Assembly (NCBI GenBank): GCA_018268465.1
Contig: JAFDWN010000013.1
Location: 19,377-83,376, forward strand
DNA length: 64,000 nt
Source of the DNA: Actinomycetota bacterium
Lineage (GTDB): Bacteria; Actinomycetota; Actinomycetes; Mycobacteriales; Mycobacteriaceae
Direction of reading: 5' to 3'
The position numbers were made by a program, and so were the translations under genes. The stretch's first letter is position 1. Each line of letters starts with the position of its first letter. Positions 1-64,000 of this stretch are shown here, piece by piece. Below the pieces are notes generated by a model, which saw nothing but the letters and a program-made list of their open reading frames with translations, was not told the origin of the DNA and made no database searches.

Positions 1-1321
1 CGTTTCGGTGCTTTGCTAGGATTAGGTCCGCCTCACCGCCGCGGGGGTCGTCGCGTTCGAACGCATCGGGGCGATGTAGCAGGATCACCATGTCGGCATC
101 CTGTTCCTGACTTCCACTTTCGCGAAGGTCAGACAGCTGTGGCTTCTTGTCACCACGCTGCTCAGGCCCGCGATTGAGCTGACTCAGCGCCACCACCGGC
201 ACCTCAAGCTCCTTTGCGAGGAGCTTGATCGAACGGGAGAAGTCGGAGACTTCCTGCTGTCGGGACTCATAGGGCTTGCCTGAGGTCATCAGCTGCAGGT
301 AGTCAATGACGATCATCCGCAGACCGGCTTTTTGCTTGAGCCGGCGGGCCTTGGCCCGGATCTCCATCATCGTCAGATTGGGTGAATCGTCGATGTAGAG
401 CGGTGACTCGCTGATCTCCCCGAGCCGGCGCGCCATCTGGGTCCAGTCGTTGTCGCTCATCCTTCCCGACCGAATGTCCTGAAGCTTGATCCGCGCCTCA
501 GCGGACAACAGCCGCATCACGATCTCGGACTTGCTCATCTCCAGCGAGAAGATGACACTGGCCATCTTGTGCTTGATGGAGCACGAGCGCAGAAAGTCCA
601 GTGCCAGAGTCGATTTCCCGAGTCCGGGACGGCCCGCGATGATCACAAACTGACCTGGATGCAGACCGTTGGTAACGTCGTCCAGGTCGGCGAAACCGGT
701 CGGCACTCCTCGGCTGCTCCCACCGGAAGCGATCGCGTCGATCTCATCAAGGGTCGGCCCCACGAGATCCTCAAGGGCAACGCAGTCGTCACCGCGCCGC
801 TGCTCGGTGACCTCGTAGATCTCGGCTTGGGCGCGGTCCACCACCTCAGCGACGTCCGCTCCGTCGACGCCTGCATACCCGTACTGAACGATGCGGGTGC
901 CGGCCTCCACCAACCGACGCAGTACCGCTTTCTGCGCAACGAGCTCAGCGTAGTAGCCCGCGTTCGCGGCCGTCGGCACGGTGGCTATCAGCGTGTGCAG
1001 ATACGGTGCGCCACCGGCGCGTTGGAGAACACCACGCCGATCGAGCTCGGCGGCCACGGTGACAGCATCCGCCGGTTCCCCACGCCCATACAGGTCCAAG
1101 ATCGCGTCGAATACCACCTGGTGCGCGGGTCGATACAAGTCTCCCGGCCGCAATCTCTCCAGCACATCAGCGATCGCATCCTTGCTGAGCAGCATGCCGC
1201 CCAGGACTGACTGCTCTGCTGCCTCATCCTGGGGTGGCAGCCGCGTCTCACCCCCGTTTGACGCCGACGCTGGCCGCTGTCCTGATCCTCGACGCACCGG
1301 TCGTTCCTGCATGGTTGTCAT
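1..1321 (-). CDS. dnaB: DnaB-family replicative DNA helicase (3' end cut by window edge)
   Basis: The gene reads leftwards off the window, so the C-terminal end is missing; about 440 codons are visible. DnaB helicases unwind the fork and recruit primase. The N-terminal domain shows PQDEAAEQSVLGGMLLS near residue 35, the usual DnaB_N opening. The RecA-like core shows the P-loop GRPGLGKST near residue 230, then VIDYLQLM and a late LSQLNR ... DLRESGSQEQDADMV block, all hallmark DnaB motifs. The start codon ATG at 1321 shares one base with the stop of the upstream gene (TGATG), so the two are translationally coupled. Being plasmid-borne next to a probable initiator, it most likely serves the element's own replication. 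Confidence 0.95.
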   Translation of the reverse strand, partial: MTTMQERPVRRGSGQRPASASNGGETRLPPQDEAAEQSVLGGMLLSKDAIADVLERLRPGDLYRPAHQVVFDAILDLYGRGEPADAVTVAAELDRRGVLQRAGGAPYLHTLIATVPTAANAGYYAELVAQKAVLRRLVEAGTRIVQYGYAGVDGADVAEVVDRAQAEIYEVTEQRRGDDCVALEDLVGPTLDEIDAIASGGSSRGVPTGFADLDDVTNGLHPGQFVIIAGRPGLGKSTLALDFLRSCSIKHKMASVIFSLEMSKSEIVMRLLSAEARIKLQDIRSGRMSDNDWTQMARRLGEISESPLYIDDSPNLTMMEIRAKARRLKQKAGLRMIVIDYLQLMTSGKPYESRQQEVSDFSRSIKLLAKELEVPVVALSQLNRGPEQRGDKKPQLSDLRESGSQEQDADMVILLHRPDAFERDDPRGGEADLILAKHRN

Positions 1322-2703
1322 CACGCGACCTCCTCGGATTCATGAGCGGCAGCAGCGAACTCGGCTCGGACGCCTTCCCAGCACGTATCGCAGACCGGTA
1401 CCTGTAACGGCATGCTCGACCGCAATGCCCCAGACCGGGAATCACATTTGACGCAGCAACCAGCAGCGACCAGCTCAGCCACCAGACCGCTGAGTGCAGG
1501 TGTCGGAGCCTGCACCTCCACGGCCGCAGGCGCAGGCGTGCGGGCTAGTACATCATCGGCCCACCTGACCAACGCAATCTTGAGATCCAGACCAGGGAAC
1601 AGCCTGGTGGCCCGCCGGCCCGCTCCCGCGAGCGCCGCCACCGGTTTCTCGACGGTGCTGCATCCGAAGAACGCCGCATGCGCGCTCAGCAGTTGCGACC
1701 GTTCGGTCTCGGTGGTGACCGCACAAACCTGGTCGTACCAGCGCGCGTCGCGCTCGTCGGCAGCCCGGCGGGACTGCTGCAACTCGCGACGATCCCACGC
1801 CGCCTGTAACGGCCGCAGCCGCGGGCCAGAGCCGATGAGGTTCTGCGTCAGCCGCCACATGGCCAACTTCCACGGACGCTGCAGTCCTGCCGGCGGCTCA
1901 GCACCGAGAACAGCCAGGATCTGCTGCGGGGTGAAACCACGAGCCAAGCGCAACCGGATCGCCGCACCGAGCTTCCACCGCAGATGTGCGGGAAGTCCCT
2001 GCAGCATCGTTGGCAATTCGCGAAGGACGTAGCGAACCTCGTCCGGGCGAACATCTACCTCACTCGGTCGGCAGGTGGAGTCAGCGCCGGCGCCGTGAGA
2101 GCCGCGGAGGGTAGGGAGGTTAGATTTTTGGCTTATAGAGGGATGCCCGTCGGAAAAGGTGACAGATCCGGTGATGACATGGCCCTGGGCGTCCCGCTTC
2201 AGGGGCTCAATGCTGTGAAGAAACCGCGGATGAATCGCTACTTCAGCAAACCCTCCCCGGCCTTGTGCGGGGCTGTAGGTAACAAGTTCAAGGACCGCCA
2301 ACCCGGCCAATGCCCGGCCTACAGTCTTGAGGTGGTAGCAGCGACCGCCACGAGAGGTGATCTCTTGGGCGAGTTGCGTGAGCCGCATTCTGTCGTCGGT
2401 GACCCTGGACCACCGTTCGCACAGCATCGCCAAGACCGCGGCCAGCACCAGCCGCGGTGCACCCCGCAAGCCCTGGGCCGCGGCATCATTTTGCACCCTG
2501 CAGATGACACGTTGAGCATCAGCGAACAGCACCCGTTCGCGCTGGCCACTTCGGCGGCTGGTGGGTGTATTCGGCTCACAGCCGGCAGTGACATCTGCGC
2601 GGGCAAGAGCCTGGTGACCGCGGCGTTGGTGTGCAACACACGGGCCTCCAGCTCGTCTTGCCCCTTCCTGAGACAGCAAGCTAGTATGAGAGCTACCTGG
2701 CAC
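1321..2703 (-). CDS. putative replication/initiation protein with winged-helix and zinc-ribbon segments
   Basis: 460 codons from a GTG start. Not matched confidently to a named family. Residues 1-60 are low-complexity, so the true start may be further in. Residues about 65-165 look like a winged-helix DNA-binding region (LTQLAQEITSRGGR ... TVGRALAGLAVLELV). The C-terminus holds two Cys pairs (CVKC and CDTC, about residues 425-450), a likely zinc ribbon. It sits immediately upstream of and coupled to dnaB, and its own upstream region has a palindrome and repeats, the arrangement expected for a plasmid or phage-type initiator or helicase loader. The replication role is inferred from context, not from a recognised Rep motif. 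Confidence 0.6.
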   Translation of the reverse strand: MPGSSHTSLLSQEGARRAGGPCVAHQRRGHQALARADVTAGCEPNTPTSRRSGQRERVLFADAQRVICRVQNDAAAQGLRGAPRLVLAAVLAMLCERWSRVTDDRMRLTQLAQEITSRGGRCYHLKTVGRALAGLAVLELVTYSPAQGRGGFAEVAIHPRFLHSIEPLKRDAQGHVITGSVTFSDGHPSISQKSNLPTLRGSHGAGADSTCRPSEVDVRPDEVRYVLRELPTMLQGLPAHLRWKLGAAIRLRLARGFTPQQILAVLGAEPPAGLQRPWKLAMWRLTQNLIGSGPRLRPLQAAWDRRELQQSRRAADERDARWYDQVCAVTTETERSQLLSAHAAFFGCSTVEKPVAALAGAGRRATRLFPGLDLKIALVRWADDVLARTPAPAAVEVQAPTPALSGLVAELVAAGCCVKCDSRSGALRSSMPLQVPVCDTCWEGVRAEFAAAAHESEEVA

Positions 2704-3122
2704 GGTATTCCCTTCAAATTGAAGGACACCCGAGAACGAAGTTGGTCCTTCGGTCTCACGCGAGAGAATCGGAGTTGGTCCTCCGCGGATCTCGTTTCTT
2801 CCCTGAATCGGAGCCCCCCATCTGGGGGGATCTCTGTCCTCATCGAGGTGTCCCGATATGGAGTTGTCAGCGAACGGCCCGGACGGGCCTGGCTAGGTCG
2901 CGATCGGCGACTCCTCTCCCACTGCTGGGCAGTGACGTGTGGCGCACCCGCCGAACCTGAAGGCGCCGACGGTCAACGAGCAGCGCGAATCGGCGCGATG
3001 AGATCGCGCGCCTGACGGTGAAGGCGACGCCCCTGGTGCAGGTCGATCACGCACCATCACGGCATGAACGGTCGCGCTCACAGGTTTTGGGGGCCGCACA
3101 TCGCCCATGCGCCGTGCTGCCA
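2704..3122. promoter_or_regulatory. upstream region of the replication operon with palindrome and short repeats
   Basis: No gene is seen here. A 15-bp palindrome, CCTTCAAATTGAAGG, lies at 2711-2725 just before the minus-strand start at 2703. Two related direct repeats follow at about 2732 and 2764, sharing AGTTGGTCCT with similar flanks (GAACGA and GAATCGG), and GAATCGGAG recurs at 2805. A perfect C6/G6 hairpin lies at 2814-2829. The placement suggests an operator or a small iteron-type origin. The stretch from 2830 to 3122 shows nothing further. Confidence 0.4.
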
Positions 3123-4181
3123 CTACGCAAGTGCCCCCGCCAGACGCGGCGACGGTGTGGCCACCACCTCCTGGCTCTCGGTGATCACACGGGTGATCAG
3201 CGACACGATGGCCTCGTCGAGCTCGTAGCCGGCCTGTTGAACCATGTGCCCGCAGCGCGGCAGATGCACGTGGCGGCTACCGGGGATCCTCGCAACGATG
3301 TCCTCCGCCAGTACGGCGGGCGTCAGCAGGTCGGCGCCGCCGCTGACCACCACAGTCTTAGCCCGGATGGAACCAAGCGCGGCGTACTGGTCGAACTGCG
3401 CCAACGCCGGCAAGAAACCGACCGCAGTGCGCAGTGAGGTCGTCGCAAGAGCATCAGCGGCCACCTGGGCCAACGCACCCCCGAAACGCGAACCATGCCA
3501 ATGAGATACCCCCCAGCAGACGGGACCGGCCAACAGCCCCCGCAGCGGCCTCAGCGTCGGTCCTGGAGCGCCCTGAACGATGCGAAGCAACGTCGACACC
3601 CCGGGTGCCATCAAGAGTTGCCCAAGCCCGAACTGGGTGAGACGCCCAGCGGCGGGCGCAGCGAGGACGAGTCCGTCGATGCGTCTCGTGTTGGAACTCG
3701 CTGGGCGGGCGCAGCGAGTCAGGGCGGCCATGGCGCCCATAGAGTGACCGATCACCACCACTGAACCGGTCGGGGCTACCGCGTCTAGCACCGCATCGAG
3801 ATCGTCGGCTAACCGGTCGATGGTATAGCTGGCGGCAGCGGCAGCCATGGATCGTCCGTGGCCGCGATGGTCGTAGCCGACGACCTGCACCACCGGCCCG
3901 AACCTGTCTACTACCGAATCGATTTGGTATGCCCACGACACCTGGGATAGGCACAGCCCGTGGAGGAACACCACGGTGCAGGGGGCGCCGCGCGGGCCGT
4001 GCACCGTGAGGTGAAGCGTCACCCCATCGTCCGTCCGGACAGAGAGCTGCCGTGACTTCCAACGCCGCCGCGGCGCCTCAGCCGCTGAGCGCGGCCCTCC
4101 CCGGCGGCTGCGCTCGGACAACTGCGATTGCGCCGGCTGGATATGAGCAGCAGTACCACCCACGGCCCCTGCCCCCCTCAT
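3123..4181 (-). CDS. alpha/beta hydrolase
   Basis: 352 aa, a typical alpha/beta-hydrolase fold protein with a roughly 45-residue basic N-terminal extension. Visible motifs: VVFLHGLCLS (oxyanion strand), YDHRGHGRS, the nucleophile elbow GHSMG, and a late CGHMVQ holding the catalytic histidine; the acid is probably in GGADLLTP. Substrate unknown. It is the last gene of a long minus-strand operon and overlaps the helicase stop by ATGA (4178-4181). Membership in that operon rather than a stand-alone location is the odd point; it may be cargo or a functional partner. Confidence 0.9.
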   Translation of the reverse strand: MRGAGAVGGTAAHIQPAQSQLSERSRRGGPRSAAEAPRRRWKSRQLSVRTDDGVTLHLTVHGPRGAPCTVVFLHGLCLSQVSWAYQIDSVVDRFGPVVQVVGYDHRGHGRSMAAAAASYTIDRLADDLDAVLDAVAPTGSVVVIGHSMGAMAALTRCARPASSNTRRIDGLVLAAPAAGRLTQFGLGQLLMAPGVSTLLRIVQGAPGPTLRPLRGLLAGPVCWGVSHWHGSRFGGALAQVAADALATTSLRTAVGFLPALAQFDQYAALGSIRAKTVVVSGGADLLTPAVLAEDIVARIPGSRHVHLPRCGHMVQQAGYELDEAIVSLITRVITESQEVVATPSPRLAGALA

Positions 4182-7100
4182 GACGCGACCTGAGCATCAG
4201 CAATGTCGTTGCCCGCCAACGCAGTAACTACTTCAACCGGCAGACCGCTACGCTCGGCGACCCGCTCGATGCGGTAGCCCTGCTGCAGCAGCGACCGCGC
4301 CCAGGAATAGGAATCCGAATCGACGGACTGCGAGGCGGTGGACTCTTGGGCGAGTACCTCACTGAGCGTGGGTACCGGCTGGCGGAACCTTTTGGCGGGC
4401 GCCCGACGTGTCCCGAGACGACGCGCCAGACCGGCGATCCGATCGGCGCTAGCGGCAGTGATCGTGTCCCGGCGCAGCTGTAGAGACGTGCCCAGGCCAG
4501 CCTCACGGGCAATCCACGACTTCGGCCAGTTCCGCGCGATCATGTCGTCGATCAGCTCCCAGGTGGGGCCGGCATCGACACGGGTACCGGGCGCGACCGC
4601 CTTGCGCACGTCAGCCAAAGTGACCGCCAGAATCGCAGACTCGGTCTCAGGGAGAATGCGTTTCGTCTCGCCCACGACGATCTCGACAATCGTCTTGACG
4701 TTCAGATCGCAGGCCCGCGCCAACGCCTTCTGGGTGGCGCCGGCGCCGACTAGCTGCTCCAGGTGCGCCCGAGCGGATCCGGCATCGGTCAGATCCGTCG
4801 AGGGTCCGCCGGCGGCAGCACGGGCGGCACGCTCGGCCTCTTTGGCGCGGTTGGCTTCCGTGCATTCATCGCATGTACAGCCCTTGACGTATCCGGTGCG
4901 CGTGCCGTGACGGGCGTCGCCGATATCACGCAGCACCCGCGGGGCGCGCTCACGTTCCCACTGCCAGCCGGGCACTGCGGCGAGCAGACGGGCACGTGCG
5001 GCGACCAAATGGCCATGCCGGAACAAATGCCGTTGCCGCGTACACCAGTCATACAGCGGGAGAGAGGAATCGAGGAGATCCTCGTAGTGCGAATATGGTG
5101 GGTGGCAGTGCCCCTCGCGAGACACAAACTGGCGCAACGCCTCCAACCCGATCAACCACAAGGTGGCACCGCGGTACCAACGCAGAGCCCCCTCGGCGGA
5201 GCGCGAGGGCGTGACGCACTCAATCTCGTCGAGCAGGCTCTGCGTGAGTGCGCCAGTAACGCGGCGCCTGCGTACGGTATTGAGCCACTGCCCGAGTGGG
5301 ACACCGTCCTCGACCACATCGGCTGGCGGATTGGCATGCCCCTTCCACGCCACGTACTCACCGAGCAGGTCGAGCGCCCGGGCGTCCTCGGCGGAGACCG
5401 CGCTCCAGGACCAACCGGGAACGTGATCAAGACGCAAGCGCCGACGGTCATCGAGTTCACCGCGGCGGGCCAACTGCCGTTGCCACGCGCACCACCGACC
5501 TACCGTGGTGACCGCCGAACGATGCTCGACGCGCTGCAGGGCAATCTGAGCTATCTGGGGATCCTCAACGTCCAAGCCCTGGCCAGCGGCGCCGGCGAGA
5601 TCGTGGACCTGCCGCCATTGATCTAACCAGCGCTGTTCTGCCAAATCCCAAGTCCACCCGGGAAGCGAAGAAAGCTGATCGACGCGCTCGGGTGCAAGCA
5701 TTCCGCGCCGGTGGGCCCGGCGCTGACGTTCGCACCACTCCCCCAACCGTGTACCACGACCCGGCCGAGCATGGCCATGCTCGGCGATGAACTGGTGCAC
5801 CTCCGAGAGCACCAAATCCCATGCAGGCGAGAGAAACTCGACAACGCGGGCGTGGAACCGCTCAGGCTCGGCCAGGGAATGAAGGTCAAACTCGATGTGG
5901 GAGCCGCGAGATCCGTCACGCTCTCCGCGCCTCGACCGTTGCCGCGTAATCTCACGGATCTCGGCACGCAGCCGCGAATCCATGCTGCGCAGCCCGCGCA
6001 GTATTCGCCAGACCGCGGCGAAATCACCGCTGGACAGGACCGTGTCGTCGTCAAGTCCTGCAGGGACACAGACCGGGATCATCACCATGCCGACGTCCTT
6101 GCCCGGCGCGGTGCGCAGCGCACGTCCCACTGACTGGATGACATCGACGTCGGAGTTCTTCGGGTCAGCGAAGAGCACCCCATCGACGGCGGGAATATCG
6201 ACCCCGACACTCAGGCAGCGCGCGCTGCTGATCACGACCAGCTGATCGGGACGCGCTGACGACAGCATCTCCAAGGCATCTTCACGCTGGGCAGTGGGGT
6301 CAACCCCAGCGACCGCACGGGCCACCACGGTCCGGCCGTCTTCGAGACGATGCCCGTCGATAGCCTCGGCAAAGGCACGGGCCTTGGCCACGCGGCCGTG
6401 AAAACTCAGCACACTGGCTACACCTTGGCGGGCTGCGACTGCCAGGGCAGCGATGGGATCAGGTGTGACCCCCGCCCGGGGTGTCTCATAGACCAATACC
6501 CGGTAGTCGACCAGGAGGCCGCGTGCGATCGCTTCGGCGAAGTCGAGCCGATAGGCGACGGGCCCGAAGCGGGCAGCGTCGTCCATTGACAGCAGTTCCG
6601 AATCCTCCTGCGAAGCATCGTCGTTGGACGACACAACAGGGGTGGCGGTCATAAAGACTCGTCGCTTGGCCGGCAATTTCTCGTCGAGGGCCACGCGGAA
6701 ATCCGCCCGCGACTGCCCCGCCAGTGTGTGCGCTTCGTCGGCGATCACTATGTCAACGACCACCTTCGCCGAGCGGGCAGCCTCGGCGACGACGTGCAGC
6801 GAGTGATATGTCGAGAAGATCACCAACGGCTGCTCGGCGCTGCGCCCGGATAGCCGTGTGGTGACCACCGCGGCGTCGGTGGTCACCCGCGCACGGAGCC
6901 GTGTCCAGAAGGAGTCGGCAATGTCTTGTCCGTCACCATCCGCCCGTTCGCCTACGCCGTCGGCGGTGCTGGCGTCCGAGCAAGTGATGAGTGCCTGAAA
7001 TGGCCAGCCGCCACCCGATCTCCACTCGCGCAGTGTCTGAGCAACCAGATTCAGCGATGGCACCACGACGACCGAGACCGCCGCGCCAACGCGCTCGGCA

Positions 7101-7249
7101 TACCACCGGCCGACGAGCGTCTTCCCGGTGCCGCACGCCATCACCAGCTGCGCACGATCATGCCCCTGCAGAACGCTGTCCAATGCAGAGAGCGCCTCGA
7201 CCTGGTGATCTCTAGGCTCCCGAAGCGCGGATGTCTGCATGGCTTTCAT
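4178..7249 (-). CDS. large superfamily 2 DEAD/DEAH helicase with helicase-associated (HA) repeats
   Basis: 1023 aa. The N-terminal half is an SF2 helicase: Walker A ACGTGKT at residues 38-44, DEAH within IADEAHTL near 170, TATPV, and a helicase C domain ending in SVGRALRT. It is followed by several HA repeats (pattern W...L..F...HGHA.P......L..WC..QR....G.L......L...PGW.W) from about residue 480 to 765, then a Cys/His motif HGTRTGYVKGCTCDEC and two helix-turn-helix-like segments. HA-domain helicases are common on actinobacterial mobile elements but their job is unclear. The ATG at 7249 overlaps the upstream stop (ATGA). A DNA remodelling role in element maintenance or defence is inference. 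Confidence 0.92.
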   Translation of the reverse strand: MKAMQTSALREPRDHQVEALSALDSVLQGHDRAQLVMACGTGKTLVGRWYAERVGAAVSVVVVPSLNLVAQTLREWRSGGGWPFQALITCSDASTADGVGERADGDGQDIADSFWTRLRARVTTDAAVVTTRLSGRSAEQPLVIFSTYHSLHVVAEAARSAKVVVDIVIADEAHTLAGQSRADFRVALDEKLPAKRRVFMTATPVVSSNDDASQEDSELLSMDDAARFGPVAYRLDFAEAIARGLLVDYRVLVYETPRAGVTPDPIAALAVAARQGVASVLSFHGRVAKARAFAEAIDGHRLEDGRTVVARAVAGVDPTAQREDALEMLSSARPDQLVVISSARCLSVGVDIPAVDGVLFADPKNSDVDVIQSVGRALRTAPGKDVGMVMIPVCVPAGLDDDTVLSSGDFAAVWRILRGLRSMDSRLRAEIREITRQRSRRGERDGSRGSHIEFDLHSLAEPERFHARVVEFLSPAWDLVLSEVHQFIAEHGHARPGRGTRLGEWCERQRRAHRRGMLAPERVDQLSSLPGWTWDLAEQRWLDQWRQVHDLAGAAGQGLDVEDPQIAQIALQRVEHRSAVTTVGRWCAWQRQLARRGELDDRRRLRLDHVPGWSWSAVSAEDARALDLLGEYVAWKGHANPPADVVEDGVPLGQWLNTVRRRRVTGALTQSLLDEIECVTPSRSAEGALRWYRGATLWLIGLEALRQFVSREGHCHPPYSHYEDLLDSSLPLYDWCTRQRHLFRHGHLVAARARLLAAVPGWQWERERAPRVLRDIGDARHGTRTGYVKGCTCDECTEANRAKEAERAARAAAGGPSTDLTDAGSARAHLEQLVGAGATQKALARACDLNVKTIVEIVVGETKRILPETESAILAVTLADVRKAVAPGTRVDAGPTWELIDDMIARNWPKSWIAREAGLGTSLQLRRDTITAASADRIAGLARRLGTRRAPAKRFRQPVPTLSEVLAQESTASQSVDSDSYSWARSLLQQGYRIERVAERSGLPVEVVTALAGNDIADAQVAS

Positions 7250-7551
7250 GACCGTGCACCGCGATCAGGCCGTACAGGGCTGCGGTCGACGAGAGGTACC
7301 GCAGGCTCACATCCGCAACGCGCGGCATGGTGCAAGGCGTCCAGGACCGCGATGGAGCGCCACACACGGCGGCGAAACAGCCATCGTCGGCACGTGCAGT
7401 GGCCGCGCCACCGCCATCCCCATCGCGATACCGACACCACACCGTCGGAGGGTGGGCGTTGAACATCGCTGGCACTGACTGTTGAGTCCTCGGAAACCTC
7501 ACAGGCGTAGGGCTGTTCGCGGACCAGGCGATGCGTTTGTGGCATCGTCAT
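7246..7551 (-). CDS. small basic Trp/Cys-containing protein of unknown function
   Basis: 101 aa, not recognised. The centre has an Arg/Trp-rich segment with RGHCTCRRWL followed by a helical ALHHAARCG-type stretch, so a small metal-binding or nucleic-acid-binding fold is possible. The main support is context: its start overlaps the upstream gene by ATGA (7548-7551) and its stop overlaps the helicase start by ATGA (7246-7249), exactly filling the gap in a coupled operon. An alternative frame (7212-7502) is also open but overlaps the helicase start and lacks coupling. Confidence 0.6.
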   Translation of the reverse strand: MTMPQTHRLVREQPYACEVSEDSTVSASDVQRPPSDGVVSVSRWGWRWRGHCTCRRWLFRRRVWRSIAVLDALHHAARCGCEPAVPLVDRSPVRPDRGARS

Positions 7552-8111
7552 GCTGCCCCCCTGTCCGAGCGGGAGGCCGCGGCGATCGCGCTGCCGTAGA
7601 AGGTGCAGATCTGATCCCGCGTCGCACCTTTACCGTCGGGAAGGACGGCGTGCAGTGCTTCGATCACCCGGCGGTGCGGTATCTGGAGGCCAGTGGCCTT
7701 CCACGCCTCACTGGTGCAGTCGTAGACATCGAACCGCTGCCAATGCCACGACTGGGCAGCGATCACGCGTGCGTGGCTCAACACCTCGACGAGCGCGGCG
7801 CTACTGTCGGCGTCGGGAACATCGGGTGCTCTGGTGTTGGCAGCAGATACTCGCGACGCGGAGCAATGCTGGGCCAGCAGCGCGCGGGCGGCATTCAGGC
7901 ACACCTCAAGATCGGCGACGGAGCCGCCGGCGGGGGCCGCCTGAGTTGGGATGACGACAGTCGCTCCGACGAGATCGACCGCCCAGCCCCGGAATTCGAC
8001 TCTTGTTACTCGGTGTTTGGTCACCGGGTCGGCGGCGACGCGAACCTGTACGCCGTCCCTGGGCGCAGCGGGCACACGTGGCGGCGGGCATTTCGATGTG
8101 TCAACGGTCAT
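7548..8111 (-). CDS. hypothetical protein in the WhiB-helicase operon
   Basis: 187 aa from ATG 8111, chosen because GAGGGG lies at ribosome-binding distance; the frame is open further, to a TTG at 8144 that would overlap the upstream stop. No recognised domain. The N-terminal half is beta-rich (VQVRVAADPVTKHRVTRVEF) and the C-terminal half mixed alpha/beta with SWHWQRF and a final FYGSAIAAA helix. It is translationally coupled to the next gene by a 4-bp overlap. Function unknown. Confidence 0.75.
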   Translation of the reverse strand: MTVDTSKCPPPRVPAAPRDGVQVRVAADPVTKHRVTRVEFRGWAVDLVGATVVIPTQAAPAGGSVADLEVCLNAARALLAQHCSASRVSAANTRAPDVPDADSSAALVEVLSHARVIAAQSWHWQRFDVYDCTSEAWKATGLQIPHRRVIEALHAVLPDGKGATRDQICTFYGSAIAAASRSDRGAA

Positions 8112-8140
8112 GGAAAATTGACCCCTCATGTCGGCGACTC

Positions 8141-8773
8141 TCAAGCGACCAGGTGATGGGTATCGGCGAGGAGGGCCGACCAGCGCGGATCGACATCGCC
8201 GAAATCGGTGTGGGCATGCGCGGTAACGGTGGATAGCACTAGCACGGTGTCACTGCAGGCGAGGCCAGAGCGGTGTCGATCGGGCAAACCACACGGCTGG
8301 CCTTCAGGGCTCCAGCCCACGACCGCGACCGCGGCGCTGGTTTCCTGGCAGATCTGCCAGACCCGGCTGGCCACCGCATTGGCCCTGGCGACAGCGGCTT
8401 CGCCACCCCAGGCGAAGACGATGACGTCGTGGCAGTAGGCCGCCTGCTCGATCCACCAGTCGTTGTCCGGGCCCACTGAGTCTGAGGTGCTCGTCACCAG
8501 GTGCGCTTCACCAACCGCGACCGCGGCGTACAGGCATACTGATGTGAAGGCGCCGTAACCGAATCCGCGGGCGAACGCCGCCGCGCGCCGAGAAGCGGCG
8601 TCGTCACGGTGCTCGTTGGCTTCCGAGGGCCGCAACTCGATGATCATCAGGGACGGGCCGCCATCCCAGCGGCGCTGCAACCGGTATCGGTACGAGCGAT
8701 CAGCCGAGAACTGTGCACCACCCGCCGCAGTGACGTGCCACATCGGCAGATGTAGGTCCAGGGACAGCGTCAT
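8141..8773 (-). CDS. DUF1643 family protein
   Basis: 210 aa. The DUF1643 signature is visible: a strand SLMIIELRPSEAN followed by DDAASRR and then a GYG(A)F..VCLYA block, with a later HDVIVFAWGG strand. Most family members carry LNPSTAD at the first motif; here it reads LRPSEAN. The biochemical function of DUF1643 is not established, but such genes are frequent on phages and plasmids. The ATG at 8773 overlaps the preceding stop by ATGA, keeping it in the coupled operon. Confidence 0.85.
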   Translation of the reverse strand: MTLSLDLHLPMWHVTAAGGAQFSADRSYRYRLQRRWDGGPSLMIIELRPSEANEHRDDAASRRAAAFARGFGYGAFTSVCLYAAVAVGEAHLVTSTSDSVGPDNDWWIEQAAYCHDVIVFAWGGEAAVARANAVASRVWQICQETSAAVAVVGWSPEGQPCGLPDRHRSGLACSDTVLVLSTVTAHAHTDFGDVDPRWSALLADTHHLVA

Positions 8774-9099
8774 GATGCCATCGCCACCGGGGAGATGATG
8801 CGTGGGCAGGCCGGCGCCGCGGGACCGTGAGAATGCCCATGGGAGCAGACCACTTCATCGGCGCAGCAGATCGCGCAGACATGGAACAGAAGACCTCGGT
8901 CGCAGGTAAGACCCACGCCATCGACGGCGAAATGGCCTTCCCCGTAACCGATGTCGGCCGGATCGCAGCGGCACTGTTCATAGACGCCGACCGGATCATG
9001 AGCTGCCCGAGACGGGAAGGCGGCTGTAAAGGTGCCATGGCCTGCCACCTCCTGCCGACGGATCACGGTCTGTCCCGCCTGAGTGTTCGGGGATGTCAC
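8770..9099 (-). CDS. small Cys/His-rich protein
   Basis: 109 aa starting at GTG 9099, which overlaps the NusA-like stop by GTGA; the frame could be read from further upstream but that would overlap the neighbour by about 50 bp. Cysteines occur as EQCRCD, a lone LTCDR and CAICC, followed by a His-rich tail CSHGHSHG, suggesting a small zinc-binding module. No family recognised. Between a KH-domain RNA-binding protein and a DUF1643 gene in the same transcript, it may be a cofactor of one of them. Confidence 0.7.
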   Translation of the reverse strand: MTSPNTQAGQTVIRRQEVAGHGTFTAAFPSRAAHDPVGVYEQCRCDPADIGYGEGHFAVDGVGLTCDRGLLFHVCAICCADEVVCSHGHSHGPAAPACPRIISPVAMAS

Positions 9100-9671
9100 A
9101 ACGAGCTCCTTGCTGCGCGGCCGGACAGGGTCGATGAGTCCCACACCGACACACCGGCTGCGCTGTCAAATCGTGGATGGATGTGCTGGCGTGTGGTGCA
9201 GCGCGCTGTACAGATGGCGATCCGCCAGCCGGTCAGATCGCTGGCCAGACGCACGTTGCGCGCATCGCGCCCGATGGCCGTGGCGAAGTTGTGAACGGAC
9301 ACGATGACGCGAATATCGCGCGAGGCGGTGGAGACAATGTCCGCTGACTCGATCTCGACGGCGAGCGCGTTGACGACATACTTGACGGGGTCGGAGTCGT
9401 AGTTGACGACAGAGATCCGCTCACCAGGAAGCAGGGCTTCGACCTCGTGGACGCGGACACCCCTCTGCCCGATGCACGTCGAGGCGGCGTTAAGGCCACC
9501 AACCGCGGCCATCACCGCAACCTTTGCGAAACGCCCGGGGTCGCGAACCGCGTGGACCACCCGAATGGCACCGTTGGCGACCTCAGGAATGCGGCGCGCG
9601 AACAAGGCGGAGAAGAACACGCGGTCGGATCCGACGTTGTCGCGGTACGCGGGATCTCGGAAACTGGTCAT
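9096..9671 (-). CDS. stand-alone NusA-type KH-domain pair protein
   Basis: 191 aa from ATG 9671 (ATGA overlap with the upstream stop). Residues about 13-105 match the first KH region of transcription factor NusA: FFSALFARRIPEVANG, then DPGRFAKVAV, CIGQRGVRV and a DSDPVKYVVNAL end. Residues about 115-155 match the second KH domain, with IGRDARNVRLASDLTGWRI. Full NusA also has an RNA-polymerase-binding N-terminal domain and an S1 domain; neither is present. It would bind RNA and could modulate termination or antitermination of plasmid transcripts, perhaps competing with host NusA. The homology is plain; the role is inference. Confidence 0.85.
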   Translation of the reverse strand: MTSFRDPAYRDNVGSDRVFFSALFARRIPEVANGAIRVVHAVRDPGRFAKVAVMAAVGGLNAASTCIGQRGVRVHEVEALLPGERISVVNYDSDPVKYVVNALAVEIESADIVSTASRDIRVIVSVHNFATAIGRDARNVRLASDLTGWRIAICTARCTTRQHIHPRFDSAAGVSVWDSSTLSGRAARSSL

Positions 9672-10000
9672 GAGATGAACCTCTCGATAGCCGCGGCGGG
9701 GTGGCGGTCCGTGCTGGCATTGACCCAATAGACCGAACGTCCCCGTCTCGCGACGCGCTGCGCCTGGCCACGACGCTCCAGGGTTACGAGGAGCCGATAG
9801 ACGCCCTCGATGAGCGCACCGGAGAAGCCGTGCTCGCCAGCCCGGTGGCGAAGCTCTGACGTGGAGATTGCGCGATCAGTGGACCGCAGTTGCGCCGCCA
9901 AAAAGGACTGCAAGTGTGCAGTTGTCAAACCCGTTGATAACTGCGGCGTTTCAGCCGCGACGCCAGTGAGTGGCGACGGGTCGTTCGCAGATACGCTCAT
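9668..10000 (-). CDS. small winged-helix DNA-binding protein
   Basis: 110 aa from ATG 10000. The frame stays open to 10435 but that part is antisense to the WhiB-like gene and compositionally a shadow. The body reads as one winged helix: TTAHLQSFLAAQLRS, STSELRHRAGEHGF, then LLVTLERRGQAQRVARRG as recognition helix and wing. Probably a transcriptional regulator of this operon. It lies 43 bp downstream of the WhiB-like gene and overlaps the NusA-like start (ATGA). Confidence 0.8.
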   Translation of the reverse strand: MSVSANDPSPLTGVAAETPQLSTGLTTAHLQSFLAAQLRSTDRAISTSELRHRAGEHGFSGALIEGVYRLLVTLERRGQAQRVARRGRSVYWVNASTDRHPAAAIERFIS

Positions 10001-10043
10001 GGGAGAAAATGCCGATCTGTATGGGGCGGCGAAGAGGAACGCG

Positions 10044-10700
10044 TTATCCGGCGTGGGCGGGCGAGAGGTGACCGAACGCCAGAGCGAGTTGAACCGGTGA
10101 GTTGGAGCATTGACGCACCAGCGCGTGTCGATTGGGCAGCGAGATGACCGCGGATTGATCGTCGTCGCGGATCTCGTCATCATCGGGGTCGTCGTCATCG
10201 CACACGGATTCCGGCGCCAGCGTGATGTTGGGTTCGATCCTGTCGGGAGTGAGCCCGCCGAGCGTGGTGTCCGCGAGCGCAGGATCCTCGACGCGTTCGC
10301 CCGCCAGAACGGCAGATGTCTCGGGACCGGGCGAAAGAGGAGGGCCCATTTCACGGCCGGCGATGATCTCCAGCTGCGCCCGACTGACCTCCAGCCCAGG
10401 TCCAGGGGCGAGCCGATATCCAGCCCAGATACCAAACTCGGCAGCGGTCTTCAAAGCCTTGATGGCGCACTGTCTTTGGAAGAAGCACCCCCAGCACGCG
10501 GCCATAGCCTCGGGATTGGGCTTCTGCTCGTCGGGATGCCAGAGTTCCGGATCGTAATAGCAGGGAGTGGGCCGCTCGGGTTCGTCGTGAAGTTTAGGAA
10601 GAACCGCCTGGTGAGGACGACCGGGAGGGCGCCCACGGCCTCCGGCGTGTCCTGATGCCCTCGGCGGGGCCTGGTCCGGGGTGAGTCGGGAAATAGACAC
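10044..10700 (-). CDS. WhiB-like iron-sulfur transcription factor with long C-terminal extension
   Basis: 218 aa from GTG 10700, chosen because GAGGAG lies 7 nt upstream. The four WhiB cysteines are present at residues 47, 69, 72 and 78 (C-x21-CWGC-x5-C), followed by the G[IV]W turn as GIWAG at 90-94. WhiB proteins bind a [4Fe-4S] cluster and partner sigma factors or WhiA. The extension after residue 100 is acidic (CDDDDPDDDE) and unusual in length; the basic tail typical of DNA-binding WhiB proteins is not obvious. As first gene of the operon it is the likely regulator. Confidence 0.9.
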   Translation of the reverse strand: MSISRLTPDQAPPRASGHAGGRGRPPGRPHQAVLPKLHDEPERPTPCYYDPELWHPDEQKPNPEAMAACWGCFFQRQCAIKALKTAAEFGIWAGYRLAPGPGLEVSRAQLEIIAGREMGPPLSPGPETSAVLAGERVEDPALADTTLGGLTPDRIEPNITLAPESVCDDDDPDDDEIRDDDQSAVISLPNRHALVRQCSNSPVQLALAFGHLSPAHAG

Positions 10701-11044
10701 AGAACTACTCCTCAAAGAGGTCACGAGTGGGGAACTCACCATCCCTGGGTGAGTGAGCGCAGCGACGACACGCAACGAGGTAGGTGGATTTGCGATGCCG
10801 CGAAAAGTGATGCGGGCTACCAACCAGGCGCCGTAGGCGCTGTGGAGCCGAAAGATGAAGTTACGGAACCGAAGTAGCGGATTGAGACCAGTGAGCGAGC
10901 CGATGGTCGCTGATGCCGGCTCCGCCGGATGCAGTTACGGGTAAGTCCTCAGGGGTGGCTCCCTTCGTTCCGGGTAGGCCCCATTGGTAGTAGGGGCGGC
11001 CTGACGACCTCAAAGTAACATGGAGTCACGACTTGAGACAACAT
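10701..11044. promoter_or_regulatory. intergenic region upstream of the WhiB-like operon
   Basis: No convincing gene. It must carry the promoter of the minus-strand operon starting at 10700. An inverted repeat CAAAGTAA (11011-11018) / TTACTTTG (11045-11052) overlaps the stop of the tandem-XRE gene and could act as its terminator or as an operator. Confidence 0.4.
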
Positions 11045-11764
11045 TTACTTTGAACTTGCTGCCTCGTGGACTTCCGCCAATCGCCCAACCAGGCGTACAG
11101 CCCGAGGTCGCGTTTCGGCCGGCAACTGTGGAATCAAAGTAGACAAAAGTGCCAGCGCCTGTTCGGCGCGCTCACGGATCTGGGTGTCCATCTGCTCGCG
11201 GGCCGCTGTAGGCAGGGACTCGGCCATGGCTGTCGCGCTGGCCGCGAAACCGAGGACCGTCTCGGCCAGGGCCTCAGCCAAGGACAAGCTCTCGTTGGCT
11301 GGGCTGGGGACGGGTGCAGTAGCTGCGGGGCCGGCCGCGGCAGATCCGAGCACCGTGCGCAACTGCTGTTCAGATATGCCGAACAGTTCAGCCATCCGCG
11401 GTACCAGAGCGGCCCCCGGAGGATACTTGCCCAGTTCCCACCCGGACACGGCCGACGGCGTAACGCCCAGTTCCTGGGCGAGCGCGGCCTGGGTCAAACC
11501 GGCGGCAACGCGATGGTGCTTGAGCTCCCACTGTTGTCGGGGTGGCATATCGAGGAAATCGGCCAGGCTGCCGCCGAAGAATTGCACCATCCGGATCAGC
11601 AGCTTCATCGACGGGGTGGATCGGCCGTTGAGCAGACTGCTCAACGTTGTAGGGGTGACGCCCAACTCGGCGGCGATGGCCTTCTTCGTTGTCCCAGCCT
11701 GCTCACACGCGCGGCGGAACGCCTTGGCGGAAAAGAAATCTGCGGTGTTGTCAGCCATTGCCAT
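11045..11764 (-). CDS. tandem XRE-family helix-turn-helix regulator
   Basis: About 239 aa from ATG 11764 (ATG 11758 also possible). Two HTH_XRE domains are visible in tandem: AIAAELGVTPTTLSSLLNG near residues 30-50, and ALAQELGVTPSAVSGWELGK near 95-115. A Pro/Ala linker and a long helical C-terminus with repeated Ala/Glu/Leu follow. Two recognition helices in one chain suggest binding to a repeated or asymmetric operator. Likely controls this part of the element; targets unknown. Confidence 0.88.
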   Translation of the reverse strand: MAMADNTADFFSAKAFRRACEQAGTTKKAIAAELGVTPTTLSSLLNGRSTPSMKLLIRMVQFFGGSLADFLDMPPRQQWELKHHRVAAGLTQAALAQELGVTPSAVSGWELGKYPPGAALVPRMAELFGISEQQLRTVLGSAAAGPAATAPVPSPANESLSLAEALAETVLGFAASATAMAESLPTAAREQMDTQIRERAEQALALLSTLIPQLPAETRPRAVRLVGRLAEVHEAASSK

Positions 11765-11859
11765 CCGAATCGAGTGGCCGCGGCATCTCACACCAGATCG
11801 CGCCACGCGCTCGGCAGCGGCCAACCACCGATCGGTGCGCCACGCAGGAATCGCCTACA

Positions 11860-12168
11860 TCACGCCGACGTGCTGCCGGCTACACCCTCTGCCCCGGCCT
11901 GATCGGCGCCGATGTACCGCGCGCGCGCGTCGCGCAGATCCTTGGCGTGCGACGTGTAGCGCCCCGCGAGTGCCGTTCCTGACTGGTGAAACGCTGTCTG
12001 GAATTCAGCAACTGCGGCGGTGAACTCGGCGCCGACTGGGCCATACCCGGTCGTCATCTGTTCGAGCAGATCAGGATCGGGCTGGCAGCCTGCCTCGACC
12101 TCGCCAGCGACTCGATCGTTGGCGGTAGCGAACTGAAGGATCTCGTCCTCGTTTACCCGTAGTGCCAT
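11860..12168 (-). CDS. EspC-like ESX secretion-associated protein
   Basis: 102 aa, all-helical and Ala-rich, starting MALRVNEDEILQFATAND, with a second helix EFTAAVAEFQTAFHQSG and SHAKDLRDARARYIGAD. Size and pattern fit the EspC-type, WXG100-related ESX substrate or partner family (PF10824-like). Such helical-hairpin proteins are exported by type VII secretion in mycobacteria. No WxG motif is seen. A TATAGC hexamer lies about 12 nt upstream of the start. The assignment rests on length and helical pattern, so moderate. Confidence 0.6.
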   Translation of the reverse strand: MALRVNEDEILQFATANDRVAGEVEAGCQPDPDLLEQMTTGYGPVGAEFTAAVAEFQTAFHQSGTALAGRYTSHAKDLRDARARYIGADQAGAEGVAGSTSA

Positions 12169-12387
12169 GTCAAAAGGCTATAGCGGGAGTGGAAGGACGA
12201 GCAAGACCACCACTTGATCCACCGCATACCGGCTGGATCCGGCAACGACCACCACCCCGCGGCACACCTGCCTGGTAGCCACCCGCCAGTACCGCGCTAC
12301 CACCGCTGGTCAGGGCCACAAAGCGCCCTCAGGAGGCCGCGCCCGCGAGGGGTACTACCAGCCACCTACCCCGGTACCTACCTCAAG

Positions 12388-12426
12388 GCTCTGGAGAACA
12401 ATAAAAGCTGCTGCCAGCATTGATTC
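12388..12426 (+). promoter_or_regulatory. leaderless promoter with conserved -35 box (copy 1)
   Basis: GCTCTGGAGAAC ends at 12399, 27 nt before the ATG at 12427; CATT lies at the position where other copies carry CGTC or CGTT. It belongs to the recurrent box described in the findings. Confidence 0.5.
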
Positions 12427-13617
12427 ATGACCGACTTGCTGGACAAGCTCCTGGCCGACCCGGAGCTGATTGAATGGCCGCGATTCACCACGCCGGCGGC
12501 GGGCGACCCCGGAGGCCCGTCCGCGGATGTCGACATGGCCCCGACAGAAACGGCATCGCCCATGTCCGGCGCCGCACCCGACGATCATGAGTTGGCCGCC
12601 GAGAAATTGCGGTCCTACATCGACGACACCAATCCCAGTGGCCTAACGTCCGGCGACACCGGGTTCGGCCGACTCGGATTCGATGCGCCGCCAGCCGCCG
12701 ACGAATCCGTTGATGCCGACGAGCGCACCGCAGGAGACGAATATGCTGCCGAAGTGACCGCAGATTCGAAATCGGCGGTCGATCCAGAAGCTGGCGAAAA
12801 CGGTGAAAATCAAGATTCGGCAGACAGCGCCGACACCCCTTTGGCGTTCGACGATATTGCCGCCAAGAACAATCCCTTCTCATCAGGCGTCGGCGCGGTC
12901 GGACAATGGGTCAAAGATCAGAACTGGAAAAGTCCCCGCACACTGGCCATAACAGCGGCCTCGGTTATCGCCGCGGCGGTCGTCGGGCAGTGGATGCTGC
13001 AAGGATCCGACGACCAAACCCCCACGGCGAAACTGACCACGCCGGCGACCAGCCATACGTCGGCGCCGGCCGCGCCGGCAGTCCCGGCCGACGCTCCCAT
13101 CCAGGTATCCACAGCAACCGCGCGGTGCCCAGCGCCGAGCTCGGACCCGATGAACGCGCTGCGTGTGGAGAGCACCCAGCCATGGATCTGCGTGCGTGCG
13201 TGGCAGATCGACGGCCAGATCCTGGAGGTCACCTTCGACAAGGCCTACGTGATTTCAGCGGTCTCGATCATGCCGGGCGCCGACAGCGAAGAGGGCGGTG
13301 AGGACCAGTGGGTCAAATTCCGCACAGTCCAGCTGCTCAACTGGTCCTTCAACGATGTCGGGCGGACCAACTGCGACCAGGACACCCACAACGAGCGCAA
13401 GACAGCCACGCTGGAGATCAACGCGGCGAACTGCTACCACCAGGGACCGTGGCAGCCGGTAGTCGCGAGCTCCGTGACGATCACGATCCGCCATACCAAC
13501 CAACCGTCTAACCCGAACTCCGTGGGCACACCCGCCGGCGATCCGAGCGCAAATGCGGACTACACCGCCTTCGCGGTAAGCCACCTCGAAATCATCGGGC
13601 ACCCCTCGGGCGGCTGA
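12427..13617 (+). CDS. membrane-anchored protein with discoidin-like extracytoplasmic domain
   Basis: 396 aa. Residues 1-155 are acidic and disordered, then an amphipathic stretch and one transmembrane helix (TLAITAASVIAAAVVGQWML, about 178-197), a Pro/Ala/Thr linker, and a C-terminal beta-rich domain of about 150 residues with Cys pairs and WICVRAWQIDGQILEVTF, resembling F5/8-type C (discoidin) folds used in binding. Probably inserted with the disordered end in the cytoplasm and the beta domain outside. It opens the conjugation region, starts without a leader, and is closed by a strong terminator. A role in cell contact or the transfer channel is inference. Confidence 0.8.
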   Translation: MTDLLDKLLADPELIEWPRFTTPAAGDPGGPSADVDMAPTETASPMSGAAPDDHELAAEKLRSYIDDTNPSGLTSGDTGFGRLGFDAPPAADESVDADERTAGDEYAAEVTADSKSAVDPEAGENGENQDSADSADTPLAFDDIAAKNNPFSSGVGAVGQWVKDQNWKSPRTLAITAASVIAAAVVGQWMLQGSDDQTPTAKLTTPATSHTSAPAAPAVPADAPIQVSTATARCPAPSSDPMNALRVESTQPWICVRAWQIDGQILEVTFDKAYVISAVSIMPGADSEEGGEDQWVKFRTVQLLNWSFNDVGRTNCDQDTHNERKTATLEINAANCYHQGPWQPVVASSVTITIRHTNQPSNPNSVGTPAGDPSANADYTAFAVSHLEIIGHPSGG

Positions 13618-13635
13618 AGCCTCCTGTCGCGATCG

Positions 13636-13675
13636 AAATAGCCTGCTACCACGCTGGAGTGGTAGCAGGCTATTT
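13636..13675. terminator. strong bidirectional-looking hairpin terminator
   Basis: A perfect 17-bp inverted repeat with a 6-nt loop: AAATAGCCTGCTACCAC (13636-13652) pairs with GTGGTAGCAGGCTATTT (13659-13675). It lies 19 bp after the stop of the gene ending at 13617. A/T at the stem ends gives T-runs on both strands. Confidence 0.85.
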
Positions 13676-14290
13676 CTGTGTGGAAGTCATGTTGGTAACA
13701 ACCTATCGCTGCTGGTCAGCTAGCTGAATAGCAGCGCTGGAATGCCAGCGGCCCCCCAAGTTAGGCCCCTGACAACCCCACTTGCAGGCACCGCTACCTA
13801 CTCAGAAAGCTAGCAAGTTATCAGCAAATTTTCCTAGCGAACCTCTCGGCGCTCCTTACGCCTGGCGGCTCGTCGCGCCGAGCTTAGCAGGGGTTGTCAA
13901 CCACAGCAACATCGTGTATGCGCCTTAGACCCCATTCTTCGTGTCCGAATCCCATTTGCATGTCCACGACGTGTCCGGGTGTGTCGTTGTCTCGATATCC
14001 TGTCCACGACGGGACACTTCACTGCGTGGGCAAGACGCCTGGGAGCACGGAGTGTCGCGCGTCAGCCAGGATCTACGACGCGTGGATGGCCTAGTTCGTG
14101 CACCGAGGTCGAGCTCATCGCGCCTGAGATCACGAGTCAGCCGGTAGCCCGTATCTTCCGTCGGCTGTCCGCTGTCGCCGAGTACGGTCCGAGGCTCAAA
14201 GGACGACACGCGTACACCCCTCGATTCGGTTGCTGCACCTCAATGGCGGTCCTCTGGAAAACGGGTATTCGCCTCTGCATCGTTTGACCT
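13676..14290. other. non-coding region between terminator and T4SS operon; possible oriT
   Basis: About 600 bp without a convincing gene directly upstream of the conjugation operon. It holds an inverted repeat TGACAACCCC (13769-13778) / GGGGTTGTCA (13891-13900), two copies of TGTCCACGACG 40 bp apart (13961, 14001), the second forming TGTCC-N6-GGACA, and GTGTCC copies at 13941 and 13971. It is less G+C-rich from 13680 to 13850. Such repeat content before transfer genes is typical of oriT or a major regulatory region; no nic site could be identified. Confidence 0.4.
14249..14290 (+). promoter_or_regulatory. leaderless ECF-like promoter (copy 2)
   Basis: GTCCTCTGGAAAAC ends at 14262; after 18 nt comes CGTT (14281-14284), and 6 nt later the GTG start at 14291. 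GCGGTCCTCTGGAAAAC is identical to the site before 50864. Confidence 0.65.
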
Positions 14291-15256
14291 GTGAGTTTCC
14301 GCCCCAGCACCGTCGAGCGAGTCCGCCACACGTGGACCCAGCACCGACCCGGACGGCGCACCATGTCCCGCGCCGGCGTCATCGCATGCCTGGCCCTCGG
14401 CGCCCTCGGCGGCGTCAACGCCATCGCCACCAGCTGCGCGCCCGACCACACCGTCACCGTCGGCCAACTCGACACCACACTCAACCGCGGGACGTCGGTC
14501 AGCGGCTTCGCCGACGCCTACGTCAACGTCTACCTGACCACGACATCATCGAATACCCTGACCGCCTTCACCGGTGCCCGCATCACTCCCACGGCCGTGC
14601 CGGTAAACGTGATCAAGACAGCCCCCTGGTCGGTGACGCGACAGCCCAGCGGATTCGCCAACGTCGACTACTGGTCAGTGATCATCGGCGCGTTCATCAA
14701 GCCCATCTCCAAGGCACCCGAACTGCGCTTCTACCAAGTCCCCGTGGCCGTCGTTCAGGGAAACCCTCGCATCAACACCGCGCCAGCCATCGTCAACGGC
14801 CCCGACATCGGATACGACATCGACCTGGACTACCCATCCCAGGTCTCGCAAGACTCCGACGCCTACAAAACCATTGCCGACTTTTTAGACACCTGGCTGA
14901 AAGGAACGGCCGGCCATCCCGCCAGCGGCGATATCAGCCGCTACAGCATTTCTCCACAGATCCGCCCATTCGACAAAGCCCCATTCACGAAGATCGGTAT
15001 CGACTCGATCAATGCGCAAGCCGATATCCCGGCCGACGCACAAAACGGATTCACCACAAAAGTACTCGTAACCGCGGAAGGTTCGATAAATGACAAGTCA
15101 AATCAAACACTGACCTACCCACTTGCCATTGTGCGCCAGAGCGACAAATGGTTTATCTCCGATATCGACCCAGCGCCTCAAATCGCAGGCCGCATCGCCA
15201 AACCGACCGAAACCACGCAGGCCCCGACCAACACATCCACCAACGCCCCCGGATAA
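14291..15256 (+). CDS. tcpC: TcpC-like conjugal transfer protein (VirB8-type)
   Basis: 321 aa from a leaderless GTG. A basic N-terminus is followed by one transmembrane helix (MSRAGVIACLALGALGGVNA, about 25-44), then two NTF2-like modules: residues about 55-175 (VSGFADAYVNVYLTTTS ... YQVPVAVV) and 190-300 (ADFLDTWLKGTAG ... QSDKWFISDIDP). This is the layout of TcpC, the VirB8-like scaffold of Gram-positive T4SS. It would sit in the membrane with both NTF2 domains outside. First gene of the main T4SS operon. Confidence 0.85.
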   Translation: MSFRPSTVERVRHTWTQHRPGRRTMSRAGVIACLALGALGGVNAIATSCAPDHTVTVGQLDTTLNRGTSVSGFADAYVNVYLTTTSSNTLTAFTGARITPTAVPVNVIKTAPWSVTRQPSGFANVDYWSVIIGAFIKPISKAPELRFYQVPVAVVQGNPRINTAPAIVNGPDIGYDIDLDYPSQVSQDSDAYKTIADFLDTWLKGTAGHPASGDISRYSISPQIRPFDKAPFTKIGIDSINAQADIPADAQNGFTTKVLVTAEGSINDKSNQTLTYPLAIVRQSDKWFISDIDPAPQIAGRIAKPTETTQAPTNTSTNAPG

Positions 15257-15317
15257 CGAGAAGACGTAGCCCGGAAAAGAAACCCCAATCCCGCGAACAG
15301 AAAAGGAGGGTAGAAAA

Positions 15318-15569
15318 ATGAACTACCTCAACCAGGTGCTCCTGAACACCATCACTCAGGGCAAGACCACCATCATCCTGGTCATCACACTGGTGGCCCT
15401 GGGCCTCATCGCCCTGCTCTACGCCAAGCACCACGGCTCGATCACCAAAGTGATCGTGGTCGTCGCCAGCGCCATCGGCGCAGTGATCATCGTCGTCATC
15501 CTCCCGGACCTGCTGCGCGGTTCGGCCAGTGATACCGGCGGACTCACCGGTATCACCAGCCGCTACTGA
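15318..15569 (+). CDS. small two-helix membrane protein of the T4SS operon
   Basis: 83 aa with an excellent ribosome-binding site (AAAAGGAGGG, 6 nt upstream). Two transmembrane helices: TTIILVITLVALGLIALLYA and ITKVIVVVASAIGAVIIVVI, with a short basic loop between, and a short Gly/Thr tail. Size, topology and position resemble VirB2/TrbC-type pilins or small channel subunits of actinobacterial T4SS, but there is no cleavable leader, so the pilin role is only a guess. Confidence 0.85.
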   Translation: MNYLNQVLLNTITQGKTTIILVITLVALGLIALLYAKHHGSITKVIVVVASAIGAVIIVVILPDLLRGSASDTGGLTGITSRY

Positions 15570-15610
15570 TACCCGACATAGGCCCCAGAGGCCCGATAAG
15601 GACGGACCGC

Positions 15611-16063
15611 ATGAGCTCCGAAGAGTCATCCCGCGGCAACGTGGACGTTGCCGAACGCCGGGAACCGCCCATCTTCGTCACCATCTACACCCTTGCGCGC
15701 AAATTCCCGAAACTGATCGGGAAATTCCCGAACGGACAACCCATCCCGTTCGGGCCGTTCACACGCATCCAGTGCGGCGTCCTGGTCGCATCGGCCGGGC
15801 TCATTCTCCTGGTGTTCAAGCTGTTGGACCCGCCGATCCTGCCCACACTGTTCGTCGGAGCTGCGATCACAATCCCGTCGGTCATCCTGGCTCGCCGAAT
15901 CGGGTTCTCCATGGCCCGCACCAGTTCACGACTGATCTGGCTGGTGCGACCCCGCCTGTACCGCGCCGCGTTGAGCACCGGAGGCCGCCCACCGCGCAAA
16001 CACCAGCGGCCCGCCACCACCGGAATGAGCGACCACGCCCTGGACCTCGAGTTCCTGCGATGA
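15611..16063 (+). CDS. tcpE: TcpE-like conjugal transfer membrane protein
   Basis: 150 aa. Pattern typical of TcpE/PrgI-like proteins: a short cytoplasmic N-terminus, LIGKFPNGQPIPFGPFT, then two adjacent transmembrane helices (about 52-70 and 75-92), and a basic tail. In Gram-positive T4SS this family works with TcpF/VirB4 at the membrane. Its stop overlaps the VirB4 start by ATGA (16060-16063), so the two are made together. Confidence 0.8.
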   Translation: MSSEESSRGNVDVAERREPPIFVTIYTLARKFPKLIGKFPNGQPIPFGPFTRIQCGVLVASAGLILLVFKLLDPPILPTLFVGAAITIPSVILARRIGFSMARTSSRLIWLVRPRLYRAALSTGGRPPRKHQRPATTGMSDHALDLEFLR

Positions 16064-18621
16064 TCGTGACCCTGCAACAACCCACCCTGGCGGTGACCGA
16101 CAACCTGCGCTGGACCCGAAGCGGAGTCGTCTACGCCGAATGGCTGCTCGCAGCGCTGCCGAACGGGCACGAGGAACGCAGCGAGAAAACCCGGATCGAC
16201 AACCAACACCGGCACCTGTTCTCCGACCTCGGCACGACGATTCTGACCAGCGTGGTGGCACCGATCGCCATCCCAACGATTGCCGAGAAGATCACCTCCT
16301 CGGCACGGCGGGCCGCGCACCGCTACGCGGCCGCCCACCGCGCCGCTTCCACTCCCCCACCACGAAGCGACTTCCTAACGCTGTTTCCCGACGCCGCGAT
16401 CGAAGCCTCCGCACGGCTCGCCGAGATCGAAACACAGGATCCGCCGCCGGCCGAGCGCCTGCACTGGTTGTCAGTCCCGCTGTGCGGCCCCGCCCGCGGC
16501 GGAGACCTCCCCGACGGCTACCAGCCCACCGCCAAAGATGTCCAAGCCTTCACCACGCTCGCCGCCGACACTCAGCGCAAAATCCCCGGGATCTTCCGAC
16601 CCCAACGCGTCAGCGAGCACCAGATGCACTGGCTTTGGGAGCGCAGCCACACCCGTGGCGTCGACTACCGCGCATACCTCAAGGCGCTCAACGGTTCCGA
16701 ACCCAATCCTTCGGCCCCACGGCCTTTCCCCCACCGCGCCGCCAGCGCGCACTCAGTCCGCCGGCGCCGCGGCTTTCGGCTCGACGGAGAACTGGACCCA
16801 CGGCTCTCACGCGCAGTCAAGGTCGGATTTCCCGACAGCGACATTCCCCCGAGCTACCAAACATTCCTGCTCGTCGACGACTACCCAGCCAAGCTGGCCT
16901 GGCCAGGCGTCGCCGACCAAGTGTTCGCGCTACTCAATCACTTCGAGGGCACCGGTGTCGACTACACCCTGCACACCTGGGTCCGCAACCGCGCCGACGC
17001 CCTCGCACACAACGCGAGCTCGCTCAAGCAGCTGGCCGAGCAGATGGACGAACGCGACAGTGAAGTGAGCTTCGCGCAGAACTTCCTCGTCACACGCGGC
17101 CAGCAGCTCGCCCAATACAACACCCACCTGGAAGCCAATCCGGCCGAGACCGAAATCCACTTCTGCCCGATCATCGCAGTGTCCGCCCCCAGCTACGAGG
17201 AACTGCGCGACCGCGTCCAAGACGTCCACCGCACATTCAAAGACATCCCCATCAAGCTCGTCGACCCCGCCGGCGCCCAAGAAGAAGCCTGGGCCGCCTG
17301 CCAACCCGGGTACGCCCCCCAGCGAGTGACCGCTGACTACACCCATGTCACCGCCACCGACAACTTCTCCAAGTTCACACCGATCACCGCGGCCAAGATC
17401 GGCGACGACGCCGGGCCCTGCATCGGCGAATGCCGGCTATCCGGGTTCCACGAACCGGTCTACTTCGATCTGCTCGGCGTCACGGAGAAAAACAAATCCG
17501 CCAGCTTCGCGTTGGTCGGCGACCTCGGCTCCGGCAAGTCGGTGCTGCTGAAAGTCTTCGGCGGCCTCACCGTCGACCACGGCGGCCAGGTGTTCGCCAT
17601 CGACCGCTCCCCTATGGGCGAGTACGTGTCATTCGCCGAATCCGTAGCCAACGCGGTCGTCATCGATCCGACCAACCCCCAGTACACCCTGGACCTGCTG
17701 CGGGTGGTGCCCGGCGCCGACGTCGCCGAACGCATCCTGCCCGTCCTCATGCGCCTCTTCCAGATCAAATCGGGCAGCCCCGAATCCACCCTGCTGTCTG
17801 ACCTCATTGAGCCGAACTACCGGGCACGCCACAAGATCAAGGGCCTACCCGAACTCGTCACCCACACCGCCAACCTGGTCCGCAACCCGAGCCTGGCCAC
17901 CGGAGCCGTCGCCGATGCCCCTCCCGCGGTGATCGCGAAAGTCGCCTCCCAACTCCGGTTCTGGTCGCAACGCACCTACGCCCGTGTCCTGTTCGCCAAC
18001 GACCTGCCACCGCTGCCACTGGACGCCCCGTTCGTGGTGCTGCGCACCAACAGACTCTCGCTGCCCGAGGAGAAGAGCAGCCTCGCCGACGATCCCACCA
18101 AACTCTTCGGCGACGTCATCTACACACTGTTCGCCACCATCGCCCGGCAGGTACTGTTCTCAGAGCCCGACGACCCCAATCCTCGCTTCGGACTGTTCCT
18201 GCTCGACGAAGCCCGCCATCTGACCCGGTCGGCCATCGGGGACGGGATCATCGAGGACTTCGTCATCGACGGCCGCAAACACGACTGCGCGATCGGGCTG
18301 GCCTCCCAAGATCCCGCGCACTTCCGACGGTTCACCTACCTCATCCCGACCCTGTTCCTGTTCCGCCAGGTCGACGAAACGCTCGCCACCGAGGAACTAC
18401 GGATGGCCAGCAAGGACGCCGCCCGCGACCGAAACCTGGTCAAGCAACTGATGACCGACACAAGCCCCGGGACCGGCGAAGACGGCGAAACACCTCCCGA
18501 GCGGCGCGGCGAATGCCTGATGAAAGACATCCGCGGCCGCCTCGTCGAGATCAAAATCAAACTCCCGGCCCGCGGCGAGCGCGCCGCCGCGGTGAGCACG
18601 ACCCCGGGAGCAGCCGCATGA
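16060..18621 (+). CDS. virB4: VirB4-family T4SS ATPase
   Basis: 853 aa from ATG 16060 (ATGA overlap with TcpE). Residues 1-430 form the VirB4 N-terminal region; the C-terminal half is a RecA-like motor with Walker A VGDLGSGKSVLL near 487-498, Walker B FGLFLLDEARHL near 711-722, and a late DIRGRLVEIKIKLP end. VirB4 is the universal, hexameric energiser of conjugative T4SS. Around residues 308-328 it carries NASSLKQLAEQMDERD, a segment also found in a small orphan gene at 57861. Operon with TcpC and TcpE upstream, VirB6-like downstream. Confidence 0.95.
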   Translation: MIVTLQQPTLAVTDNLRWTRSGVVYAEWLLAALPNGHEERSEKTRIDNQHRHLFSDLGTTILTSVVAPIAIPTIAEKITSSARRAAHRYAAAHRAASTPPPRSDFLTLFPDAAIEASARLAEIETQDPPPAERLHWLSVPLCGPARGGDLPDGYQPTAKDVQAFTTLAADTQRKIPGIFRPQRVSEHQMHWLWERSHTRGVDYRAYLKALNGSEPNPSAPRPFPHRAASAHSVRRRRGFRLDGELDPRLSRAVKVGFPDSDIPPSYQTFLLVDDYPAKLAWPGVADQVFALLNHFEGTGVDYTLHTWVRNRADALAHNASSLKQLAEQMDERDSEVSFAQNFLVTRGQQLAQYNTHLEANPAETEIHFCPIIAVSAPSYEELRDRVQDVHRTFKDIPIKLVDPAGAQEEAWAACQPGYAPQRVTADYTHVTATDNFSKFTPITAAKIGDDAGPCIGECRLSGFHEPVYFDLLGVTEKNKSASFALVGDLGSGKSVLLKVFGGLTVDHGGQVFAIDRSPMGEYVSFAESVANAVVIDPTNPQYTLDLLRVVPGADVAERILPVLMRLFQIKSGSPESTLLSDLIEPNYRARHKIKGLPELVTHTANLVRNPSLATGAVADAPPAVIAKVASQLRFWSQRTYARVLFANDLPPLPLDAPFVVLRTNRLSLPEEKSSLADDPTKLFGDVIYTLFATIARQVLFSEPDDPNPRFGLFLLDEARHLTRSAIGDGIIEDFVIDGRKHDCAIGLASQDPAHFRRFTYLIPTLFLFRQVDETLATEELRMASKDAARDRNLVKQLMTDTSPGTGEDGETPPERRGECLMKDIRGRLVEIKIKLPARGERAAAVSTTPGAAA

Positions 18622-20747
18622 AGCGCAACCCATTCCGCAGCGCCGCCCGAGCCTGGCGCCGCATTGTGCTGCTGCTGACCCCAGCGATGATGAGCATCAT
18701 CAACGCGGCCCCCGCGTGGGCTGGCACCGGTGCGACCGCGGCCATCCTGTGGATCGGAGTCACCGACAGTGCGCACGTGCCACTCGGCTCCTACGGCTTG
18801 TCGCTGAACAACGGCTCACTCACCGACCCCGCCGCCGCACCGCCAGCGCTGAGCATGCATTGGTTCTACAGCCTGTTCCTCGGCATCATCGCCACCCCGA
18901 TCTGGCTGGTGAACAACGTCCTGTCCTTCAAGTGGCTCAAGGTCATCTCACAGCCATTCGACTTCATCGGCCACCAGCTGACCGTGATGGTGCACAACCC
19001 CGTGGTGCTGACCGCGATCGGCCTGATCGCCGCGGCCATAATCGCGGTGACCTTCGCGCTCGGCAAAGTCGGCAAAGCGGCCGCGCAGATCACCACAGCC
19101 ATCCTGCTGGCCTACATCTCGATCGCCCTGGCCAACAAACCGGTCAGCGAGCTACTCGGCCCCAACGGCGCACTCACCATGGGCCGCGACATCGGCGTCG
19201 AAATCAGCAGCGAGCTGTCCGGAAAACCCCTAGAAGGTCAACAAGCGGTGGACTCGCTGTCGCAGTCGCTCGCCGACCACTTCGCCCGCACCCCCACCCT
19301 CATCTGGAACTTCGGCCAAGACCTCGACGCACCGCCCTACAACTGTGGCCAAGCCTGGTCGACGGCCATCACCAGCGGCCCGGTCGACAAAGTCAAAGAC
19401 GCCGTCGCCCAGAACTGCCCGAACGGCCAAGACCTCCACGACTACGCCATGAGTGATCCCACCAGCAGGAAAATCATCGCCTTCGTCGCGATCATCTTCG
19501 CGCTGGCCGTAGCGATCGTCTTCACCTACCTCTGCGTCCAGGTCGTCATCCTCGCCCTATCGGCGGTGTTCTGGGCCATCGTCGGCATCGTCGCCCTCAT
19601 CACCGGATGGATCCCTGGCGGCAGCCAAAACCTTGCGCTCAAAGCCGCCCTCGACGCGGTGTTCTCCTTCGCCGGCATGACAGGGATGGTCGCCATCGTC
19701 GGTCTCACCGGCACACTCGCCGGTGCCATGTTCTCCGCGGCCGGCGGCGACCTCGTCGTCGCCATGCCACTGGTCTCGCTGATGCTTGTCGCGATCTTCA
19801 TAGCCCTACGCAAGGTCCGCAAAGGCATCCTCAAAGCCCGCGAACGCACCGTCCGAGCCCTCCAACGGTTCAACGGATCCCAGGGTGAAATATCCGGAGC
19901 CACAAACATTCTCGAACGCCTCGACCCGCTCACCGCAATCCCGAACGCGACCCACCGAGTCACTAGCCTCGCCCGCCACGGCGCGACCACTGCCGCCAAG
20001 CTCGGCATCGCCGCAGCAGCCCCCGAAGCTGCCCCCTTCCTCGGAGCTGCCGACCAACTGCAGAACAGGGCGAGCATCAAGAACCTCAGAGGATCGCGCC
20101 GATCCAAGTCCGACACATCACATCAGAAGACCGACACACCACCTCAGGAGACACCTGCCGCCACAGAACTTCAGACGCCGGCATGGGACGCCGACACCAT
20201 CGAGGTAGGTGACCGCATCCGTTACTCGGGCGGTTGGGACGTCGTCGCCAAGGTCAACGACAAGTCCGTGCGACTGGTCGACCTGGACGATCGGCTGCCC
20301 TTCGATCAGATCGACGAGGTCACAACCAGCGGCGGCGCCGCGGTGCGCGTAGTCACTGGCCAGCGGTCGATCGTCGACCAGGTCACCGCCGCGGGCGCCC
20401 ACAACGGCTATTCCCAATCCGGAGCACCGGCGCCGCCAGTCAATAGCGGTCAGGCGCCCGTCGCCCCCACCCTGGCCGGCCCCCCTGAACCTACGCTGCC
20501 GCACGCCGCGAGCGTCGCCGAACACCGGCAGCGATTCCCGCACCTGTGCGGAGCTCAGACCACCCGTGGCGGCTACTGCATCAACGCTGCGGACTCCTGC
20601 CCGCACCACTCTCATGCCCCGACGCCCATCCACCCGGCGATCGCCGCCCTCGCCCGCTCCAGCCAGGACGCGCCGAAGATCGATGATCCGGACGCCATGC
20701 CGGAGTTCTACGCCGACATCAGGGCCGAACTCATGGGCCGGAGGTGA
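18618..20747 (+). CDS. VirB6/TrbL-like polytopic T4SS channel protein
   Basis: 709 aa, ATG 18618 overlapping the VirB4 stop (ATGA). A signal-like helix (residues 14-35, ending PAWA) is followed by at least six further transmembrane helices, including SLFLGIIATPIWLVNNVLSF, VVLTAIGLIAAAIIAVTFAL, IIAFVAIIFALAVAIVFTYL and two close-set late helices up to about 400. The remaining 300 residues are soluble: a charged region, a small SH3-like stretch DTIEVGDRIRYSGGWDVVAK and a Cys/His cluster (HLCGAQTT...YCINAADSCPHHSH). Topology and position fit VirB6/TrbL. The long zinc-binding-like tail is unusual. Confidence 0.85.
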   Translation: MKRNPFRSAARAWRRIVLLLTPAMMSIINAAPAWAGTGATAAILWIGVTDSAHVPLGSYGLSLNNGSLTDPAAAPPALSMHWFYSLFLGIIATPIWLVNNVLSFKWLKVISQPFDFIGHQLTVMVHNPVVLTAIGLIAAAIIAVTFALGKVGKAAAQITTAILLAYISIALANKPVSELLGPNGALTMGRDIGVEISSELSGKPLEGQQAVDSLSQSLADHFARTPTLIWNFGQDLDAPPYNCGQAWSTAITSGPVDKVKDAVAQNCPNGQDLHDYAMSDPTSRKIIAFVAIIFALAVAIVFTYLCVQVVILALSAVFWAIVGIVALITGWIPGGSQNLALKAALDAVFSFAGMTGMVAIVGLTGTLAGAMFSAAGGDLVVAMPLVSLMLVAIFIALRKVRKGILKARERTVRALQRFNGSQGEISGATNILERLDPLTAIPNATHRVTSLARHGATTAAKLGIAAAAPEAAPFLGAADQLQNRASIKNLRGSRRSKSDTSHQKTDTPPQETPAATELQTPAWDADTIEVGDRIRYSGGWDVVAKVNDKSVRLVDLDDRLPFDQIDEVTTSGGAAVRVVTGQRSIVDQVTAAGAHNGYSQSGAPAPPVNSGQAPVAPTLAGPPEPTLPHAASVAEHRQRFPHLCGAQTTRGGYCINAADSCPHHSHAPTPIHPAIAALARSSQDAPKIDDPDAMPEFYADIRAELMGRR

Positions 20748-20754
20748 CCGGCGA

Positions 20755-21981
20755 TTGACCACCACCATTAAGACAGCTTTGACCGCGGCCCTAGTAGCCC
20801 TGCTGTTCATGCTCGCCCTGCCAATCGCGATCACCATGATGGCCCTGCCAGGCCAGGGAACACAGCAGTTCTTCGCGACATGCACCGCGGCGCTCGGCAT
20901 CCGCGGGGCGATCGTGGCGAACCCCCCCGGTGACGCCCCATCGGCGCAGGAAGTCCTGTTGAAGATCGACCAGACCGCCACAACACTGGGGTTCGGCAGA
21001 CAGGGGGCAACCGTGACCGCGGCGATCGCTATGCGCGCAACTGGGCTGGCCAACGCCGCCAACGCCGCCAACGCCGACACGCAGCGCTATGCGCATAGCG
21101 CGGTTCTCAACGCCGGCGCCGGCGCCCTCGGACTTCCACTATCCTGGGGCACCGCCGCCGAGCTCATGACTCCCGAGGTGTCCACCGCGCTGGCCCTCGA
21201 CAATATGGTTGACGGCGAACCCCGTTGGCGCGACACAGATCCCAGCCAACTGGCGGCGCAAATCACAGGGCTGACGGCCGAAGACTTCACCCAGCATGTC
21301 GCCGACGCCCAAGCCCGCCTGGCGACGCTCCCCGCGCCAGCCGAAACCTCAACCCCCGCCACCGCACTGACTTCAGCCGCTCCAACCACCACCCAGCAGA
21401 CAGCAGCGCCCGCACCCCCGACCACACCCGCGCCAACCTCAACGGCCACCACGGTGCTCAACCCGGACCAGGCCAGCGCGGCCATGTCCACCGCTCCCGC
21501 CGCCGCAAACTGCCTACACGCACTGACCACGCCGCTACCGGCTGCCGCGCCCCGACACAACCCCGCCGGACCCGACATCGCCGCAGCCGCCCAACGCACT
21601 GTGGGTACCGACCAGACCGCCACCGCCACCGCCGCACCAGCCGCGACCACCGAGCCCATCCCGGCGCAACCGAGCACCCCGCCGGCCAACATCACCAGTT
21701 CCGCAGAATTCGTCGCCTCGATCCTGTCAAGCACACTAGGAACCACCATCCCCACCACCATCGCCGAACAGTTGCAGATCGGATACCGCGTGGTCGCCGA
21801 CCCCGAACCGGGCGACGCCGTCTACATCGACATCAGTGCAAGCACCGGCCCACACCTGGCTGGCATCGCCGTCGACGCCGACACCATGGTCACTGTGCTG
21901 CCCGGGCACCCCGCGCCGGAATGGACCCGCATCGGGCCGAATCGCGTGATCCGGCGCATCGAAGGGGGCCCCGCCGCATGA
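20755..21981 (+). CDS. secreted protein with degenerate NlpC/P60-like C-terminus
   Basis: 408 aa from TTG 20755, preceded by GGAGGTG at 8 nt; this start is preferred because the upstream frame lies inside the VirB6-like gene. A transmembrane or signal helix (TALTAALVALLFMLALPIAI) is followed by a helical region of about 130 residues, a long Ala/Pro/Thr linker (210-310), and a 90-residue domain with PEPGDAVYIDIS and HLAGIAVDADTMV, matching the second half of NlpC/P60 domains. The catalytic DCSGL is missing (EFVASIL-type sequence instead), so it is probably non-catalytic. The stop overlaps the next start by ATGA. Confidence 0.75.
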   Translation: MTTTIKTALTAALVALLFMLALPIAITMMALPGQGTQQFFATCTAALGIRGAIVANPPGDAPSAQEVLLKIDQTATTLGFGRQGATVTAAIAMRATGLANAANAANADTQRYAHSAVLNAGAGALGLPLSWGTAAELMTPEVSTALALDNMVDGEPRWRDTDPSQLAAQITGLTAEDFTQHVADAQARLATLPAPAETSTPATALTSAAPTTTQQTAAPAPPTTPAPTSTATTVLNPDQASAAMSTAPAAANCLHALTTPLPAAAPRHNPAGPDIAAAAQRTVGTDQTATATAAPAATTEPIPAQPSTPPANITSSAEFVASILSSTLGTTIPTTIAEQLQIGYRVVADPEPGDAVYIDISASTGPHLAGIAVDADTMVTVLPGHPAPEWTRIGPNRVIRRIEGGPAA

Positions 21982-23390
21982 CCCAACCGTCCGCGCCCAT
22001 CGCCACCGCCGAAGAACCGGCCACCAGCGACGCCGAGAACCCCTCCACCGCGAACCCTCCACGCACCACGCAGGCCCCCGGTCAGTCCGACGGCCCCGTG
22101 CCGGTCAAACCACCACCGCTGCCCGGCGCCGCGGCACCAACCACACCACCATCCACCGCAGCTTCTCCTGCCGCGCCGGGCACCACGACACCAAACACCC
22201 AGAGCCCCAATGGCACCGGAACCGTCCCGGCCACCCCCGGAACCACCACCACCGGCGACACCAAACTCAAAGACGGCAAAGAGGATTCGGAAACCGACCA
22301 CAAGGGCGACCACAACGCCGACAGCGACTCCGACAGCGACGCATCAGCCGACACCCCACCGGATCCAGGCCCGTCACCAGACGCCCTCGGCCCACTGGCC
22401 AATCTCGGCCCACAGCTGGCCAGCCCGCTCATCAACGCCGCCACCGGGATCCCCGCGGCCGCACTCCAGGGCGCCGGAAGCCTCATCCCGGCACTCGCAT
22501 CAGCCGTCATGCCCCAACTCGCCGCGCTCGCAAACCAACTCGGCACCGGCGCACCCCCCGGAATCCCCTCCGGCCGCGTCAACACCAACGGCGCCGACAG
22601 TCTCGCCGGCCCCCTGGGCTCCCTAGTAGGCGAAGGCCCTGCCGCCGACGCGGCCCGCAACAAGAACGAGGCCCTGGCCCGCCAAGTCGGCGCGATGCGC
22701 GACGTCGAACGCCAACTCGGCGAGATCCTCGGCCTGTCCTCGGCCCGCACCGAAGGCGACCGCGCGAAGATCCAAGGCGTCATCGACGACGTCGAAACCG
22801 CCCTCATGTCGGCCGGCGTCCAAGGCGACACGCCCGAAGCGCAGACCGCGGTCATGACGGCAATGCGCAAAGCACTCGACGAGGCCGGCAGCGTGGTCAG
22901 CTCCGCTGCACGCGACAAACTCACCGACGCCCAGTTCGTCCGATCGCTCATCCACAACTACCTGGCCGCGGCAGGCTCGACCGACTCGCTGCAAGCGGGA
23001 GCCTCCGGCAGCGGCGCCGGGGCCAACGCCGCACGTATCGCTCATGATGCGCTCGGCCTCCCCTACGTCTGGGGCGGAGGCGGCGCACTAGGCCCCACCG
23101 GCGGCGGATTCGACTGCAGCGGCCTCACCCAGTGGGCCGTCGCCCGCGCATCCGGCGGCCGCGTGATCCTGCCCCGCACCACCTACGAGCAGATTCACGC
23201 CGGAACAGCCGTACCTCTCAACGCACTCGCTCCAGGCGACCTGATCTTCTCCAACTGGTCCTCACCCGGCGTCCCCGAACACGTCGCCATCTACATCGGG
23301 AACGGGCAAGTCATCGAAGCGCCGCAGCGAGGTGTCCCGGTGCACATCAGCAACCTGCCTTCCGGCGCGCAAGCCCGCCGCGTTCTATAA
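21978..23390 (+). CDS. NlpC/P60 peptidoglycan hydrolase of the conjugation apparatus
   Basis: 470 aa. Disordered Pro/Thr N-terminus (1-150), a helical middle region (about 210-330, charged, coiled-coil-like), and a complete C-terminal NlpC/P60 domain: PYVWGGGG, FDCSGLTQ with the catalytic Cys, LAPGDLIFSNWS and PEHVAIYIGNGQVIEAP with the catalytic His. Such enzymes cleave peptide cross-links so that the transfer channel can pass the wall. There is no clear signal peptide, so export may be by the T4SS or an ESX system. Its NlpC domain is closely similar to that of the gene ending at 38607. Confidence 0.9.
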   Translation: MTQPSAPIATAEEPATSDAENPSTANPPRTTQAPGQSDGPVPVKPPPLPGAAAPTTPPSTAASPAAPGTTTPNTQSPNGTGTVPATPGTTTTGDTKLKDGKEDSETDHKGDHNADSDSDSDASADTPPDPGPSPDALGPLANLGPQLASPLINAATGIPAAALQGAGSLIPALASAVMPQLAALANQLGTGAPPGIPSGRVNTNGADSLAGPLGSLVGEGPAADAARNKNEALARQVGAMRDVERQLGEILGLSSARTEGDRAKIQGVIDDVETALMSAGVQGDTPEAQTAVMTAMRKALDEAGSVVSSAARDKLTDAQFVRSLIHNYLAAAGSTDSLQAGASGSGAGANAARIAHDALGLPYVWGGGGALGPTGGGFDCSGLTQWAVARASGGRVILPRTTYEQIHAGTAVPLNALAPGDLIFSNWSSPGVPEHVAIYIGNGQVIEAPQRGVPVHISNLPSGAQARRVL

Positions 23391-23429
23391 CTGAACAAGC
23401 ACCCACAGTCAGGAAAGGCCTCATCGCCA

Positions 23430-24248
23430 ATGATCGCCACCAACGACGAACAGGCCACCACCGATGGCTTCGAGATCAGCGTCGACGAAGGCGCCTATCT
23501 CGTCGAACACCTCGACCTCAGCGGCCGCTTGCCCGAAGTCCTCGCCTTGTACATTCCCATGACCGGCCCCGACCTCGCCGAACCGTGGAAACAGCTGCAG
23601 CGAGATCGCCTCACCGAACGTGGCCTCCTCACCGCCAACGGCACACTTCCCGAGGTCGCCAGCCTGGTACGCACCATCGCGCACGCGGAAGAGACACTCG
23701 CGATCCGGATCATTCCGCTCCACGAGCCCAACACCATGCTGCGCGTCGCGATCGCGACCCGATTCGGCCAGTACGTCGTCGCCAGCCGCACCTGCCATAT
23801 GCTGCTGGTACAACGCGTGCCCGCGGCCGACTGGCTCGCCGCCACCACAGCAGTGCTCGCTGTCAACCTAGGCGCCCTCGAACCGGCCCCCTTGAGTGAT
23901 CTGATCCACCTCACCGCCGCTGAAGCGGCACGCATCGCTGACACAGCCCCCGGCCACGCCACCGACCGACTCATCGAACACGGCCTCACCCCCCATGACG
24001 CCGCGATCCTCAACGCCTCCTCCAAACCCGACGTTGTCACAGAAATCACCGCACTGCGCCGCGTCGACGACGTCACCCGCCGCACCAAAACCGCAGTGTC
24101 CCTCCTCGACACCGAGAACCACGGACGCGTCCTCGCCTGGCCTCGCGTCGGCATAGACCGCCAAACCCACCTGACCTACGCCCCGATGTCCAACCAACGC
24201 CTCGACGGCGCACTCCGTGCACTGTGGGCCTCACTCGACGACCGCTAA
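23430..24248 (+). CDS. espG: EspG-family ESX secretion-associated protein
   Basis: 272 aa, RBS AGGAAAGG. The fold pattern matches EspG, the cytosolic chaperone that binds PE/PPE proteins for type VII export: N-terminal DGFEISVDEGAYLVEHLDL with a long helix, central TMLRVAIATRFGQYVVASRT strand pair, and a C-terminal Ala/Leu helical part ending PMSNQRLDGALRALWASL. It sits between T4SS genes in the same direction. Its presence implies that plasmid-encoded or host ESX substrates are handled together with conjugation; no PE/PPE gene is visible in this window. Confidence 0.8.
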   Translation: MIATNDEQATTDGFEISVDEGAYLVEHLDLSGRLPEVLALYIPMTGPDLAEPWKQLQRDRLTERGLLTANGTLPEVASLVRTIAHAEETLAIRIIPLHEPNTMLRVAIATRFGQYVVASRTCHMLLVQRVPAADWLAATTAVLAVNLGALEPAPLSDLIHLTAAEAARIADTAPGHATDRLIEHGLTPHDAAILNASSKPDVVTEITALRRVDDVTRRTKTAVSLLDTENHGRVLAWPRVGIDRQTHLTYAPMSNQRLDGALRALWASLDDR

Positions 24249-24444
24249 GTTCTCGGCACGCCACCTACGAGGCGCTGACCGCCTGGTTGGTACAGCGGAT
24301 CTGTTCGACCGGTAGCCGTTCCGAACGGGAGCCGCGCGTTTTCCGGGGACGCCTTCTCCTGTAAACGGCGGGCGCCGTCGTAACACTGCCTCTCCGAGGA
24401 GCCAAAACCGCTGCAGGACAACCTATAACGCCCTGATTAGGTGG
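24249..24444. other. short intergenic gap
   Basis: No gene seen. It carries the upstream part of the regulatory region for the next operon. Confidence 0.5.
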
Positions 24445-24485
24445 TCCTCTTGAGAACGGCGCGATCGGCCTCAAAAGTGGATGAG
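24443..24485 (+). promoter_or_regulatory. leaderless promoter with conserved -35 box (copy 3)
   Basis: GGTCCTCTTGAGAAC ends at 24457, 28 nt before the GTG at 24486. The -10 position (AAGTGG) does not match the CGTC form. This box fixes the start of the next gene. Confidence 0.5.
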
Positions 24486-24698
24486 GTGAGATCACCGCTG
24501 TTCGTTCGCCTCGCCGCCGTCGCCAACTCGCCGCGTCCGCGGCCTAAGCCGGTCCGCGAATTCCACGTGCCCGCAGAGCAGCTCCCCCAGCAGGTTCTTG
24601 ACCGGTTGCGCCACCCCAGTGCGCCTACCTACGTGGTGACCTGGGACCGCACCGCCCGTGACGCCGTTTTTCGACCCAGCGAGGTTCATCTGAGGTGA
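24486..24698 (+). CDS. small protein preceding the coupling ATPase
   Basis: 70 aa from GTG 24486; the frame is open upstream but the conserved promoter box places transcription start at this codon. Basic N-terminus, then VREFHVPAEQLPQQVLDRLR and TYVVTWDRTARDAVF. No family recognised. The stop overlaps the ATPase start by GTGA, so it is translationally coupled to it and may be an accessory subunit of the coupling protein. Confidence 0.7.
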   Translation: MRSPLFVRLAAVANSPRPRPKPVREFHVPAEQLPQQVLDRLRHPSAPTYVVTWDRTARDAVFRPSEVHLR

Positions 24699-26965
24699 CG
24701 AGCGGCCAAACGCGCAAGACAGCGGACGAGGAGGAGAACCCCGCAGCTGTGCTGCTGGGCGTCCTGGTCATCGTCGGTGGTGCCGGCTACCTCGGGTACC
24801 GGTACCTCGGCAAGAACACCAACCTGCTGACCTCCGTGGACATCCCGACCGCGGCCGCGGTCATCGGCGCGACCCTCATTGCCGTCGTCAGCGCGGGCAT
24901 CGTGTGGCACGGCGCACGTCCCGGCGAGCCGTCCTTGACCGAGCCTGAAAAGTGGTCGCTGACACTGCCGGTGGTCCCGGCGACCATCGGCACCGCATCC
25001 GCGGCGTTCTCAGCGACAACCGCCGTCGCCCGATGGCTTCTCGCGATGCCCTTCGTCACTGCGGTTGGTATCGCCCTGGCCGCCGGCTGCGCCACCGCCG
25101 GTTTCACGATCGAGCCCTACCGTCTGCGGTGCGCCCGCCTGCAATTACGCAGCACCCTGATCCAGGCGCTATACGCTCCGCTCGGCCACAAGCAACCTTC
25201 AGTGCAGGTCGTGCCTACCGCGAAATGGGACGCCAAATCCACAGTGCCCCAGTGCATCACCATCCGGGCGAGCCGCCCGATGACAGCCATACTGCCCTCA
25301 AGCGACGATCGGCTCGAACTCGATGACGGCATCGGCACAACGACCACCACCGCGCGACGCCCCGATCCCGCCACCACGATCCGACGCGCCCTGCGCACCC
25401 ATTGCGACGCCCACTATCGCGTCAGCGCCGACCCTTCCGCGCTGGTATTCACCGCCACACAGTTCGTACCCGAGCAGATGGATGAGGAGCTCGCCGACCT
25501 CACCCGCAAGGCCCGCGACATCTTCGAATCCTCCGCCGCCGTGACAGGAACCCTCGCTGAAGGGTTCACCATCAAGCACGCGATCGCCAAGAAACTGATG
25601 GGCGACTTCCGCAAGCGGGTCGCCGAACAGAACCTCACCGAACTTGTTGGTGGCACTTGGCGGGTCAAATGGGACATGCCGGCATCGACTGTGACGTTCA
25701 CCCCCAAACCGGTGCTGCCCTTCCCGCTCTTCACCAAGCCTATTCCGGCTGTCCGGACGATCGAGGAAGCGATCGGCCAATACCGCCAGACACGTTTCGC
25801 CTACGGTGTCGACCTCGACCTGGGCATCCAGGAATGGGATCCACTGGACTCACCCCACACTCTCGTCAGCGGAAAAACCGGCGCCGGCAAGACGGTCTAT
25901 CTCCGCGGACTCATCATGATGGCCGCGCTGCGCGGCTGGGCCGTGGTTCTCGTCGACTTCAAAGGCGGCTCGTACTCCGACTTCGTGGGCTGGCCGAACG
26001 TGCACATCATCAGCAGCGACCCGTTCGAATCGATCGCCACCATCCACCGTATGTACATGCTGATGGAGGACCGCAACGCGCGCGCTCGCTGGGACCAATC
26101 GCAATGGGAACACAACCTTCCATACCTCATCGTCGTCGACGAGGCCGCCCAGTTCAAAGTTGTACTCGAACGGCTGTGGGCCAACCTGAAACCGAAGAAC
26201 GGTGCCAAGGAATGCCCGACATTGACCGAGCTCGGCGAACTGGCTCGTCTGGCGCGCACCGCGCGGATGCACCTTGTGGTCGGTATGCAGCGGCCGGACC
26301 ACACTCTCATCGACACTGAGGCCCGCGACAACTTCGGCAATCGCGTATCGGTCGGCCCGATATCACGGATCGCGGCCGAAATGCTCTGGGACGACAGCTA
26401 TGTCGGCCGCTACATTCCCCGGATCAAGGGTCGCGGCATGTCCACGGGCACGCACCAAGATCCACGGGAGACCCAGTATTACTTCACGCCAGCGGCCAAC
26501 AGCACGGTCCCTGAGGAGGCGGCCGTCATCGAACAACTCCGGCCCCCCGTGGCGCTTGTCCCCCGGTACGTGCCGGAGTTACCGCTGATGCTCGACGGGA
26601 TTTCGTGGAACGAGATCGCGGATGCGCCGTGGTTCCCGCTGTCGGAGCGGCCCGATCTCGATCCCACCAACTTCTTCCGGAAAGTCACTTCATTCGAAGG
26701 CGATTCACGCCTCGGCTTCGATGTCGCTGAGATCATCCGCGAAGCCGAAAACGAGCCTCTGGAAGAACTGGTGTTGGCGCCTCGGGAGCTGCAGCCCAAG
26801 GATGTTGTGTCCTTCGACGACGGGCATGTCGGTGAGGTCGACGGCATTGATATCGCCGACGATGGCGTGGTCACGGTGATGTGGCAGGACGAATCTGACG
26901 GCCGCCTGTGCGTGTCTAGCTTGTCTCCGACTAGCCGTCTGGCAGTACAACGCAACTTCTCTTGA
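24695..26965 (+). CDS. tcpA: FtsK/SpoIIIE-type coupling ATPase (TcpA-like)
   Basis: 756 aa from GTG 24695. N-terminus with four hydrophobic helices (about 20-38, 48-70, 90-110, 115-135), a linker domain, then an FtsK-type motor: Walker A VSGKTGAGKTVYL near 390-402, Walker B PYLIVVDEAAQF near 478-489, and RTARMHLVVGMQRPD. The C-terminal 60 residues form a separate beta-rich tail. TcpA-type proteins couple DNA substrate to the T4SS or pump double-stranded DNA. Architecture also resembles ESX EccC, but only one ATPase domain is present. It follows VirB4 and VirB6, so T4SS coupling is most likely. Confidence 0.9.
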   Translation: MTSGQTRKTADEEENPAAVLLGVLVIVGGAGYLGYRYLGKNTNLLTSVDIPTAAAVIGATLIAVVSAGIVWHGARPGEPSLTEPEKWSLTLPVVPATIGTASAAFSATTAVARWLLAMPFVTAVGIALAAGCATAGFTIEPYRLRCARLQLRSTLIQALYAPLGHKQPSVQVVPTAKWDAKSTVPQCITIRASRPMTAILPSSDDRLELDDGIGTTTTTARRPDPATTIRRALRTHCDAHYRVSADPSALVFTATQFVPEQMDEELADLTRKARDIFESSAAVTGTLAEGFTIKHAIAKKLMGDFRKRVAEQNLTELVGGTWRVKWDMPASTVTFTPKPVLPFPLFTKPIPAVRTIEEAIGQYRQTRFAYGVDLDLGIQEWDPLDSPHTLVSGKTGAGKTVYLRGLIMMAALRGWAVVLVDFKGGSYSDFVGWPNVHIISSDPFESIATIHRMYMLMEDRNARARWDQSQWEHNLPYLIVVDEAAQFKVVLERLWANLKPKNGAKECPTLTELGELARLARTARMHLVVGMQRPDHTLIDTEARDNFGNRVSVGPISRIAAEMLWDDSYVGRYIPRIKGRGMSTGTHQDPRETQYYFTPAANSTVPEEAAVIEQLRPPVALVPRYVPELPLMLDGISWNEIADAPWFPLSERPDLDPTNFFRKVTSFEGDSRLGFDVAEIIREAENEPLEELVLAPRELQPKDVVSFDDGHVGEVDGIDIADDGVVTVMWQDESDGRLCVSSLSPTSRLAVQRNFS

Positions 26966-27000
26966 GATCAAATGTCGGTGGTGTCGGGTAAGGATTTGTC

Positions 27001-27723
27001 GTGATGGGCGCGAAGACTGAGAACCAGCAGCTGCGGGCGGAGAAACGCCGGCAGCGTCAACGTGCCCGGGTTGAGCGGCGCCGCGGCGATCATGCGCTTG
27101 TTCCGGTGGCAGTTGCGCAACGACTTGGCATCTGGGTTGCGACACTCGCTGATGCGATGCGGCAGGCGGGCATCACGACTGCGATCACCGAGACGCAAGC
27201 ACAGCGGTGGACGGCGGATCCCGAATCCGCACCCGAGTGGTTGATGCAGTTGCGTGGCGAACGTCTGGCTGCTGCCGCCCAGGCCGAATACCGGCGTCAA
27301 CGAGAGGTCGACCGTCAAGAATTCCGTGAACTCGCTGCTGAGCAATCCGCGCTGGCGAAGGTGCAAGCGGGTAAGCGGCGGTTCAATGATGACGAGTGGG
27401 TGTGGGTGCAGGACTGGGCATTCCGCGCGGTCAAAGACCTGGTGCGCGGCTGGAACGAGTTCGAGGTCACCGATTTCGACCGGCAAGTATTGCAAGCGGT
27501 CGGCGTGGACGCCGAGAACCATCAGAGCTGGCCTGTTCATGCCGGTGGATGTGACGGTGCGGGCCCCGAGCGCTGCGCGGTGAGGGTCCAGCAGATGCGG
27601 ACCGAACGCAGGACGGATGCACTGATCGACTCGGTGGCCAAAGAAACCGCGCTGCGCGATTTGGCTCTGTGGCCGGGGCAGTTCGTCACCACGTGGCACG
27701 GCGCACGTGTGGGGTGGTGGTGA
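27001..27723 (+). CDS. hypothetical protein, first gene of the TnpB-like operon
   Basis: 240 aa (GTG 27001 or ATG 27004; AAGGA upstream). Highly basic N-terminus (KRRQRQRARVERRR), then a helix-turn-helix-like segment VAVAQRLGIWVATLADAMR, a long charged helix, and a C-terminal half with VWVQDWAFRAVKDLVRGW and Cys residues (CDGAGPERCAV). Probably nucleic-acid binding. No named family recognised. Its stop overlaps the next start (GTGA at 27720), and the pair is coupled to the TnpB-like gene, suggesting a three-part machine. Confidence 0.75.
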   Translation: MMGAKTENQQLRAEKRRQRQRARVERRRGDHALVPVAVAQRLGIWVATLADAMRQAGITTAITETQAQRWTADPESAPEWLMQLRGERLAAAAQAEYRRQREVDRQEFRELAAEQSALAKVQAGKRRFNDDEWVWVQDWAFRAVKDLVRGWNEFEVTDFDRQVLQAVGVDAENHQSWPVHAGGCDGAGPERCAVRVQQMRTERRTDALIDSVAKETALRDLALWPGQFVTTWHGARVGWW

Positions 27724-28022
27724 AGGTCAACAAGGTGACCGTCAAGGTCCGCATGGTCGGTGGCCGCGCTGACCGCAACGGCGTGATCGAGAAGAACCTG
27801 GATCCGCGCTACGTCGAACGCGCTGCACCCTCGCTGCGCACGCCACCACAATCGGGTGCCGAGGTGGTGGTGCGTGACCACGGCGGCCACCTCCGCCGGG
27901 CGCAGGTTGTCGAGGTGGACGGCCCGTTGTTCGAGGCGACGTTCTCGTTGAAGTCCGGGCAGTGGCGCAGTGGATGGTTCGACCTGGCCGCAATCGAACC
28001 GTCCGAGGTGAATTCGCTATGA
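27720..28022 (+). CDS. small beta-rich protein, second gene of the TnpB-like operon
   Basis: 100 aa from GTG 27720, selected for its 4-bp overlap with the previous stop. Sequence is strand-rich and basic (VKVNKVTVKVRMVGGRADRN ... QSGAEVVVRDHGGHLRRAQV) and ends in an AAIEPSEV tail, like an SH3/OB-type small barrel. No family recognised. Overlaps the TnpB-like start (ATGA at 28019). Possibly an accessory subunit or translation-coupled regulator. Confidence 0.7.
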   Translation: MKVNKVTVKVRMVGGRADRNGVIEKNLDPRYVERAAPSLRTPPQSGAEVVVRDHGGHLRRAQVVEVDGPLFEATFSLKSGQWRSGWFDLAAIEPSEVNSL

Positions 28023-29635
28023 GTGGCTTGCGAACGATCGCCGCACCGTTTGTTGCTGATTCGGCGACAGGGGTGTGTATCCGCACTCGGTTGAAAGGAC
28101 TCACCGTCACGGATCTGTCGGTGTTGCGGTCGGTGGGTGAACACCTGGGTCGGCTCGCCGCAAGCGATCTCGCCAAGCGGGTCGCTGACGGGCTCGACCA
28201 CGACAACGAGGCGTGGGCAGACCGTAAACGCGACATCACGGCAGCCGCTACATCGCGGTGGGCGGGTGCCATCACCAAGTCCACCCACGATCAGTGGGCC
28301 TTGGCGCGGCGGGCGCAGGCCGCCCACATCGGGTCGTTGCGTGACGGAGTGGCGATGGTCGAACACCGGTTATCGCTGCCGCTCGGCGCCAAAGGTACCG
28401 GCGGTATGCCGGGCGGATACCGCTCCCGGCACGAGTGGTTCGTCAAATCCCGCAGGCTCGCAACCCTGCAACAGCGGCTGGCCCGTGTGGAGGCCGACTA
28501 CGCGGCGGGGAGAATGAGCGTGGTGCGGGGCGGAAAACAGTTGCTGCACAAGCGGCATCACCTTGAGGATGCGGGTCTGACCCAAGACCAGTGGCGAGCC
28601 CAGTGGGAGTCGTCGCGTTGGTTTCTGTCCGCTGATGGTGAGGCCGGCAAGAAGTACGGCAACGAAACGATCCGCGTCAGCGTCGACGGCCAGGTCTCCA
28701 TCCGGCTACCCGGGTCGATGGTCCATCTCGCGAACGCTCCGCATCACCGCTACATCCTCACCGGCACGGTGGTGTTCGCGCACCGCGGCGACGAATGGTC
28801 CGACCGGGTAGCAGCCAATCATGCCGTCGCCTACCGCATCCACTACCACCCCGACCGCGACCGCTGGTATCTGGACGCGTCCTGGCAAAGCACAACTGTC
28901 CCGACCGTGCCCCTGGAGGTGTTGCGCGCGGGTGAGGTGGTCGGGGTGGACATGAACGCCGACCACCTCGCCGCCTGGCGGCTGGATCCACACGGCAACC
29001 CGATCAGCGCCCCACGCACCTTCGGATACCAGCTCGACGGCAGCAGCGGACACCGTGACGCTCAGGTCAGACACGCTCTCACCCAGTTGCTGCACTGGGC
29101 GAAACACAACGGAGTCAAGGCCATTGCGGTAGAAGATCTCGACTTCACCGACTCCAAGACCCGTGAGAAGCACGGCCGCCGGCTCCGGTTCCGCCAGGTT
29201 ATCTCCGGCATGCCCACTGGTCGATTGCGCGCCCGACTGTTGGCGATGGCCACCGAGGCCGGAGTCGCCATCATCGCGGTCGACCCCGCCTATACCTCGA
29301 AATGGGGTGCGCAGCACTGGCAGAAACCACTGGCTGCCGCCCATCCACAAACCACCCGTCACCACGCTGCGAGCGTGGCGATCGGAAGGCGCGCCCTCGG
29401 GCACCGGATCCGGCGACGGACGGCACCGCCCCGGCCACACCAGAGCGATGTGGCCGGGCATCGGACCGGCCAGGCCAGATCCTCCACCCGTCGGCGCGAG
29501 GAAACCCGCCACCCCGAGGCTGGATCCCGGACACGATCCGCGCAACCACCCGGACAAACGAACGCGGGGGCCCAGGCGACCCAACACCGTTCGAGGCCGC
29601 CCACCGAGCAGAACTTACTCCCGCTCAGTGTTTAG
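28019..29635 (+). CDS. TnpB/Cas12-like RuvC-fold protein with altered third motif and no zinc finger
   Basis: 538 aa from ATG 28019. The C-terminal half carries a TnpB-type RuvC domain: motif I VVGVDMNADHLA (Asp311), motif II AIAVEDLDF (Glu372), then VDPAYTSKWGAQHWQ, which aligns with the TnpB VDPAYTSQxCSxCG block but has lost its Cys residues. Where TnpB has DxNAA, this protein has RHHAASVAIGRR (His448-His449). The tail beyond 465 is Arg/Pro-rich. The N-terminal 300 residues are long for TnpB and contain helical segments (ATLQQRLARVEADYAAGRM). TnpB-related proteins of this kind occur in actinobacteria; their function is not established. There is no TnpA next to it and no CRISPR array seen. 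Confidence 0.85.
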   Translation: MSGLRTIAAPFVADSATGVCIRTRLKGLTVTDLSVLRSVGEHLGRLAASDLAKRVADGLDHDNEAWADRKRDITAAATSRWAGAITKSTHDQWALARRAQAAHIGSLRDGVAMVEHRLSLPLGAKGTGGMPGGYRSRHEWFVKSRRLATLQQRLARVEADYAAGRMSVVRGGKQLLHKRHHLEDAGLTQDQWRAQWESSRWFLSADGEAGKKYGNETIRVSVDGQVSIRLPGSMVHLANAPHHRYILTGTVVFAHRGDEWSDRVAANHAVAYRIHYHPDRDRWYLDASWQSTTVPTVPLEVLRAGEVVGVDMNADHLAAWRLDPHGNPISAPRTFGYQLDGSSGHRDAQVRHALTQLLHWAKHNGVKAIAVEDLDFTDSKTREKHGRRLRFRQVISGMPTGRLRARLLAMATEAGVAIIAVDPAYTSKWGAQHWQKPLAAAHPQTTRHHAASVAIGRRALGHRIRRRTAPPRPHQSDVAGHRTGQARSSTRRREETRHPEAGSRTRSAQPPGQTNAGAQATQHRSRPPTEQNLLPLSV

Positions 29636-29840
29636 GAACGGTATGGAAGAACTGGTGTGGTGTGGCAAGACTGTTTCCCGCTCCGCAGACAGGCGAAGGG
29701 AGGCCGGCGTGCAGCCAAAGCCCCCCGGCCGAGCCCGCCTGCTCCTCCTTCTGTAACCGGACACTTTGCACGGATTGGTTTGCACAGCTTACGATCTCGC
29801 TGCGCATTCGAGTGAATTGTCGGAGAATTGGCTATCCGGC

Positions 29841-30059
29841 TCAGGAGAGGTTCGTGGCCTGGAGCCAGTCCTGGATCGTCCGGGTAGAGCGGTTCAGTTC
29901 TGCGGCGATGGCCCGGATTGAGCCCCCGGCGTGGTGGGCGTCGTGTACGGCTGCGCGCATTTCGCGGTCAGCATCGGTCACGCGCTGGGCGGCGGCAAGG
30001 AGCCGCCGGCGGTGTGCCGCCGGGATCGTTGCGGCTTTCCGTCCAGGCTTCGTGGGCAC
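29841..30059 (-). CDS. small helix-turn-helix protein
   Basis: 72 aa from GTG 30059. N-terminal PTKPGRKAATIPAAHRRRLL, a helical middle, and a terminal HTH reading SIRAIAAELNRSTRTIQDWL, of the homeodomain-like resolvase/transposase HTH type. It is probably leaderless: TACGAT on the minus strand ends 7 nt before the start, within a large palindrome shared with the divergent gene. The longer open frame upstream is antisense to that gene and was not used. Likely an autoregulator of the divergent pair. Confidence 0.75.
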   Translation of the reverse strand: MPTKPGRKAATIPAAHRRRLLAAAQRVTDADREMRAAVHDAHHAGGSIRAIAAELNRSTRTIQDWLQATNLS

Positions 30060-30066
30060 GGGTAAA

Positions 30067-30119
30067 ATCGTAGCACGTATTGCCACACGTACTGTGGTAG
30101 AAAGTGCTACGATATAGCT
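30067..30119. promoter_or_regulatory. palindromic divergent leaderless promoter
   Basis: ATCGTAGCAC (30067-30076) and GTGCTACGAT (30104-30113) form perfect 10-bp arms around an inner repeat CCACA-N5-TGTGG (30083-30097) with the same centre, 30090. Each outer arm supplies a TACGAT -10 box, 6 nt before the plus-strand ATG (30120) and 7 nt before the minus-strand GTG (30059). Confidence 0.75.
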
Positions 30120-30404
30120 ATGAGCGAGATGTCCCCCGGCTTGGCCAATTCCACCAATTCGCGCGTTGTGACGGCTTCGGCGCCGGCGCAGCTGTTCGCT
30201 GACTGGTTCCCGCAGCGCGACGAACTGTGCGATCTCCGCGCCAAGCCGGATCTGTCGGAGGCCGACGAGGCGCTTATCTGGACGTTGCTCAACGAACTGG
30301 TGGCGCTCGCAGACGACATCGTCGGATGCTTCGCGCAGGACGTATTCGCCCGGTGCCGGATCACTGGTGAGAATCCCGCCGACGTGATCGCCCCGGTCCG
30401 ATGA
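30120..30404 (+). CDS. small hypothetical protein
   Basis: 94 aa from a leaderless ATG directly after the palindromic promoter. Sequence is helical and acidic (LCDLRAKPDLSEADEALIW, LLNELVALADDIVGCFAQ). No family recognised. Opposed to the HTH gene at 29841-30059, which probably represses it; the pair could be a small regulatory or addiction-like unit, though nothing in the sequence identifies a toxin. Confidence 0.7.
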   Translation: MSEMSPGLANSTNSRVVTASAPAQLFADWFPQRDELCDLRAKPDLSEADEALIWTLLNELVALADDIVGCFAQDVFARCRITGENPADVIAPVR

Positions 30405-30429
30405 AGATGCCCAAAGTATCGAAGACAAG

Positions 30430-31371
30430 GTGTCGGACTGGGCGGACGATATGAGCCGCGGCACGACTCCTTGGGCCGCGACAAGCGTGCCTGACATTCG
30501 GCGGCTCCTGTGCACCGCGCTGGACACGCTGGTCGACCGGCAGGCGCCCGCCCTGGAGGTTCACGGCGACAAGCGCCTGCAGCGGATGCAGGCGAAATTC
30601 AGTGAGGCCCTTGAGCAATCGCAACGCGAGTCCGAGATCGTCGCGGCGGCACCGCTCTACTGGGTGACCCGCGACATGGTCAGTATGGTGGTGCGCGCCG
30701 CCGAGTCACTGCCGGAGTGGACACCAATGCTGGCCGCGCCCAGCACCACTGGACTGCTGTGCTGGGCCAGGCCAGCCGGTCAGATCCACTGGACCCAGTT
30801 CCGAACTGATCTCGACGTCACCTGGGATGCGGTCACGTGGTACATACGCGACGACGGCGCCCTTATCATCCAGCCGTTGTCGCGGTTGGCCAAAAACCCC
30901 GAACTCCTCAAGCCTTTCGATGTGAGCACCCCGTTGTGGGCGTCGGGCATTGTGCAGGCCGATTCGCGTTGCCCCCGCATCGAGGAGTCCACAGGCAGCC
31001 CCGAGGGCTCCCGATTCGTCAGCGTGTTAGGAGCCGCATGGCTGCTCATGGGGCAGCCTTCAGTCGCCGAACAGAAAGTCATCGGCGACCGGCCAGCGCC
31101 AACCCCGGCGACCAACCACGGCGGGACACCGCCCGCGACCCGGGTTAACGTCACTCTCGTGGATCTGCGGCGCCGGGAACAACGCAGCCGCCGCCCCACC
31201 ACGGGGTCGGGCAAACCTCTCGACCATCGAGTTCCCGTGGCCGGGCATTGGCGCCAGGTCGCATGCGGGCCCGGGCACAGTCAGCGTCAACCCCGTTGGA
31301 TCGACGACTACGAAAAGGGGCCGGAGGGTGCGCCGGTCAAACGGGAAAGAGTCCACGTCCTGCGGAAGTAG
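30430..31371 (+). CDS. hypothetical protein with conserved C-terminal HWRQ motif
   Basis: 313 aa from GTG 30430. N-terminal two thirds are mixed alpha/beta (VRAAESLPEWTPMLAAPSTT, WYIRDDGALIIQPLSRLA). The C-terminus reads RVPVAGHWRQVACGPGHSQR followed by WIDDY..GPEGAP..., a tail found on several uncharacterised proteins of actinobacterial mobile elements. No catalytic motif seen. Same direction as and 25 bp after the preceding gene, so probably in one transcript. Confidence 0.75.
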   Translation: MSDWADDMSRGTTPWAATSVPDIRRLLCTALDTLVDRQAPALEVHGDKRLQRMQAKFSEALEQSQRESEIVAAAPLYWVTRDMVSMVVRAAESLPEWTPMLAAPSTTGLLCWARPAGQIHWTQFRTDLDVTWDAVTWYIRDDGALIIQPLSRLAKNPELLKPFDVSTPLWASGIVQADSRCPRIEESTGSPEGSRFVSVLGAAWLLMGQPSVAEQKVIGDRPAPTPATNHGGTPPATRVNVTLVDLRRREQRSRRPTTGSGKPLDHRVPVAGHWRQVACGPGHSQRQPRWIDDYEKGPEGAPVKRERVHVLRK

Positions 31372-31494
31372 GGACCATGGATGCGATGTGCACCAACGTG
31401 CATGGTATGTAACCGTGCGCAACATCTCTACCAACGCAAAGGGTTTCAGGTTTCGGCCCGGGCGCGGTCCGCTCGACGAACGCGAGCAGATGAC

Positions 31495-31644
31495 GTGAGG
31501 TTGGAGTACCTAGGGCCGCCCCGCCGCGGGAGAGCAGTGTGGGTTCTCAAATTGCCTGCATGCGGCGTGGTCACCGTCGCTGAGCTGGTCGACGACGTCG
31601 CACCACCACAACGCCTGATATACAACAGAATTCCTGCAGATTAG
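31495..31644 (+). CDS. possible small protein
   Basis: 49 codons from GTG 31495: an Arg-rich start then AVWVLKLPACGVVTVAELVDD, which looks protein-like. The frame is open upstream but the upstream part has shadow-like composition. No ribosome-binding site is clear and no homologue was recognised. Confidence 0.3.
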   Translation: MRLEYLGPPRRGRAVWVLKLPACGVVTVAELVDDVAPPQRLIYNRIPAD

Positions 31645-31700
31645 GCCGGGGGGCCTTGGCGGGCCAAATTACGCCACGTCACTACGCTCCCGGCGAGCGC

Positions 31701-31742
31701 TCCTCTTGCAAACAATGAACCGCCCCGCCCACCATAGAACGC
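31701..31742 (+). promoter_or_regulatory. leaderless promoter with conserved -35 box (copy 4)
   Basis: TCCTCTTGCAAAC ends at 31713, 29 nt before the GTG start at 31743. The -10 position reads CATAGA rather than CGTC. Confidence 0.5.
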
Positions 31743-32384
31743 GTGATTGACCAGCCCGAGGTGTGGATACAGCGTGCGCATCAGCTGTTGGGCACATCGG
31801 TGCCGCCAGAGATGACCGCACCAGGATATGGGCCGGCGCCGCAGCATCCCGACGCGTGGACTGGTGAAGCCAGCGCTCGGGCACGCGACCACAGTGCGAC
31901 ACTTGACGAGCGACGCCAGAGTATGCGTACCACCCACTCCTCAGTCACCGAGACCGTTTGCCAGGCCAATCTGCTCACACAGAAGGCTCAGGGTGAACTG
32001 GTGGCCGTCGAGCAAGCCTGGCAGCGGGATAAAGCAGCGTTCGCACACATATCGGGCATCGCCGAAGGCCAAGCAGCGCTGTTGCGGGCTGCTCAGTCCC
32101 GGATCGACGAAGCGAGCCGGGTCGTCAGGGACGCTGCCGTTCAGTTCCAATTGGCGGCTGCTCAGGTACACACGGCCACAAGCAACGTGACAGCGCTCGA
32201 CCCCGACGTGTCGCCAAACACTTCGCAAGTTCAGAGTGTTGGCGCGGAAGCGCTTGGTGTGCGCCCGATTCCGCCGAAAACTGGCGACGACTGGGATCAC
32301 ATCGAGGAGATCCTGGAGCATTGGAACCGCACCAGCAACGCCGGCCTGCCGGCCATGCCCGATCCTTGGCCTCCCGAATTCTGA
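31743..32384 (+). CDS. WxG-containing helical protein (DUF4226-like), stand-alone
   Basis: 213 aa from a leaderless GTG. A helical hairpin with DAWTGEASARARDHSATLDE (W-x-G turn near residue 38) and a long second helical part (EGQAALLRAAQSRIDEASRV). The same layout, in the same order, occurs at the N-termini of the proteins starting at 36083 and 37360, so these are paralogues. They resemble DUF4226/WXG100-like ESX-associated proteins. This copy has no enzyme domain, only a short Pro-rich acidic tail (DDWDHIEEILEHW). A secretion-substrate role is inferred. Confidence 0.75.
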   Translation: MIDQPEVWIQRAHQLLGTSVPPEMTAPGYGPAPQHPDAWTGEASARARDHSATLDERRQSMRTTHSSVTETVCQANLLTQKAQGELVAVEQAWQRDKAAFAHISGIAEGQAALLRAAQSRIDEASRVVRDAAVQFQLAAAQVHTATSNVTALDPDVSPNTSQVQSVGAEALGVRPIPPKTGDDWDHIEEILEHWNRTSNAGLPAMPDPWPPEF

Positions 32385-32778
32385 TGCCGCTCACTCCCCA
32401 TCAGTGCGGCCCACGGGACCGGCGGCTTGAGCCGTCGGGGGAATCGGGCCTGGTTGTCGGTGTCGTTGCGTAACGTTCGGGTCATGTCAGGTTCATGAAC
32501 AACAAACCTCCAAGTGAACGGGCCCACCCTGACTGGCGTGCCCTTACACCACCCGATCCTACCGACGACGGCCGACAGACTCTCGCCCCACCAAACCGGT
32601 TTTCCCCCACCGCAATACAGAACTCCCTCCCGGCCCAAGCGGTGGGGCGGGAGGGAGGAGAGCCCGCGGAGTTGACTCCTTGGACGCTTGTCGGTGCTCC
32701 GGGCGATACTTAGCCACAGCCGACGGGGCCACCCTCGCACGCCTCACCAGACCAAGCCACACGAGAAGGGACGAGACA
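32385..32778. other. intergenic stretch with a long hairpin
   Basis: A weak 72-codon frame (32495-32713) exists but has no support beyond its length. A perfect 10-bp inverted repeat CTCCCTCCCG (32623-32632) / CGGGAGGGAG (32648-32657) may act as a terminator or RNA element. Confidence 0.4.
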
Positions 32779-33369
32779 ATGTCGGACGCCGTGGTATTCC
32801 TCGACACTGAGACGACTGGCAAGGGTTCGTGTCGCCGGCCGTGGGAGATCGCCATCATCCGACGCGACGTCACCGGAGACCGCGAGATCACCCTCTACGT
32901 CGACGTCGCAGATCTCGATTTGCCTCACGCAGACCCCGAGGCGTTGGCGATCAGCCGCTTCCAGCAGCGTCATCCCCAGCGCGACGGTGTGCTCAACGTG
33001 CCAAACGCCCACCTTGTGCCGGCTTCCACGGCCGCCGCGGTCGTTCAGCGTTGGACCGTCGGCGCCCGGGTATTCGGGGTGGTGCCCTCGTTCGACACGA
33101 GCTGCCTGGAAGCGTTGCTGGAGCGCCATGACCGTGCCCCGTTGTGGCATTACCAGCCCTGGGACATCGCTGTCCTGGCCACCGGCTACCTCATTGCCCG
33201 TCAGATCCCTGTTCAGCGGTCTGCAGAAGCGACGTCATTGGCCTGCGGAGTGGCCGCGCCAACGCCTAACGAGCGCCACACCGCGCTCGGCGATGCGCGG
33301 TGGGTCCGGCGCCTGTACGACCGGCTTTTCGCCGAAGCGACCTACCCTCAGTCTTGCACTGCAGCGTGA
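32779..33369 (+). CDS. DnaQ-like DEDDh 3'-5' exonuclease
   Basis: 196 aa from ATG 32779 (GAAGGGACGAG upstream). RNase H-fold exonuclease: motif Exo I VVFLDTETTG with the Asp-Glu pair at the N-terminus, Exo II FGVVPSFDTSCLEALL, and Exo III RHTALGDARWV with the His-x4-Asp of the DEDDh type. The closest general functions are the proofreading subunit of DNA polymerase III or oligoribonuclease-like trimming; the small stand-alone form is common on phages and plasmids. It could assist plasmid replication or process nucleic acids during transfer. Confidence 0.9.
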   Translation: MSDAVVFLDTETTGKGSCRRPWEIAIIRRDVTGDREITLYVDVADLDLPHADPEALAISRFQQRHPQRDGVLNVPNAHLVPASTAAAVVQRWTVGARVFGVVPSFDTSCLEALLERHDRAPLWHYQPWDIAVLATGYLIARQIPVQRSAEATSLACGVAAPTPNERHTALGDARWVRRLYDRLFAEATYPQSCTAA

Positions 33370-33511
33370 GCTCCCCCGACACGGCGACAGCCGTCGCGAC
33401 GTCCTTGAATCGTTCGACCACAACATCATTGGCCCGTCGGCGCACCGTGCTCGGACTGCGGGCCTGGCGTGGACGTTCGTTCTACCCGCCGGTACTCCTC
33501 GCACTGGCGTG

Positions 33512-34012
33512 TCACGACCGATTGACTGCGTCCAAACTGTCGATCTGTTCGCGCAGGATGTCGCCGTGGCCTGCATGTCTGGCGAATTCCTGAATGAACA
33601 TCAGCAGCGTCCATCGCATGCTGACGGTTCCTTCGCGGGGGTTGTCCTTGGTGTCGTCGAGGTCGAAGCGCGCGGCGATCTCACGTGATCGTTGGCTTGC
33701 GCGCTCGAACTCAGCGATGACGTCTGCCAACGACTCGTCGTCGGCGACGGCGAAGGTCCTCTCGTCGCGACGTGAGTACCCATCGCAATCGGATTCGTCG
33801 AGCCCGGCCCAGAACCGTTGGAACCAGATTCGTTCTGCTCCAGCGGCGTGCTTGAGTAGTGAGATCGGTGTTGTCAGCGATGCAACGAGTTGGCGGCGGG
33901 CGTTGGCTTCAGATAAGCCGCGGGCGGTCGCGATGAGCGCTTCGCGGTTGCGGTCGAGCATGTCCTCGATGATCGCTCGTTCGGCTCCATTGGTAATTGC
34001 ATTGAGAGGCAT
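33512..34012 (-). CDS. DinB/DUF664 family protein
   Basis: 166 aa from ATG 34012 (a longer frame exists upstream but this Met fits the family start). A four-helix bundle with the metal-ligand histidines in place: SLLKHAAGAERIWFQRF near residue 50 and LMFIQEFARHAGHGDILRE near 140. Actinobacterial members are often mycothiol-dependent transferases or detoxification enzymes. It is transcribed against its neighbours and looks like accessory cargo. Confidence 0.88.
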   Translation of the reverse strand: MPLNAITNGAERAIIEDMLDRNREALIATARGLSEANARRQLVASLTTPISLLKHAAGAERIWFQRFWAGLDESDCDGYSRRDERTFAVADDESLADVIAEFERASQRSREIAARFDLDDTKDNPREGTVSMRWTLLMFIQEFARHAGHGDILREQIDSLDAVNRS

Positions 34013-34659
34013 GGTCTTTCGATCCTTACTGTTTATGTAGCACGGCCCCACCTTTGGCTGAGGCGGCGGCGTCGCCTTGATGAAGAGCAAGGGACGACCC
34101 CGACGCGTTTGACGCGCTGGATGATGCGGGGTTAGAAGAGGGCTTTCGATCCGCTTGCCGCGGGGGATCGCCAGTGCGGATGCGTTGACGCCACCTCGGG
34201 TGATCCTAGCGCACGGTCATTGCGGGACCGCGCAGCACTAGGAAATGAGGCCGCCATTCGTGAGATCGCGGTGCAGTGGCCGTGAGACAAACAGAGAAAG
34301 CCCAGGTCACGGTGTCTGGTGCAGTCAAACGTGAGAACCCACACCCCCCGCGGGCCGCGATGCGCATTCGAGTACACACGGATCACCGTGATGACAGGCC
34401 GGCATTGAGTCACCGGCCGGGCCAAGTGCGGGGCTGTGGGGCGCCCCCCGCATGACGTGCCGGTGTATTTCGGTTGAGATCCCGGTAGTCGGCGAGACAT
34501 TCTCGGTGCCCGCGGGCCAATCCCCCGTCGGGGCAGGTCGACCTTGCAAAAGGGTGAGGCCAGCGCAACTCCTCTTGAGAACAGCCTGCATTCAGCCTTA
34601 GCGTCGTAGCCAAACCCGCCGTATTCGCTGGCGGGGACCAGAAAGGGGCGCCACACCTC
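34013..34659. other. intergenic region upstream of the WxG/NlpC cluster
   Basis: About 650 bp without a supported gene. The right part carries a conserved promoter box (34570-34605). The rest shows no clear repeat or RNA. Confidence 0.45.
34570..34605 (+). promoter_or_regulatory. ECF-like promoter (copy 5, with leader)
   Basis: TCCTCTTGAGAAC ends at 34582 and CGTC lies at 34602-34605, a 19-nt spacing identical to the copy before 50864. Here the ATG (34660) is 54 nt further and has its own AAAGGGG ribosome-binding site. Confidence 0.6.
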
Positions 34660-36093
34660 ATGTCTTTTGAGGATCTGCTCGACCCGGGCGACATCTTGAG
34701 CGCCGCCACTGGTGCTCCCCTGGGGCCGGCCGGGCTGGTGATCGGCCCCATGTTCCGTGAACTGTTTGACATCGGGCGGGAACTCTTCGGCTCTGGTGAC
34801 CACCCGAAACTGCCGCCGCCCCCACAACCACCACCGGCTACACCACCGCCCAACGGGCAGGGCCCAACGCAAGAGCAGATCGACAAGATCAACAAGATGC
34901 TCGCCGATATGCAGAAGCAGATCGAGCAGATGCACAAGGCCGGCAAGAACGCGGCCGATGAGACCGCGGACAATTCCGACGCCGGCCGGACAGCGCACGA
35001 TCAAATCCTCAGTGGCGGCGCCGATCTGGGGCCGGGACTGGCAGCACAAGGTGGTACCCCGGAAGCCGACGCAGGCCGGCTCGCTGCGCTACAGCAGCAA
35101 CTCGACGAACTCAAGCAGAACGTGCAGGAGAAAGCCGGCAACGCCGACGGCATCGCCGACAGCCTGCGCAACCTGGGAATGGGCATGCCCGGAATGGGCA
35201 TGCCGGCACTCGGCGGCGGGCCCGGACTCGGCATGCCCAGCCTCGGTGGAGGAGGCCTCGGTGCCCCCTCGGGTCTTGGTGCACCTCCTCCCCTGAGCTC
35301 CCCCACGCGCAAAGACGACCTGAAGCCAGCGGACCTGTCCAAGCCCAGCGATGCTCTCAAGCCAGCGCCGGTGACGAACGCAGCGCCACCGCCGCCGACC
35401 GTTGCGACACCGGCCGGCACTGGCGCGGCCCCGCCGGCAGGCGCGGCGCCCGGCCCGGCCGCAGCTACACCGCCGTCAGGTGCTGCCCCGCCACCAGCCA
35501 AGCCTGCACCCGACCCTGCGGCGAATACGCTAGCGAGCAAGGACGTCACGCTGCCAAGCGGCCAGGTTGTCACCGCCCGAACACCCCAAGGCGCTGCTGC
35601 GGTACGTCAGGCACTCACCCGTACCCCCGACAGCGGCGATGTCGCGACGGCCGCTTACGCCGGAACCGGTGTGGAACTTCCCACCGATGGTGCCGATCTG
35701 GGCAAGAAGGTCGACCCCGCCGACGTCAAACCCGGTGACATCGTGGTCTTTTCAGACCATACCGCCATCGTCGCCGGTAACGGCCAACTGATCGGCCCGG
35801 ACGGAAAGCTGCAGCCACTCGGCGTCATCAACGACATGCCAGGCTTCAAGGGATTCTTCGATCCCACTGCAACCGCCGATGCACCCGGCCACGCAACCGG
35901 CGCGACACCCGCGCCGCCGGGGAGCCCGCCCGTGACGGGGTCGACAGCCCCGCACGGCGCCGACCCGGCCAGCTCGACACCCGCATCGGCCGTAATGGCC
36001 AGCCCGGGCACCACAAAGCCCACGACCGGACCCATCAAGCCGCCGAGCGATCCCGGCTTCGGACTGCCCGCCCAACCCAACCATGACAGTTGA
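34660..36093 (+). CDS. Pro/Gly-rich protein with degenerate NlpC/P60-like domain
   Basis: 477 aa. N-terminal helical region with a coiled-coil (EQIDKINKMLADMQKQIEQM), a Gly-Met-Pro-rich repeat section (NLGMGMPGMGMPALGGG), a long Pro/Ala linker, then a domain with ADVKPGDIVVFSDHTAIVAG, matching the NlpC/P60 PGD..F and His motifs. The Cys motif DCSGL is replaced by GDVATAAYAG, so the domain is probably catalytically inactive. A Pro-rich tail follows. The stop lies inside the next gene (11-bp overlap). Probably an exported wall-associated partner of the active enzymes encoded downstream. Confidence 0.75.
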   Translation: MSFEDLLDPGDILSAATGAPLGPAGLVIGPMFRELFDIGRELFGSGDHPKLPPPPQPPPATPPPNGQGPTQEQIDKINKMLADMQKQIEQMHKAGKNAADETADNSDAGRTAHDQILSGGADLGPGLAAQGGTPEADAGRLAALQQQLDELKQNVQEKAGNADGIADSLRNLGMGMPGMGMPALGGGPGLGMPSLGGGGLGAPSGLGAPPPLSSPTRKDDLKPADLSKPSDALKPAPVTNAAPPPPTVATPAGTGAAPPAGAAPGPAAATPPSGAAPPPAKPAPDPAANTLASKDVTLPSGQVVTARTPQGAAAVRQALTRTPDSGDVATAAYAGTGVELPTDGADLGKKVDPADVKPGDIVVFSDHTAIVAGNGQLIGPDGKLQPLGVINDMPGFKGFFDPTATADAPGHATGATPAPPGSPPVTGSTAPHGADPASSTPASAVMASPGTTKPTTGPIKPPSDPGFGLPAQPNHDS

Positions 36094-37357
36094 GCAGGTC
36101 GTCGACGACTACCTCAAAGGCGTACGCGAAATCGTCGGAACGACACCCGCACCGACAACCCCGTGGCCACCATCACCATCGGCGCTGCCTGAATTCCCCA
36201 GCGCCGACTGGACGGGCAACGCCCACGACGCCGCGATCGCCGCTGGCACCTCTCTACAACGGGCACAACAGAACCTGAACACAGCCGCAGGCGGAGTAGC
36301 CACCGCCACCGAATCGGCCAACCGCATCGCCGGAGACGCCACAACCCAGCTCGACGTTATCGCCGGTGAATGGGAACACGCCAAGGCCGCCGCCGCCGTA
36401 CTCCCCTCCCCCGGCCCGCGCGACGCCGCACTGATGCCACAGGCGCAAATGACCATCGGCGAAGCCGTCGTCCTCATCTCGGCGACCACCGCCAAGTACG
36501 CCGACGCCGCCGCCGACGTGCGGAAACACACCGCCACACTGCCCAACGACACACCTGCGCAGAAACACCCGGATGTCCCCGCAGGCGACGGCGGCACACC
36601 TCCCTCGCCCGTTCCGTCGACGACATCGACCCCCGGCCCAGATGTACCGCTCGCCGGGAGTGCGCCGATGACCACCGGCCCGATGGACGGGCTGGCAGCA
36701 GCGAATTCAGCGCCCACCGCAGCAATGTCCAACGCGCTGCCCGCCGCCGCCAGCATGATCCCGGCCGCGATGGGCATGCCCGCATCGTTCATGCCGATGG
36801 CCTCCGCACTACCGTCGGGAGCGGCTCCCCTCGGCGGGATGCTCAGTCCCTTCATGCAAGCCGCCACCGGCAGCCCCTCACCATCCACCAGCGCCACCAC
36901 TGACGACGACATCCCCAGCAGCGGTGCCCAACCCACCAAACACACGGGACAACCACGCACGATCAGAGAGGCGATCGACGGCGCCCTAGACGCGCTCGGA
37001 ATCACCGATCCTCAAGCCCGTCAACGCTGGCAAGACGGCTACCAGACGCTGATCGAGCGAGAATCGAGCGGCCGAGTCCACGCCATCGCCAACGGCGATT
37101 CAAACGCAGTTGGCCCGATCATGCCCGACGGCGGACATCGCGGATCGTCCCGCGGCCTGGCGCAGGTCACACCCAGCACCTTCGACGCCTTCTGGGTACC
37201 CGGTACCAGTAAGGACATCTTCGACCCAGTCGCCAACATCGCCGCATCCATGAACTACGTCATCAGCGACCCCAAGTACCACGTGTCCCCGAGCGGCATC
37301 GACCTCGCTACGAAGATCGCCCAGGCAAACCCCCATTCCCAGGGCGGAGGTTACTAA
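36083..37357 (+). CDS. WxG helical domain fused to lytic transglycosylase (SLT) domain
   Basis: 424 aa. Residues 1-165 are the DUF4226-like helical hairpin with SADWTGNAHDAAIAAG. A Pro/Met-rich linker follows. The C-terminal 130 residues are a soluble lytic transglycosylase fold: LIERESSGRVHAIANGDSN with the catalytic Glu, SRGLAQVTPSTFDAF, and NIAASMNYVIS. SLT enzymes cut glycan strands, here presumably to open the wall for the conjugation channel. There is no signal peptide, so the WxG domain may be the export signal. Overlaps the upstream gene and ends 2 bp before the next start. Confidence 0.88.
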   Translation: MTVEQVVDDYLKGVREIVGTTPAPTTPWPPSPSALPEFPSADWTGNAHDAAIAAGTSLQRAQQNLNTAAGGVATATESANRIAGDATTQLDVIAGEWEHAKAAAAVLPSPGPRDAALMPQAQMTIGEAVVLISATTAKYADAAADVRKHTATLPNDTPAQKHPDVPAGDGGTPPSPVPSTTSTPGPDVPLAGSAPMTTGPMDGLAAANSAPTAAMSNALPAAASMIPAAMGMPASFMPMASALPSGAAPLGGMLSPFMQAATGSPSPSTSATTDDDIPSSGAQPTKHTGQPRTIREAIDGALDALGITDPQARQRWQDGYQTLIERESSGRVHAIANGDSNAVGPIMPDGGHRGSSRGLAQVTPSTFDAFWVPGTSKDIFDPVANIAASMNYVISDPKYHVSPSGIDLATKIAQANPHSQGGGY

Positions 37358-37359
37358 CC

Positions 37360-38607
37360 GTGACCAGTGTCATCGACGCCGTCGACGCCGTCATCCAGGA
37401 AGCGCGCACCCTACTAGGCAGCGGACAAGGAGCAGTCCCCAGCGCCCCAACCCAACCCTGCGCGCCAGCGACGCCCCAGAGCTGGAACGGCCACGCCGCC
37501 GGCGCCGCCGAAACCACCTCCACCCGCCTGCACGGACTTCGCGGCAAGCTCACCGACGCACACACCGCGGCCGTCACCGCCATGTCCGTAGGCCCCGACA
37601 TCGCCAGGAACGCCCACAGCGGCCTCGATGCCATCGAAACCGGTTGGCAGACCGACAAAGAACAACTCGGACCATTCGCCGGCACCCCGGAAGGCAAAGT
37701 AGCCCTCGCCCGCGCCGGCGCGGGACGCATTGCAGAAACACAATCGCTCGTCTTCGACATCGCCACCCAATACGGCGATGCGGCCGCCAACGTCGAAGAC
37801 GCCACCGCGAACCTACCCGAGACCGAGGAACACGCAGGGGCGACCGACCCCACCGATCCTGATCACAGACACCCCAAAGACGGCACCGACCCTCTGACCG
37901 ACCCAAGCGACCACTTGGAAGGCGATCACACCGACGACCCACTCGCCCGCACAGCAGCCTCCCCCGACCCGACCACAAATCCCCTCTTCGGCCAGGCCAA
38001 GATGGCCGCCGAACCTGCCGGCATGCCCACACAGCCGATGATGCCGCCAGGCATGCCCGTGGGAATGCCGACAGGTGGCATGCCCACGGGCGGCGGCATG
38101 CCCAGCGGCGCAGGCCTGAGCTCGCTCCTGCAACCACTCACCCAGGCGGCAACCACCGCGGCCAGCGCCGCCGACACTGCACCGGAAGGCGCCGTTGACG
38201 ACAGCGACCGACCCGACCACGATGCGAGCACCGGCGCGCGCGTGGTCAAGAACGCCGACCGCGCGCTGGGGCTGCCCTACATCTGGGGCGGCGGCGGCGC
38301 CGGCGGCCCCACCGGCGGCGGCTTCGACTGCAGTGGCCTGACTCAGTTTGCGGTCGCACAGGCGACCGACGGCCGAGTCATACTGCCCCGCACCACCTAT
38401 GAGCAGATCCATGTTGGTGAACGCGTCGACCCATCCGACGCCCGGACAGGTGACCTGATCTTCTCGAACTTCTCGTCCCCGGGTGTGCCCGAGCATGTCC
38501 AGATCTATGCTGGCGACGGAAAAGTCATCGAGGCGCAGCAGTCTGGCGTACCGGTGAAGTACAGCGATGCACCCACAGGGTCAATCGTGGTCAAGAGAGT
38601 CGTGTAG
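37360..38607 (+). CDS. WxG helical domain fused to NlpC/P60 peptidase
   Basis: 415 aa from GTG 37360. Residues 1-155: helical hairpin with PQSWNGHAAGAAETTSTRL and a second helix AGRIAETQSLVFDIATQYGD. A Met/Pro/Gly linker with GMPTGGMPTGGGMPSG leads to a full NlpC/P60 domain (PYIWGGGG, FDCSGLTQFAVAQ, ARTGDLIFSNFS, PEHVQIYAGDGKVIEAQ). The catalytic domain is strongly similar to that of the protein ending at 23390, so the plasmid has two active copies with different targeting regions. Predicted to cleave stem-peptide bonds in the wall. Confidence 0.9.
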   Translation: MTSVIDAVDAVIQEARTLLGSGQGAVPSAPTQPCAPATPQSWNGHAAGAAETTSTRLHGLRGKLTDAHTAAVTAMSVGPDIARNAHSGLDAIETGWQTDKEQLGPFAGTPEGKVALARAGAGRIAETQSLVFDIATQYGDAAANVEDATANLPETEEHAGATDPTDPDHRHPKDGTDPLTDPSDHLEGDHTDDPLARTAASPDPTTNPLFGQAKMAAEPAGMPTQPMMPPGMPVGMPTGGMPTGGGMPSGAGLSSLLQPLTQAATTAASAADTAPEGAVDDSDRPDHDASTGARVVKNADRALGLPYIWGGGGAGGPTGGGFDCSGLTQFAVAQATDGRVILPRTTYEQIHVGERVDPSDARTGDLIFSNFSSPGVPEHVQIYAGDGKVIEAQQSGVPVKYSDAPTGSIVVKRVV

Positions 38608-38653
38608 GGCCGCATCGCGGCAGCTCACCAGCGTTTGGTCACGACGCAGCGGC

Positions 38654-39328
38654 CTAATTGGTGTCGAGTGGCTTCTTGGGCCGAGGTCCGCGCCGCCTCT
38701 TGAAGTACAAGGTCAAAGCCTCATCGACAAGCGCACTGCGTGACGGTGCGCCCCACTCGATGACCAGCTGCTCATCGATCGTCTTGGCATCAGCGGCGTT
38801 CAGTCCGGTCAGGGCGATCTTCGCCGGCGGGGCGATGTGCCGGCGGCGCTTGCGCACCACGGGCTGGCGGGTGAACAAGCTGCCCGGCGCTTTCTCGGCG
38901 TTCTCTGAGTGTTCCCAGTGACGGGCGAGTTCTTCGTGGCCTGCGTCGATGGCGTCGAGCACGATCTGGCCATAGGTGCGGGCCTTGGCCGGGTTCTTCT
39001 TCTTCTCGGCCAGGTTGAGGTTGCGGAGCTTGGCCAGGTTGTCGGCGGAGATTTCTGCGGTGGGGTTGCCTTCACCATCGGGATCGGCGGAAGTCCTGGC
39101 GACTCGTCGAGGGGCCGGGGTGGTGACGTGCGGCGCCGCCTCCTCCCCCACTGACTGACCGTTCTCGACCGGGGCTGGCGGCACCAGGGTGTCGGCAGGC
39201 GCTGGCGGCGCGACGGGTGTGGGGGCCTGCTCGGGCTGCCCCGCCCGGTTCCCGATTCCGACTTTGGGCAGGTATTCGTCCAGGTCGTCGTCAAGGGCGG
39301 ATTCGTCGAAGACACTCTTCTTGGCCAT
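38654..39328 (-). CDS. parB: ParB-type partition protein (ribbon-helix-helix class)
   Basis: 224 aa. N-terminal acidic/Pro-rich region, an RRVARTSADP stretch, then a basic segment (RQPVVRKRRRHIAPPAKIAL) and a C-terminal helical part (IEWGAPSRSALVDEALTLYF) like small plasmid centromere-binding proteins. It is the partner of the ParA encoded 9 bp upstream on the same strand. It would bind the repeat region upstream of parA and stimulate ParA ATPase. No classical ParB CTPase motif is present, so this is a small non-canonical ParB. Confidence 0.75.
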   Translation of the reverse strand: MAKKSVFDESALDDDLDEYLPKVGIGNRAGQPEQAPTPVAPPAPADTLVPPAPVENGQSVGEEAAPHVTTPAPRRVARTSADPDGEGNPTAEISADNLAKLRNLNLAEKKKNPAKARTYGQIVLDAIDAGHEELARHWEHSENAEKAPGSLFTRQPVVRKRRRHIAPPAKIALTGLNAADAKTIDEQLVIEWGAPSRSALVDEALTLYFKRRRGPRPKKPLDTN

Positions 39329-39337
39329 GGCGCGCTC

Positions 39338-40279
39338 CTACTCCTGTGTTCCTGCCACCGACGCTGCTGCTGCTCGCTCCTTGGAGGCGCGCATCAGAAC
39401 TTCCCGGGTCAGCTCCTGGTAGTCCTGGGCTACTGCGCCGGGGTCTTTTGACCAGAGCCGGTCGGTGGCGTCCTTTTTGCCTCGGTTGCGAAGCGCTGTC
39501 AGCAGGCTCGCTTTTTGCTCTTCGCTGGGCTTTGCGAGTTCTTGGGCGGTCAGGTGCCGCTCTCGCATGTCTATGGCCAGTGCCGGCGAGCTGCGGATGG
39601 TCGCCTGGAAGGGTTCAACTTCAGATCCGAGCAGCTCTTTGACCTGATTGAACACGTGCGGGAGTCGCACCGAGGCGTTGGGGTTGACGTCGAAGAGTAC
39701 GACGCCGATCAACGAGATCGGGGATCCGTAGCGCTTCGCGCGGCGGTAACTGGCCGCGAGTTGACGGACGCCGTTGAGGGAAGCGCCATCTTCTTTGGTC
39801 GGCACGACCAGATAGCGGCAGGCCTGCAGTAGTGCGATGAGGAGCACTTTGTCGCCGTGTCCAGAGTCGACGAGAATTATGTCGTATCCCTCGCGTCCGC
39901 ACAGTTCGGTGAGCGCGAGGGAGAAGTTCTCGGCCATGTCGACCGGTTCCGTTGACGTGGCGATGGCGGTAGATACCATGCCGATCGCGGGCCCGCCCAT
40001 CAAAATGTCGAGGTTTGGGCGGATGTTGCGGTAGGGCTCGAGTGCCACCCCTCCGCCTGGTCCGTATTGCAGGGCGACGGCCAGGTTCTTGCCTTTGTCC
40101 CACTGTTCTTCGGGGACACCGAGGTCGTCCAAGGTGAGGTTTCCCTGCTGGTCAGCGTCTATGACCAGCACTTTTCTCCCCTTACGGGCGATGGCCACGC
40201 CAATGTTGGCGACCACCGATGACTTACCGTTCCCGCCCTTCTGCTGGGCGACGAGCACTGTCTCTGCGAGCACTGTCAT
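39338..40279 (-). CDS. parA: ParA partition ATPase
   Basis: 313 aa from ATG 40279 (ATG 40288 also in frame). Deviant Walker A KGGNGKSS near residue 15, VLVIDADQQGNLT, Walker B-like YDIILVDSGHGDK, and PTKEDGASLNGV all fit ParA/MinD ATPases. There is no N-terminal HTH, so it is not the self-repressing type Ia class. ParA forms ATP-dependent patterns on the nucleoid to separate plasmid copies. The upstream region carries the putative centromere. Confidence 0.95.
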   Translation of the reverse strand: MTVLAETVLVAQQKGGNGKSSVVANIGVAIARKGRKVLVIDADQQGNLTLDDLGVPEEQWDKGKNLAVALQYGPGGGVALEPYRNIRPNLDILMGGPAIGMVSTAIATSTEPVDMAENFSLALTELCGREGYDIILVDSGHGDKVLLIALLQACRYLVVPTKEDGASLNGVRQLAASYRRAKRYGSPISLIGVVLFDVNPNASVRLPHVFNQVKELLGSEVEPFQATIRSSPALAIDMRERHLTAQELAKPSEEQKASLLTALRNRGKKDATDRLWSKDPGAVAQDYQELTREVLMRASKERAAAASVAGTQE

Positions 40280-40288
40280 ACCGGGCAT

Positions 40289-40800
40289 AGTAGCTCGGTA
40301 CTCGGATAGCTGTCCACGACGCGCAACCGATAGTGACCCGTTTGTGATACCACTTCTGCATCGTCGTCGCCAACGGGTTATTCATCCGGATCACTATCTG
40401 CATCAGTGTCTCCGTAGCGTCTCGCATCACTATTACCGTCCAAAACCGGGCACCTATCCGCGTGCCTATCTATCAGGTCATTCCCCTCTTATGCCGAATG
40501 AGTTGCCATATAACTACTCGCATCCTATTCAGGATCACCGCCCGTTCGTAAAGGGGTCTCGTCAAAACTAATTCACTACGACCTAAACTCCGTAACTCGT
40601 AGCGTGATGCGATTCCTATCACTAGTGACATCGCTATACGGGTAATCACCCGGTCTATAACGCCGATTGCCATCGGCGTTACCGCCCGTTGCTGAAACCC
40701 AGTAACTACCCGCGTGCACATCCGTATCTGACTACGGGTAGCTATACGCTTGGCGTCACGGCTGACCACGGGTTATCACTCCCCTAACCGCAGATAGTTC
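40289..40800. repeat. repeat-rich putative centromere (parS) and parAB control region
   Basis: A region richer in A+T than its surroundings with many short related repeats in both orientations: ACGGGT with variable WA flanks (about 40374, 40638, 40735, 40768) and ATCAC/GTGAT (for example 40392, 40428, 40533, 40617, 40648, 40775), including the palindrome TCACTAGTGA at 40618-40627. TGTCCACGACG at 40311 also occurs twice near 13.96-14.0 kb. Position immediately upstream of parA suggests the ParB-binding site. Confidence 0.55.
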
Positions 40801-42292
40801 ACGGTCCGCAGCACCACCCGTTCGGCATGACCACTGCGTAGCCACCTCGCCATGGTGCTGGCTGTCCGGCTGGGAACCGGTGTCTGCATTGCTACTGGGA
40901 CATGCATGGGGGAGCGCGTTTGACTCCCCGTCCCAGGCCGGAATCATCCCCGCATCACGACGCGACTGTGCAAACGGAGCAGCAACGTCATCGCCGCTGA
41001 TCAGCACCATTTCCATTCGGCTCAGCACTCGTCGAACATAAACCCGAAAAGATCAACGATGCCGGAACGACACGGGATGGCGCAGCGCCGGGAACTCATT
41101 CTTCCTCTCTGCTCGACCAACTGGCCCTTTCAAGCCGGAGTCGCTGGAACATACCGTTCTCGTAACCGGCTCGCCCATGCTCACGCTGGAGCTCCCAGTA
41201 CGCACCAACAGCCATCCGGCCTTGTCGCACCGAGAAGCGGCGTTCACTGATCAGGGCACCACGACAACCCGGCTTGGTAAAGCGTGGGAGAGAACCCTTG
41301 AGCGGGTTATACGTAGCCATACTCGAACCGGTGTAGGTGCGTGGTTGCCTCGCACGAACGGGCTGCAACGAAGGGCACATCTGCCAACGTGAAGCATCGC
41401 AGTCGGAACCTCTGACGGACTCACGTCACGCCGAGAGTGTGGGCGGCGATGGCCCACAACACTCGACCACAATCCCGCTCATATTGCATCAAGACAAGCC
41501 GCGAAGGCAGGCGTGAAACTCACCGCAATTAGCAGCCGTACGGCACCGATGGACGTCGGTAGACGGTAACCCCAAACTGATCCTGATTGCGCAGCTGCGT
41601 GAACCATCAGAGGCCGGTCACGGGAAGTTCCCGCGCGGAGCGAATCGAGCCTTCCCAGACAGACACATACCGGCCCGCATCGGCCCGCGCGCAGCACGTC
41701 ACGACACGCCAAGGCACATCAACGTCATTCAGATGCCGCGGACCACTCGCCCATCCGCGTCGCCACCTCAGCGCCTCGACGTGACGGCCGGCGGTCCGAA
41801 ACGTGGCCCAACACCGCGGTGGGGGAGGGGCAGGTGGTCTGACGGGTCCAAAACACGGCCACCTGCGGAAATAGCCCCTAGTCATATCGGTTGCAAAACC
41901 CATCATGGCCACAATTGCCCCTGGTTTGCCCCCTGCACCACGCAAGGCCTTCCTGGCACCCGACCCCTCAACTTGGTCGCGTTAGCGTCCGTGGGGACTC
42001 GTCAGCGCATATAGCGAGGTGGCAGCGCCAACCGATCGCGCCCCCGGCCGCCACGCACGTGAAAACTCGTGCCCGACGACGTTATGCCACGGACTTCGGG
42101 CAGCAAGAGCACCGCAACCCCGGCGACGGAGGGATCGTCGGGCACCGGTAAAGACAGCGCCGCCACGGGCACCACCCGCACAAGCGGCGGGACGACCAGC
42201 CGCGGCCGCGCACCGGCACCACGGGCTCCGCGTCCGCCATGGCTCCGGTGGTGCTGGCCGGTGGATATCGCTTGTGGCGAGGCGTGGCGCGT
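40801..42292. other. gene-poor stretch
   Basis: About 1.5 kb where no open frame has convincing coding character. Several frames are open on both strands, but all have shadow-like Arg/Pro/Ser composition and lack ribosome-binding sites or neighbours in an operon. It may hold degraded genes or replication/transfer sites; nothing specific was identified. Confidence 0.5.
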
Positions 42293-42559
42293 CTAGTCGG
42301 CCGTCGGCTGCAGGTCATGCGTTCCGATGACTTTGGCTACCCCGAGGGTTCCGCAGACCGGACACGGTGCTGCCTTGCTGGCGCGTCCGGCCCGAGACAA
42401 CAGGTGGTCCAGGTGGGCCGCGCAGGTAGGTGTAGGGCGCCCGTCAGAGTGCCCGCACGGCCGTCCCACAGATACACCGACCGTGACCTTTCCGTGGTGG
42501 AGACCATGCCATCGGCAGGGGCGTTGGCGCGTGGGGCGCAGGCGCAGTATTGACAGCAT
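42293..42559 (-). CDS. possible small zinc-ribbon protein
   Basis: 88 codons from ATG 42559. The second half looks protein-like: VTVGVSVGRPCGHSDGRPTP then CAAHLDHLL and CPVCGTLGVAKVI, i.e. paired Cys/His suitable for a zinc site. The N-terminus is Arg-rich. No ribosome-binding site is evident and the region is gene-poor. Confidence 0.35.
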   Translation of the reverse strand: MLSILRLRPTRQRPCRWHGLHHGKVTVGVSVGRPCGHSDGRPTPTCAAHLDHLLSRAGRASKAAPCPVCGTLGVAKVIGTHDLQPTAD

Positions 42560-42958
42560 GTGGTTCCTCCCGAAGGGGTGAACGCGCCACGGAGTGTGAC
42601 GGAAGCCGTGAGGTTCGATGAAGCGGGTCGATGAGTTGTGGCGCGTGCTCTGGCGCACGGTGGGGCGAGGCCATCTCAGGCGTCGTCGATGGTGGTGCTG
42701 GGTGGGGTGGCGGGCAATATGGCATCCGGAAACGATCGCCGCGGCGCCAATGACGATGCGCGCTTCGCGGCCGGTGAAGCCGGCCATAGCGCACAGGGCT
42801 TGTGGGTAGCAGCGCGAGATGGCCGGCGCCCTCTCGGTTGGACCATCGCTCCCGATGGTCTCCCACCTGCGCCGGGAAGGGTGCGCCGTGGTGTCGCCAC
42901 AGGGGGGTGGGCGCCGTCCGGTGCAGTGAGCAGGTACTGACGGTCCCCGCCTGAGCTC
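42560..42958. other. intergenic stretch
   Basis: No supported gene and no clear repeat between the possible zinc-ribbon frame and the end of the HerA-like gene. Confidence 0.4.
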
Positions 42959-44662
42959 CTAAGCAACGAGGTGCCTAGAGATCTGCAGTGCCCCACGTCC
43001 GGAGGCCAGTCCGAGGGATCGCAGTCGCGAGAGGCTGTTGCGGAATCCGCCTGAGGTGGGGCTGTATCCGGTCTGCTGGGCGATTTCATCGACGGGGACG
43101 GCGCGGTCCGGCTGGGCGGCAAGGCAGTCGAGGATGAGGCGTTCAGCTTTGCCGAGTTGCGTTCCCCACCAATGGATTAGGGCAGTGCCTTGTTGCGGGA
43201 GTGTCTCCCAGGTGCCAAGGGCTTCCGTTCCGGCGGCAGTGATGGTGACTTCGCTGCGCCCGTCGATCAGTCCACCGGAGCGAAGTTTGGACAAGGAGTT
43301 GCGGAATCCACCGCTCTTGTGGCTGCGTCGGGTCAGTAGCGCAACTTGGGTAGTGCTGCGGGTTCCGTGTTGAGCGAGCACGGTGAGGATCTGACGCTCG
43401 GCTTTGCCGAGCGTTGGCGGCGGCGACTGTGGTGGACTCGGGCTGGATTGCGGTTTCGGTTTCGCCGGCGGTGTGGCGGCATCGCCGTTCGATCGGTGGA
43501 TTGACGCCGCGGTCCCGTGGTTGGTGGCACGGAAGAGGGCCGTCGAGAGGTCCGTTGCTGTTGCGATCAGATCGCGCCCCAGTGAAGCGAGTTGAGCGGC
43601 AACGTCGTTCAGGCGGGCGGCGTCGGTTTCGCTGAGTACCGGCACTTCCACGTGAACGACCTGCGGCGGATGGTTTCGTGCCGTGGCAAGCTGCTGTTCG
43701 AGCTCGCGCACGCGGGCACGTAAGCGAATTGACGAGTCGCCGGAGGGAGTTCCGGCTTCGGTGAGCCGCTCGTGGATTTCGGCGACGTCAACGTGTGCCC
43801 ACTCGGTAGGGACTATCCGGCGGACACCGGCTTTCGGTGTCGAGCTGGAATCGAAGGTGCTGCGCCGGTGTACCTGGATTCGCTGAGTCACTCCGAGCCA
43901 CTCCGGTGACCAGACCCAGGCTTGGCCGACTGGCAGTGACGGCAAGGACGCTTTGAGGAGTCGCGCCTGGTCGGGATCGGAATGTGAGCTGACCCAATCG
44001 TCGACGGCGGCGACGTCTTGCGGTGCAGTCAAACCGAGTACGATCAGCGCGTCTACCTGGGAGAGCACTGCCTTCGACAGTGCGGCGGGCCGCTGAGAAA
44101 TCATTGTGACCCCCAGGCCTCGGATCCGTCCGCGACGCACGATGTCCTCCGCGGCGCCGAGTAGACGCTCGACACCTGCATAGGCTCTCTGGGGGGCCAC
44201 CTCGTCGGACTCATCGATTACAACGTGGTGTGCCAGGCGATTTCGTTGATACAGAGTTTCAAGGAAGTCCGTAGCGAAGTGGCGGCGTTCGTTCTTGCGG
44301 AGGACCGACAAGTCGAGCACGGCCGGAAACCGGCGCTCAACGAGGATATTCGCGATCCGTTCGCCCATGGTTGCGGTGAGCGGCGCGTCGCCATGTTCAC
44401 CGCCGAATATCACGACTGGCAGGCCGGGGGCTTTGCCGTCCGCCGAGGACCGCAGCCCGTACCAGGCGCCGGTCGGGTCAAGAACAGTTGTGGGCACGCC
44501 GGAGTTGATCAATCCCTCGGTGAGGACAGCTGCTGTGTGCGTCTTGCCGCGGCCCTTCTTACCTAGGATTCCGAAGGTCGCAGTAGCTGCGTCCAGAGGC
44601 AGTATGAAGTCATCGGCGAGCGGGATCGTCGCCGTGCTGGTCGTGGTTATCGCGTCGACCAT
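42959..44662 (-). CDS. HerA/DUF87-like ATPase with tandem winged-helix C-terminus
   Basis: 567 aa. RecA-like ATPase of the HerA/FtsK clade: Walker A LGKKGRGKTHTAA near residue 34, Walker B HHVVIDESDEVAP near 150, and GLGVTMISQRPAALSK (sensor). Central coiled-coil (RARVRELEQQLATARN), a Pro linker, then two homologous winged-helix repeats, each starting LGKAER and containing SGGFRNSLS.LRS.GL. HerA-type motors translocate DNA and often partner nucleases. The duplicated DNA-binding tail is unusual. Single gene with no coupled partner. Confidence 0.85.
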   Translation of the reverse strand: MVDAITTTSTATIPLADDFILPLDAATATFGILGKKGRGKTHTAAVLTEGLINSGVPTTVLDPTGAWYGLRSSADGKAPGLPVVIFGGEHGDAPLTATMGERIANILVERRFPAVLDLSVLRKNERRHFATDFLETLYQRNRLAHHVVIDESDEVAPQRAYAGVERLLGAAEDIVRRGRIRGLGVTMISQRPAALSKAVLSQVDALIVLGLTAPQDVAAVDDWVSSHSDPDQARLLKASLPSLPVGQAWVWSPEWLGVTQRIQVHRRSTFDSSSTPKAGVRRIVPTEWAHVDVAEIHERLTEAGTPSGDSSIRLRARVRELEQQLATARNHPPQVVHVEVPVLSETDAARLNDVAAQLASLGRDLIATATDLSTALFRATNHGTAASIHRSNGDAATPPAKPKPQSSPSPPQSPPPTLGKAERQILTVLAQHGTRSTTQVALLTRRSHKSGGFRNSLSKLRSGGLIDGRSEVTITAAGTEALGTWETLPQQGTALIHWWGTQLGKAERLILDCLAAQPDRAVPVDEIAQQTGYSPTSGGFRNSLSRLRSLGLASGRGALQISRHLVA

Positions 44663-45140
44663 GATGGCCCTGCTATTGCTGGTCGATAGCCTGTGTCCGA
44701 AGTTGGCGGGGTGGGGGAGTGCCCAACGTCGAGGGCTGGCGCACTGTTCACTGTCTGCTCTCCCCGGTTCCGTCCTGGTCAGCGGTGGTCACCACCAAGC
44801 TTCGGTGTCGTCGTGATCGGTCGCAAGGGGATTCGCCTGACCGGGTCTTGATGCGATGGAGATAGCCAATTTTGCTAGCAAGATAGTAAGCAGGAACGCG
44901 AGGAGACTGGTATGGTAGTAGACTGGTATGGTAGGACACACGCAATGCAGTAAGTCCGTAACCCAGATACCTAGTGAACAAGCAACACGGCAAGCCAGAA
45001 AACAGTAAGTACAGCAATCCAGGTTAATAGAAACCCTGCGTGTGAGTCCTCTAGCAATCAATCCAAGTAGGGAGTACACATGCAGGAAAGCAAGCATCCC
45101 GGGAGGACAACCATCCCGGCCCGCGAAACGAGATGCGCCT
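44663..45140. other. A+T-richer control region before the RHH/protease operon
   Basis: No gene supported. Contains a 15-bp direct repeat at 44904 and 44920 and several purine-rich tracts (GCAAGATAGTAAGCAGG). TCCTCTAGCAATC at 45047 resembles the conserved promoter box, with poor spacing to the start. Confidence 0.45.
44904..44934. repeat. tandem 15-bp direct repeat
   Basis: AGACTGGTATGGTAG at 44904-44918 is repeated exactly at 44920-44934, one 16-bp step apart. A likely operator pair for a small DNA-binding protein such as the RHH protein encoded at 45141. Confidence 0.7.
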
Positions 45141-45320
45141 ATGGCCGACTACGACCAGATCAGCTTCAGGGTGGATCCAGACCTCAAGCGCCAGTTCGAA
45201 CTCGCCTTGGTCTACCGATCCGTACGCCAGAAGCGGAAAGCCACCGCCGTAGGCGTCCTCACCCAGAAGATCGAAGAATTCATCGCCGAAGAGGAAAAGG
45301 CACGAGCGTCAGAACCATGA
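45141..45320 (+). CDS. ribbon-helix-helix (CopG/Arc-type) small protein
   Basis: 59 aa from ATG 45141. The start MADYDQISFRVDPDLKRQFE is a typical RHH strand and first helix, followed by a second helix VGVLTQKIEEFIAEEE. RHH dimers bind short direct repeats and are usual antitoxins or partition regulators. The stop overlaps the protease start by ATGA, a coupled pair with no toxin-like gene, which is unusual. May bind the direct repeats about 200 bp upstream. Confidence 0.75.
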   Translation: MADYDQISFRVDPDLKRQFELALVYRSVRQKRKATAVGVLTQKIEEFIAEEEKARASEP

Positions 45321-46015
45321 TCCGCCGATCCGCCGCCAGGCTGGTAGCAGCGGCCATCACGCTGATGGCCGCCATCCTGTCACTTCTCCAAGGCCCCACC
45401 GCAGCCGCCAGCGTAGGAAACACCCTGGTCTATCCCGGCATGACCATCATCCAGGGCAGCGCCAAGTGCACCCTCGCGTTCGTCGACACCCTCCGCCGGA
45501 TCGGTTACTCGGCTGGACACTGCAACGACGGCACAACTGTGACTGACCAGACCGGCACCCCAATCGGCACCGTGATGGCCTCCCACAACAACCGTGCCGG
45601 CCAGACCTCTACTGGCCCGGACGACACCGTCATCGACTACGAAACCATCAGCCTCGACGACGGTACATACCTGACCACCCAGCTCGGCCCCGCCCTGACC
45701 CGACCGATCATCACTCAGCCCGGCGTCACGCCAACCCCGGGAATGGTGGTCTGCCACCGTGGCGCTACGACGGGAGCATCGTGCGGCGAAATCGACGCCG
45801 TCCACGACGGGTGGTTCACAATGAAGCCCGGCACCATGACCAGCGACCACGGTGATTCCGGGGGACCGGTCTACACCTACACTGACGCCACCGGATCCAC
45901 ACCGGTCATCGTCGGAATCTTGCGGGGCCGCAATGGTTCCCGCACCGCAGCCGTCAGCTGGCCCGACACCCTGCGCCAGGCAGCCTATGACGCTGCCACA
46001 CTCATCAACGGCTAA
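45317..46015 (+). CDS. secreted chymotrypsin-like (S1) serine protease
   Basis: 232 aa from ATG 45317. Signal peptide of about 33 residues (basic start, AAAITLMAAILSLL core, AAAS cut site). Catalytic triad visible: His in IGYSAGHCND, Asp in DDTVIDY, Ser in DHGDSGGPVY. Cys pairs around the His and in VCHRGATTGASCG fit the disulfides of streptogrisin/MarP-like actinobacterial proteases. Predicted exported; substrate unknown. Translationally coupled to an RHH regulator. A fitness or cell-surface role on a plasmid is inference. Confidence 0.9.
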   Translation: MIRRSAARLVAAAITLMAAILSLLQGPTAAASVGNTLVYPGMTIIQGSAKCTLAFVDTLRRIGYSAGHCNDGTTVTDQTGTPIGTVMASHNNRAGQTSTGPDDTVIDYETISLDDGTYLTTQLGPALTRPIITQPGVTPTPGMVVCHRGATTGASCGEIDAVHDGWFTMKPGTMTSDHGDSGGPVYTYTDATGSTPVIVGILRGRNGSRTAAVSWPDTLRQAAYDAATLING

Positions 46016-46055
46016 GAACCAACTTCGCGTGAAACGCGGTCCTGGATATGCTTAG

Positions 46056-46067
46056 CGGCAATTGCCG
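46056..46067. promoter_or_regulatory. palindromic operator upstream of XRE gene
   Basis: CGGCAATTGCCG is a perfect 12-bp palindrome 23 bp before the ATG at 46091. A second small inverted repeat CGCGT-GAA-ACGCG at about 46026-46038 lies after the protease stop and could terminate it. Confidence 0.55.
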
Positions 46068-46090
46068 ACGAGTGAAGGACGCCGCCGCTA

Positions 46091-46363
46091 ATGCCTGGAC
46101 AGATACACGCCCTCTGCGACGATGTGCGGGCGCAGCTTGCCGAGGCGATCAACCAGCAAATCACCAACAACGGTTGGACGCAGGCCGAGGCTGCGGCGCG
46201 ACTCGGCGTTAAGCAGCCACGGATCTCCCATCTCGTCAACGGCCAGACCGAACGCTTCACGGTCGACGCGTTGTTGAATATGGCCACACTTGCCGGCCTT
46301 CAGGTCGAGGTCCGCGTCAGACACCTGACCAACCCACAGGGCGACTCTTCACATCAGGAGTGA
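46091..46363 (+). CDS. XRE-family regulator (HigA-like)
   Basis: 90 aa from ATG 46091 with GAAGGACG upstream. One HTH: WTQAEAAARLGVKQPRISHL, followed by a helix FTVDALLNMATLAGLQVEV, the pattern of HigA-like antitoxin/XRE proteins (HTH_37). No HigB-like toxin is adjacent. It may autoregulate through the palindrome at 46056. The small frame that follows is coupled to it. Confidence 0.85.
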   Translation: MPGQIHALCDDVRAQLAEAINQQITNNGWTQAEAAARLGVKQPRISHLVNGQTERFTVDALLNMATLAGLQVEVRVRHLTNPQGDSSHQE

Positions 46364-46626
46364 CGGGTCAGTGGTCGTACAGGCCGCAGTCGCGGCCGCC
46401 GGGTCCACCGATTGAGTTCTACTGCAGCTGCGGGAAGATCGCGTTGAGCCGCTTCAACAGCAACCCGGCCATCATCTGCCTTCCACCAGCCGTCCCACCC
46501 CGGCTACAGCACTCTGAGCAGCTTACTCAGCCGCGCCAAACGCTGAGCAGCCGTCGCGCAATCGTGCGCCGCGCTCGACACGTCCCCGCACCCGGCCAAT
46601 GCGTCGGCAGCCAGTGCCGGATCTAG
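46360..46626 (+). CDS. possible small protein coupled to the XRE gene
   Basis: Starts at GTG 46360 overlapping the XRE stop (GTGA). The first 50 residues (IEFYCSCGKIALSRF, NPAIICLPPA) look protein-like, but the rest runs antisense into the gene at 46504-47439 and has shadow composition. Real only if short or if the end is artefactual. Confidence 0.3.
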   Translation: MTGQWSYRPQSRPPGPPIEFYCSCGKIALSRFNSNPAIICLPPAVPPRLQHSEQLTQPRQTLSSRRAIVRRARHVPAPGQCVGSQCRI

Positions 46627-47439
46627 CCGCAGCACCACGTCCAACGCGGCACGCAGCGCATCGACGCCGGCCGTAGCCCCGCTCGGCGACGCGGCCGTCG
46701 CAACGGGCAATCCCGCCGCCCTCACATCGGAGACCGCCTGGGCCTGCTCCGCTGGTTCTGTGGACGTCAGGCGATCGAGCGGTTGCTTGCCGACGCCGCG
46801 ATCCTCGCCGCCGCCGGCATCTTCATCATCGTCGGCGTCGGCGGGGGAGACCTCGGCGCCCTGCCCAGCCACACCCAACGGATCATCCGCAAACCCGCCA
46901 GCAGGCCCGTAGGCGGCCGGCAGCGCCTCAGGCACCGTATCGGAGGGTAGGACGTCGATGACGACGTCCCCAGCGATGTCACGCCGGCGCCGTTCACTGA
47001 TCACCGAGTCAATCAGCTCGCGCAACGCCGCGGTGCGCTCCTCAGCACTACCGACACCTTCCAACCGTCCAGGGGCCGCTTCAACAACTCGGGAGGCACC
47101 AGACAAACCAAGAACGGCAACATCATTCGGTGTCACCGGGATGCGAACCTCGGCACCGGTGATTTCCAGCAGCGGCGCCACCAACGTCTCCACACCCTGG
47201 CGGTAGCGCCTCGCGTTCGATTCGGAGCCGCCAAGCTTATCTCTGACAAACCCGACGAAATCCCGGTACGGCTCCCCACAACGATCACAGAGGTAGCGCC
47301 AGTCCTCGTCACGATAGATCGCCGCCAGAACCTCCAGAACGCCGCTGACTGCCCGCGCCAACTCATCGACGCGGCGAACGGCGCGCTCCTGCGCGGTTTC
47401 CACGTCGGCCGGCGTCACGGTGCAGACTGTCACACTCAC
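46504..47439 (-). CDS. hypothetical protein of the ArdC operon
   Basis: 311 aa. N-terminal helical region with a CDRCGEPYRDFVGFVRDKLG segment (one Cys pair), and LGGSESNARRYRQG like a helix-turn-helix. Middle RIPVTPNDVAVLGLSGASRV, an acidic linker, and a helical C-terminus. No family recognised; could be a DNA-binding regulator related to ParB-like or replication-control proteins. Its start overlaps the upstream stop by 4 bp (47436-47439). Confidence 0.75.
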   Translation of the reverse strand: MSVTVCTVTPADVETAQERAVRRVDELARAVSGVLEVLAAIYRDEDWRYLCDRCGEPYRDFVGFVRDKLGGSESNARRYRQGVETLVAPLLEITGAEVRIPVTPNDVAVLGLSGASRVVEAAPGRLEGVGSAEERTAALRELIDSVISERRRRDIAGDVVIDVLPSDTVPEALPAAYGPAGGFADDPLGVAGQGAEVSPADADDDEDAGGGEDRGVGKQPLDRLTSTEPAEQAQAVSDVRAAGLPVATAASPSGATAGVDALRAALDVVLRLDPALAADALAGCGDVSSAAHDCATAAQRLARLSKLLRVL

Positions 47440-48044
47440 TCCGCTGCCTGGTCCGCGGCGGCAGTGATCGCCGGACTTGCTGTCGCGCCGAAGAATTCGT
47501 CGAGCCGTTCACGCATGGGAGGATCGGCCAAGGCCTGCCTGACCACCGCGGCGAGGGTCTCGGTGAACACACCGAGCTCGTCTTGAACAGCGCAGCTTAG
47601 TCGGATCCGCCGGCGTGATGTTCCGTCGGCGAGCACCCGAATCAGACCTACAGTGACCTTCCCCGACACCAGCGCAGCGGGCCCGCTGCGCACCCAGCCC
47701 ATGACCCGATGCTCCACGAGCTGCCGAACCAGCGGATCCTGCGGGCTGCCCAACGGCAATGCCTCCAGAGGCCCGTCGGCGTCGTTGGCGTGCCCCAGTT
47801 CGGCACGGCGCTGGTATTCGTGGTCAGCCATGGACAGACCGGCCAAGTAGATCTGTCGTAGCGCAGCGCGTTCCTCACCTTCGGCCAGTTCGAATCGGCG
47901 ATAAGTTTCGCACGCCCCGTCCGGGGTGGACGTGTACTCGATATGTGCTTGGCGTAGCCGATTCCGCGCTGCAGCAAGACGCTTGCGCACCGACGCCAGG
48001 GCCCGCCGCTTATCGGCGATCAGGTCAGTGGCTGTCACGTTCAC
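47436..48044 (-). CDS. hypothetical coiled-coil protein of the ArdC operon
   Basis: 202 aa from GTG 48044 (GGAG 4 nt upstream). Long N-terminal helix (ADKRRALASVRKRLAAARNR), a middle helical part, and a beta-rich region LVSGKVTVGLIRVLADGTSR. No catalytic motif or family recognised. It overlaps the tiny gene upstream by 20 bp and the next gene by 4 bp. Confidence 0.75.
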   Translation of the reverse strand: MNVTATDLIADKRRALASVRKRLAAARNRLRQAHIEYTSTPDGACETYRRFELAEGEERAALRQIYLAGLSMADHEYQRRAELGHANDADGPLEALPLGSPQDPLVRQLVEHRVMGWVRSGPAALVSGKVTVGLIRVLADGTSRRRIRLSCAVQDELGVFTETLAAVVRQALADPPMRERLDEFFGATASPAITAAADQAAE

Positions 48045-48174
48045 GTTGCTCCGCTTCGTCGACGGCGAAGAAGGCGTCGATCTGTCGGTCCACCGCGGCG
48101 TCGTCGGATCCTTCGAATACGTGAGTCACGCCGTCGGTCGGATCGGTTACCTCGACCTGAATTCGTGCGGACAT
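48025..48174 (-). CDS. 49-aa acidic small protein
   Basis: ATG 48174 with GGGAAGG upstream. Translation starts MSARIQVEVTDPTDGVTHVF and is acidic (EGSDDAAVD, VDEAEQRERD). It lies exactly in the gap between ardC and the 202-aa gene and overlaps the latter, so it is very likely translated. Function unknown. Confidence 0.65.
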   Translation of the reverse strand: MSARIQVEVTDPTDGVTHVFEGSDDAAVDRQIDAFFAVDEAEQRERDSH

Positions 48175-48195
48175 GAAAGTACTTCCCTTCCCTTG

Positions 48196-49266
48196 TTACG
48201 CGGTCTGTAAGAGCTTGGAGCGGGCCATGATTCGATCGGTGGCCTTGATGACAGTTTCAGCGGTCTTACGCACCTTCTCCTTGTCGCCGTGGGCCCAGCC
48301 GTCGATGTAGGAGAAGGACGCGTTGTCGGTCAGCCCCCATCTGCGACCGACAACGTAGGAGACGCTTTGCGCTTCCACCTCCATCGCGGAGCGCTCGCCG
48401 CCGGCACCGGTGTGGTACTTGTCGGTCTGCTCGGTATGGCCGCACTCGATGTGGGCGAGTTCATGCGCCAGCACCAAACCTTGATGGGCGTGGCTGTAGT
48501 GGGTGTTGATGGTGACGGTCTTCAAGTCCGGGACGGTGCGGCCGTCGGGAATCCCATGTCCGTCGCCGAGATCTTCGTACACCACGCGGTATCCGTGGCC
48601 CTCGATCTGCGCCGTGAGATCCTCGTGCATTCCTTCAGGCGCCGAACCCGACATCCGGTCGACCTCCACGACAGGACGCTGGGGGAGCGGTGCCCCGTCA
48701 GTGGAGGACACGTCGAACACGGGCACCGTCTTGAACCCGGTGACCTTCTGCTCGTACCGTGGTTTGCCCGTGGAGTCCAACACCGGGTTACCGTTGGCAT
48801 CCTCGACGCGGACCTTGCGGACCATCGGAGCGAAAATCCAGACTGCCTTCTCGCCCTTATTGACTGAACGACCAAGCTCTTTCCACTTATTGAATCCGGC
48901 GACCTGAGTCGCTTCCGGCTTCTGCATATAGATCAACAGCTGGTTGTTCAGCGAGTACTTGTGAAACTTCCCCGAGAACTCCAACCACTGCCGCCAGTTC
49001 TCACCCGTGTTCAGCTCGTTGATCGCCGTGTCGATCTCCCGGCGAATGTCTTCAGTGCGGGTCTCCTTGTCGGGGAAGCTCACCACTGGCCGCGCCGGGC
49101 CACCGCTTGAGCCGCCGGAACCGTTGTCGATCGCGGCCAATTCCTGCAGCAGCTCGGCTTCGGCATGCTCCAGATCCAGCACCGCGACCGCGGTGCGGTG
49201 ATAGGACGCACGCGCATCGCCGGGGCACCGGCGCGGACCGCCCGGTTCACGATCTGATCGGCACAT
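48196..49266 (-). CDS. ardC: ArdC-type antirestriction protein with zincin-like peptidase domain
   Basis: 356 aa from ATG 49266, chosen for GAAGGAG 9 nt upstream; GTG 49293 is an alternative. The N-terminal ssDNA-binding ArdC domain is seen from about residue 70 to 170 (WRQWLEFSGKFHKYSLNNQL, ATQVAGFNKWKELGRSV, KGEKAVWIFAP). The C-terminus has a metallopeptidase motif LVLAHELAHIECGH near residue 268. ArdC proteins protect incoming single strands from host restriction during conjugation. First gene of a four-gene operon. Confidence 0.92.
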   Translation of the reverse strand: MCRSDREPGGPRRCPGDARASYHRTAVAVLDLEHAEAELLQELAAIDNGSGGSSGGPARPVVSFPDKETRTEDIRREIDTAINELNTGENWRQWLEFSGKFHKYSLNNQLLIYMQKPEATQVAGFNKWKELGRSVNKGEKAVWIFAPMVRKVRVEDANGNPVLDSTGKPRYEQKVTGFKTVPVFDVSSTDGAPLPQRPVVEVDRMSGSAPEGMHEDLTAQIEGHGYRVVYEDLGDGHGIPDGRTVPDLKTVTINTHYSHAHQGLVLAHELAHIECGHTEQTDKYHTGAGGERSAMEVEAQSVSYVVGRRWGLTDNASFSYIDGWAHGDKEKVRKTAETVIKATDRIMARSKLLQTA

Positions 49267-49375
49267 TGACCACGTCTCCTTCACCTGGCTCACAGTGGCA
49301 TCTGATCCTCAGCATCAGCCAGCTCACGAGCCGTCTTCAAGAGGACTCCGCTCTCGCCGGCGAGCGGCCCCGCGT

Positions 49376-49414
49376 CCTGTGGAAAACCCCAATCGCCGCG
49401 CATACCGTCAGAAG
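49376..49414 (+). promoter_or_regulatory. leaderless ECF-like promoter (copy 6)
   Basis: TCCTGTGGAAAAC ends at 49387; 18 nt later CGTC (49406-49409), then 5 nt to the GTG start at 49415. Confidence 0.65.
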
Positions 49415-49573
49415 GTGCCCACTGCACCAGCCGGCGAAGACGTCCTGCGTCATCTCCTGACCGCCGTCCACGCGGTCACCCCGGCGGTCGCCCAAGCCCG
49501 CCACAGCAGGCTGGCAGCCGCGACGTCATCATCACCAACAACATCGACGACATCGAATACCCTCTGCCCGTGA
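49415..49573 (+). CDS. 52-aa small protein
   Basis: From leaderless GTG 49415, fixed by the promoter box. Helical first half (EDVLRHLLTAVHAVTPAVAQ) and a Ser/Thr-rich tail. The stop overlaps the next start (GTGA at 49570). Not recognised. Together with the next two genes it forms a coupled mini-operon. Confidence 0.6.
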   Translation: MPTAPAGEDVLRHLLTAVHAVTPAVAQARHSRLAAATSSSPTTSTTSNTLCP

Positions 49574-49926
49574 CCCTCGACACAGACGGCGCGGAGTTCG
49601 TCCATCAGCGCACCGGCGAGAAACTCATCATCTACTCTCCGCAGCGGTGGAAGGGCACACCCACCGTCGAAGACGGCCGCCCGACCAGCTGGGATCACAA
49701 AGGCCGCTACCACATCGAGTTCATCAGCGCCGCAGGCGAACGCGGCGCCCTAGCCCCCACCCTGCTCGGCCTCACCCCCGAGGACACCCACTTCGACACC
49801 AGCCATGCCCGCCGCCGCGACGACCATTCCGTGACCTTTGCCCGCATCGTCACCGCGCTGCGCCGCGCCCACGCCATCCTGCCCCCCTACAGCGTCGCCG
49901 CCGCAGAAGCGTTCACCCTGCGATGA
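49570..49926 (+). CDS. hypothetical protein
   Basis: 118 aa from GTG 49570. Mostly beta then alpha: EKLIIYSPQRWKGTPTVEDG, YHIEFISAAGERGAL, FARIVTALRRAHAIL. No family recognised. Coupled to its neighbours on both sides by 4-bp overlaps (49570-49573, 49923-49926), so the three gene products are probably made in fixed proportion. Confidence 0.75.
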   Translation: MTLDTDGAEFVHQRTGEKLIIYSPQRWKGTPTVEDGRPTSWDHKGRYHIEFISAAGERGALAPTLLGLTPEDTHFDTSHARRRDDHSVTFARIVTALRRAHAILPPYSVAAAEAFTLR

Positions 49927-50573
49927 CCACGACACCACGCAACGCCGACGACGAGGACACCGGCGACGAATCCCAGCCCACATGGAACGTCGACATCGCC
50001 GGCCGCCTGGCACACACCACCACGGCGATCACCGAATTCCAGCACCACATCGCCCGGCTGACCCTGCTCCGCGCGCACCTGCTCTCTGCCCGCGACGGCA
50101 CCCTCACAGCCACCTGGCGAGACAACCTCAGCCGCACCTTGGCCGAACCCGATGGCCTGCCCCCAGCACAACACCAAGCCCGCGTCGACGCCGCGACCGA
50201 ACTGGCCAACCTCCCACCCGCGGACTGGGAACCAGACCACGGCGTGGGCTGGCGCGCCTCCCTCGACGCCTGGTTCGAAGCGATCAAACAGTGCCTGACC
50301 GACACCGACGACACAGAACAGCGACTGCGAACCCAAACCGGCATCAATCTGGCCACCTCGATCGCCGGAACCGCCATCGATCGTGACCTGGCCACCGCCT
50401 CCTACCGGGCCGGCATGGCCGCCGCCGGCCTCGACGTCGACTGGTACGACTGGCTGCTCGAACGAGTCCACCAATGGCCCGACAAGCAACGACGCTCCTA
50501 CCAACTCGACCTCATGACCTTGGAACCCACCTACCGCGAAAGCATCGAGCAGCTGCCCAGCTACTGGCGCTAA
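49923..50573 (+). CDS. hypothetical helical protein
   Basis: 216 aa from ATG 49923. Almost all-helical: ITEFQHHIARLTLLRAHLLS, ARVDAATELANLPPADWEPD, GWRASLDAWFEAIKQCL and a C-terminal VDWYDWLLERVHQWPDKQRR. Acidic and Trp-rich. No family recognised. Last gene of the mini-operon starting at 49415. Confidence 0.75.
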   Translation: MTTTPRNADDEDTGDESQPTWNVDIAGRLAHTTTAITEFQHHIARLTLLRAHLLSARDGTLTATWRDNLSRTLAEPDGLPPAQHQARVDAATELANLPPADWEPDHGVGWRASLDAWFEAIKQCLTDTDDTEQRLRTQTGINLATSIAGTAIDRDLATASYRAGMAAAGLDVDWYDWLLERVHQWPDKQRRSYQLDLMTLEPTYRESIEQLPSYWR

Positions 50574-50822
50574 CCTCACCGCCGGTACTGGCCTTCCGCC
50601 AACAGCGGTGCACCATCCACCGCCGGAAACGACCGCTTCAACTCCACGACCGTTAGCAGCATGAACCGCGACAACGGGAACCAACCACGACAAACCAGGC
50701 TCGTCCCCGGCAGCAGCCGCGTACGGCCCCGCCGGCTTCAGCGAACCCGCCTCGACGATCTCCAGGCCGCTCGTCTTACACCACAGGATCGGCGGATTCA
50801 ACACCTCCAAGCCCAGCCGCGG

Positions 50823-50863
50823 TCCTCTGGAAAACCACCAATATCGGCCCCTACCGTCGGAAC
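50823..50863 (+). promoter_or_regulatory. leaderless ECF-like promoter (copy 7)
   Basis: TCCTCTGGAAAAC ends at 50835; 19 nt later CGTC (50855-50858), then 5 nt to ATG 50864. The 17 bp GCGGTCCTCTGGAAAAC match the site before 14291 exactly. Confidence 0.65.
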
Positions 50864-51406
50864 ATGGCAACCCGAGCCAGCCTCACCCCGACCAGGACGC
50901 AACTGCATCACTGGATCAGCCAGGACGCCCACCTGGCCCACATCTGGGCCGAGCGCCATCCCCGCGCCCGCGCCACAGCCAGCGCCTTCGCCGAATGGTG
51001 CACCGCCACCGCCGGGCAGCTGGCCTCTCCGCGCATCATCGACCCGGACGCGATCGCCGCCGAATGGCGACTGCGGGCCCACGGCAGCGGTATCCGCGCA
51101 TCCAGCTGGCCCATCACTGCCGGCGCCCTCGCCGCCGCCGCGCTGCTGACCGGACTCACCCTCGCCGCCACTGGACACCCAACCCCCGGCCTGGCCCTGC
51201 TGCTGCCCGCCATGCTCGGCATCGGCATCGTCATCGCAGCCAGACCGACACCGCATCTGCTCGTCGGACCACCCGACCACACGAGAACCGACCGCACAAA
51301 ATCCGCGAAACGTTTCTACTCGACAACACTTTTCGCGACACGAACCTTCGCCACCGCCATCAGCATGTGGTACCAACTCCTCAAGAAACGACGGACCGCA
51401 CCATGA
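50864..51406 (+). CDS. membrane protein preceding the WhiA homologue
   Basis: 180 aa from leaderless ATG 50864. N-terminal soluble helical part (HLAHIWAERHPRARATASAF), then two transmembrane helices (ASSWPITAGALAAAALLTGL and GLALLLPAMLGIGIVIAARP) and a basic cytoplasmic tail. No family recognised. Its stop overlaps the whiA start by ATGA (51403-51406), so membrane signalling to WhiA is possible. Confidence 0.75.
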   Translation: MATRASLTPTRTQLHHWISQDAHLAHIWAERHPRARATASAFAEWCTATAGQLASPRIIDPDAIAAEWRLRAHGSGIRASSWPITAGALAAAALLTGLTLAATGHPTPGLALLLPAMLGIGIVIAARPTPHLLVGPPDHTRTDRTKSAKRFYSTTLFATRTFATAISMWYQLLKKRRTAP

Positions 51407-52401
51407 GCATCACCACCGCCGCCAAAGACGAACTGAGCCGTGTCCAGGTCGACAACACCAACGCCCGCAAAGCCGAAGTCACCGCCCTGCTGCGCTACGC
51501 CGAAGGTCTACGCATAGTCGACAACCACCTCATCATCGCCGCCGAACTCGACGTCGCCGGCACCGCCCGCCGCCTCCAGGCCAGCATCCAAGAGCTCTAC
51601 AACTGCCGCGCAACCCTGCGCGTCCTACCGGCCAGCACCACCCGACCTGCCACCAGCTACCTCATCTACGTCGGCAAAGACGCCGAAGCCCTGGCCCGAC
51701 GGACCGGGCTGCTGGACCGCCGCGGCGCACCCGTGCGCGGCATGCCCCCGCACATCGTCAGCGGAACGATCGCCGACGCCGAATCCGTATGGCGGGGCGC
51801 CTTCCAAGCCCGAGGCGCCCTCGTCGACAACGGCCGCACCACCGCCCTCGTAGTCCACTGCCCTGGCCCCGAAGCCGCGCTGGCACTCGTCGGCGCCGCA
51901 CGCAAACTCGGCGTCCACGCCCAGATGCGCGTCGTCAAGGAAAGAGACCGCGTCACCATCCGCGACAACGACATCAGCGAACTGCTGTCCCGGATGGGTG
52001 CACACCACACCCGGCCGATCTGGGACACACACGTCATGAACCGCCGCCGCCGCGCACGTGCCGCCAGCACCGGGGAACGACTCGCCAACTTCAACGACGC
52101 CAACCGCCGCCGCTCAAGCCGAGCCGCCGCCGAAGCCGTCACCCGGGTACAGCGCGCCCTGGAAATCCTTGGACCCAGCGCACCAGCACTGCTCGCCGAC
52201 GCAGGACAACTGCGTATCGCACACCCCCACGTCTCCCTCGACAAACTGGCTCAGCTGGCCGAACCGCCGCTGACCAAAGACACCGTGGCCGGACGGATCC
52301 GCCGACTCATCCGGCTCGCCGACCGCACCGCCCACCGAGCGGGAATACCCGACACCGAAGCCGCTCCCGCCTGGGAACATCTGCTCAAACGCCCGTCATG
52401 A
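51403..52401 (+). CDS. whiA: WhiA homologue (DUF199, LAGLIDADG-HTH transcription factor)
   Basis: 332 aa from ATG 51403, full WhiA length. N-terminal motif AKDELSRVQVDNTNARKAEV, then LLRYAEGLRI, LARRTGLLDRRGAPVRGMP, DAESVWRGAFQARGAL and GPEAALALVGAARKLGV, all characteristic of WhiA. C-terminal part has RLANFNDANRRRSSRAAAEA, HVSLDKLAQLAEPPLTKDTV and AGRIRRLIRLADR, the WhiA HTH region. WhiA controls division and sporulation genes in Streptomyces with WhiB and is an essential-type chromosomal gene in actinobacteria. A plasmid copy coupled to a membrane protein and under the same promoter type as the transfer genes is striking. Confidence 0.93.
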   Translation: MSITTAAKDELSRVQVDNTNARKAEVTALLRYAEGLRIVDNHLIIAAELDVAGTARRLQASIQELYNCRATLRVLPASTTRPATSYLIYVGKDAEALARRTGLLDRRGAPVRGMPPHIVSGTIADAESVWRGAFQARGALVDNGRTTALVVHCPGPEAALALVGAARKLGVHAQMRVVKERDRVTIRDNDISELLSRMGAHHTRPIWDTHVMNRRRRARAASTGERLANFNDANRRRSSRAAAEAVTRVQRALEILGPSAPALLADAGQLRIAHPHVSLDKLAQLAEPPLTKDTVAGRIRRLIRLADRTAHRAGIPDTEAAPAWEHLLKRPS

Positions 52402-52615
52402 CCGATCCGGCATTGGTCGACGGCCTCACCGACTGCGGGCTCGCGGTGACGAGGATCTCGCCGACGTCGACGAGAACATGCCCCATCGGAAAAAACAGCC
52501 TGCGTCACCGGAAGAACCGAGGCGATGCTCTTTGAAAGCCGTCACAGTCCGAACCACCCCCGACACCGGGGTCAACATGCACGCACCCCCACGCCATCAC
52601 GACACCCAGAGGTGA
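52398..52615 (+). pseudogene. frameshifted small gene after whiA
   Basis: ATG 52398 overlaps the whiA stop. The first frame starts MTDPALVDGLTDCGLAVT and then loses sense; from about 52453 a second frame continues naturally (EDLADVDENMPHRKKQPASP) to a stop at 52613-52615, 4 bp before the next start. One missing base near 52450-52454 would join the two. A sequencing error or a true frameshift. Confidence 0.5.
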
Positions 52616-52619
52616 ATCT

Positions 52620-52907
52620 GTGGCACTTGTGAGCACCCGCACCGCGGCTATGCGAAAGCGCATCCTGACTGTCCTACGCGCTTGCCCTGACACAGACCTG
52701 TCCACCACAGAAATCTGTAAACGAGCCGGATACAACAACTTTGAACACCACGCTTACGTCGGCCCCCAACTCCGGGCACTAGCACGCGTAGGCGTCATTA
52801 CCCAAACGGCACGCCCACCCGGCGGCGCCGCACGTTGGCAGCTCAACAGAGCCGATCAAACCGAAGCGGCATTCAACGGAGCCGTAGAGAAGGACTCCAC
52901 CCGATGA
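52620..52907 (+). CDS. small winged-helix protein
   Basis: 95 aa from GTG 52620 with AGAGGTG at 6 nt. HTH/winged-helix pattern: AMRKRILTVLRACPDTDLST, TEICKRAGYNNFEHHAYVGP, LRALARVGVITQTARPPGGA. A likely transcriptional regulator. The stop overlaps the next gene (ATGA at 52904). Confidence 0.8.
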   Translation: MALVSTRTAAMRKRILTVLRACPDTDLSTTEICKRAGYNNFEHHAYVGPQLRALARVGVITQTARPPGGAARWQLNRADQTEAAFNGAVEKDSTR

Positions 52908-53262
52908 GCGACACCGAAACCCGCACCGCACAAGCCATTCTCGCCGACATCCTGGCCACCTACATGCCCGAGGCCGACACCGGACAAGACGGCAACCGCA
53001 ACCATCAGATCGCCGCCGAAGCATTCGCCGCCCTCACCGAGCACGGCTACGCGTTCGTCAAACTCCCTCCGCCATTGCACAACGACGAAGAAGCCGCACA
53101 CGGCGCGTACTCCGGCGCCACCACCGCGTGTACTACGCCACGCCCGGCCACATCGACTCCGACACCTTCCAAACCTGGGAGCACCCCGATGACGCCCGCG
53201 ACGACGCCACCGCTCTGCTGGCCGCCGCCCACGCCGCCGACACCATGGAGTCCGCACAGTGA
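52904..53262 (+). pseudogene. frameshifted hypothetical gene
   Basis: Starts ATG 52904 (MSDTETRTAQAILADILATY), natural to about residue 65 (HGYAFVKLPPP). The open frame then turns into Pro/Thr shadow sequence, while the +1-shifted frame continues naturally from about 53117 (HRVYYATPGHIDSDTFQTW) to MESAQ and a stop at 53260-53262, overlapping the next start (GTGA). One indel between about 53060 and 53117 explains it. Confidence 0.6.
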
Positions 53263-53984
53263 GCCTGACGCCCACCATCCAGCACCTGCCCCACCGGCCA
53301 GGCACGCACTGGCCGACGAAAACCACACTGTGGCAACTGGATTACCAAGGTGACCCGATCACCTGGTGGCCCCATATCCCCGAATGGCGCCACCCACACC
53401 GGGTCCGCGTCAACATCGACACGATCCTGGACCCCGACGCGCCGGAGTGGTTGGCCCACACCTTCTTCCAGGAAATCGAAATCGCCGACAAACACGTCTT
53501 CGAAGTCATCACCACCCGCCCCACGCAGCTGCGCACCATCATCATCGACCGCGAACAACACAAACACGACTACGCCGACGCATTCGGCAACCACCCGATA
53601 CCAACTCGCCGAAGCAGCCCCGCCGCCCGTGAAGCACACCGCCGAGCCGGAACCGCACCCCGCCACATCTGGCTCGGCGTCCTCATCACCACCCAGCACG
53701 ACGCCGACCAACACATCCCAACCCTGCTCGACACCCCCGCAGCGATCCGATTCGCCGTCGTCGACCAAGACGCCCCAGTCAACCTCGTGCCCTGGATGAG
53801 TGCAGCAGGCTGCCCAGCATGCCGCGGCTGGACCACACCCCACACCTGCACCCAACCACCGCTTGACCTGGTCACCATGACCATCGACGACACCCGCCCC
53901 ATCAACGAGACCTGGGTCAACGACCTCCACGCCCAGGGCGAAGAGAGCGACATCGCCATCGACATCCATCCCGCCCACCGATGA
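53259..53984 (+). CDS. phage Gp37/Gp68-like (DUF5131-related) protein
   Basis: 241 aa from GTG 53259. The pattern of DUF5131/phage Gp37-Gp68 proteins is visible: FFQEIEIADKHVFEVITTRP, then HIWLGVLITTQHDADQHIPT and LLDTPAAIRFAVVDQDAPVNL. Canonical members begin with a TxCxxxSxGCxNCY cysteine motif, which is absent here; a Cys pair CPACRGW lies near residue 187. Function of the family is uncertain. Coupled to the frameshifted gene upstream. Confidence 0.75.
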   Translation: MSLTPTIQHLPHRPGTHWPTKTTLWQLDYQGDPITWWPHIPEWRHPHRVRVNIDTILDPDAPEWLAHTFFQEIEIADKHVFEVITTRPTQLRTIIIDREQHKHDYADAFGNHPIPTRRSSPAAREAHRRAGTAPRHIWLGVLITTQHDADQHIPTLLDTPAAIRFAVVDQDAPVNLVPWMSAAGCPACRGWTTPHTCTQPPLDLVTMTIDDTRPINETWVNDLHAQGEESDIAIDIHPAHR

Positions 53985-54009
53985 GACACGTGGCAAGCGG
54001 AGAGATCCG

Positions 54010-54888
54010 ATGACCGGCACGGTGCGCGAACTGGCGGCGGCGTTCTCGACTCGCGTGGTGCGCGAGCTTTCCAAGCCGCACCCGGCCTTGTGGGCGAGGG
54101 AGCGCGTCTTGCCGGTGGCCGAACTCGTCGACGGTGATGTGCCTCTGAGCCTCGCGTTCGAAGCCGCCCACGAACAACTCGCCAGCACATACCGGTGTGA
54201 ATACGTATACAAGTCAGCCGTGATCAAACAGGCGATAGACACCGAACCGCCCGCACACGCAATGACGGGCTTACCGGTGTTTCTCTCGATCGCCGACGTC
54301 GTGGTGGCCGGCGAAGCCGCGTCAGCGTTCGAGATTAAAACCGATCTGGACAGCTTCTCGCGCCTGGACCTCCAAGTGCTCAGTTACTCACGGTGTTTCG
54401 AATACGTCCACGTAGTGACATCCGAATCCAAAGCCGCCCGGGTGCTCGATGCGGTACCAGAGCACGTGGGCGTGCTCGCCCTCGACGAGGGCTCGTCCAC
54501 CCTGACGACGGTACGACCCGCCTCCGGCGGTCACTCGCGACTCGACCCCGTGTCCCTATTCCGGGTACTTCGCCAAAGTGAACGGCTGGCCGTGCTACAT
54601 CGGCAGCGTGGATACACCGCCGATGTCCCCTCCGCACTGCTGTACCGGCGCACCGCCGAGCTCTTCACGAGCCTTCCCATCGACGCCGCCTACCAGGAAT
54701 TCGTCACTGAACTCCGGCACCGTGACGCTCGCCAACGCGCTGCTGCTGCCGCCGCCGCACTGCCTGCATCGTTGGCGGCCGCGGGCGCCGGCCTGACGCT
54801 CTCCGCAATTGCGTGGCATCGCTTAGGACAGCTCCTGCAGAAACCAGTGGCTCAACTGGCCAACACCACACACGACTGGGCGGCGTAA
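54010..54888 (+). CDS. sce7726-like PD-(D/E)XK nuclease-family protein
   Basis: 292 aa from ATG 54010 (AGAGATC upstream). A helical N-terminus with CEYVYKSAVIKQAI, then LSIADVVVAGEAASAFEIKT, i.e. D...ExK of the PD-(D/E)XK fold, followed by RLDLQVLSYSRCFEYVHVVT. This is the layout of sce7726-family proteins, nuclease-like factors common in mobile elements. The C-terminus ends with a hydrophobic stretch (ALPASLAAAGAGLTLSAIAW). A nuclease or anti-defence role is inferred; the catalytic Lys is present. Confidence 0.75.
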   Translation: MTGTVRELAAAFSTRVVRELSKPHPALWARERVLPVAELVDGDVPLSLAFEAAHEQLASTYRCEYVYKSAVIKQAIDTEPPAHAMTGLPVFLSIADVVVAGEAASAFEIKTDLDSFSRLDLQVLSYSRCFEYVHVVTSESKAARVLDAVPEHVGVLALDEGSSTLTTVRPASGGHSRLDPVSLFRVLRQSERLAVLHRQRGYTADVPSALLYRRTAELFTSLPIDAAYQEFVTELRHRDARQRAAAAAAALPASLAAAGAGLTLSAIAWHRLGQLLQKPVAQLANTTHDWAA

Positions 54889-54973
54889 CCACCAGCCCGA
54901 GAACGATAGGGGACAACGCGATGGCCGAGCAGTTCATGCAGGAGCGTCGAGATATCATGTCGCCCGCGACGTC

Positions 54974-55396
54974 GTGCCCTGGCGCCCGTACGCCCGCTAC
55001 ACCGAATTCGGCCGCCTGGCCGTCGACGTCGCCAGCGTCATCACACCCGACGATCTCCACGAACGGATCCGCATCCACGGCCAGCAACGCACCGCCTTCA
55101 CCGTGTGCATGACCTGCTGGACCACCGCCCGGCATACCAGCCGGTGGCGCACAAACCCGGCCGCAGTCCTTGTCCGAGAACTCACCCGGGTGCGTGGCTA
55201 CAGCGGCCACGACGCCGCACCGACCGACCCCGAGGCCGTGCGAGCCAACAACGAACTGCGCGCGATCGCAGCGCTCGTGGAGGCACACCGAGCTGAGTTC
55301 GACGGCTACCCTCGATGGTGTGGAAGGCGCGGTAGACCTCACCCGCCGCCGTCGGCAACGACGCGGACACACCCGCACGTAGGACGTGATCGATGA
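54974..55396 (+). CDS. hypothetical Cys-containing protein, 5' end possibly disrupted
   Basis: 140 aa from GTG 54974. Core: YARYTEFGRLAVDVASVITP, an internal CMTCW, VRANNELRAIAALVEAHRAE, and RWCGRRGRP at the end. A much better start with ribosome-binding context exists at ATG 54921 (MAEQFMQERRDI), but in another frame; removing two bases near 54957 would give a continuous MAEQFMQERRDI-VARDVVPW protein. The stop overlaps the next start (ATGA). Confidence 0.6.
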   Translation: MPWRPYARYTEFGRLAVDVASVITPDDLHERIRIHGQQRTAFTVCMTCWTTARHTSRWRTNPAAVLVRELTRVRGYSGHDAAPTDPEAVRANNELRAIAALVEAHRAEFDGYPRWCGRRGRPHPPPSATTRTHPHVGRDR

Positions 55397-55809
55397 CAGC
55401 ACTGCAACTTTCGCCGAAGCAGCTGATCGAGTGCATGCGGTGCGCCAGCCGGTGTGAATCGCCGAAATGTGACGACCCGGCAATCGAGGTGGTCATCGTG
55501 GACCCGCCGAACTACCGGACGGTGGATCCGGTCGTCGGCCGCTACAGATGCCGATACGGCGAGTTTCGTGACTTTCCGCAGACGCTGCCCGCAGGTCCGC
55601 CTCCGCCGGTCGCGGGATTCTCGTGGTGGAACTACGAGGAACCGGGTGTGACACGTCGTGACGTCGACGGCAATTCGTACATCGATGTCGTCCACCAGGG
55701 GCGACGGTGGACGTATCGTCGAGTACCGGCGTACACCCAGTCCACATTGGTGCCGGGTCGCGTGTATCGGACGCCCGCGGGTTTCGACGTCGCGCTACTA
55801 CCGGACTAA
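55393..55809 (+). CDS. hypothetical protein with N-terminal Cys cluster
   Basis: 138 aa from ATG 55393. N-terminal Cys-rich part (IECMRCASRCESPKCDD) suggests a zinc site; the rest is beta-rich with repeated Tyr/Trp (FSWWNYEEPGVTRRDVDGN, GRRWTYRRVPAYTQ). Not recognised. Coupled to the preceding gene by ATGA. Confidence 0.7.
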   Translation: MTALQLSPKQLIECMRCASRCESPKCDDPAIEVVIVDPPNYRTVDPVVGRYRCRYGEFRDFPQTLPAGPPPPVAGFSWWNYEEPGVTRRDVDGNSYIDVVHQGRRWTYRRVPAYTQSTLVPGRVYRTPAGFDVALLPD

Positions 55810-55847
55810 GCCCGCTAAGAACCGTAAACCGCAGGGGAGATAGGAGA

Positions 55848-56075
55848 GTGAAGGTGGCGGTATCGCCTCCATTGAATCCGCCTCGGCTGGGCGACCCGGT
55901 CGGCGGCGGTTTCGGCTATGTCAAGCGCGCGAGCGCGGAAAAGCAGGCCGGATATTTGAACATCGTGCTCGCTGACGACCCGGCGTTGGGGCCGAGCTGT
56001 GGCCTCATTGTCGGTGTATCGCCAATCAGGGATCAGGACGGCTACTACCCGCTGGTCTGGGTCGCCGCGCCCTAG
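55848..56075 (+). CDS. small hypothetical protein
   Basis: 75 aa from GTG 55848, with AGGGGAGATAGGAGA directly upstream. Sequence AVSPPLNPPRLGDPVGGGFG then YLNIVLADDPALGPSCGLIV and a YPLVWVAAP end. Not recognised. It converges with the next gene, whose stop overlaps its own by a few bases. Confidence 0.65.
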   Translation: MKVAVSPPLNPPRLGDPVGGGFGYVKRASAEKQAGYLNIVLADDPALGPSCGLIVGVSPIRDQDGYYPLVWVAAP

Positions 56076-56382
56076 CCAGCGATGGCGGTGGGCTGCGCAG
56101 CGGGCGGAACGTTGGGGCATACCCGCAGCTGCACGCCATAATGGCCGGCCGCGAAAGGGTCGTACTCGGTGTGGTCCACCTGATATCCGCGAAACCGCAG
56201 CTCACGTTCTGCCGCCATGGCATTGCCACCCGAGTTGACATGCAGAATGACTGACCCTGGGTGTCGCCGTCGCGTACTACCGCGATGATCGCCGATGCAT
56301 AAGGGCGGCCCAAGCGCCGTGTGATCACGCGGCCGGCGTGCCGTTCGACATGGTGGACCTGCACTTGTCTAACCGCAGTCAC
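56072..56382 (-). pseudogene. frameshifted hypothetical gene
   Basis: Start GTG 56382 with AAGGAGG 6 nt upstream. The first frame reads VQVHHVERHAGRVITRRLGR ... AIIAVVRDGDT and the second frame continues GSVILHVNSGGNAMAAE, then RELRFRGYQVDHTEYDPF, to a TAG at 56072. One missing C in the run at about 56259-56261 (plus-strand GGG) joins them as DTPGSVIL. Both halves have natural composition, so this is a single gene split by a one-base deletion, either real or a sequencing error. Confidence 0.7.
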
Positions 56383-56556
56383 GTGAAACCTCCTTGGGTA
56401 ACAGACGATAACGATGCGGGACGCTATGCTCATCGGTAGGCGCTGATCTTCGCCGATTGCGGAGCTAGGCACCTTCCGGCCCCGACCGCAAGGTCGGGGG
56501 CCCTTCACGTCGTGGGCGCGAAAAGTGTTTGAACGCAAGGCAATCGTTGACCACGA

Positions 56557-56739
56557 TCAGTCGCGCTCAGCGCACAAGAAGTTTGCCCACCAATCGATTC
56601 CGCCGTTGACCGCGAGCTCGCCGTCCCAAAGGTCTGGATCGCTACGGGCAATACCTTCGTGAATGTAGCCCAACGCGCCCCACGTCACCCGATCGCCGGC
56701 CTGCACCAGGGCGCGGTCAGTGATCTTCACCGCCATCAC
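56557..56739 (-). CDS. 60-aa hypothetical protein
   Basis: ATG 56739. Reads VKITDRALVQAGDRVTWGAL then ELAVNGGIDWWANFLCAERD; compact alpha/beta, protein-like throughout. Overlaps the upstream stop by ATGA. Not recognised. Confidence 0.65.
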   Translation of the reverse strand: MMAVKITDRALVQAGDRVTWGALGYIHEGIARSDPDLWDGELAVNGGIDWWANFLCAERD

Positions 56740-57044
56740 CCGCCGGCCCTGTCCGGGTCGAGATCAGCAAGGATGAGCAGATCTTCTTCGGCGTCGGCGG
56801 CAACGAGCGCGTGCGGCTCACCGGCATAGAGGTACGGCCGGTGAGCAACCCCGAGGCTGCGGCGGGAGATATCGCGGCCGAGGACCGCGGCAGCCCACAC
56901 TTCGCCGCGCCGGTCGAGATCATCGGTGCACCTACGCAGCACGTGAGGGTCGACGAAGCTGTGGTCGCGGCTCTTGCCGTCGCGTCTCAGTTCAATCAGG
57001 CGGGCTTCGGTGATCCTGGTCGCGGTATCGGCCCCTCGGGACAT
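56736..57044 (-). CDS. hypothetical protein divergent to XRE gene
   Basis: 102 aa from ATG 57044. The frame opens further upstream, but TATGGT lies 6 nt before this codon, giving a leaderless start. Contains TRITEARLIELRRDGKSRDH, VDPHVLRRCTDDLDRRGEVW and an acidic end ALVAADAEEDLLILADLDP. Not recognised. Coupled to the 60-aa gene downstream and probably controlled by the divergent XRE protein. Confidence 0.7.
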   Translation of the reverse strand: MSRGADTATRITEARLIELRRDGKSRDHSFVDPHVLRRCTDDLDRRGEVWAAAVLGRDISRRSLGVAHRPYLYAGEPHALVAADAEEDLLILADLDPDRAGG

Positions 57045-57090
57045 ATGTCGACCATAAACGACTCCAGAAGAGTCGTCTATAGTAGACATC
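57045..57090. promoter_or_regulatory. palindromic divergent promoter of the XRE gene
   Basis: ACGACTC (57058-57064) and GAGTCGT (57070-57076) are perfect arms around CAGAA; beyond them the sequence continues as an imperfect palindrome carrying TATAGT (57078-57083) 7 nt before GTG 57091, and TATGGT on the minus strand 6 nt before ATG 57044. Both genes would be leaderless. Confidence 0.75.
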
Positions 57091-57348
57091 GTGCCGATAG
57101 ACGCCGCCGACCTGCAGAAATTGGGCGAAAGGCTGCGCGCACTCCGTCACGCCGCCGGTGAGACCCAAGAACAAACCGCCAACAGCGTCGGCCTCACACG
57201 CACCTACCTCACCGAAATCGAAGCCGGCCGCAAGAACATCACACTCAGCACCCTCTACGCTCTCGCCAGCCACTTCAAGATCGAGCCGGCCGAGATCCTG
57301 CGCGGGGAGAAGCGCAGCACCTCCCGGCGATCCCGCAAGTCCTGTTGA
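57091..57348 (+). CDS. XRE-family transcriptional regulator
   Basis: 85 aa from leaderless GTG 57091. Textbook HTH_XRE: LGERLRALRHAAGETQEQTA, NSVGLTRTYLTEIEAGRKNI, LSTLYALASHFKIEPAEIL. Likely binds its own promoter palindrome and, because CTATAGTAGACA recurs there, also the palindrome at 59834-59879. A plasmid-wide repressor of small accessory genes is plausible. Confidence 0.9.
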   Translation: MPIDAADLQKLGERLRALRHAAGETQEQTANSVGLTRTYLTEIEAGRKNITLSTLYALASHFKIEPAEILRGEKRSTSRRSRKSC

Positions 57349-57380
57349 AACCCGATCGCACGCGACAGACTATCTATCCC

Positions 57381-57842
57381 ATGCCCGCGACGTCCGCGAT
57401 AACCCGGATCCGCCACCCTGTGTGCGCCCTGCCTGGGTGTCGCAACGACGTACCGAGATGGGGCGATGCCTGCGAGTCCTGCCGTGACGTATGCGGCGAA
57501 TACCTCGTCTGGGTCGAGCGTGAAACATCCGCAACACCGGAGGAGGTCGCCGAGCAACTTGCCGCACGCGACCGAGGAACCGCACACGCCTACGCCACCC
57601 AAGCCGCCGTCGAAATCGCCGCAACCACCGCCGACCCGACGGCATACGACCAGGCCGTCCAATGGATCGCACAGCGACGTCTCGAACACCACGACACCAG
57701 GCTGCCCGCACCGGCCGCCGCGCTCGTCGACGCGGCAGAAGTCAGGAAAGCCAACCAGTTGTGCTGGTTATGCGAGGAACGCCACACCTGCACGCGAGAG
57801 CCCCACGGCTGGGAATGTGATCACTGCCGGACCATCACCTAA
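57381..57842 (+). CDS. hypothetical protein with two zinc-ribbon-like Cys clusters
   Basis: 153 aa from ATG 57381; a TTG at 57345 overlapping the XRE stop is an alternative (165 aa). N-terminal HPVCALPGCRNDVPRWGDAC then CRDVC, an Ala-rich helical middle (AHAYATQAAVEIAATTADPT), and C-terminal LCWLCEERHTCTREPHGWEC with DHC. Two metal sites are likely. Not recognised; same transcript as the XRE gene. Confidence 0.7.
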   Translation: MPATSAITRIRHPVCALPGCRNDVPRWGDACESCRDVCGEYLVWVERETSATPEEVAEQLAARDRGTAHAYATQAAVEIAATTADPTAYDQAVQWIAQRRLEHHDTRLPAPAAALVDAAEVRKANQLCWLCEERHTCTREPHGWECDHCRTIT

Positions 57843-57860
57843 CCCGCATAACTCAATTCC

Positions 57861-58220
57861 GTGAAACGACAAGGAGGTTCAAGTAAGCGACGACCGCCAG
57901 AGCGACCCCGGTGTCGACTGCACCATGCACACCCGGGCCCAAGCCGCGCCGTTGCTCTCGCGCGCAACGCGAGGTCACTCAATCAGCTGGCCGAGCAAAT
58001 GGACGAACGCGACACGGGCCAGACGGCGGCAGGTAGACCGAGGTGGAGGACGTACGCCATCGCAATTCTGCGCATCGCCCTGATCGTCGTCGGGATCCCG
58101 CTCGTGTGGGCCTATAGGACTGAACTCGACTGGTCGATCTGGAAGGCGGCCGCCGCCACACTTGTCCTTGTTCTCCTCGCCACCGGCCAGACCTTCCTGG
58201 CCGCGGTGTGGAGCCCGTAG
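57861..58220 (+). CDS. small two-helix membrane protein carrying a VirB4-like segment
   Basis: 119 aa from GTG 57861 (alternative starts downstream are possible). The N-terminal 45 residues are Arg-rich. Residues about 36-53 read ARNARSLNQLAEQMDERD, nearly the same as the VirB4 segment HNASSLKQLAEQMDERD, and the DNA is also similar. Then two transmembrane helices (AILRIALIVVGIPLVWAY and AAATLVLVLLATGQTFLAAV). Possibly a fusion created by recombination with virB4 DNA. AAGGAGG at 57870 followed by GTA suggests that a lost start lay there. Confidence 0.55.
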   Translation: MKRQGGSSKRRPPERPRCRLHHAHPGPSRAVALARNARSLNQLAEQMDERDTGQTAAGRPRWRTYAIAILRIALIVVGIPLVWAYRTELDWSIWKAAAATLVLVLLATGQTFLAAVWSP

Positions 58221-58262
58221 CCCCCCGTATCAACGAAAACCACACCCAGACAAGGAAATACT

Positions 58263-58463
58263 GTGCCGGACGACAACAACGACCCGCATGGACAGCCCCA
58301 GCAGTTCACGCAGATCACCCAACAAATGCAGCAACGGTCTACCCAGATCACTCAAGCGCTCGACCAAGAACCTGTACAGGTCGCCCAGCAGATGCAGCAA
58401 CAGCCGACCCAGGTCGCGCGACCACTCTTCCCGGACGACAAGCCAGAAGACCCGTCAGCGTAA
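58263..58463 (+). CDS. Gln-rich repeat protein
   Basis: 66 aa from GTG 58263 (ACAAGGAAA upstream). Composition dominated by Gln with a repeated unit: FTQITQQMQQRS, then TQITQALDQEP, VQVAQQMQQQP, TQVARP. An extended or coiled structure is likely. Not recognised. Confidence 0.6.
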   Translation: MPDDNNDPHGQPQQFTQITQQMQQRSTQITQALDQEPVQVAQQMQQQPTQVARPLFPDDKPEDPSA

Positions 58464-58508
58464 GTCACCCCAGCTCCCCGGCCCGCGCTAGAGAGGAACG
58501 CATCACCG

Positions 58509-58883
58509 ATGAGGTATTTCGGCATCCAGGAAGGCCCGTTCACCGGCAAGATCAACGTCGGCCTCCTCAACCCGTCCAACACCGAGTTCCTGGCCGGCGA
58601 AGACATCATCGACATCGAATCCGGCGACGGCGACGAACTCACACCGCAGCTCGCCGACTATCTGTCGCGGCTTCATCACGAAGACTGCACCGACATGGCC
58701 ATCCGCGTCGTCGCCGAACATGTCCTCGCCCACTACGGCGGAGACCTGGACATCAACTACCGCGACGGCATCACCTTCCGCATCCAGATCACGAAGTCGG
58801 ACACCGACGGAACCATATCTATGCCAGTCGAATCCGCCACCGGCGCCGCAGGGCTGACGCGACCCCAGACGCCATCGCGATGA
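58509..58883 (+). CDS. hypothetical protein
   Basis: 124 aa from ATG 58509 (GAGAGGAACG upstream). Mixed alpha/beta: MRYFGIQEGPFTGKINVGLL, GEDIIDIESGDGDELTPQLA, MAIRVVAEHVLAHYGGDLDI, then a strand ITFRIQITKSD and a disordered tail. Not recognised. Overlaps the next start by ATGA. Confidence 0.7.
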   Translation: MRYFGIQEGPFTGKINVGLLNPSNTEFLAGEDIIDIESGDGDELTPQLADYLSRLHHEDCTDMAIRVVAEHVLAHYGGDLDINYRDGITFRIQITKSDTDGTISMPVESATGAAGLTRPQTPSR

Positions 58884-59107
58884 CATCACACTCAGAGGAC
58901 TCGCTCGATGTGTCCGTCGCTCGACAGATCGGGCGCGACGACGCTAAGGCCGGAAAACCCAACAGCCCCTTGGCCAACGACATGCTTCACGCCGAATGCG
59001 TCGATGCGCCTGTCGGCACCAAGACCCACCTGATGCGTGCCTACAACCAAGGCTGGCATGAACAGAACGCTGCGGCAGCTGACGAAATGATCAGCCGTGA
59101 GCGTTAG
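58880..59107 (+). CDS. small hypothetical protein
   Basis: 75 aa from ATG 58880 (4-bp overlap with the upstream stop). Helical and charged: DVSVARQIGRDDAKAGKPNS, then HLMRAYNQGWHEQNAAAADE. Not recognised. Last gene of the plus-strand run that begins at 57091; the next gene converges 2 bp away. Confidence 0.7.
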   Translation: MTSHSEDSLDVSVARQIGRDDAKAGKPNSPLANDMLHAECVDAPVGTKTHLMRAYNQGWHEQNAAAADEMISRER

Positions 59108-59109
59108 GT

Positions 59110-59439
59110 TTAGGTGATGCCACGCTCAGCAAGAGCGCGACGCCATGCTGTCTGCACATCCGCGCTGCAATGTGCCAGGGCGTCGTCCCACGTCGGCCAC
59201 CTATCGTGCTCGGCATAGAAGGCGTACTGGTAATGCAGGGACTGAGCGTCGTGCGGTTCGTCCGGTTCGTGATCGCGTGCACACTGCGAGCAGACACCTG
59301 GTGGCGCCGGCAGCAGCGTGTACCCGGCGTCCTTCCGTGGATCGCCGAGCTGCTTGATCGTCGACGGCAGATGCCGGACCACCGGCGCCGGCGAGCTCCC
59401 TTCGAAATCGTGGGCATCATCGGGACCAGGCTCGATCAA
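59110..59439 (-). CDS. hypothetical protein with CxxC and Trp-rich C-terminus
   Basis: 109 aa from TTG 59439 overlapping the upstream stop (TTGA). Contains VCSQCARDHEPDEPHDAQS and a C-terminal RWPTWDDALAHCSADVQTAW helix. Resembles small phage/plasmid proteins with one zinc knuckle. Not recognised. Confidence 0.65.
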   Translation of the reverse strand: MIEPGPDDAHDFEGSSPAPVVRHLPSTIKQLGDPRKDAGYTLLPAPPGVCSQCARDHEPDEPHDAQSLHYQYAFYAEHDRWPTWDDALAHCSADVQTAWRRALAERGIT

Positions 59440-59777
59440 CGTGACTCGCTCTCGACGAGATCCTGCAGCGCCACCTCGTAGGGCGTGTAGACGCGGATTT
59501 CGGCTTCATCGCCAGTGATACTGTCGCGCAGCGTGATCCGCGCGGTACCCCCGTTTCGCGAGACACGGCGTGCGGCGACATCGGCCGCCGCGTCGTCACG
59601 ATGGGAGGACGTTCCGACGATCGGGCGCGAGGTGTCGACGACATAGAGCCCAGCCAGGCATACGTCGTCGCCGAACGTCTTGGTGCCGTCGAAGTGAAAG
59701 TGCACCTTCCACGGGCGCGCCCGGTCCGCAGTCGTGGCGCGCGTGCGACGGTTCCTGGCTGAGGGGGAGTGGGTCAT
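59436..59777 (-). CDS. hypothetical protein divergent to the DUF6283-like gene
   Basis: 113 aa from ATG 59777. N-terminal basic region, then WKVHFHFDGTKTFGDDVCLA, SSHRDDAAADVAARRVSRNG and a beta end GDEAEIRVYTPYEVALQDL. Not recognised. Its promoter is the palindrome at 59834-59879, leaving a leader of about 50 nt, unlike the divergent partner. Confidence 0.65.
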   Translation of the reverse strand: MTHSPSARNRRTRATTADRARPWKVHFHFDGTKTFGDDVCLAGLYVVDTSRPIVGTSSHRDDAAADVAARRVSRNGGTARITLRDSITGDEAEIRVYTPYEVALQDLVESESR

Positions 59778-59833
59778 GGCGGCGGGCTTTCTGTCGGTAT
59801 CTCGAACGACGGTATCGGGCGCTACCCGGCTTA

Positions 59834-59879
59834 GTGTCTACTATAGCCAACATTGGTTGATGTCGGCTATAGTAGACAC
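59834..59879. promoter_or_regulatory. perfect 15-bp palindromic divergent promoter
   Basis: GTGTCTACTATAGCC (59834-59848) and GGCTATAGTAGACAC (59865-59879) are perfect inverted arms separated by 16 nt. Each arm contains TATAGT; on the plus strand this is 6 nt before ATG 59880. The core CTATAGTAGACA is shared with the XRE promoter at 57077-57088. Confidence 0.8.
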
Positions 59880-60368
59880 ATGTCCTCAGTGCCCGACAAC
59901 TCGGCCGCACTCGAACACCGCAACCTGGCCGCGATGCGTGGCCCAGCGCCACAACCGTGCGCCTCGTGTCCGTACCGCCGCGATGTCCCGAGCGGGATCT
60001 GGGCCGCCGAGGAGTACGCCAAACTGCCCGCCTACGACGCCGACACCCCATTCCAGCCACCGCACCTGTTCCTCTGCCACCAAACCAGCGCCGACAATCC
60101 CCGAGCGCGTGTGTGCGCCGGCTGGGTCGGCTGCCACGGCAGCGACCTGCTCGCCCTCCGCCTTGCCGCCGCCCGTGGCATCGTCGACGGCACCGACCTG
60201 GACGGCACCCGCACAACCACCTCAGTGCCACTGTTCAGCTCCGGCGCCGCCGCCGCGGCCCATGGCCTCCGCGACATCGACACTCCAGGCGCACCGGCCC
60301 GTAAAGCCATGACCAAGATCGCCGACCGCCGCAGTGACACAACAACACTGGGATGTAAGCAGCCTTAA
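59880..60368 (+). CDS. DUF6283-like Cys-rich protein
   Basis: 162 aa from leaderless ATG 59880. Signature PAPQPCASCPYRRDVPSGIW near residue 23, then HLFLCHQTSADNPRARVCAG and WVGCHGSDLLALRLAAARG, giving several conserved Cys/His probably binding metal. This fits the DUF6283 pattern of actinobacterial phages and plasmids. Function unknown. Probably repressed by the XRE protein from 57091. Confidence 0.8.
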   Translation: MSSVPDNSAALEHRNLAAMRGPAPQPCASCPYRRDVPSGIWAAEEYAKLPAYDADTPFQPPHLFLCHQTSADNPRARVCAGWVGCHGSDLLALRLAAARGIVDGTDLDGTRTTTSVPLFSSGAAAAAHGLRDIDTPGAPARKAMTKIADRRSDTTTLGCKQP

Positions 60369-60613
60369 AGCTTGCCGGCGCGGTCCTGTCCACACCACCG
60401 ACCGGCATCCCAATCCCACACCGGATCCGGCACCGGCAGCGGCACAAGAATCCCGCCGTGCTGCTCCGCGTGCTGCCGCGCCAGAACCCCATCGTCCGCA
60501 GTGAATGCCATCGTCTGCGCCGGCGCGTGCGGAACACGCACGAGCCAGACGAGATCCTCCAGGCGCACACCCGGGTTCCGCGGTTTCACGCGGAACGCGT
60601 TGAGCTCAGTCAT
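60365..60613 (-). CDS. small hypothetical protein
   Basis: 82 aa from ATG 60613. Reads LNAFRVKPRNPGVRLEDLVW, LARQHAEQHGGILVPLPVPD and a DWDAGRWCGQDRAGKL end. Alpha/beta, protein-like. Its start overlaps the upstream stop (TGATG). Converges tightly with the DUF6283-like gene. Confidence 0.65.
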   Translation of the reverse strand: MTELNAFRVKPRNPGVRLEDLVWLVRVPHAPAQTMAFTADDGVLARQHAEQHGGILVPLPVPDPVWDWDAGRWCGQDRAGKL

Positions 60614-60801
60614 CAGCTATCCTTCCGAGGCCACACCCGGCGGCCGACCACCGTGGTGTAAATCTCGGGTGTCTCAATCCTGATGCTGTGCTGCCACGCC
60701 GCATCGGCGTCGTCGAACAATTCCGATGTGCTGGCATGTACGGTCTTCCGGTCACCACTGACCACCCAGTACCCGCCGCCGCTACGTGGGCTCACCGTCA
60801 C
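60613..60801 (-). CDS. small hypothetical protein
   Basis: 62 aa from GTG 60801 (GTG 60795 alternative). Beta-rich: VSPRSGGGYWVVSGDRKTVH, then DDADAAWQHSIRIETPEIYT and VVGRRVWPRKDS. The frame is open upstream but that part overlaps the preceding gene and looks like shadow. Overlaps its neighbours on both sides. Confidence 0.6.
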   Translation of the reverse strand: MTVSPRSGGGYWVVSGDRKTVHASTSELFDDADAAWQHSIRIETPEIYTTVVGRRVWPRKDS

Positions 60802-60970
60802 AAAGTGCCTTCTCACCGCCCGCGCCGAGCAGCCCAACAACGACGTCAGGGTGATCGGCAGCGAACAGGTCAGGTTCGCCGGCGTAACCCATCGCCTCCA
60901 ACTCGGTGTAGCCGAGATCGCGCGCCGCGGTGTATACCGCCGAATACGGCACCCCGCTGACATCAGTCAT
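60782..60970 (-). CDS. small hypothetical protein
   Basis: 62 aa from ATG 60970. MTDVSGVPYSAVYTAARDLG then EAMGYAGEPDLFAADHPDVV. Protein-like; a GGAGG-type site (GGAGGTGCGAT) lies upstream. First gene of a three-gene minus operon (60970 to 60365). Not recognised. Confidence 0.6.
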   Translation of the reverse strand: MTDVSGVPYSAVYTAARDLGYTELEAMGYAGEPDLFAADHPDVVVGLLGAGGEKALCDGEPT

Positions 60971-61230
60971 ATCGCACCTCCGAAATTACAAGCGACAGCA
61001 ACATTTAACGCCGCACACACTGCGCGCATGCGGTGATCGGACAGCCGGCCTCGAATCGTCGTCGTGCACGGCGCCACCAGTGCACGTCGAAAGCGGGGGA
61101 TCGCGGCGTCACGGGACAGAACGACCGCGGGCCGGCGACCGATCGCGATCGGAAAGCGGGTAGCGCGGCGGACCCCGGGTTTTAACCCTGGGGGTGAGCG
61201 CGTCAACCTGGGGCTCGACGTGCCCTCTGT
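60971..61230. other. intergenic gap left of the insertion sequence
   Basis: No gene supported. Contains the outer left flank of the IS200/IS605 element; the exact left end could not be fixed. Confidence 0.4.
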
Positions 61231-61257
61231 CCCGTGCGGATCGGAGTGTCGGCTGGT

Positions 61258-61278
61258 TAGATAGGTGTGACCTGTCTA
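61258..61278. repeat. left-end hairpin of the IS200/IS605 element
   Basis: TAGATAGGT-GTG-ACCTGTCTA, a 9-bp stem with one G-T wobble and a 3-nt loop, 24 bp before tnpA. This is the type of subterminal structure recognised by TnpA. Confidence 0.75.
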
Positions 61279-61302
61279 CTGTTGTCAGTTGTGGGTGTTA
61301 CG

Positions 61303-61689
61303 GTGCGGACGAACGCGAATATCGCGTTCCAGTGCGCGTATCACGTGGTGTGGTGCCCGAAGTATCGGCGCAAGGTGATCGGTGGCCGGATGGAGGTCCG
61401 GCTCAAGGAGATCATCGCCGAGGTGGTCACCGAGAAGGGGGCATGGTTGATCGAGATGGAGACCATGCCTGATCACGTGCATCTGCTGGTGGAGGTGGAT
61501 CCGCAGTACGGGGTGCACAAGTTGGTGAAGGCCATCAAAGGACGGTCATCGCGGGTGCTGCGCGAGGAATTCCCGTGGCTGAAGTCGCGGTTGCCGTCGT
61601 TGTGGACGAACTCGTATTTCGTGGCCACGGTCGGTGGGGCGCCGTTGTCGGTGATCAAACGTTACGTCGAGACGCAGAAGGACCGTTGA
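61303..61689 (+). CDS. tnpA: IS200-type HUH transposase TnpA
   Basis: 128 aa from GTG 61303 (open to 61267 but the family begins here). Y1 transposase motifs: IAFQCAYHVVWCPKYRRKVI, the HUH motif in DHVHLLVEVDP, KAIKGRSSRVLREEF, and the late YFVATVGGAPLSVIKRYVE with the catalytic Tyr. It cuts and rejoins single-stranded ends next to the hairpins. The stop is 3 bp before tnpB. Appears functional. Confidence 0.95.
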   Translation: MRTNANIAFQCAYHVVWCPKYRRKVIGGRMEVRLKEIIAEVVTEKGAWLIEMETMPDHVHLLVEVDPQYGVHKLVKAIKGRSSRVLREEFPWLKSRLPSLWTNSYFVATVGGAPLSVIKRYVETQKDR

Positions 61690-61692
61690 GCC

Positions 61693-62964
61693 ATGTTGAC
61701 GGGCAGGCGGTTTCGAGTCGAGTTCACCGTCGAACAAGCCGAATACGCGGAGCGGATCGGCGCGGCATGCCGGGCGGTGTGGAACACCGGGCTGGAGCAG
61801 CGTCGTGAGTACCGGCGCCGCGGGGCGTGGATGAACTATCAACCGCAGGCCAAGGAGTTGGCCGAGGCCAAGGCCGAGCAGACGTGGCTGAAAGACGTCC
61901 CCGGGCATTGTCTGCAGCAGACGTTGATGGATCTGGACAAGGCTTGCCGCGAGCACGGCACCTTTCGGGTGCACTGGCGCTGCGGCCGGCGGTGGGCGCC
62001 GTCGTTCCGGTTCCCCGAAGGCGACAAGATGACGCTGGAGAAGCTCAACCGCCGCCACGGCCGGGTGAAGCTCCCGAAGCTGGGGTGGGTGAAGTTCCGC
62101 CAGACGCGCAGCTTGGATGGTGAAACCATCCGCTCGGCGACCCTCACGAAAGACGGGCCGCATTGGTATGTCTCGCTGCTGGTCGACGACGGGATCGACG
62201 CTCCGACTGTCCACGCTGCACCGGATACCGCGGTGGGGGTGGACCGGGGCGTGGTGGTGGCGGTAGCCACCAGCGGCGGCGAGCTACTCGACCGACCATT
62301 TGTCACCGCCGGTGAGCAACGCCGTGTCGCGGCGTTGCAGCGCAAGCTGTCCCGGGCTGTGAAGGGGTCGGCCAACCGCGCTAAGACCCGGGCGGCCCTG
62401 GCCGGGCTGCGGGCGCGTGAGCGCCACCGCCGGCAGGACTTCTGCCAGAAGACCGCCCACCAACTCGCGCACGCCAACGCCGTGGTCGTGCTGGAGCAGC
62501 TACCGGCCAAGAACATGACCCGCCGGGCCAAGCCCGCCCCGGATCTGAACAACCCGGGCCGGTATCTGCCCAACGGGGCCACCGCGAAATCGGGCCTGAA
62601 CAAGGCCATCTTGTCGAAAGGATGGCACCAGTTCGAGCTGGCATTGACATCTGTGTCCCGTTATAGCGGGACACAGGTGGTGAAAGTTCCGGCAGCGTAC
62701 ACGTCGCAACGCTGCTCGGCGTGTGGGCATGTGGACCCGAAATCCCGTGAGAGCCAAGCGGTATTCCGGTGCACCCACTGCTCGCGTCCTGCCGAGCACG
62801 CGGATGTGAACGCCGCCAAGAATATATTGGCCGCAGGGCTTGCGGTCACCGCCTGCCGAGAATCGGTGGCACCTGTGGGTGTTGCCGAGACGTCGAAGCA
62901 GGAACCAGCAGGAACCCGTAAGGAATTACTGCTCCAACCCCGCCACTCCGCTCCCGCGGCGTGA
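61693..62964 (+). CDS. tnpB: RNA-guided nuclease TnpB
   Basis: 423 aa from ATG 61693. Complete RuvC: motif I AVGVDRGVVVAVA (Asp184), motif II VVLEQLPAKNM (Glu268), zinc finger TSQRCSACG ... CTHC, and motif III HADVNAAKNILA (Asp371). N-terminal RFRVEFTVEQAEYAERIGAA and RAVWNTGLEQRREY are standard. TnpB uses a right-end RNA to cut DNA and preserve the element. All catalytic residues are intact, unlike the TnpB-like protein at 28019. Confidence 0.95.
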   Translation: MLTGRRFRVEFTVEQAEYAERIGAACRAVWNTGLEQRREYRRRGAWMNYQPQAKELAEAKAEQTWLKDVPGHCLQQTLMDLDKACREHGTFRVHWRCGRRWAPSFRFPEGDKMTLEKLNRRHGRVKLPKLGWVKFRQTRSLDGETIRSATLTKDGPHWYVSLLVDDGIDAPTVHAAPDTAVGVDRGVVVAVATSGGELLDRPFVTAGEQRRVAALQRKLSRAVKGSANRAKTRAALAGLRARERHRRQDFCQKTAHQLAHANAVVVLEQLPAKNMTRRAKPAPDLNNPGRYLPNGATAKSGLNKAILSKGWHQFELALTSVSRYSGTQVVKVPAAYTSQRCSACGHVDPKSRESQAVFRCTHCSRPAEHADVNAAKNILAAGLAVTACRESVAPVGVAETSKQEPAGTRKELLLQPRHSAPAA

Positions 62965-63013
62965 CCAGGTTGGAATCCCCCGGATTCATCCGTGGGGAGG
63001 AACGTCAAATCAG
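62830..63013 (+). ncRNA. probable TnpB guide (omega/reRNA) region
   Basis: In this family the guide RNA scaffold overlaps the 3' end of tnpB and the right end. Here a GC-rich stretch ends with the hairpin CCCC-CGGAT-TC-ATCCG-TGGGG (62977-62997) followed by AGGAACGTCAAAT, as expected. The guide would be the DNA just right of the element. Extent estimated. Confidence 0.5.
62977..62996. repeat. right-end hairpin of the IS200/IS605 element
   Basis: CCCCCGGAT and ATCCGTGGGG pair around TC with one bulged base, 12 bp after the tnpB stop; matches the usual right-end structure of this family. Confidence 0.75.
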
Positions 63014-63043
63014 CCAGCTCGCACCCCCGGCCAGGCATGTCCG

Positions 63044-63287
63044 TCACGATGCACCGGCGGCGCGCCGCCACGAAGCCAGATCCCCATTCGTCGGGCTGGT
63101 CGAGCGGCTGCTGGTCGTAGACGCCGTAGGCGACGTCGATCCGGCAGCACGGTGCATCGCCAACAGCGCACGCAGGGCCTCGTCCACCAACGGTGCGTCT
63201 TTCGTCCCGGGCCGCAGGCGCCGGGCAGCATCGATCAGGTCGGCATCCACCTGTTGTGGTCAGTCGCGCACACACGCGCAATGCCAC
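63044..63287 (-). pseudogene. decayed VapB/DUF2191-type antitoxin gene
   Basis: Three frames together give one antitoxin-like protein: ARLTTT then VDADLIDAARRLRPGTKDAP and LVDEALRALLAMHRAA, next IDVAYGVYDQQPLDQPDEW, then GDLASWRRAAGAS before the stop. At least three one-base indels (near 63250, 63152 and 63078) break it. The start would be GTG 63287 or 63272. A palindrome TGCCAC-N7-GTGGCA (63282-63300) looks like the former autoregulatory operator. No toxin gene remains; the IS inserted beside it. Confidence 0.65.
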
Positions 63288-63320
63288 AATTATGGTGGCA
63301 ATATGGCATAACGGCTACAG

Positions 63321-63917
63321 GTGGGGAACACGTTGGAACGACCAGGCGATTCCCCATCGCGGCACCGCACCACCGCGAGGCCGTCGCAGCGTGAACTCAT
63401 CCGCGATCCCGACCCCGTCACAGATCCCGACCTCTGGCGAGGGTCCACGCCTCCCGACCCCGCTGCCTGGACGCCGACAGCCACCGACCCCGGGCCGTGG
63501 GGCACCGATATCGGCTTCGCCACGACGGTCCGCTCGCCGCGGCCGTCCTGGTCCCCGAGTCGCCGAACAATGGCCATCCTGGCCGTCGTCCTCGTGTCCC
63601 TGCTCGCACTCATCACCGCGATCGTCGTCATCCTGATGGCCCGCGAACCCGCCGAACCCGACAATCCCGCACCGGCGACAACGACCCCGACCTCCCCGAC
63701 GACGACCACGACGGTGACCAGCACCCCACCGCCACCGCCGCCGCCTCCGCCGAGCGAGGCGCCGCCGGCGGCGCAGCCGAGCTACTCGCGCACCTACTAC
63801 CCACGCACGCCGACCTCAGACCGGCCCAACGTGACGACACCGCAGACCCGTGGACCAGACATCAGCGTGCGGCCCACACACCGGCCCGCCTTCCCCGGAC
63901 AACCCGGCGAGAACTGA
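63321..63917 (+). CDS. Pro/Thr-rich single-pass membrane protein
   Basis: 198 aa from GTG 63321. Disordered acidic/Pro N-terminus (ELIRDPDPVTDPDLWRGST), one transmembrane helix (MAILAVVLVSLLALITAIVV, about residues 84-103), then an extracytoplasmic Thr/Pro region with a run of nine prolines and a Tyr/Arg-Pro tail. Resembles anchored accessory proteins near mycobacterial conjugation or ESX loci. Not recognised as a named family. Confidence 0.7.
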   Translation: MGNTLERPGDSPSRHRTTARPSQRELIRDPDPVTDPDLWRGSTPPDPAAWTPTATDPGPWGTDIGFATTVRSPRPSWSPSRRTMAILAVVLVSLLALITAIVVILMAREPAEPDNPAPATTTPTSPTTTTTVTSTPPPPPPPPPSEAPPAAQPSYSRTYYPRTPTSDRPNVTTPQTRGPDISVRPTHRPAFPGQPGEN

Positions 63918-64000
63918 CCTGCGACAGCGGCCCGGACACCCTGGACCGGAGGACCTTAGCTGTAAGGGGTTTATAGGTTATCAGTAGGCCTGTGGAGGGT

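Follow-up and report, generated by a model that had tools for sequence, protein, structure and literature searches.

The 538-aa gene in the window (the whole stretch of 64,000 nucleotides that was analysed) quite likely encodes a TnpB variant that is RNA-guided and has a D-E-H active site, stranded without a transposase and under purifying selection. The protein has lost the zinc finger and carries a histidine in place of the third RuvC acid, yet a structured RNA is conserved at the end of its gene, which suggests that the protein probably still functions, cutting or binding DNA under RNA guidance. The features of the locus are collected in Table 1.

Table 1 Features of the locus, with positions in the window.
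Feature	Position	Strand	Basis
240-aa basic protein gene	27001..27723	+	ORF call; assigned to the host replicon, outside the conserved unit
100-aa ORF, overlapping the TnpB-like gene by 4 bp	27720..28022	+	ORF call, pTY66 comparison
Stretch common to plasmid pTY66_01, 80% DNA identity	27770..29642	+	blastn, boundary table
538-aa TnpB-like protein gene, IS607-type lineage, without zinc finger	28019..29635	+	ORF, profile and relatives
RuvC motif I, Asp311	28949..28951	+	71/71 rows; on canonical Asp in 18/18
RuvC motif II, Glu372	29132..29134	+	71/71 rows; on canonical Glu in 18/18
RuvC motif III, His448 replacing the catalytic Asp of DxNAA	29360..29362	+	71/71 rows; on Asp in 18/18, two of three alignments
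Proposed omegaRNA/reRNA scaffold, overlapping the gene's 3' end	29398..29642	+	Codon-entropy drop, dS drop, covariation; 5' end approximate
Hairpin A	29418..29471	+	RNA pair prediction, covariation
Hairpin B	29575..29601	+	RNA pair prediction, covariation
Putative guide in the flanking DNA, taken to be about 20 nt long	29643..29662	+	Similarity among relatives stops at 29642

The conserved unit and its lineage

The initial annotation had described a three-gene operon coupled by 4-bp overlaps, and the overlaps were found at both junctions (GTGA at 27720 and ATGA at 28019). The three genes as a conserved unit were rejected because the 240-aa gene is unmatched in the collections searched and the similarity to pTY66 starts within the 100-aa gene. 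The DNA on either side of the shared stretch is unrelated between the window and pTY66_01; the 240-aa gene is missing from this stretch and the first ~17 codons of the 100-aa ORF fall outside it. When the gene order was looked for in other plasmids, the 240-aa gene had no relative among 72,556 plasmid records, nor among 395 further genomes from the genus, and relatives of the 100-aa gene occurred, in the collections searched, nowhere but on the plasmids of TY66 and TY81. Neither gene was found at E <= 1e-4 at any of 80 relative loci, a few of which have little upstream DNA. Judged from these comparisons, the 240-aa gene belongs to the host replicon and lies outside the conserved unit. The 100-aa ORF is probably a real coding sequence, since its codons 18-99 gave a dN of 0.17 and a dS of 0.69 against pTY66. 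One apparent relative of its product was considered a chance match because it is antisense to a glycine/asparagine-rich repeat protein.

By its relatives, the window protein belongs to an actinobacterial IS607-type TnpB lineage, with a score of 46.3 bits for the guided_TnpB profile NF040570 that is under the cut-off of 100. Mycobacterium sp. SM1 holds five >99% identical copies of 2,364 bp with an IS607 transposase gene (NF033518, 185.5 bits for a cut-off of 110), which is interrupted by an in-frame stop in two copies, and Streptomyces exhibited multi-copy units without TnpA. No serine-recombinase TnpA (NF033518/PF00239) was found beside the window gene, as the initial annotation had stated, and none of the 46 candidates scored in the window's genome gave a TnpA match at E <= 1e-5. 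Such absence is common in the family: among the 75 loci where 700 bp or more of upstream DNA could be examined, TnpA was undetected beside 49 and present beside 26. In viral contigs, single-protein searches gave no relatives and a profile search gave one, at 26% identity. The adjacent CRISPR array of Cas12 (type V) systems was not found, and the 24-34 kb region contained no direct-repeat family of at least 20 bp with copies within 120 bp.

A finger-less RuvC domain with an invariant histidine

The residues reported in the initial annotation were all seen, namely D311, E372, a third motif reading RHHAAS (H448 and H449) and the retained VDPAYTS block. The sole cysteine of the 538-aa protein is C20, so that the Cys4 finger found between motifs II and III in canonical TnpB is absent. 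The pattern is not a chance feature of one protein because the relatives repeat it: no CxxC..CxxC pair was present in any of 76 relative ORFs of at least 480 aa, and D311, E372 and H448 were invariant in all 71 aligned rows, window included. The D-E-D triad of canonical TnpB is thus represented by D-E with His448 at the third position. These 71 rows correspond to alignment A2 (61 of 71 de-duplicated sequences, window included, after L045, L055, L056, L058, L069, L070, L072, L074, L075 and L080 were dropped by hand) plus 10 distant relatives; 4 of the 80 loci yielded no ORF reaching 480 aa.

The register of the third motif was compared with 18 canonical TnpBs, which were chosen among 30 loci for having a finger and a DxNAA-type motif, the other 12 being unused. 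In two of the three alignments made, both MAFFT modes run on whole proteins, H448 fell on the canonical Asp in 18/18; with the fingers excised, MAFFT misaligned the region and H448 did not fall on the Asp. With hhalign, also with fingers excised, a long gap preceded motif III and residue 449 stood opposite the x of DxNAA, and when profiles were aligned to whole canonical TnpBs, the alignment spanned motifs I and II and ended before motif III. The proposal of a histidine as third metal ligand was retained for H448, which is in sequence register with the catalytic Asp and would be the ligand, and dropped for H449 because the residue at this position is not constant (D 50, H 8, Q 7, E 4, A 1, R 1 in the 71 rows).

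Codons 1-440 of the TnpB-like gene gave a dN/dS of 0.12/0.91, about 0.13, in an intact reading frame. Together with the invariant triad, this value argues for a retained active site.

A conserved, covarying RNA overlapping the end of the TnpB-like gene

The last ~245 bases (29398-29642) have the marks of a conserved RNA. The codon-entropy ratio per bin was 0.58-1.01 up to codon 460 and 0.29-0.42 from codon 461, and dS was 0.17 in the RNA-overlapping part against 0.91 in codons 1-440, indicating synonymous constraint. The loop of hairpin B (29586-29592) can pair with 29636-29642 in a 7-bp pseudoknot, of which all seven pairs can form in 59 of 69 sequences and six in the other 10, pairing that comes without covariation proof. 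In the RNAalifold prediction the last bases pair with a different conserved stretch and not with this loop. The structure scored comprises 30 pairs, that is 23 kept of 32 predicted plus the 7 pseudoknot pairs; five of the nine that were dropped involve the same last bases as the pseudoknot and compete with it. In alignment A3 (69 of 79 right-end sequences, leaving out the window, L083, as well as L085 and 8 near-duplicates), 96.3% of the cells of these 30 pairs were paired and 19 of the 30 exhibited compensatory change. Their covariation score was 0.345, compared to 0.096 when shuffled and at most 0.102 when slid. No Rfam match to this RNA was found up to E 1.

Right end, putative guide and target motif

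A right end was identified in 73 of the 80 loci and was not found in seven; 71 of the 73 finish with GGAACGGT. Among relatives it is kept to the last base and the flanks beyond it differ. The window has the conserved right end of the IS607 family at its tnpB 3' end, matching the family motif at 29642 without a mismatch, and similarity to pTY66 ends exactly at this base, where a guide would start. No IS607 left end was recognisable upstream in the window, where only matches of 8-15 bp were obtained (E 0.11 or worse). The suggestion that the protein is possibly RNA-guided is supported by the covarying RNA and by the exact junction at 29642/29643. A structured 3'-end scaffold with the flank as guide, expected of an RNA-guided TnpB-like (OMEGA) system, is present in the form of sequence features.

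One SM1 insertion was compared with four empty sites, which have GGGT at the junction; in two of the four alignments a single 4-nt gap, GGGT, fell exactly there, which indicates GGGT as a likely target motif. For this one copy the comparison shows the IS607 pattern of a GG-type target that is not duplicated on insertion. No target of the window guide carrying this motif was found. Fifteen of 16 guide bases recur in an FtsK-type gene (26759), 2.9 kb upstream, the only second genomic site at <=2 mismatches over 16 nt and one that lies within a coding gene. This candidate self-target was kept only as unexplained: it has no GGGT, an equally good second site in the window exists for 7 of 300 16-mers drawn from it at random, and the pTY66 guide showed no comparable self-match at 1 mismatch. 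Guide matches in two phage and two plasmid records were taken as chance (E 0.6 to 6, unrelated hosts).

Discussion

TnpB is the ancestor of Cas12, and among its derivatives the TldR proteins have lost RuvC acids and carry a guide aimed at a promoter. The window protein resembles TldR in being TnpB-derived and possibly exapted, with a putative guide RNA adjoining its gene, whereas its lineage keeps two acids (D311 and E372) plus a histidine, all invariant. IS607 elements, as reported for ISXfa1 (PMC10711439) and ISFba1 (PMC11061315), are alike in the serine transposase found beside the gene of some relatives, in a GG-type target, indicated here for one SM1 copy, in a right-end RNA with the flank beyond it and in a TnpB-like RuvC, of which the window protein has D311 and E372; in contrast, the window protein has no zinc finger and an invariant His for the third Asp, its RNA has no Rfam match and the window has no transposase. 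Fanzor-related TnpBs (PMC10711439) are also of the IS607 lineage with an unusual active site, rearranged by a moved glutamate with the finger kept, whereas in the window protein the glutamate falls on its canonical counterpart and it is the third acid that differs, with the finger gone. Cas12m2 (PMC10442227) is TnpB-related and mycobacterial and has a His in its RuvC triad (His-Asp-Asp), binding DNA without cutting; there the His replaces the first Asp, another triad position, and the protein is CRISPR-associated, whereas no such repeat array lies near the window gene.

A nuclease-dead RNA-guided binder of the TldR or Cas12m type, kept by the plasmid as a regulator or silencer and inactivated by the His-for-Asp change, is an unlikely account. 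The His in the triad, the purifying selection on a protein whose genome has no TnpA match at E <= 1e-5, the FtsK-type match and the precedent of Cas12m2, whose His-containing site binds without cutting (PMC10442227), speak for it. However, D311 and E372 are invariant in the 71 rows, RHHAAS is also present in the near-identical SM1 copies, where a TnpA gene accompanies it, and the self-match is weakened by its missing GGGT, by the random 16-mers and by the pTY66 guide. Against the dead binder of the initial annotation, the triad invariance and the dN/dS value argue for a retained active site.

The proposed plasmid-defence role found no support, PADLOC giving only weak Cas12f scores. A multi-gene defence or regulatory system with the 100-aa (and 240-aa) protein as working partner is very unlikely: the 4-bp overlap between the 100-aa and TnpB-like genes does recur in the two plasmid lineages known, with constraint on the small gene, but the lineages are only two, the 240-aa gene is not conserved and neither partner was detected at the 80 loci. 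A decaying insertion-sequence relic without present function would fit the missing TnpA and left end, the single copy of the gene and an RNA with no second copy beyond short matches; it is very unlikely against an intact 538-aa frame, a dN/dS of about 0.13 and RNA helices retained in the window copy. A wider proposal, which we find unlikely, is an actinobacterial lineage of RNA-guided finger-less TnpB nucleases with a D-E-H site and a ~245-nt scaffold, whose plasmid branch swapped the transposase for a 100-aa partner to give a two-gene guided cassette.

In the preferred reading, that of a stranded RNA-guided TnpB variant, what the window contains would be one half of an IS607-type insertion sequence, the tnpB half, located on a plasmid or an integrated conjugative element of a mycobacterium. 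A serine transposase and a canonical left end of its own would have been lost or never been present. The encoded protein would be a divergent finger-less TnpB acting through D311-E372-H448, the 3' end of its mRNA would fold into the scaffold RNA, and the DNA just past 29642 would be read as guide. The protein-RNA complex would find a target motif (GGGT in the relative) beside the guide sequence and cut or tightly bind there, an activity that in the parent elements would protect or restore the element at the empty donor site. RNA binding, guide use, metal binding by His448 and cleavage are steps that we infer from these sequence comparisons.

A natural, mobile, conserved lineage that is finger-less and has a His in the third place would test which parts of RuvC are needed for DNA cutting, and it would offer a new compact RNA-guided protein together with a new scaffold RNA. 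The locus would also be a clean test of whether selection can keep TnpB after the loss of its transposase.

The three open reading frames and the TnpB-like protein

The three open reading frames of the initial annotation and their 4-bp overlaps were confirmed in the window sequence, and D311, E372, H448 and H449 of the 538-aa protein had been correctly identified. The protein has a sole cysteine, C20, and its scores in family scans weakly indicate a TnpB-type protein: 46.3 bits for NCBIfam guided_TnpB (cut-off 100), 29.5 for TIGR01766 (cut-off 32) and 18 for the Pfam TNB domain (cut-off 26.3). Family scans assigned the 240-aa and 100-aa proteins to no convincing family. A second TnpB, canonical with TNB, OrfB_IS605 and HTH domains, is located at 61693-62964, 32 kb from the TnpB-like gene, and contig C47 of this genome carries another canonical TnpB.

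Features of the TnpB-like locus in the window
Feature	Position	Strand	Remark
240-aa ORF	27001-27723	+	overlaps 100-aa ORF by 4 bp
100-aa ORF	27720-28022	+	overlaps TnpB-like ORF by 4 bp
538-aa TnpB-like ORF	28019-29635	+	
Hairpin A	29418-29471		
Hairpin B	29575-29601		

Distribution of the finger-less lineage

In the species-genome collection a pattern scan located 194 loci encoding relatives, of which the best 80 were kept; by record titles, the hosts of these 80 include Streptomyces, Mycobacterium, Kribbella, Kitasatospora, Nonomuraea, Micromonospora, Actinomadura, Nocardiopsis and Actinacidiphila. Of 72,556 plasmid records, 35 matched the protein at E <= 1e-5, and in 22 the match spanned at least 80% of the query; distant TnpB-type proteins from other genera were the weakest. 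Matches were also present in 10/396 genomes of a phylum sample (E <= 1e-30) and in 7 of a sample of 100 relatives (E <= 1e-20), the genome itself being counted in both. From these counts the family is patchy yet widespread. The nearest protein is that of plasmid pTY66_01 (81% identity); in the tree the two are sisters (support 0.985), followed by Mycobacterium sp. SM1 (0.998) and then by the Kribbella locus L008 (0.696).

A second branch of six loci (L085, L087, L089, L090, L092 and L096; 43-47% identity), from mycobacterial plasmids and genomes, has motif III as VHHGAA in four and as AHHGAA and AHHAAA in the other two, and an IS607 TnpA adjoins L089 and L090. The motif reads RHQAA in a Streptomyces/Kitasatospora branch (L011, L012, L016 and L054), with Gln at the variable site beside the invariant His. 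A relative with 26% identity on an IMG/VR viral contig (L103:3001-4008) carries TVHQGAA, so the His motif extends to more distant proteins. A literature search by titles and abstract starts, with most subscription papers outside reach, found no description of this lineage, whose novelty is provisional.

The protein belongs to an insertion sequence family

In SM1, one 2,364-bp unit occurs in five copies, one of them at a contig end, which are 99.2-99.7% identical with differing flanks. There a TnpA gene precedes a TnpB-like gene whose motif III is RHHAAS, as in the window. NF033518 identifies the 207-aa TnpA as an IS607 family transposase (185.5 bits, cut-off 110), and the protein contains a Resolvase domain; in 2/5 copies an in-frame stop interrupts it. 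Units without TnpA, of about 1.85 kb, are also repeated within Streptomyces genomes, with six copies 84-89% alike in one strain. Among the 75 loci having at least 700 bp upstream, 26 show TnpA within 150 bp of the TnpB-like gene and 49 show none; TnpA is present in SM1 and absent from Kribbella L008 and many other relatives. The window's genome has a single copy of the TnpB-like gene and no match to the SM1-type TnpA at E <= 1e-5, and no recognisable IS607 left end lies upstream of the gene. Elsewhere in pTY66_01 there are three TnpA matches, all partial or distant: one of 57% over 110 residues and two of 34%.

DNA similarity between the window and pTY66_01 is confined to 27770-29642. At its right edge 55/60 bases agree up to 29642 and 15/60 in the next 60, while its left boundary falls inside the 100-aa ORF, shared from about codon 18. 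Outside the window, the search of 72,556 plasmid records found the 100-aa gene in two, the TY66 and TY81 plasmids; of 396 genus genomes, its own and that of TY81 alone contained it, a third match being taken as chance. The 240-aa gene had no relative in the 72,556 plasmid records, the genus genomes or the relatives' loci, and a conserved three-gene order was thus not supported.

AAA_10 and FtsK/SpoIIIE domains in the genes at 15529-18621 and 24695-26965 suggest a conjugation gene cluster upstream of the cassette. The pTY66_01 cassette also follows a secretion gene cluster, with an AAA ATPase, eccB and one hypothetical gene.

Between the window and pTY66_01, dN and dS were 0.12 and 0.91 for codons 1-440 of the TnpB-like gene, 0.10 and 0.17 for codons 441-538, and 0.17 and 0.69 for codons 18-99 of the 100-aa ORF. 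These values indicate that both proteins are constrained, and the fall in dS points to an extra constraint on synonymous sites at the end of the TnpB-like gene. The codon-entropy ratio of 61 sequences was 0.58-1.01 in each 20-codon bin through codon 460; in the next four bins it was 0.29-0.42.

A histidine in the third RuvC motif

D311, N313, E372, H448, A451, I455, R457 and R458 were invariant in 71/71 aligned sequences, window included. Of nine further loci, seven reach motif III and all of these have D311, E372 and H448, one of the seven, L163, coinciding with L090 of that set; L165 and L166 stop short of the motif. For comparison we took 18 canonical TnpBs from the same order, out of 30 loci, chosen for a finger and a DxNAA-type motif. 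Two of three MAFFT runs, in different modes, placed H448 on the catalytic Asp in 18/18, R447 on the Arg of DRD in 14/18 and residues 450-452 on NAA. The run with the fingers cut out gave no sound alignment of the motif III region. With hhalign, motifs I and II aligned with the canonical TnpBs and, fingers cut out, residue 449 fell opposite the x of DxNAA. On these comparisons the lineage most likely has D-E-H in place of the D-E-D of TnpB. Precedents for a His in the RuvC site point both ways. T. thermophilus RuvC and Cas9 employ a conserved His close to their third motif. Cas12m2, whose RuvC site is His-Asp-Asp, is reported to bind without cutting (PMC10442227).

A predicted conserved RNA structure at the right end

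RNAalifold analysis of 69 aligned right-end regions predicted 32 pairs, 19 of them with compensatory changes. A 30-pair structure, made of 23 of these pairs (hairpins A and B) and a candidate pseudoknot between the loop of hairpin B and the last 7 element bases, had 96.3% of cells paired. Its covariation score was 0.345, against 0.096 (SD 0.006) in shuffled and at most 0.102 in slid controls, both somewhat flattering since shuffling breaks relatedness and the hairpins were chosen from the same alignment. Eleven single pairs in the hairpins were changed on both sides in 9 to 39 sequences. All 7 pseudoknot pairs form in 59/69 sequences and 6 in 10/69; the pseudoknot hardly varies, and covariation gives no proof of it. 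RNAalifold does not handle pseudoknots and gave the last bases another partner, upstream columns 124-128, each pair being present in at least 67/69. The RNA had no match in Rfam, and no second copy turned up in the genome, where the next best match had E 0.009 over 32 bases. For IS607 TnpBs the scaffold is reported to stop at the element's right end and the flanking DNA to act as guide, a pseudoknot being important (PMC10711439; PMC11061315); the layout read here from sequence is the same.

For the SM1 copy L007, uninterrupted sites were found in 4/147 other genomes searched. In two of the four alignments the left flank is separated from the guide by a single gap that reads exactly GGGT; in the other two the gaps were placed otherwise, yet GGGGT lies in the same stretch. 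IS607 is reported to favour (G)GG targets (PMC6188088), and AGGAG was the motif used in a study of the ISFba1 TnpB (PMC11061315). GGGT was assumed as target motif of the window copy, and no guide target with GGGT was found for it. Positions 2-16 of its putative guide (15 consecutive bases) recur at 26759-26774, about 240 bp before the 240-aa ORF and inside the FtsK-type gene (24695-26965); this site lacks GGGT and is near chance (7/300 in a random control).

Proposed mechanism

No CRISPR array was found near the TnpB-like gene, and the suggested role in plasmid defence gained no evidence. From the anatomy of the element, the gene transcript would be cut or trimmed to a scaffold of about 245 nt plus guide, which the TnpB-like protein would bind. 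The complex may then scan for GGGT-like motifs and test the guide, and the RuvC site would cut or hold the target. Its site of action in parent elements would be the empty donor site, and the window copy would take its guide from the DNA that starts at 29643. Across mobile elements the triad does not vary, which favours an active site that is in use, with cleavage as its putative activity.
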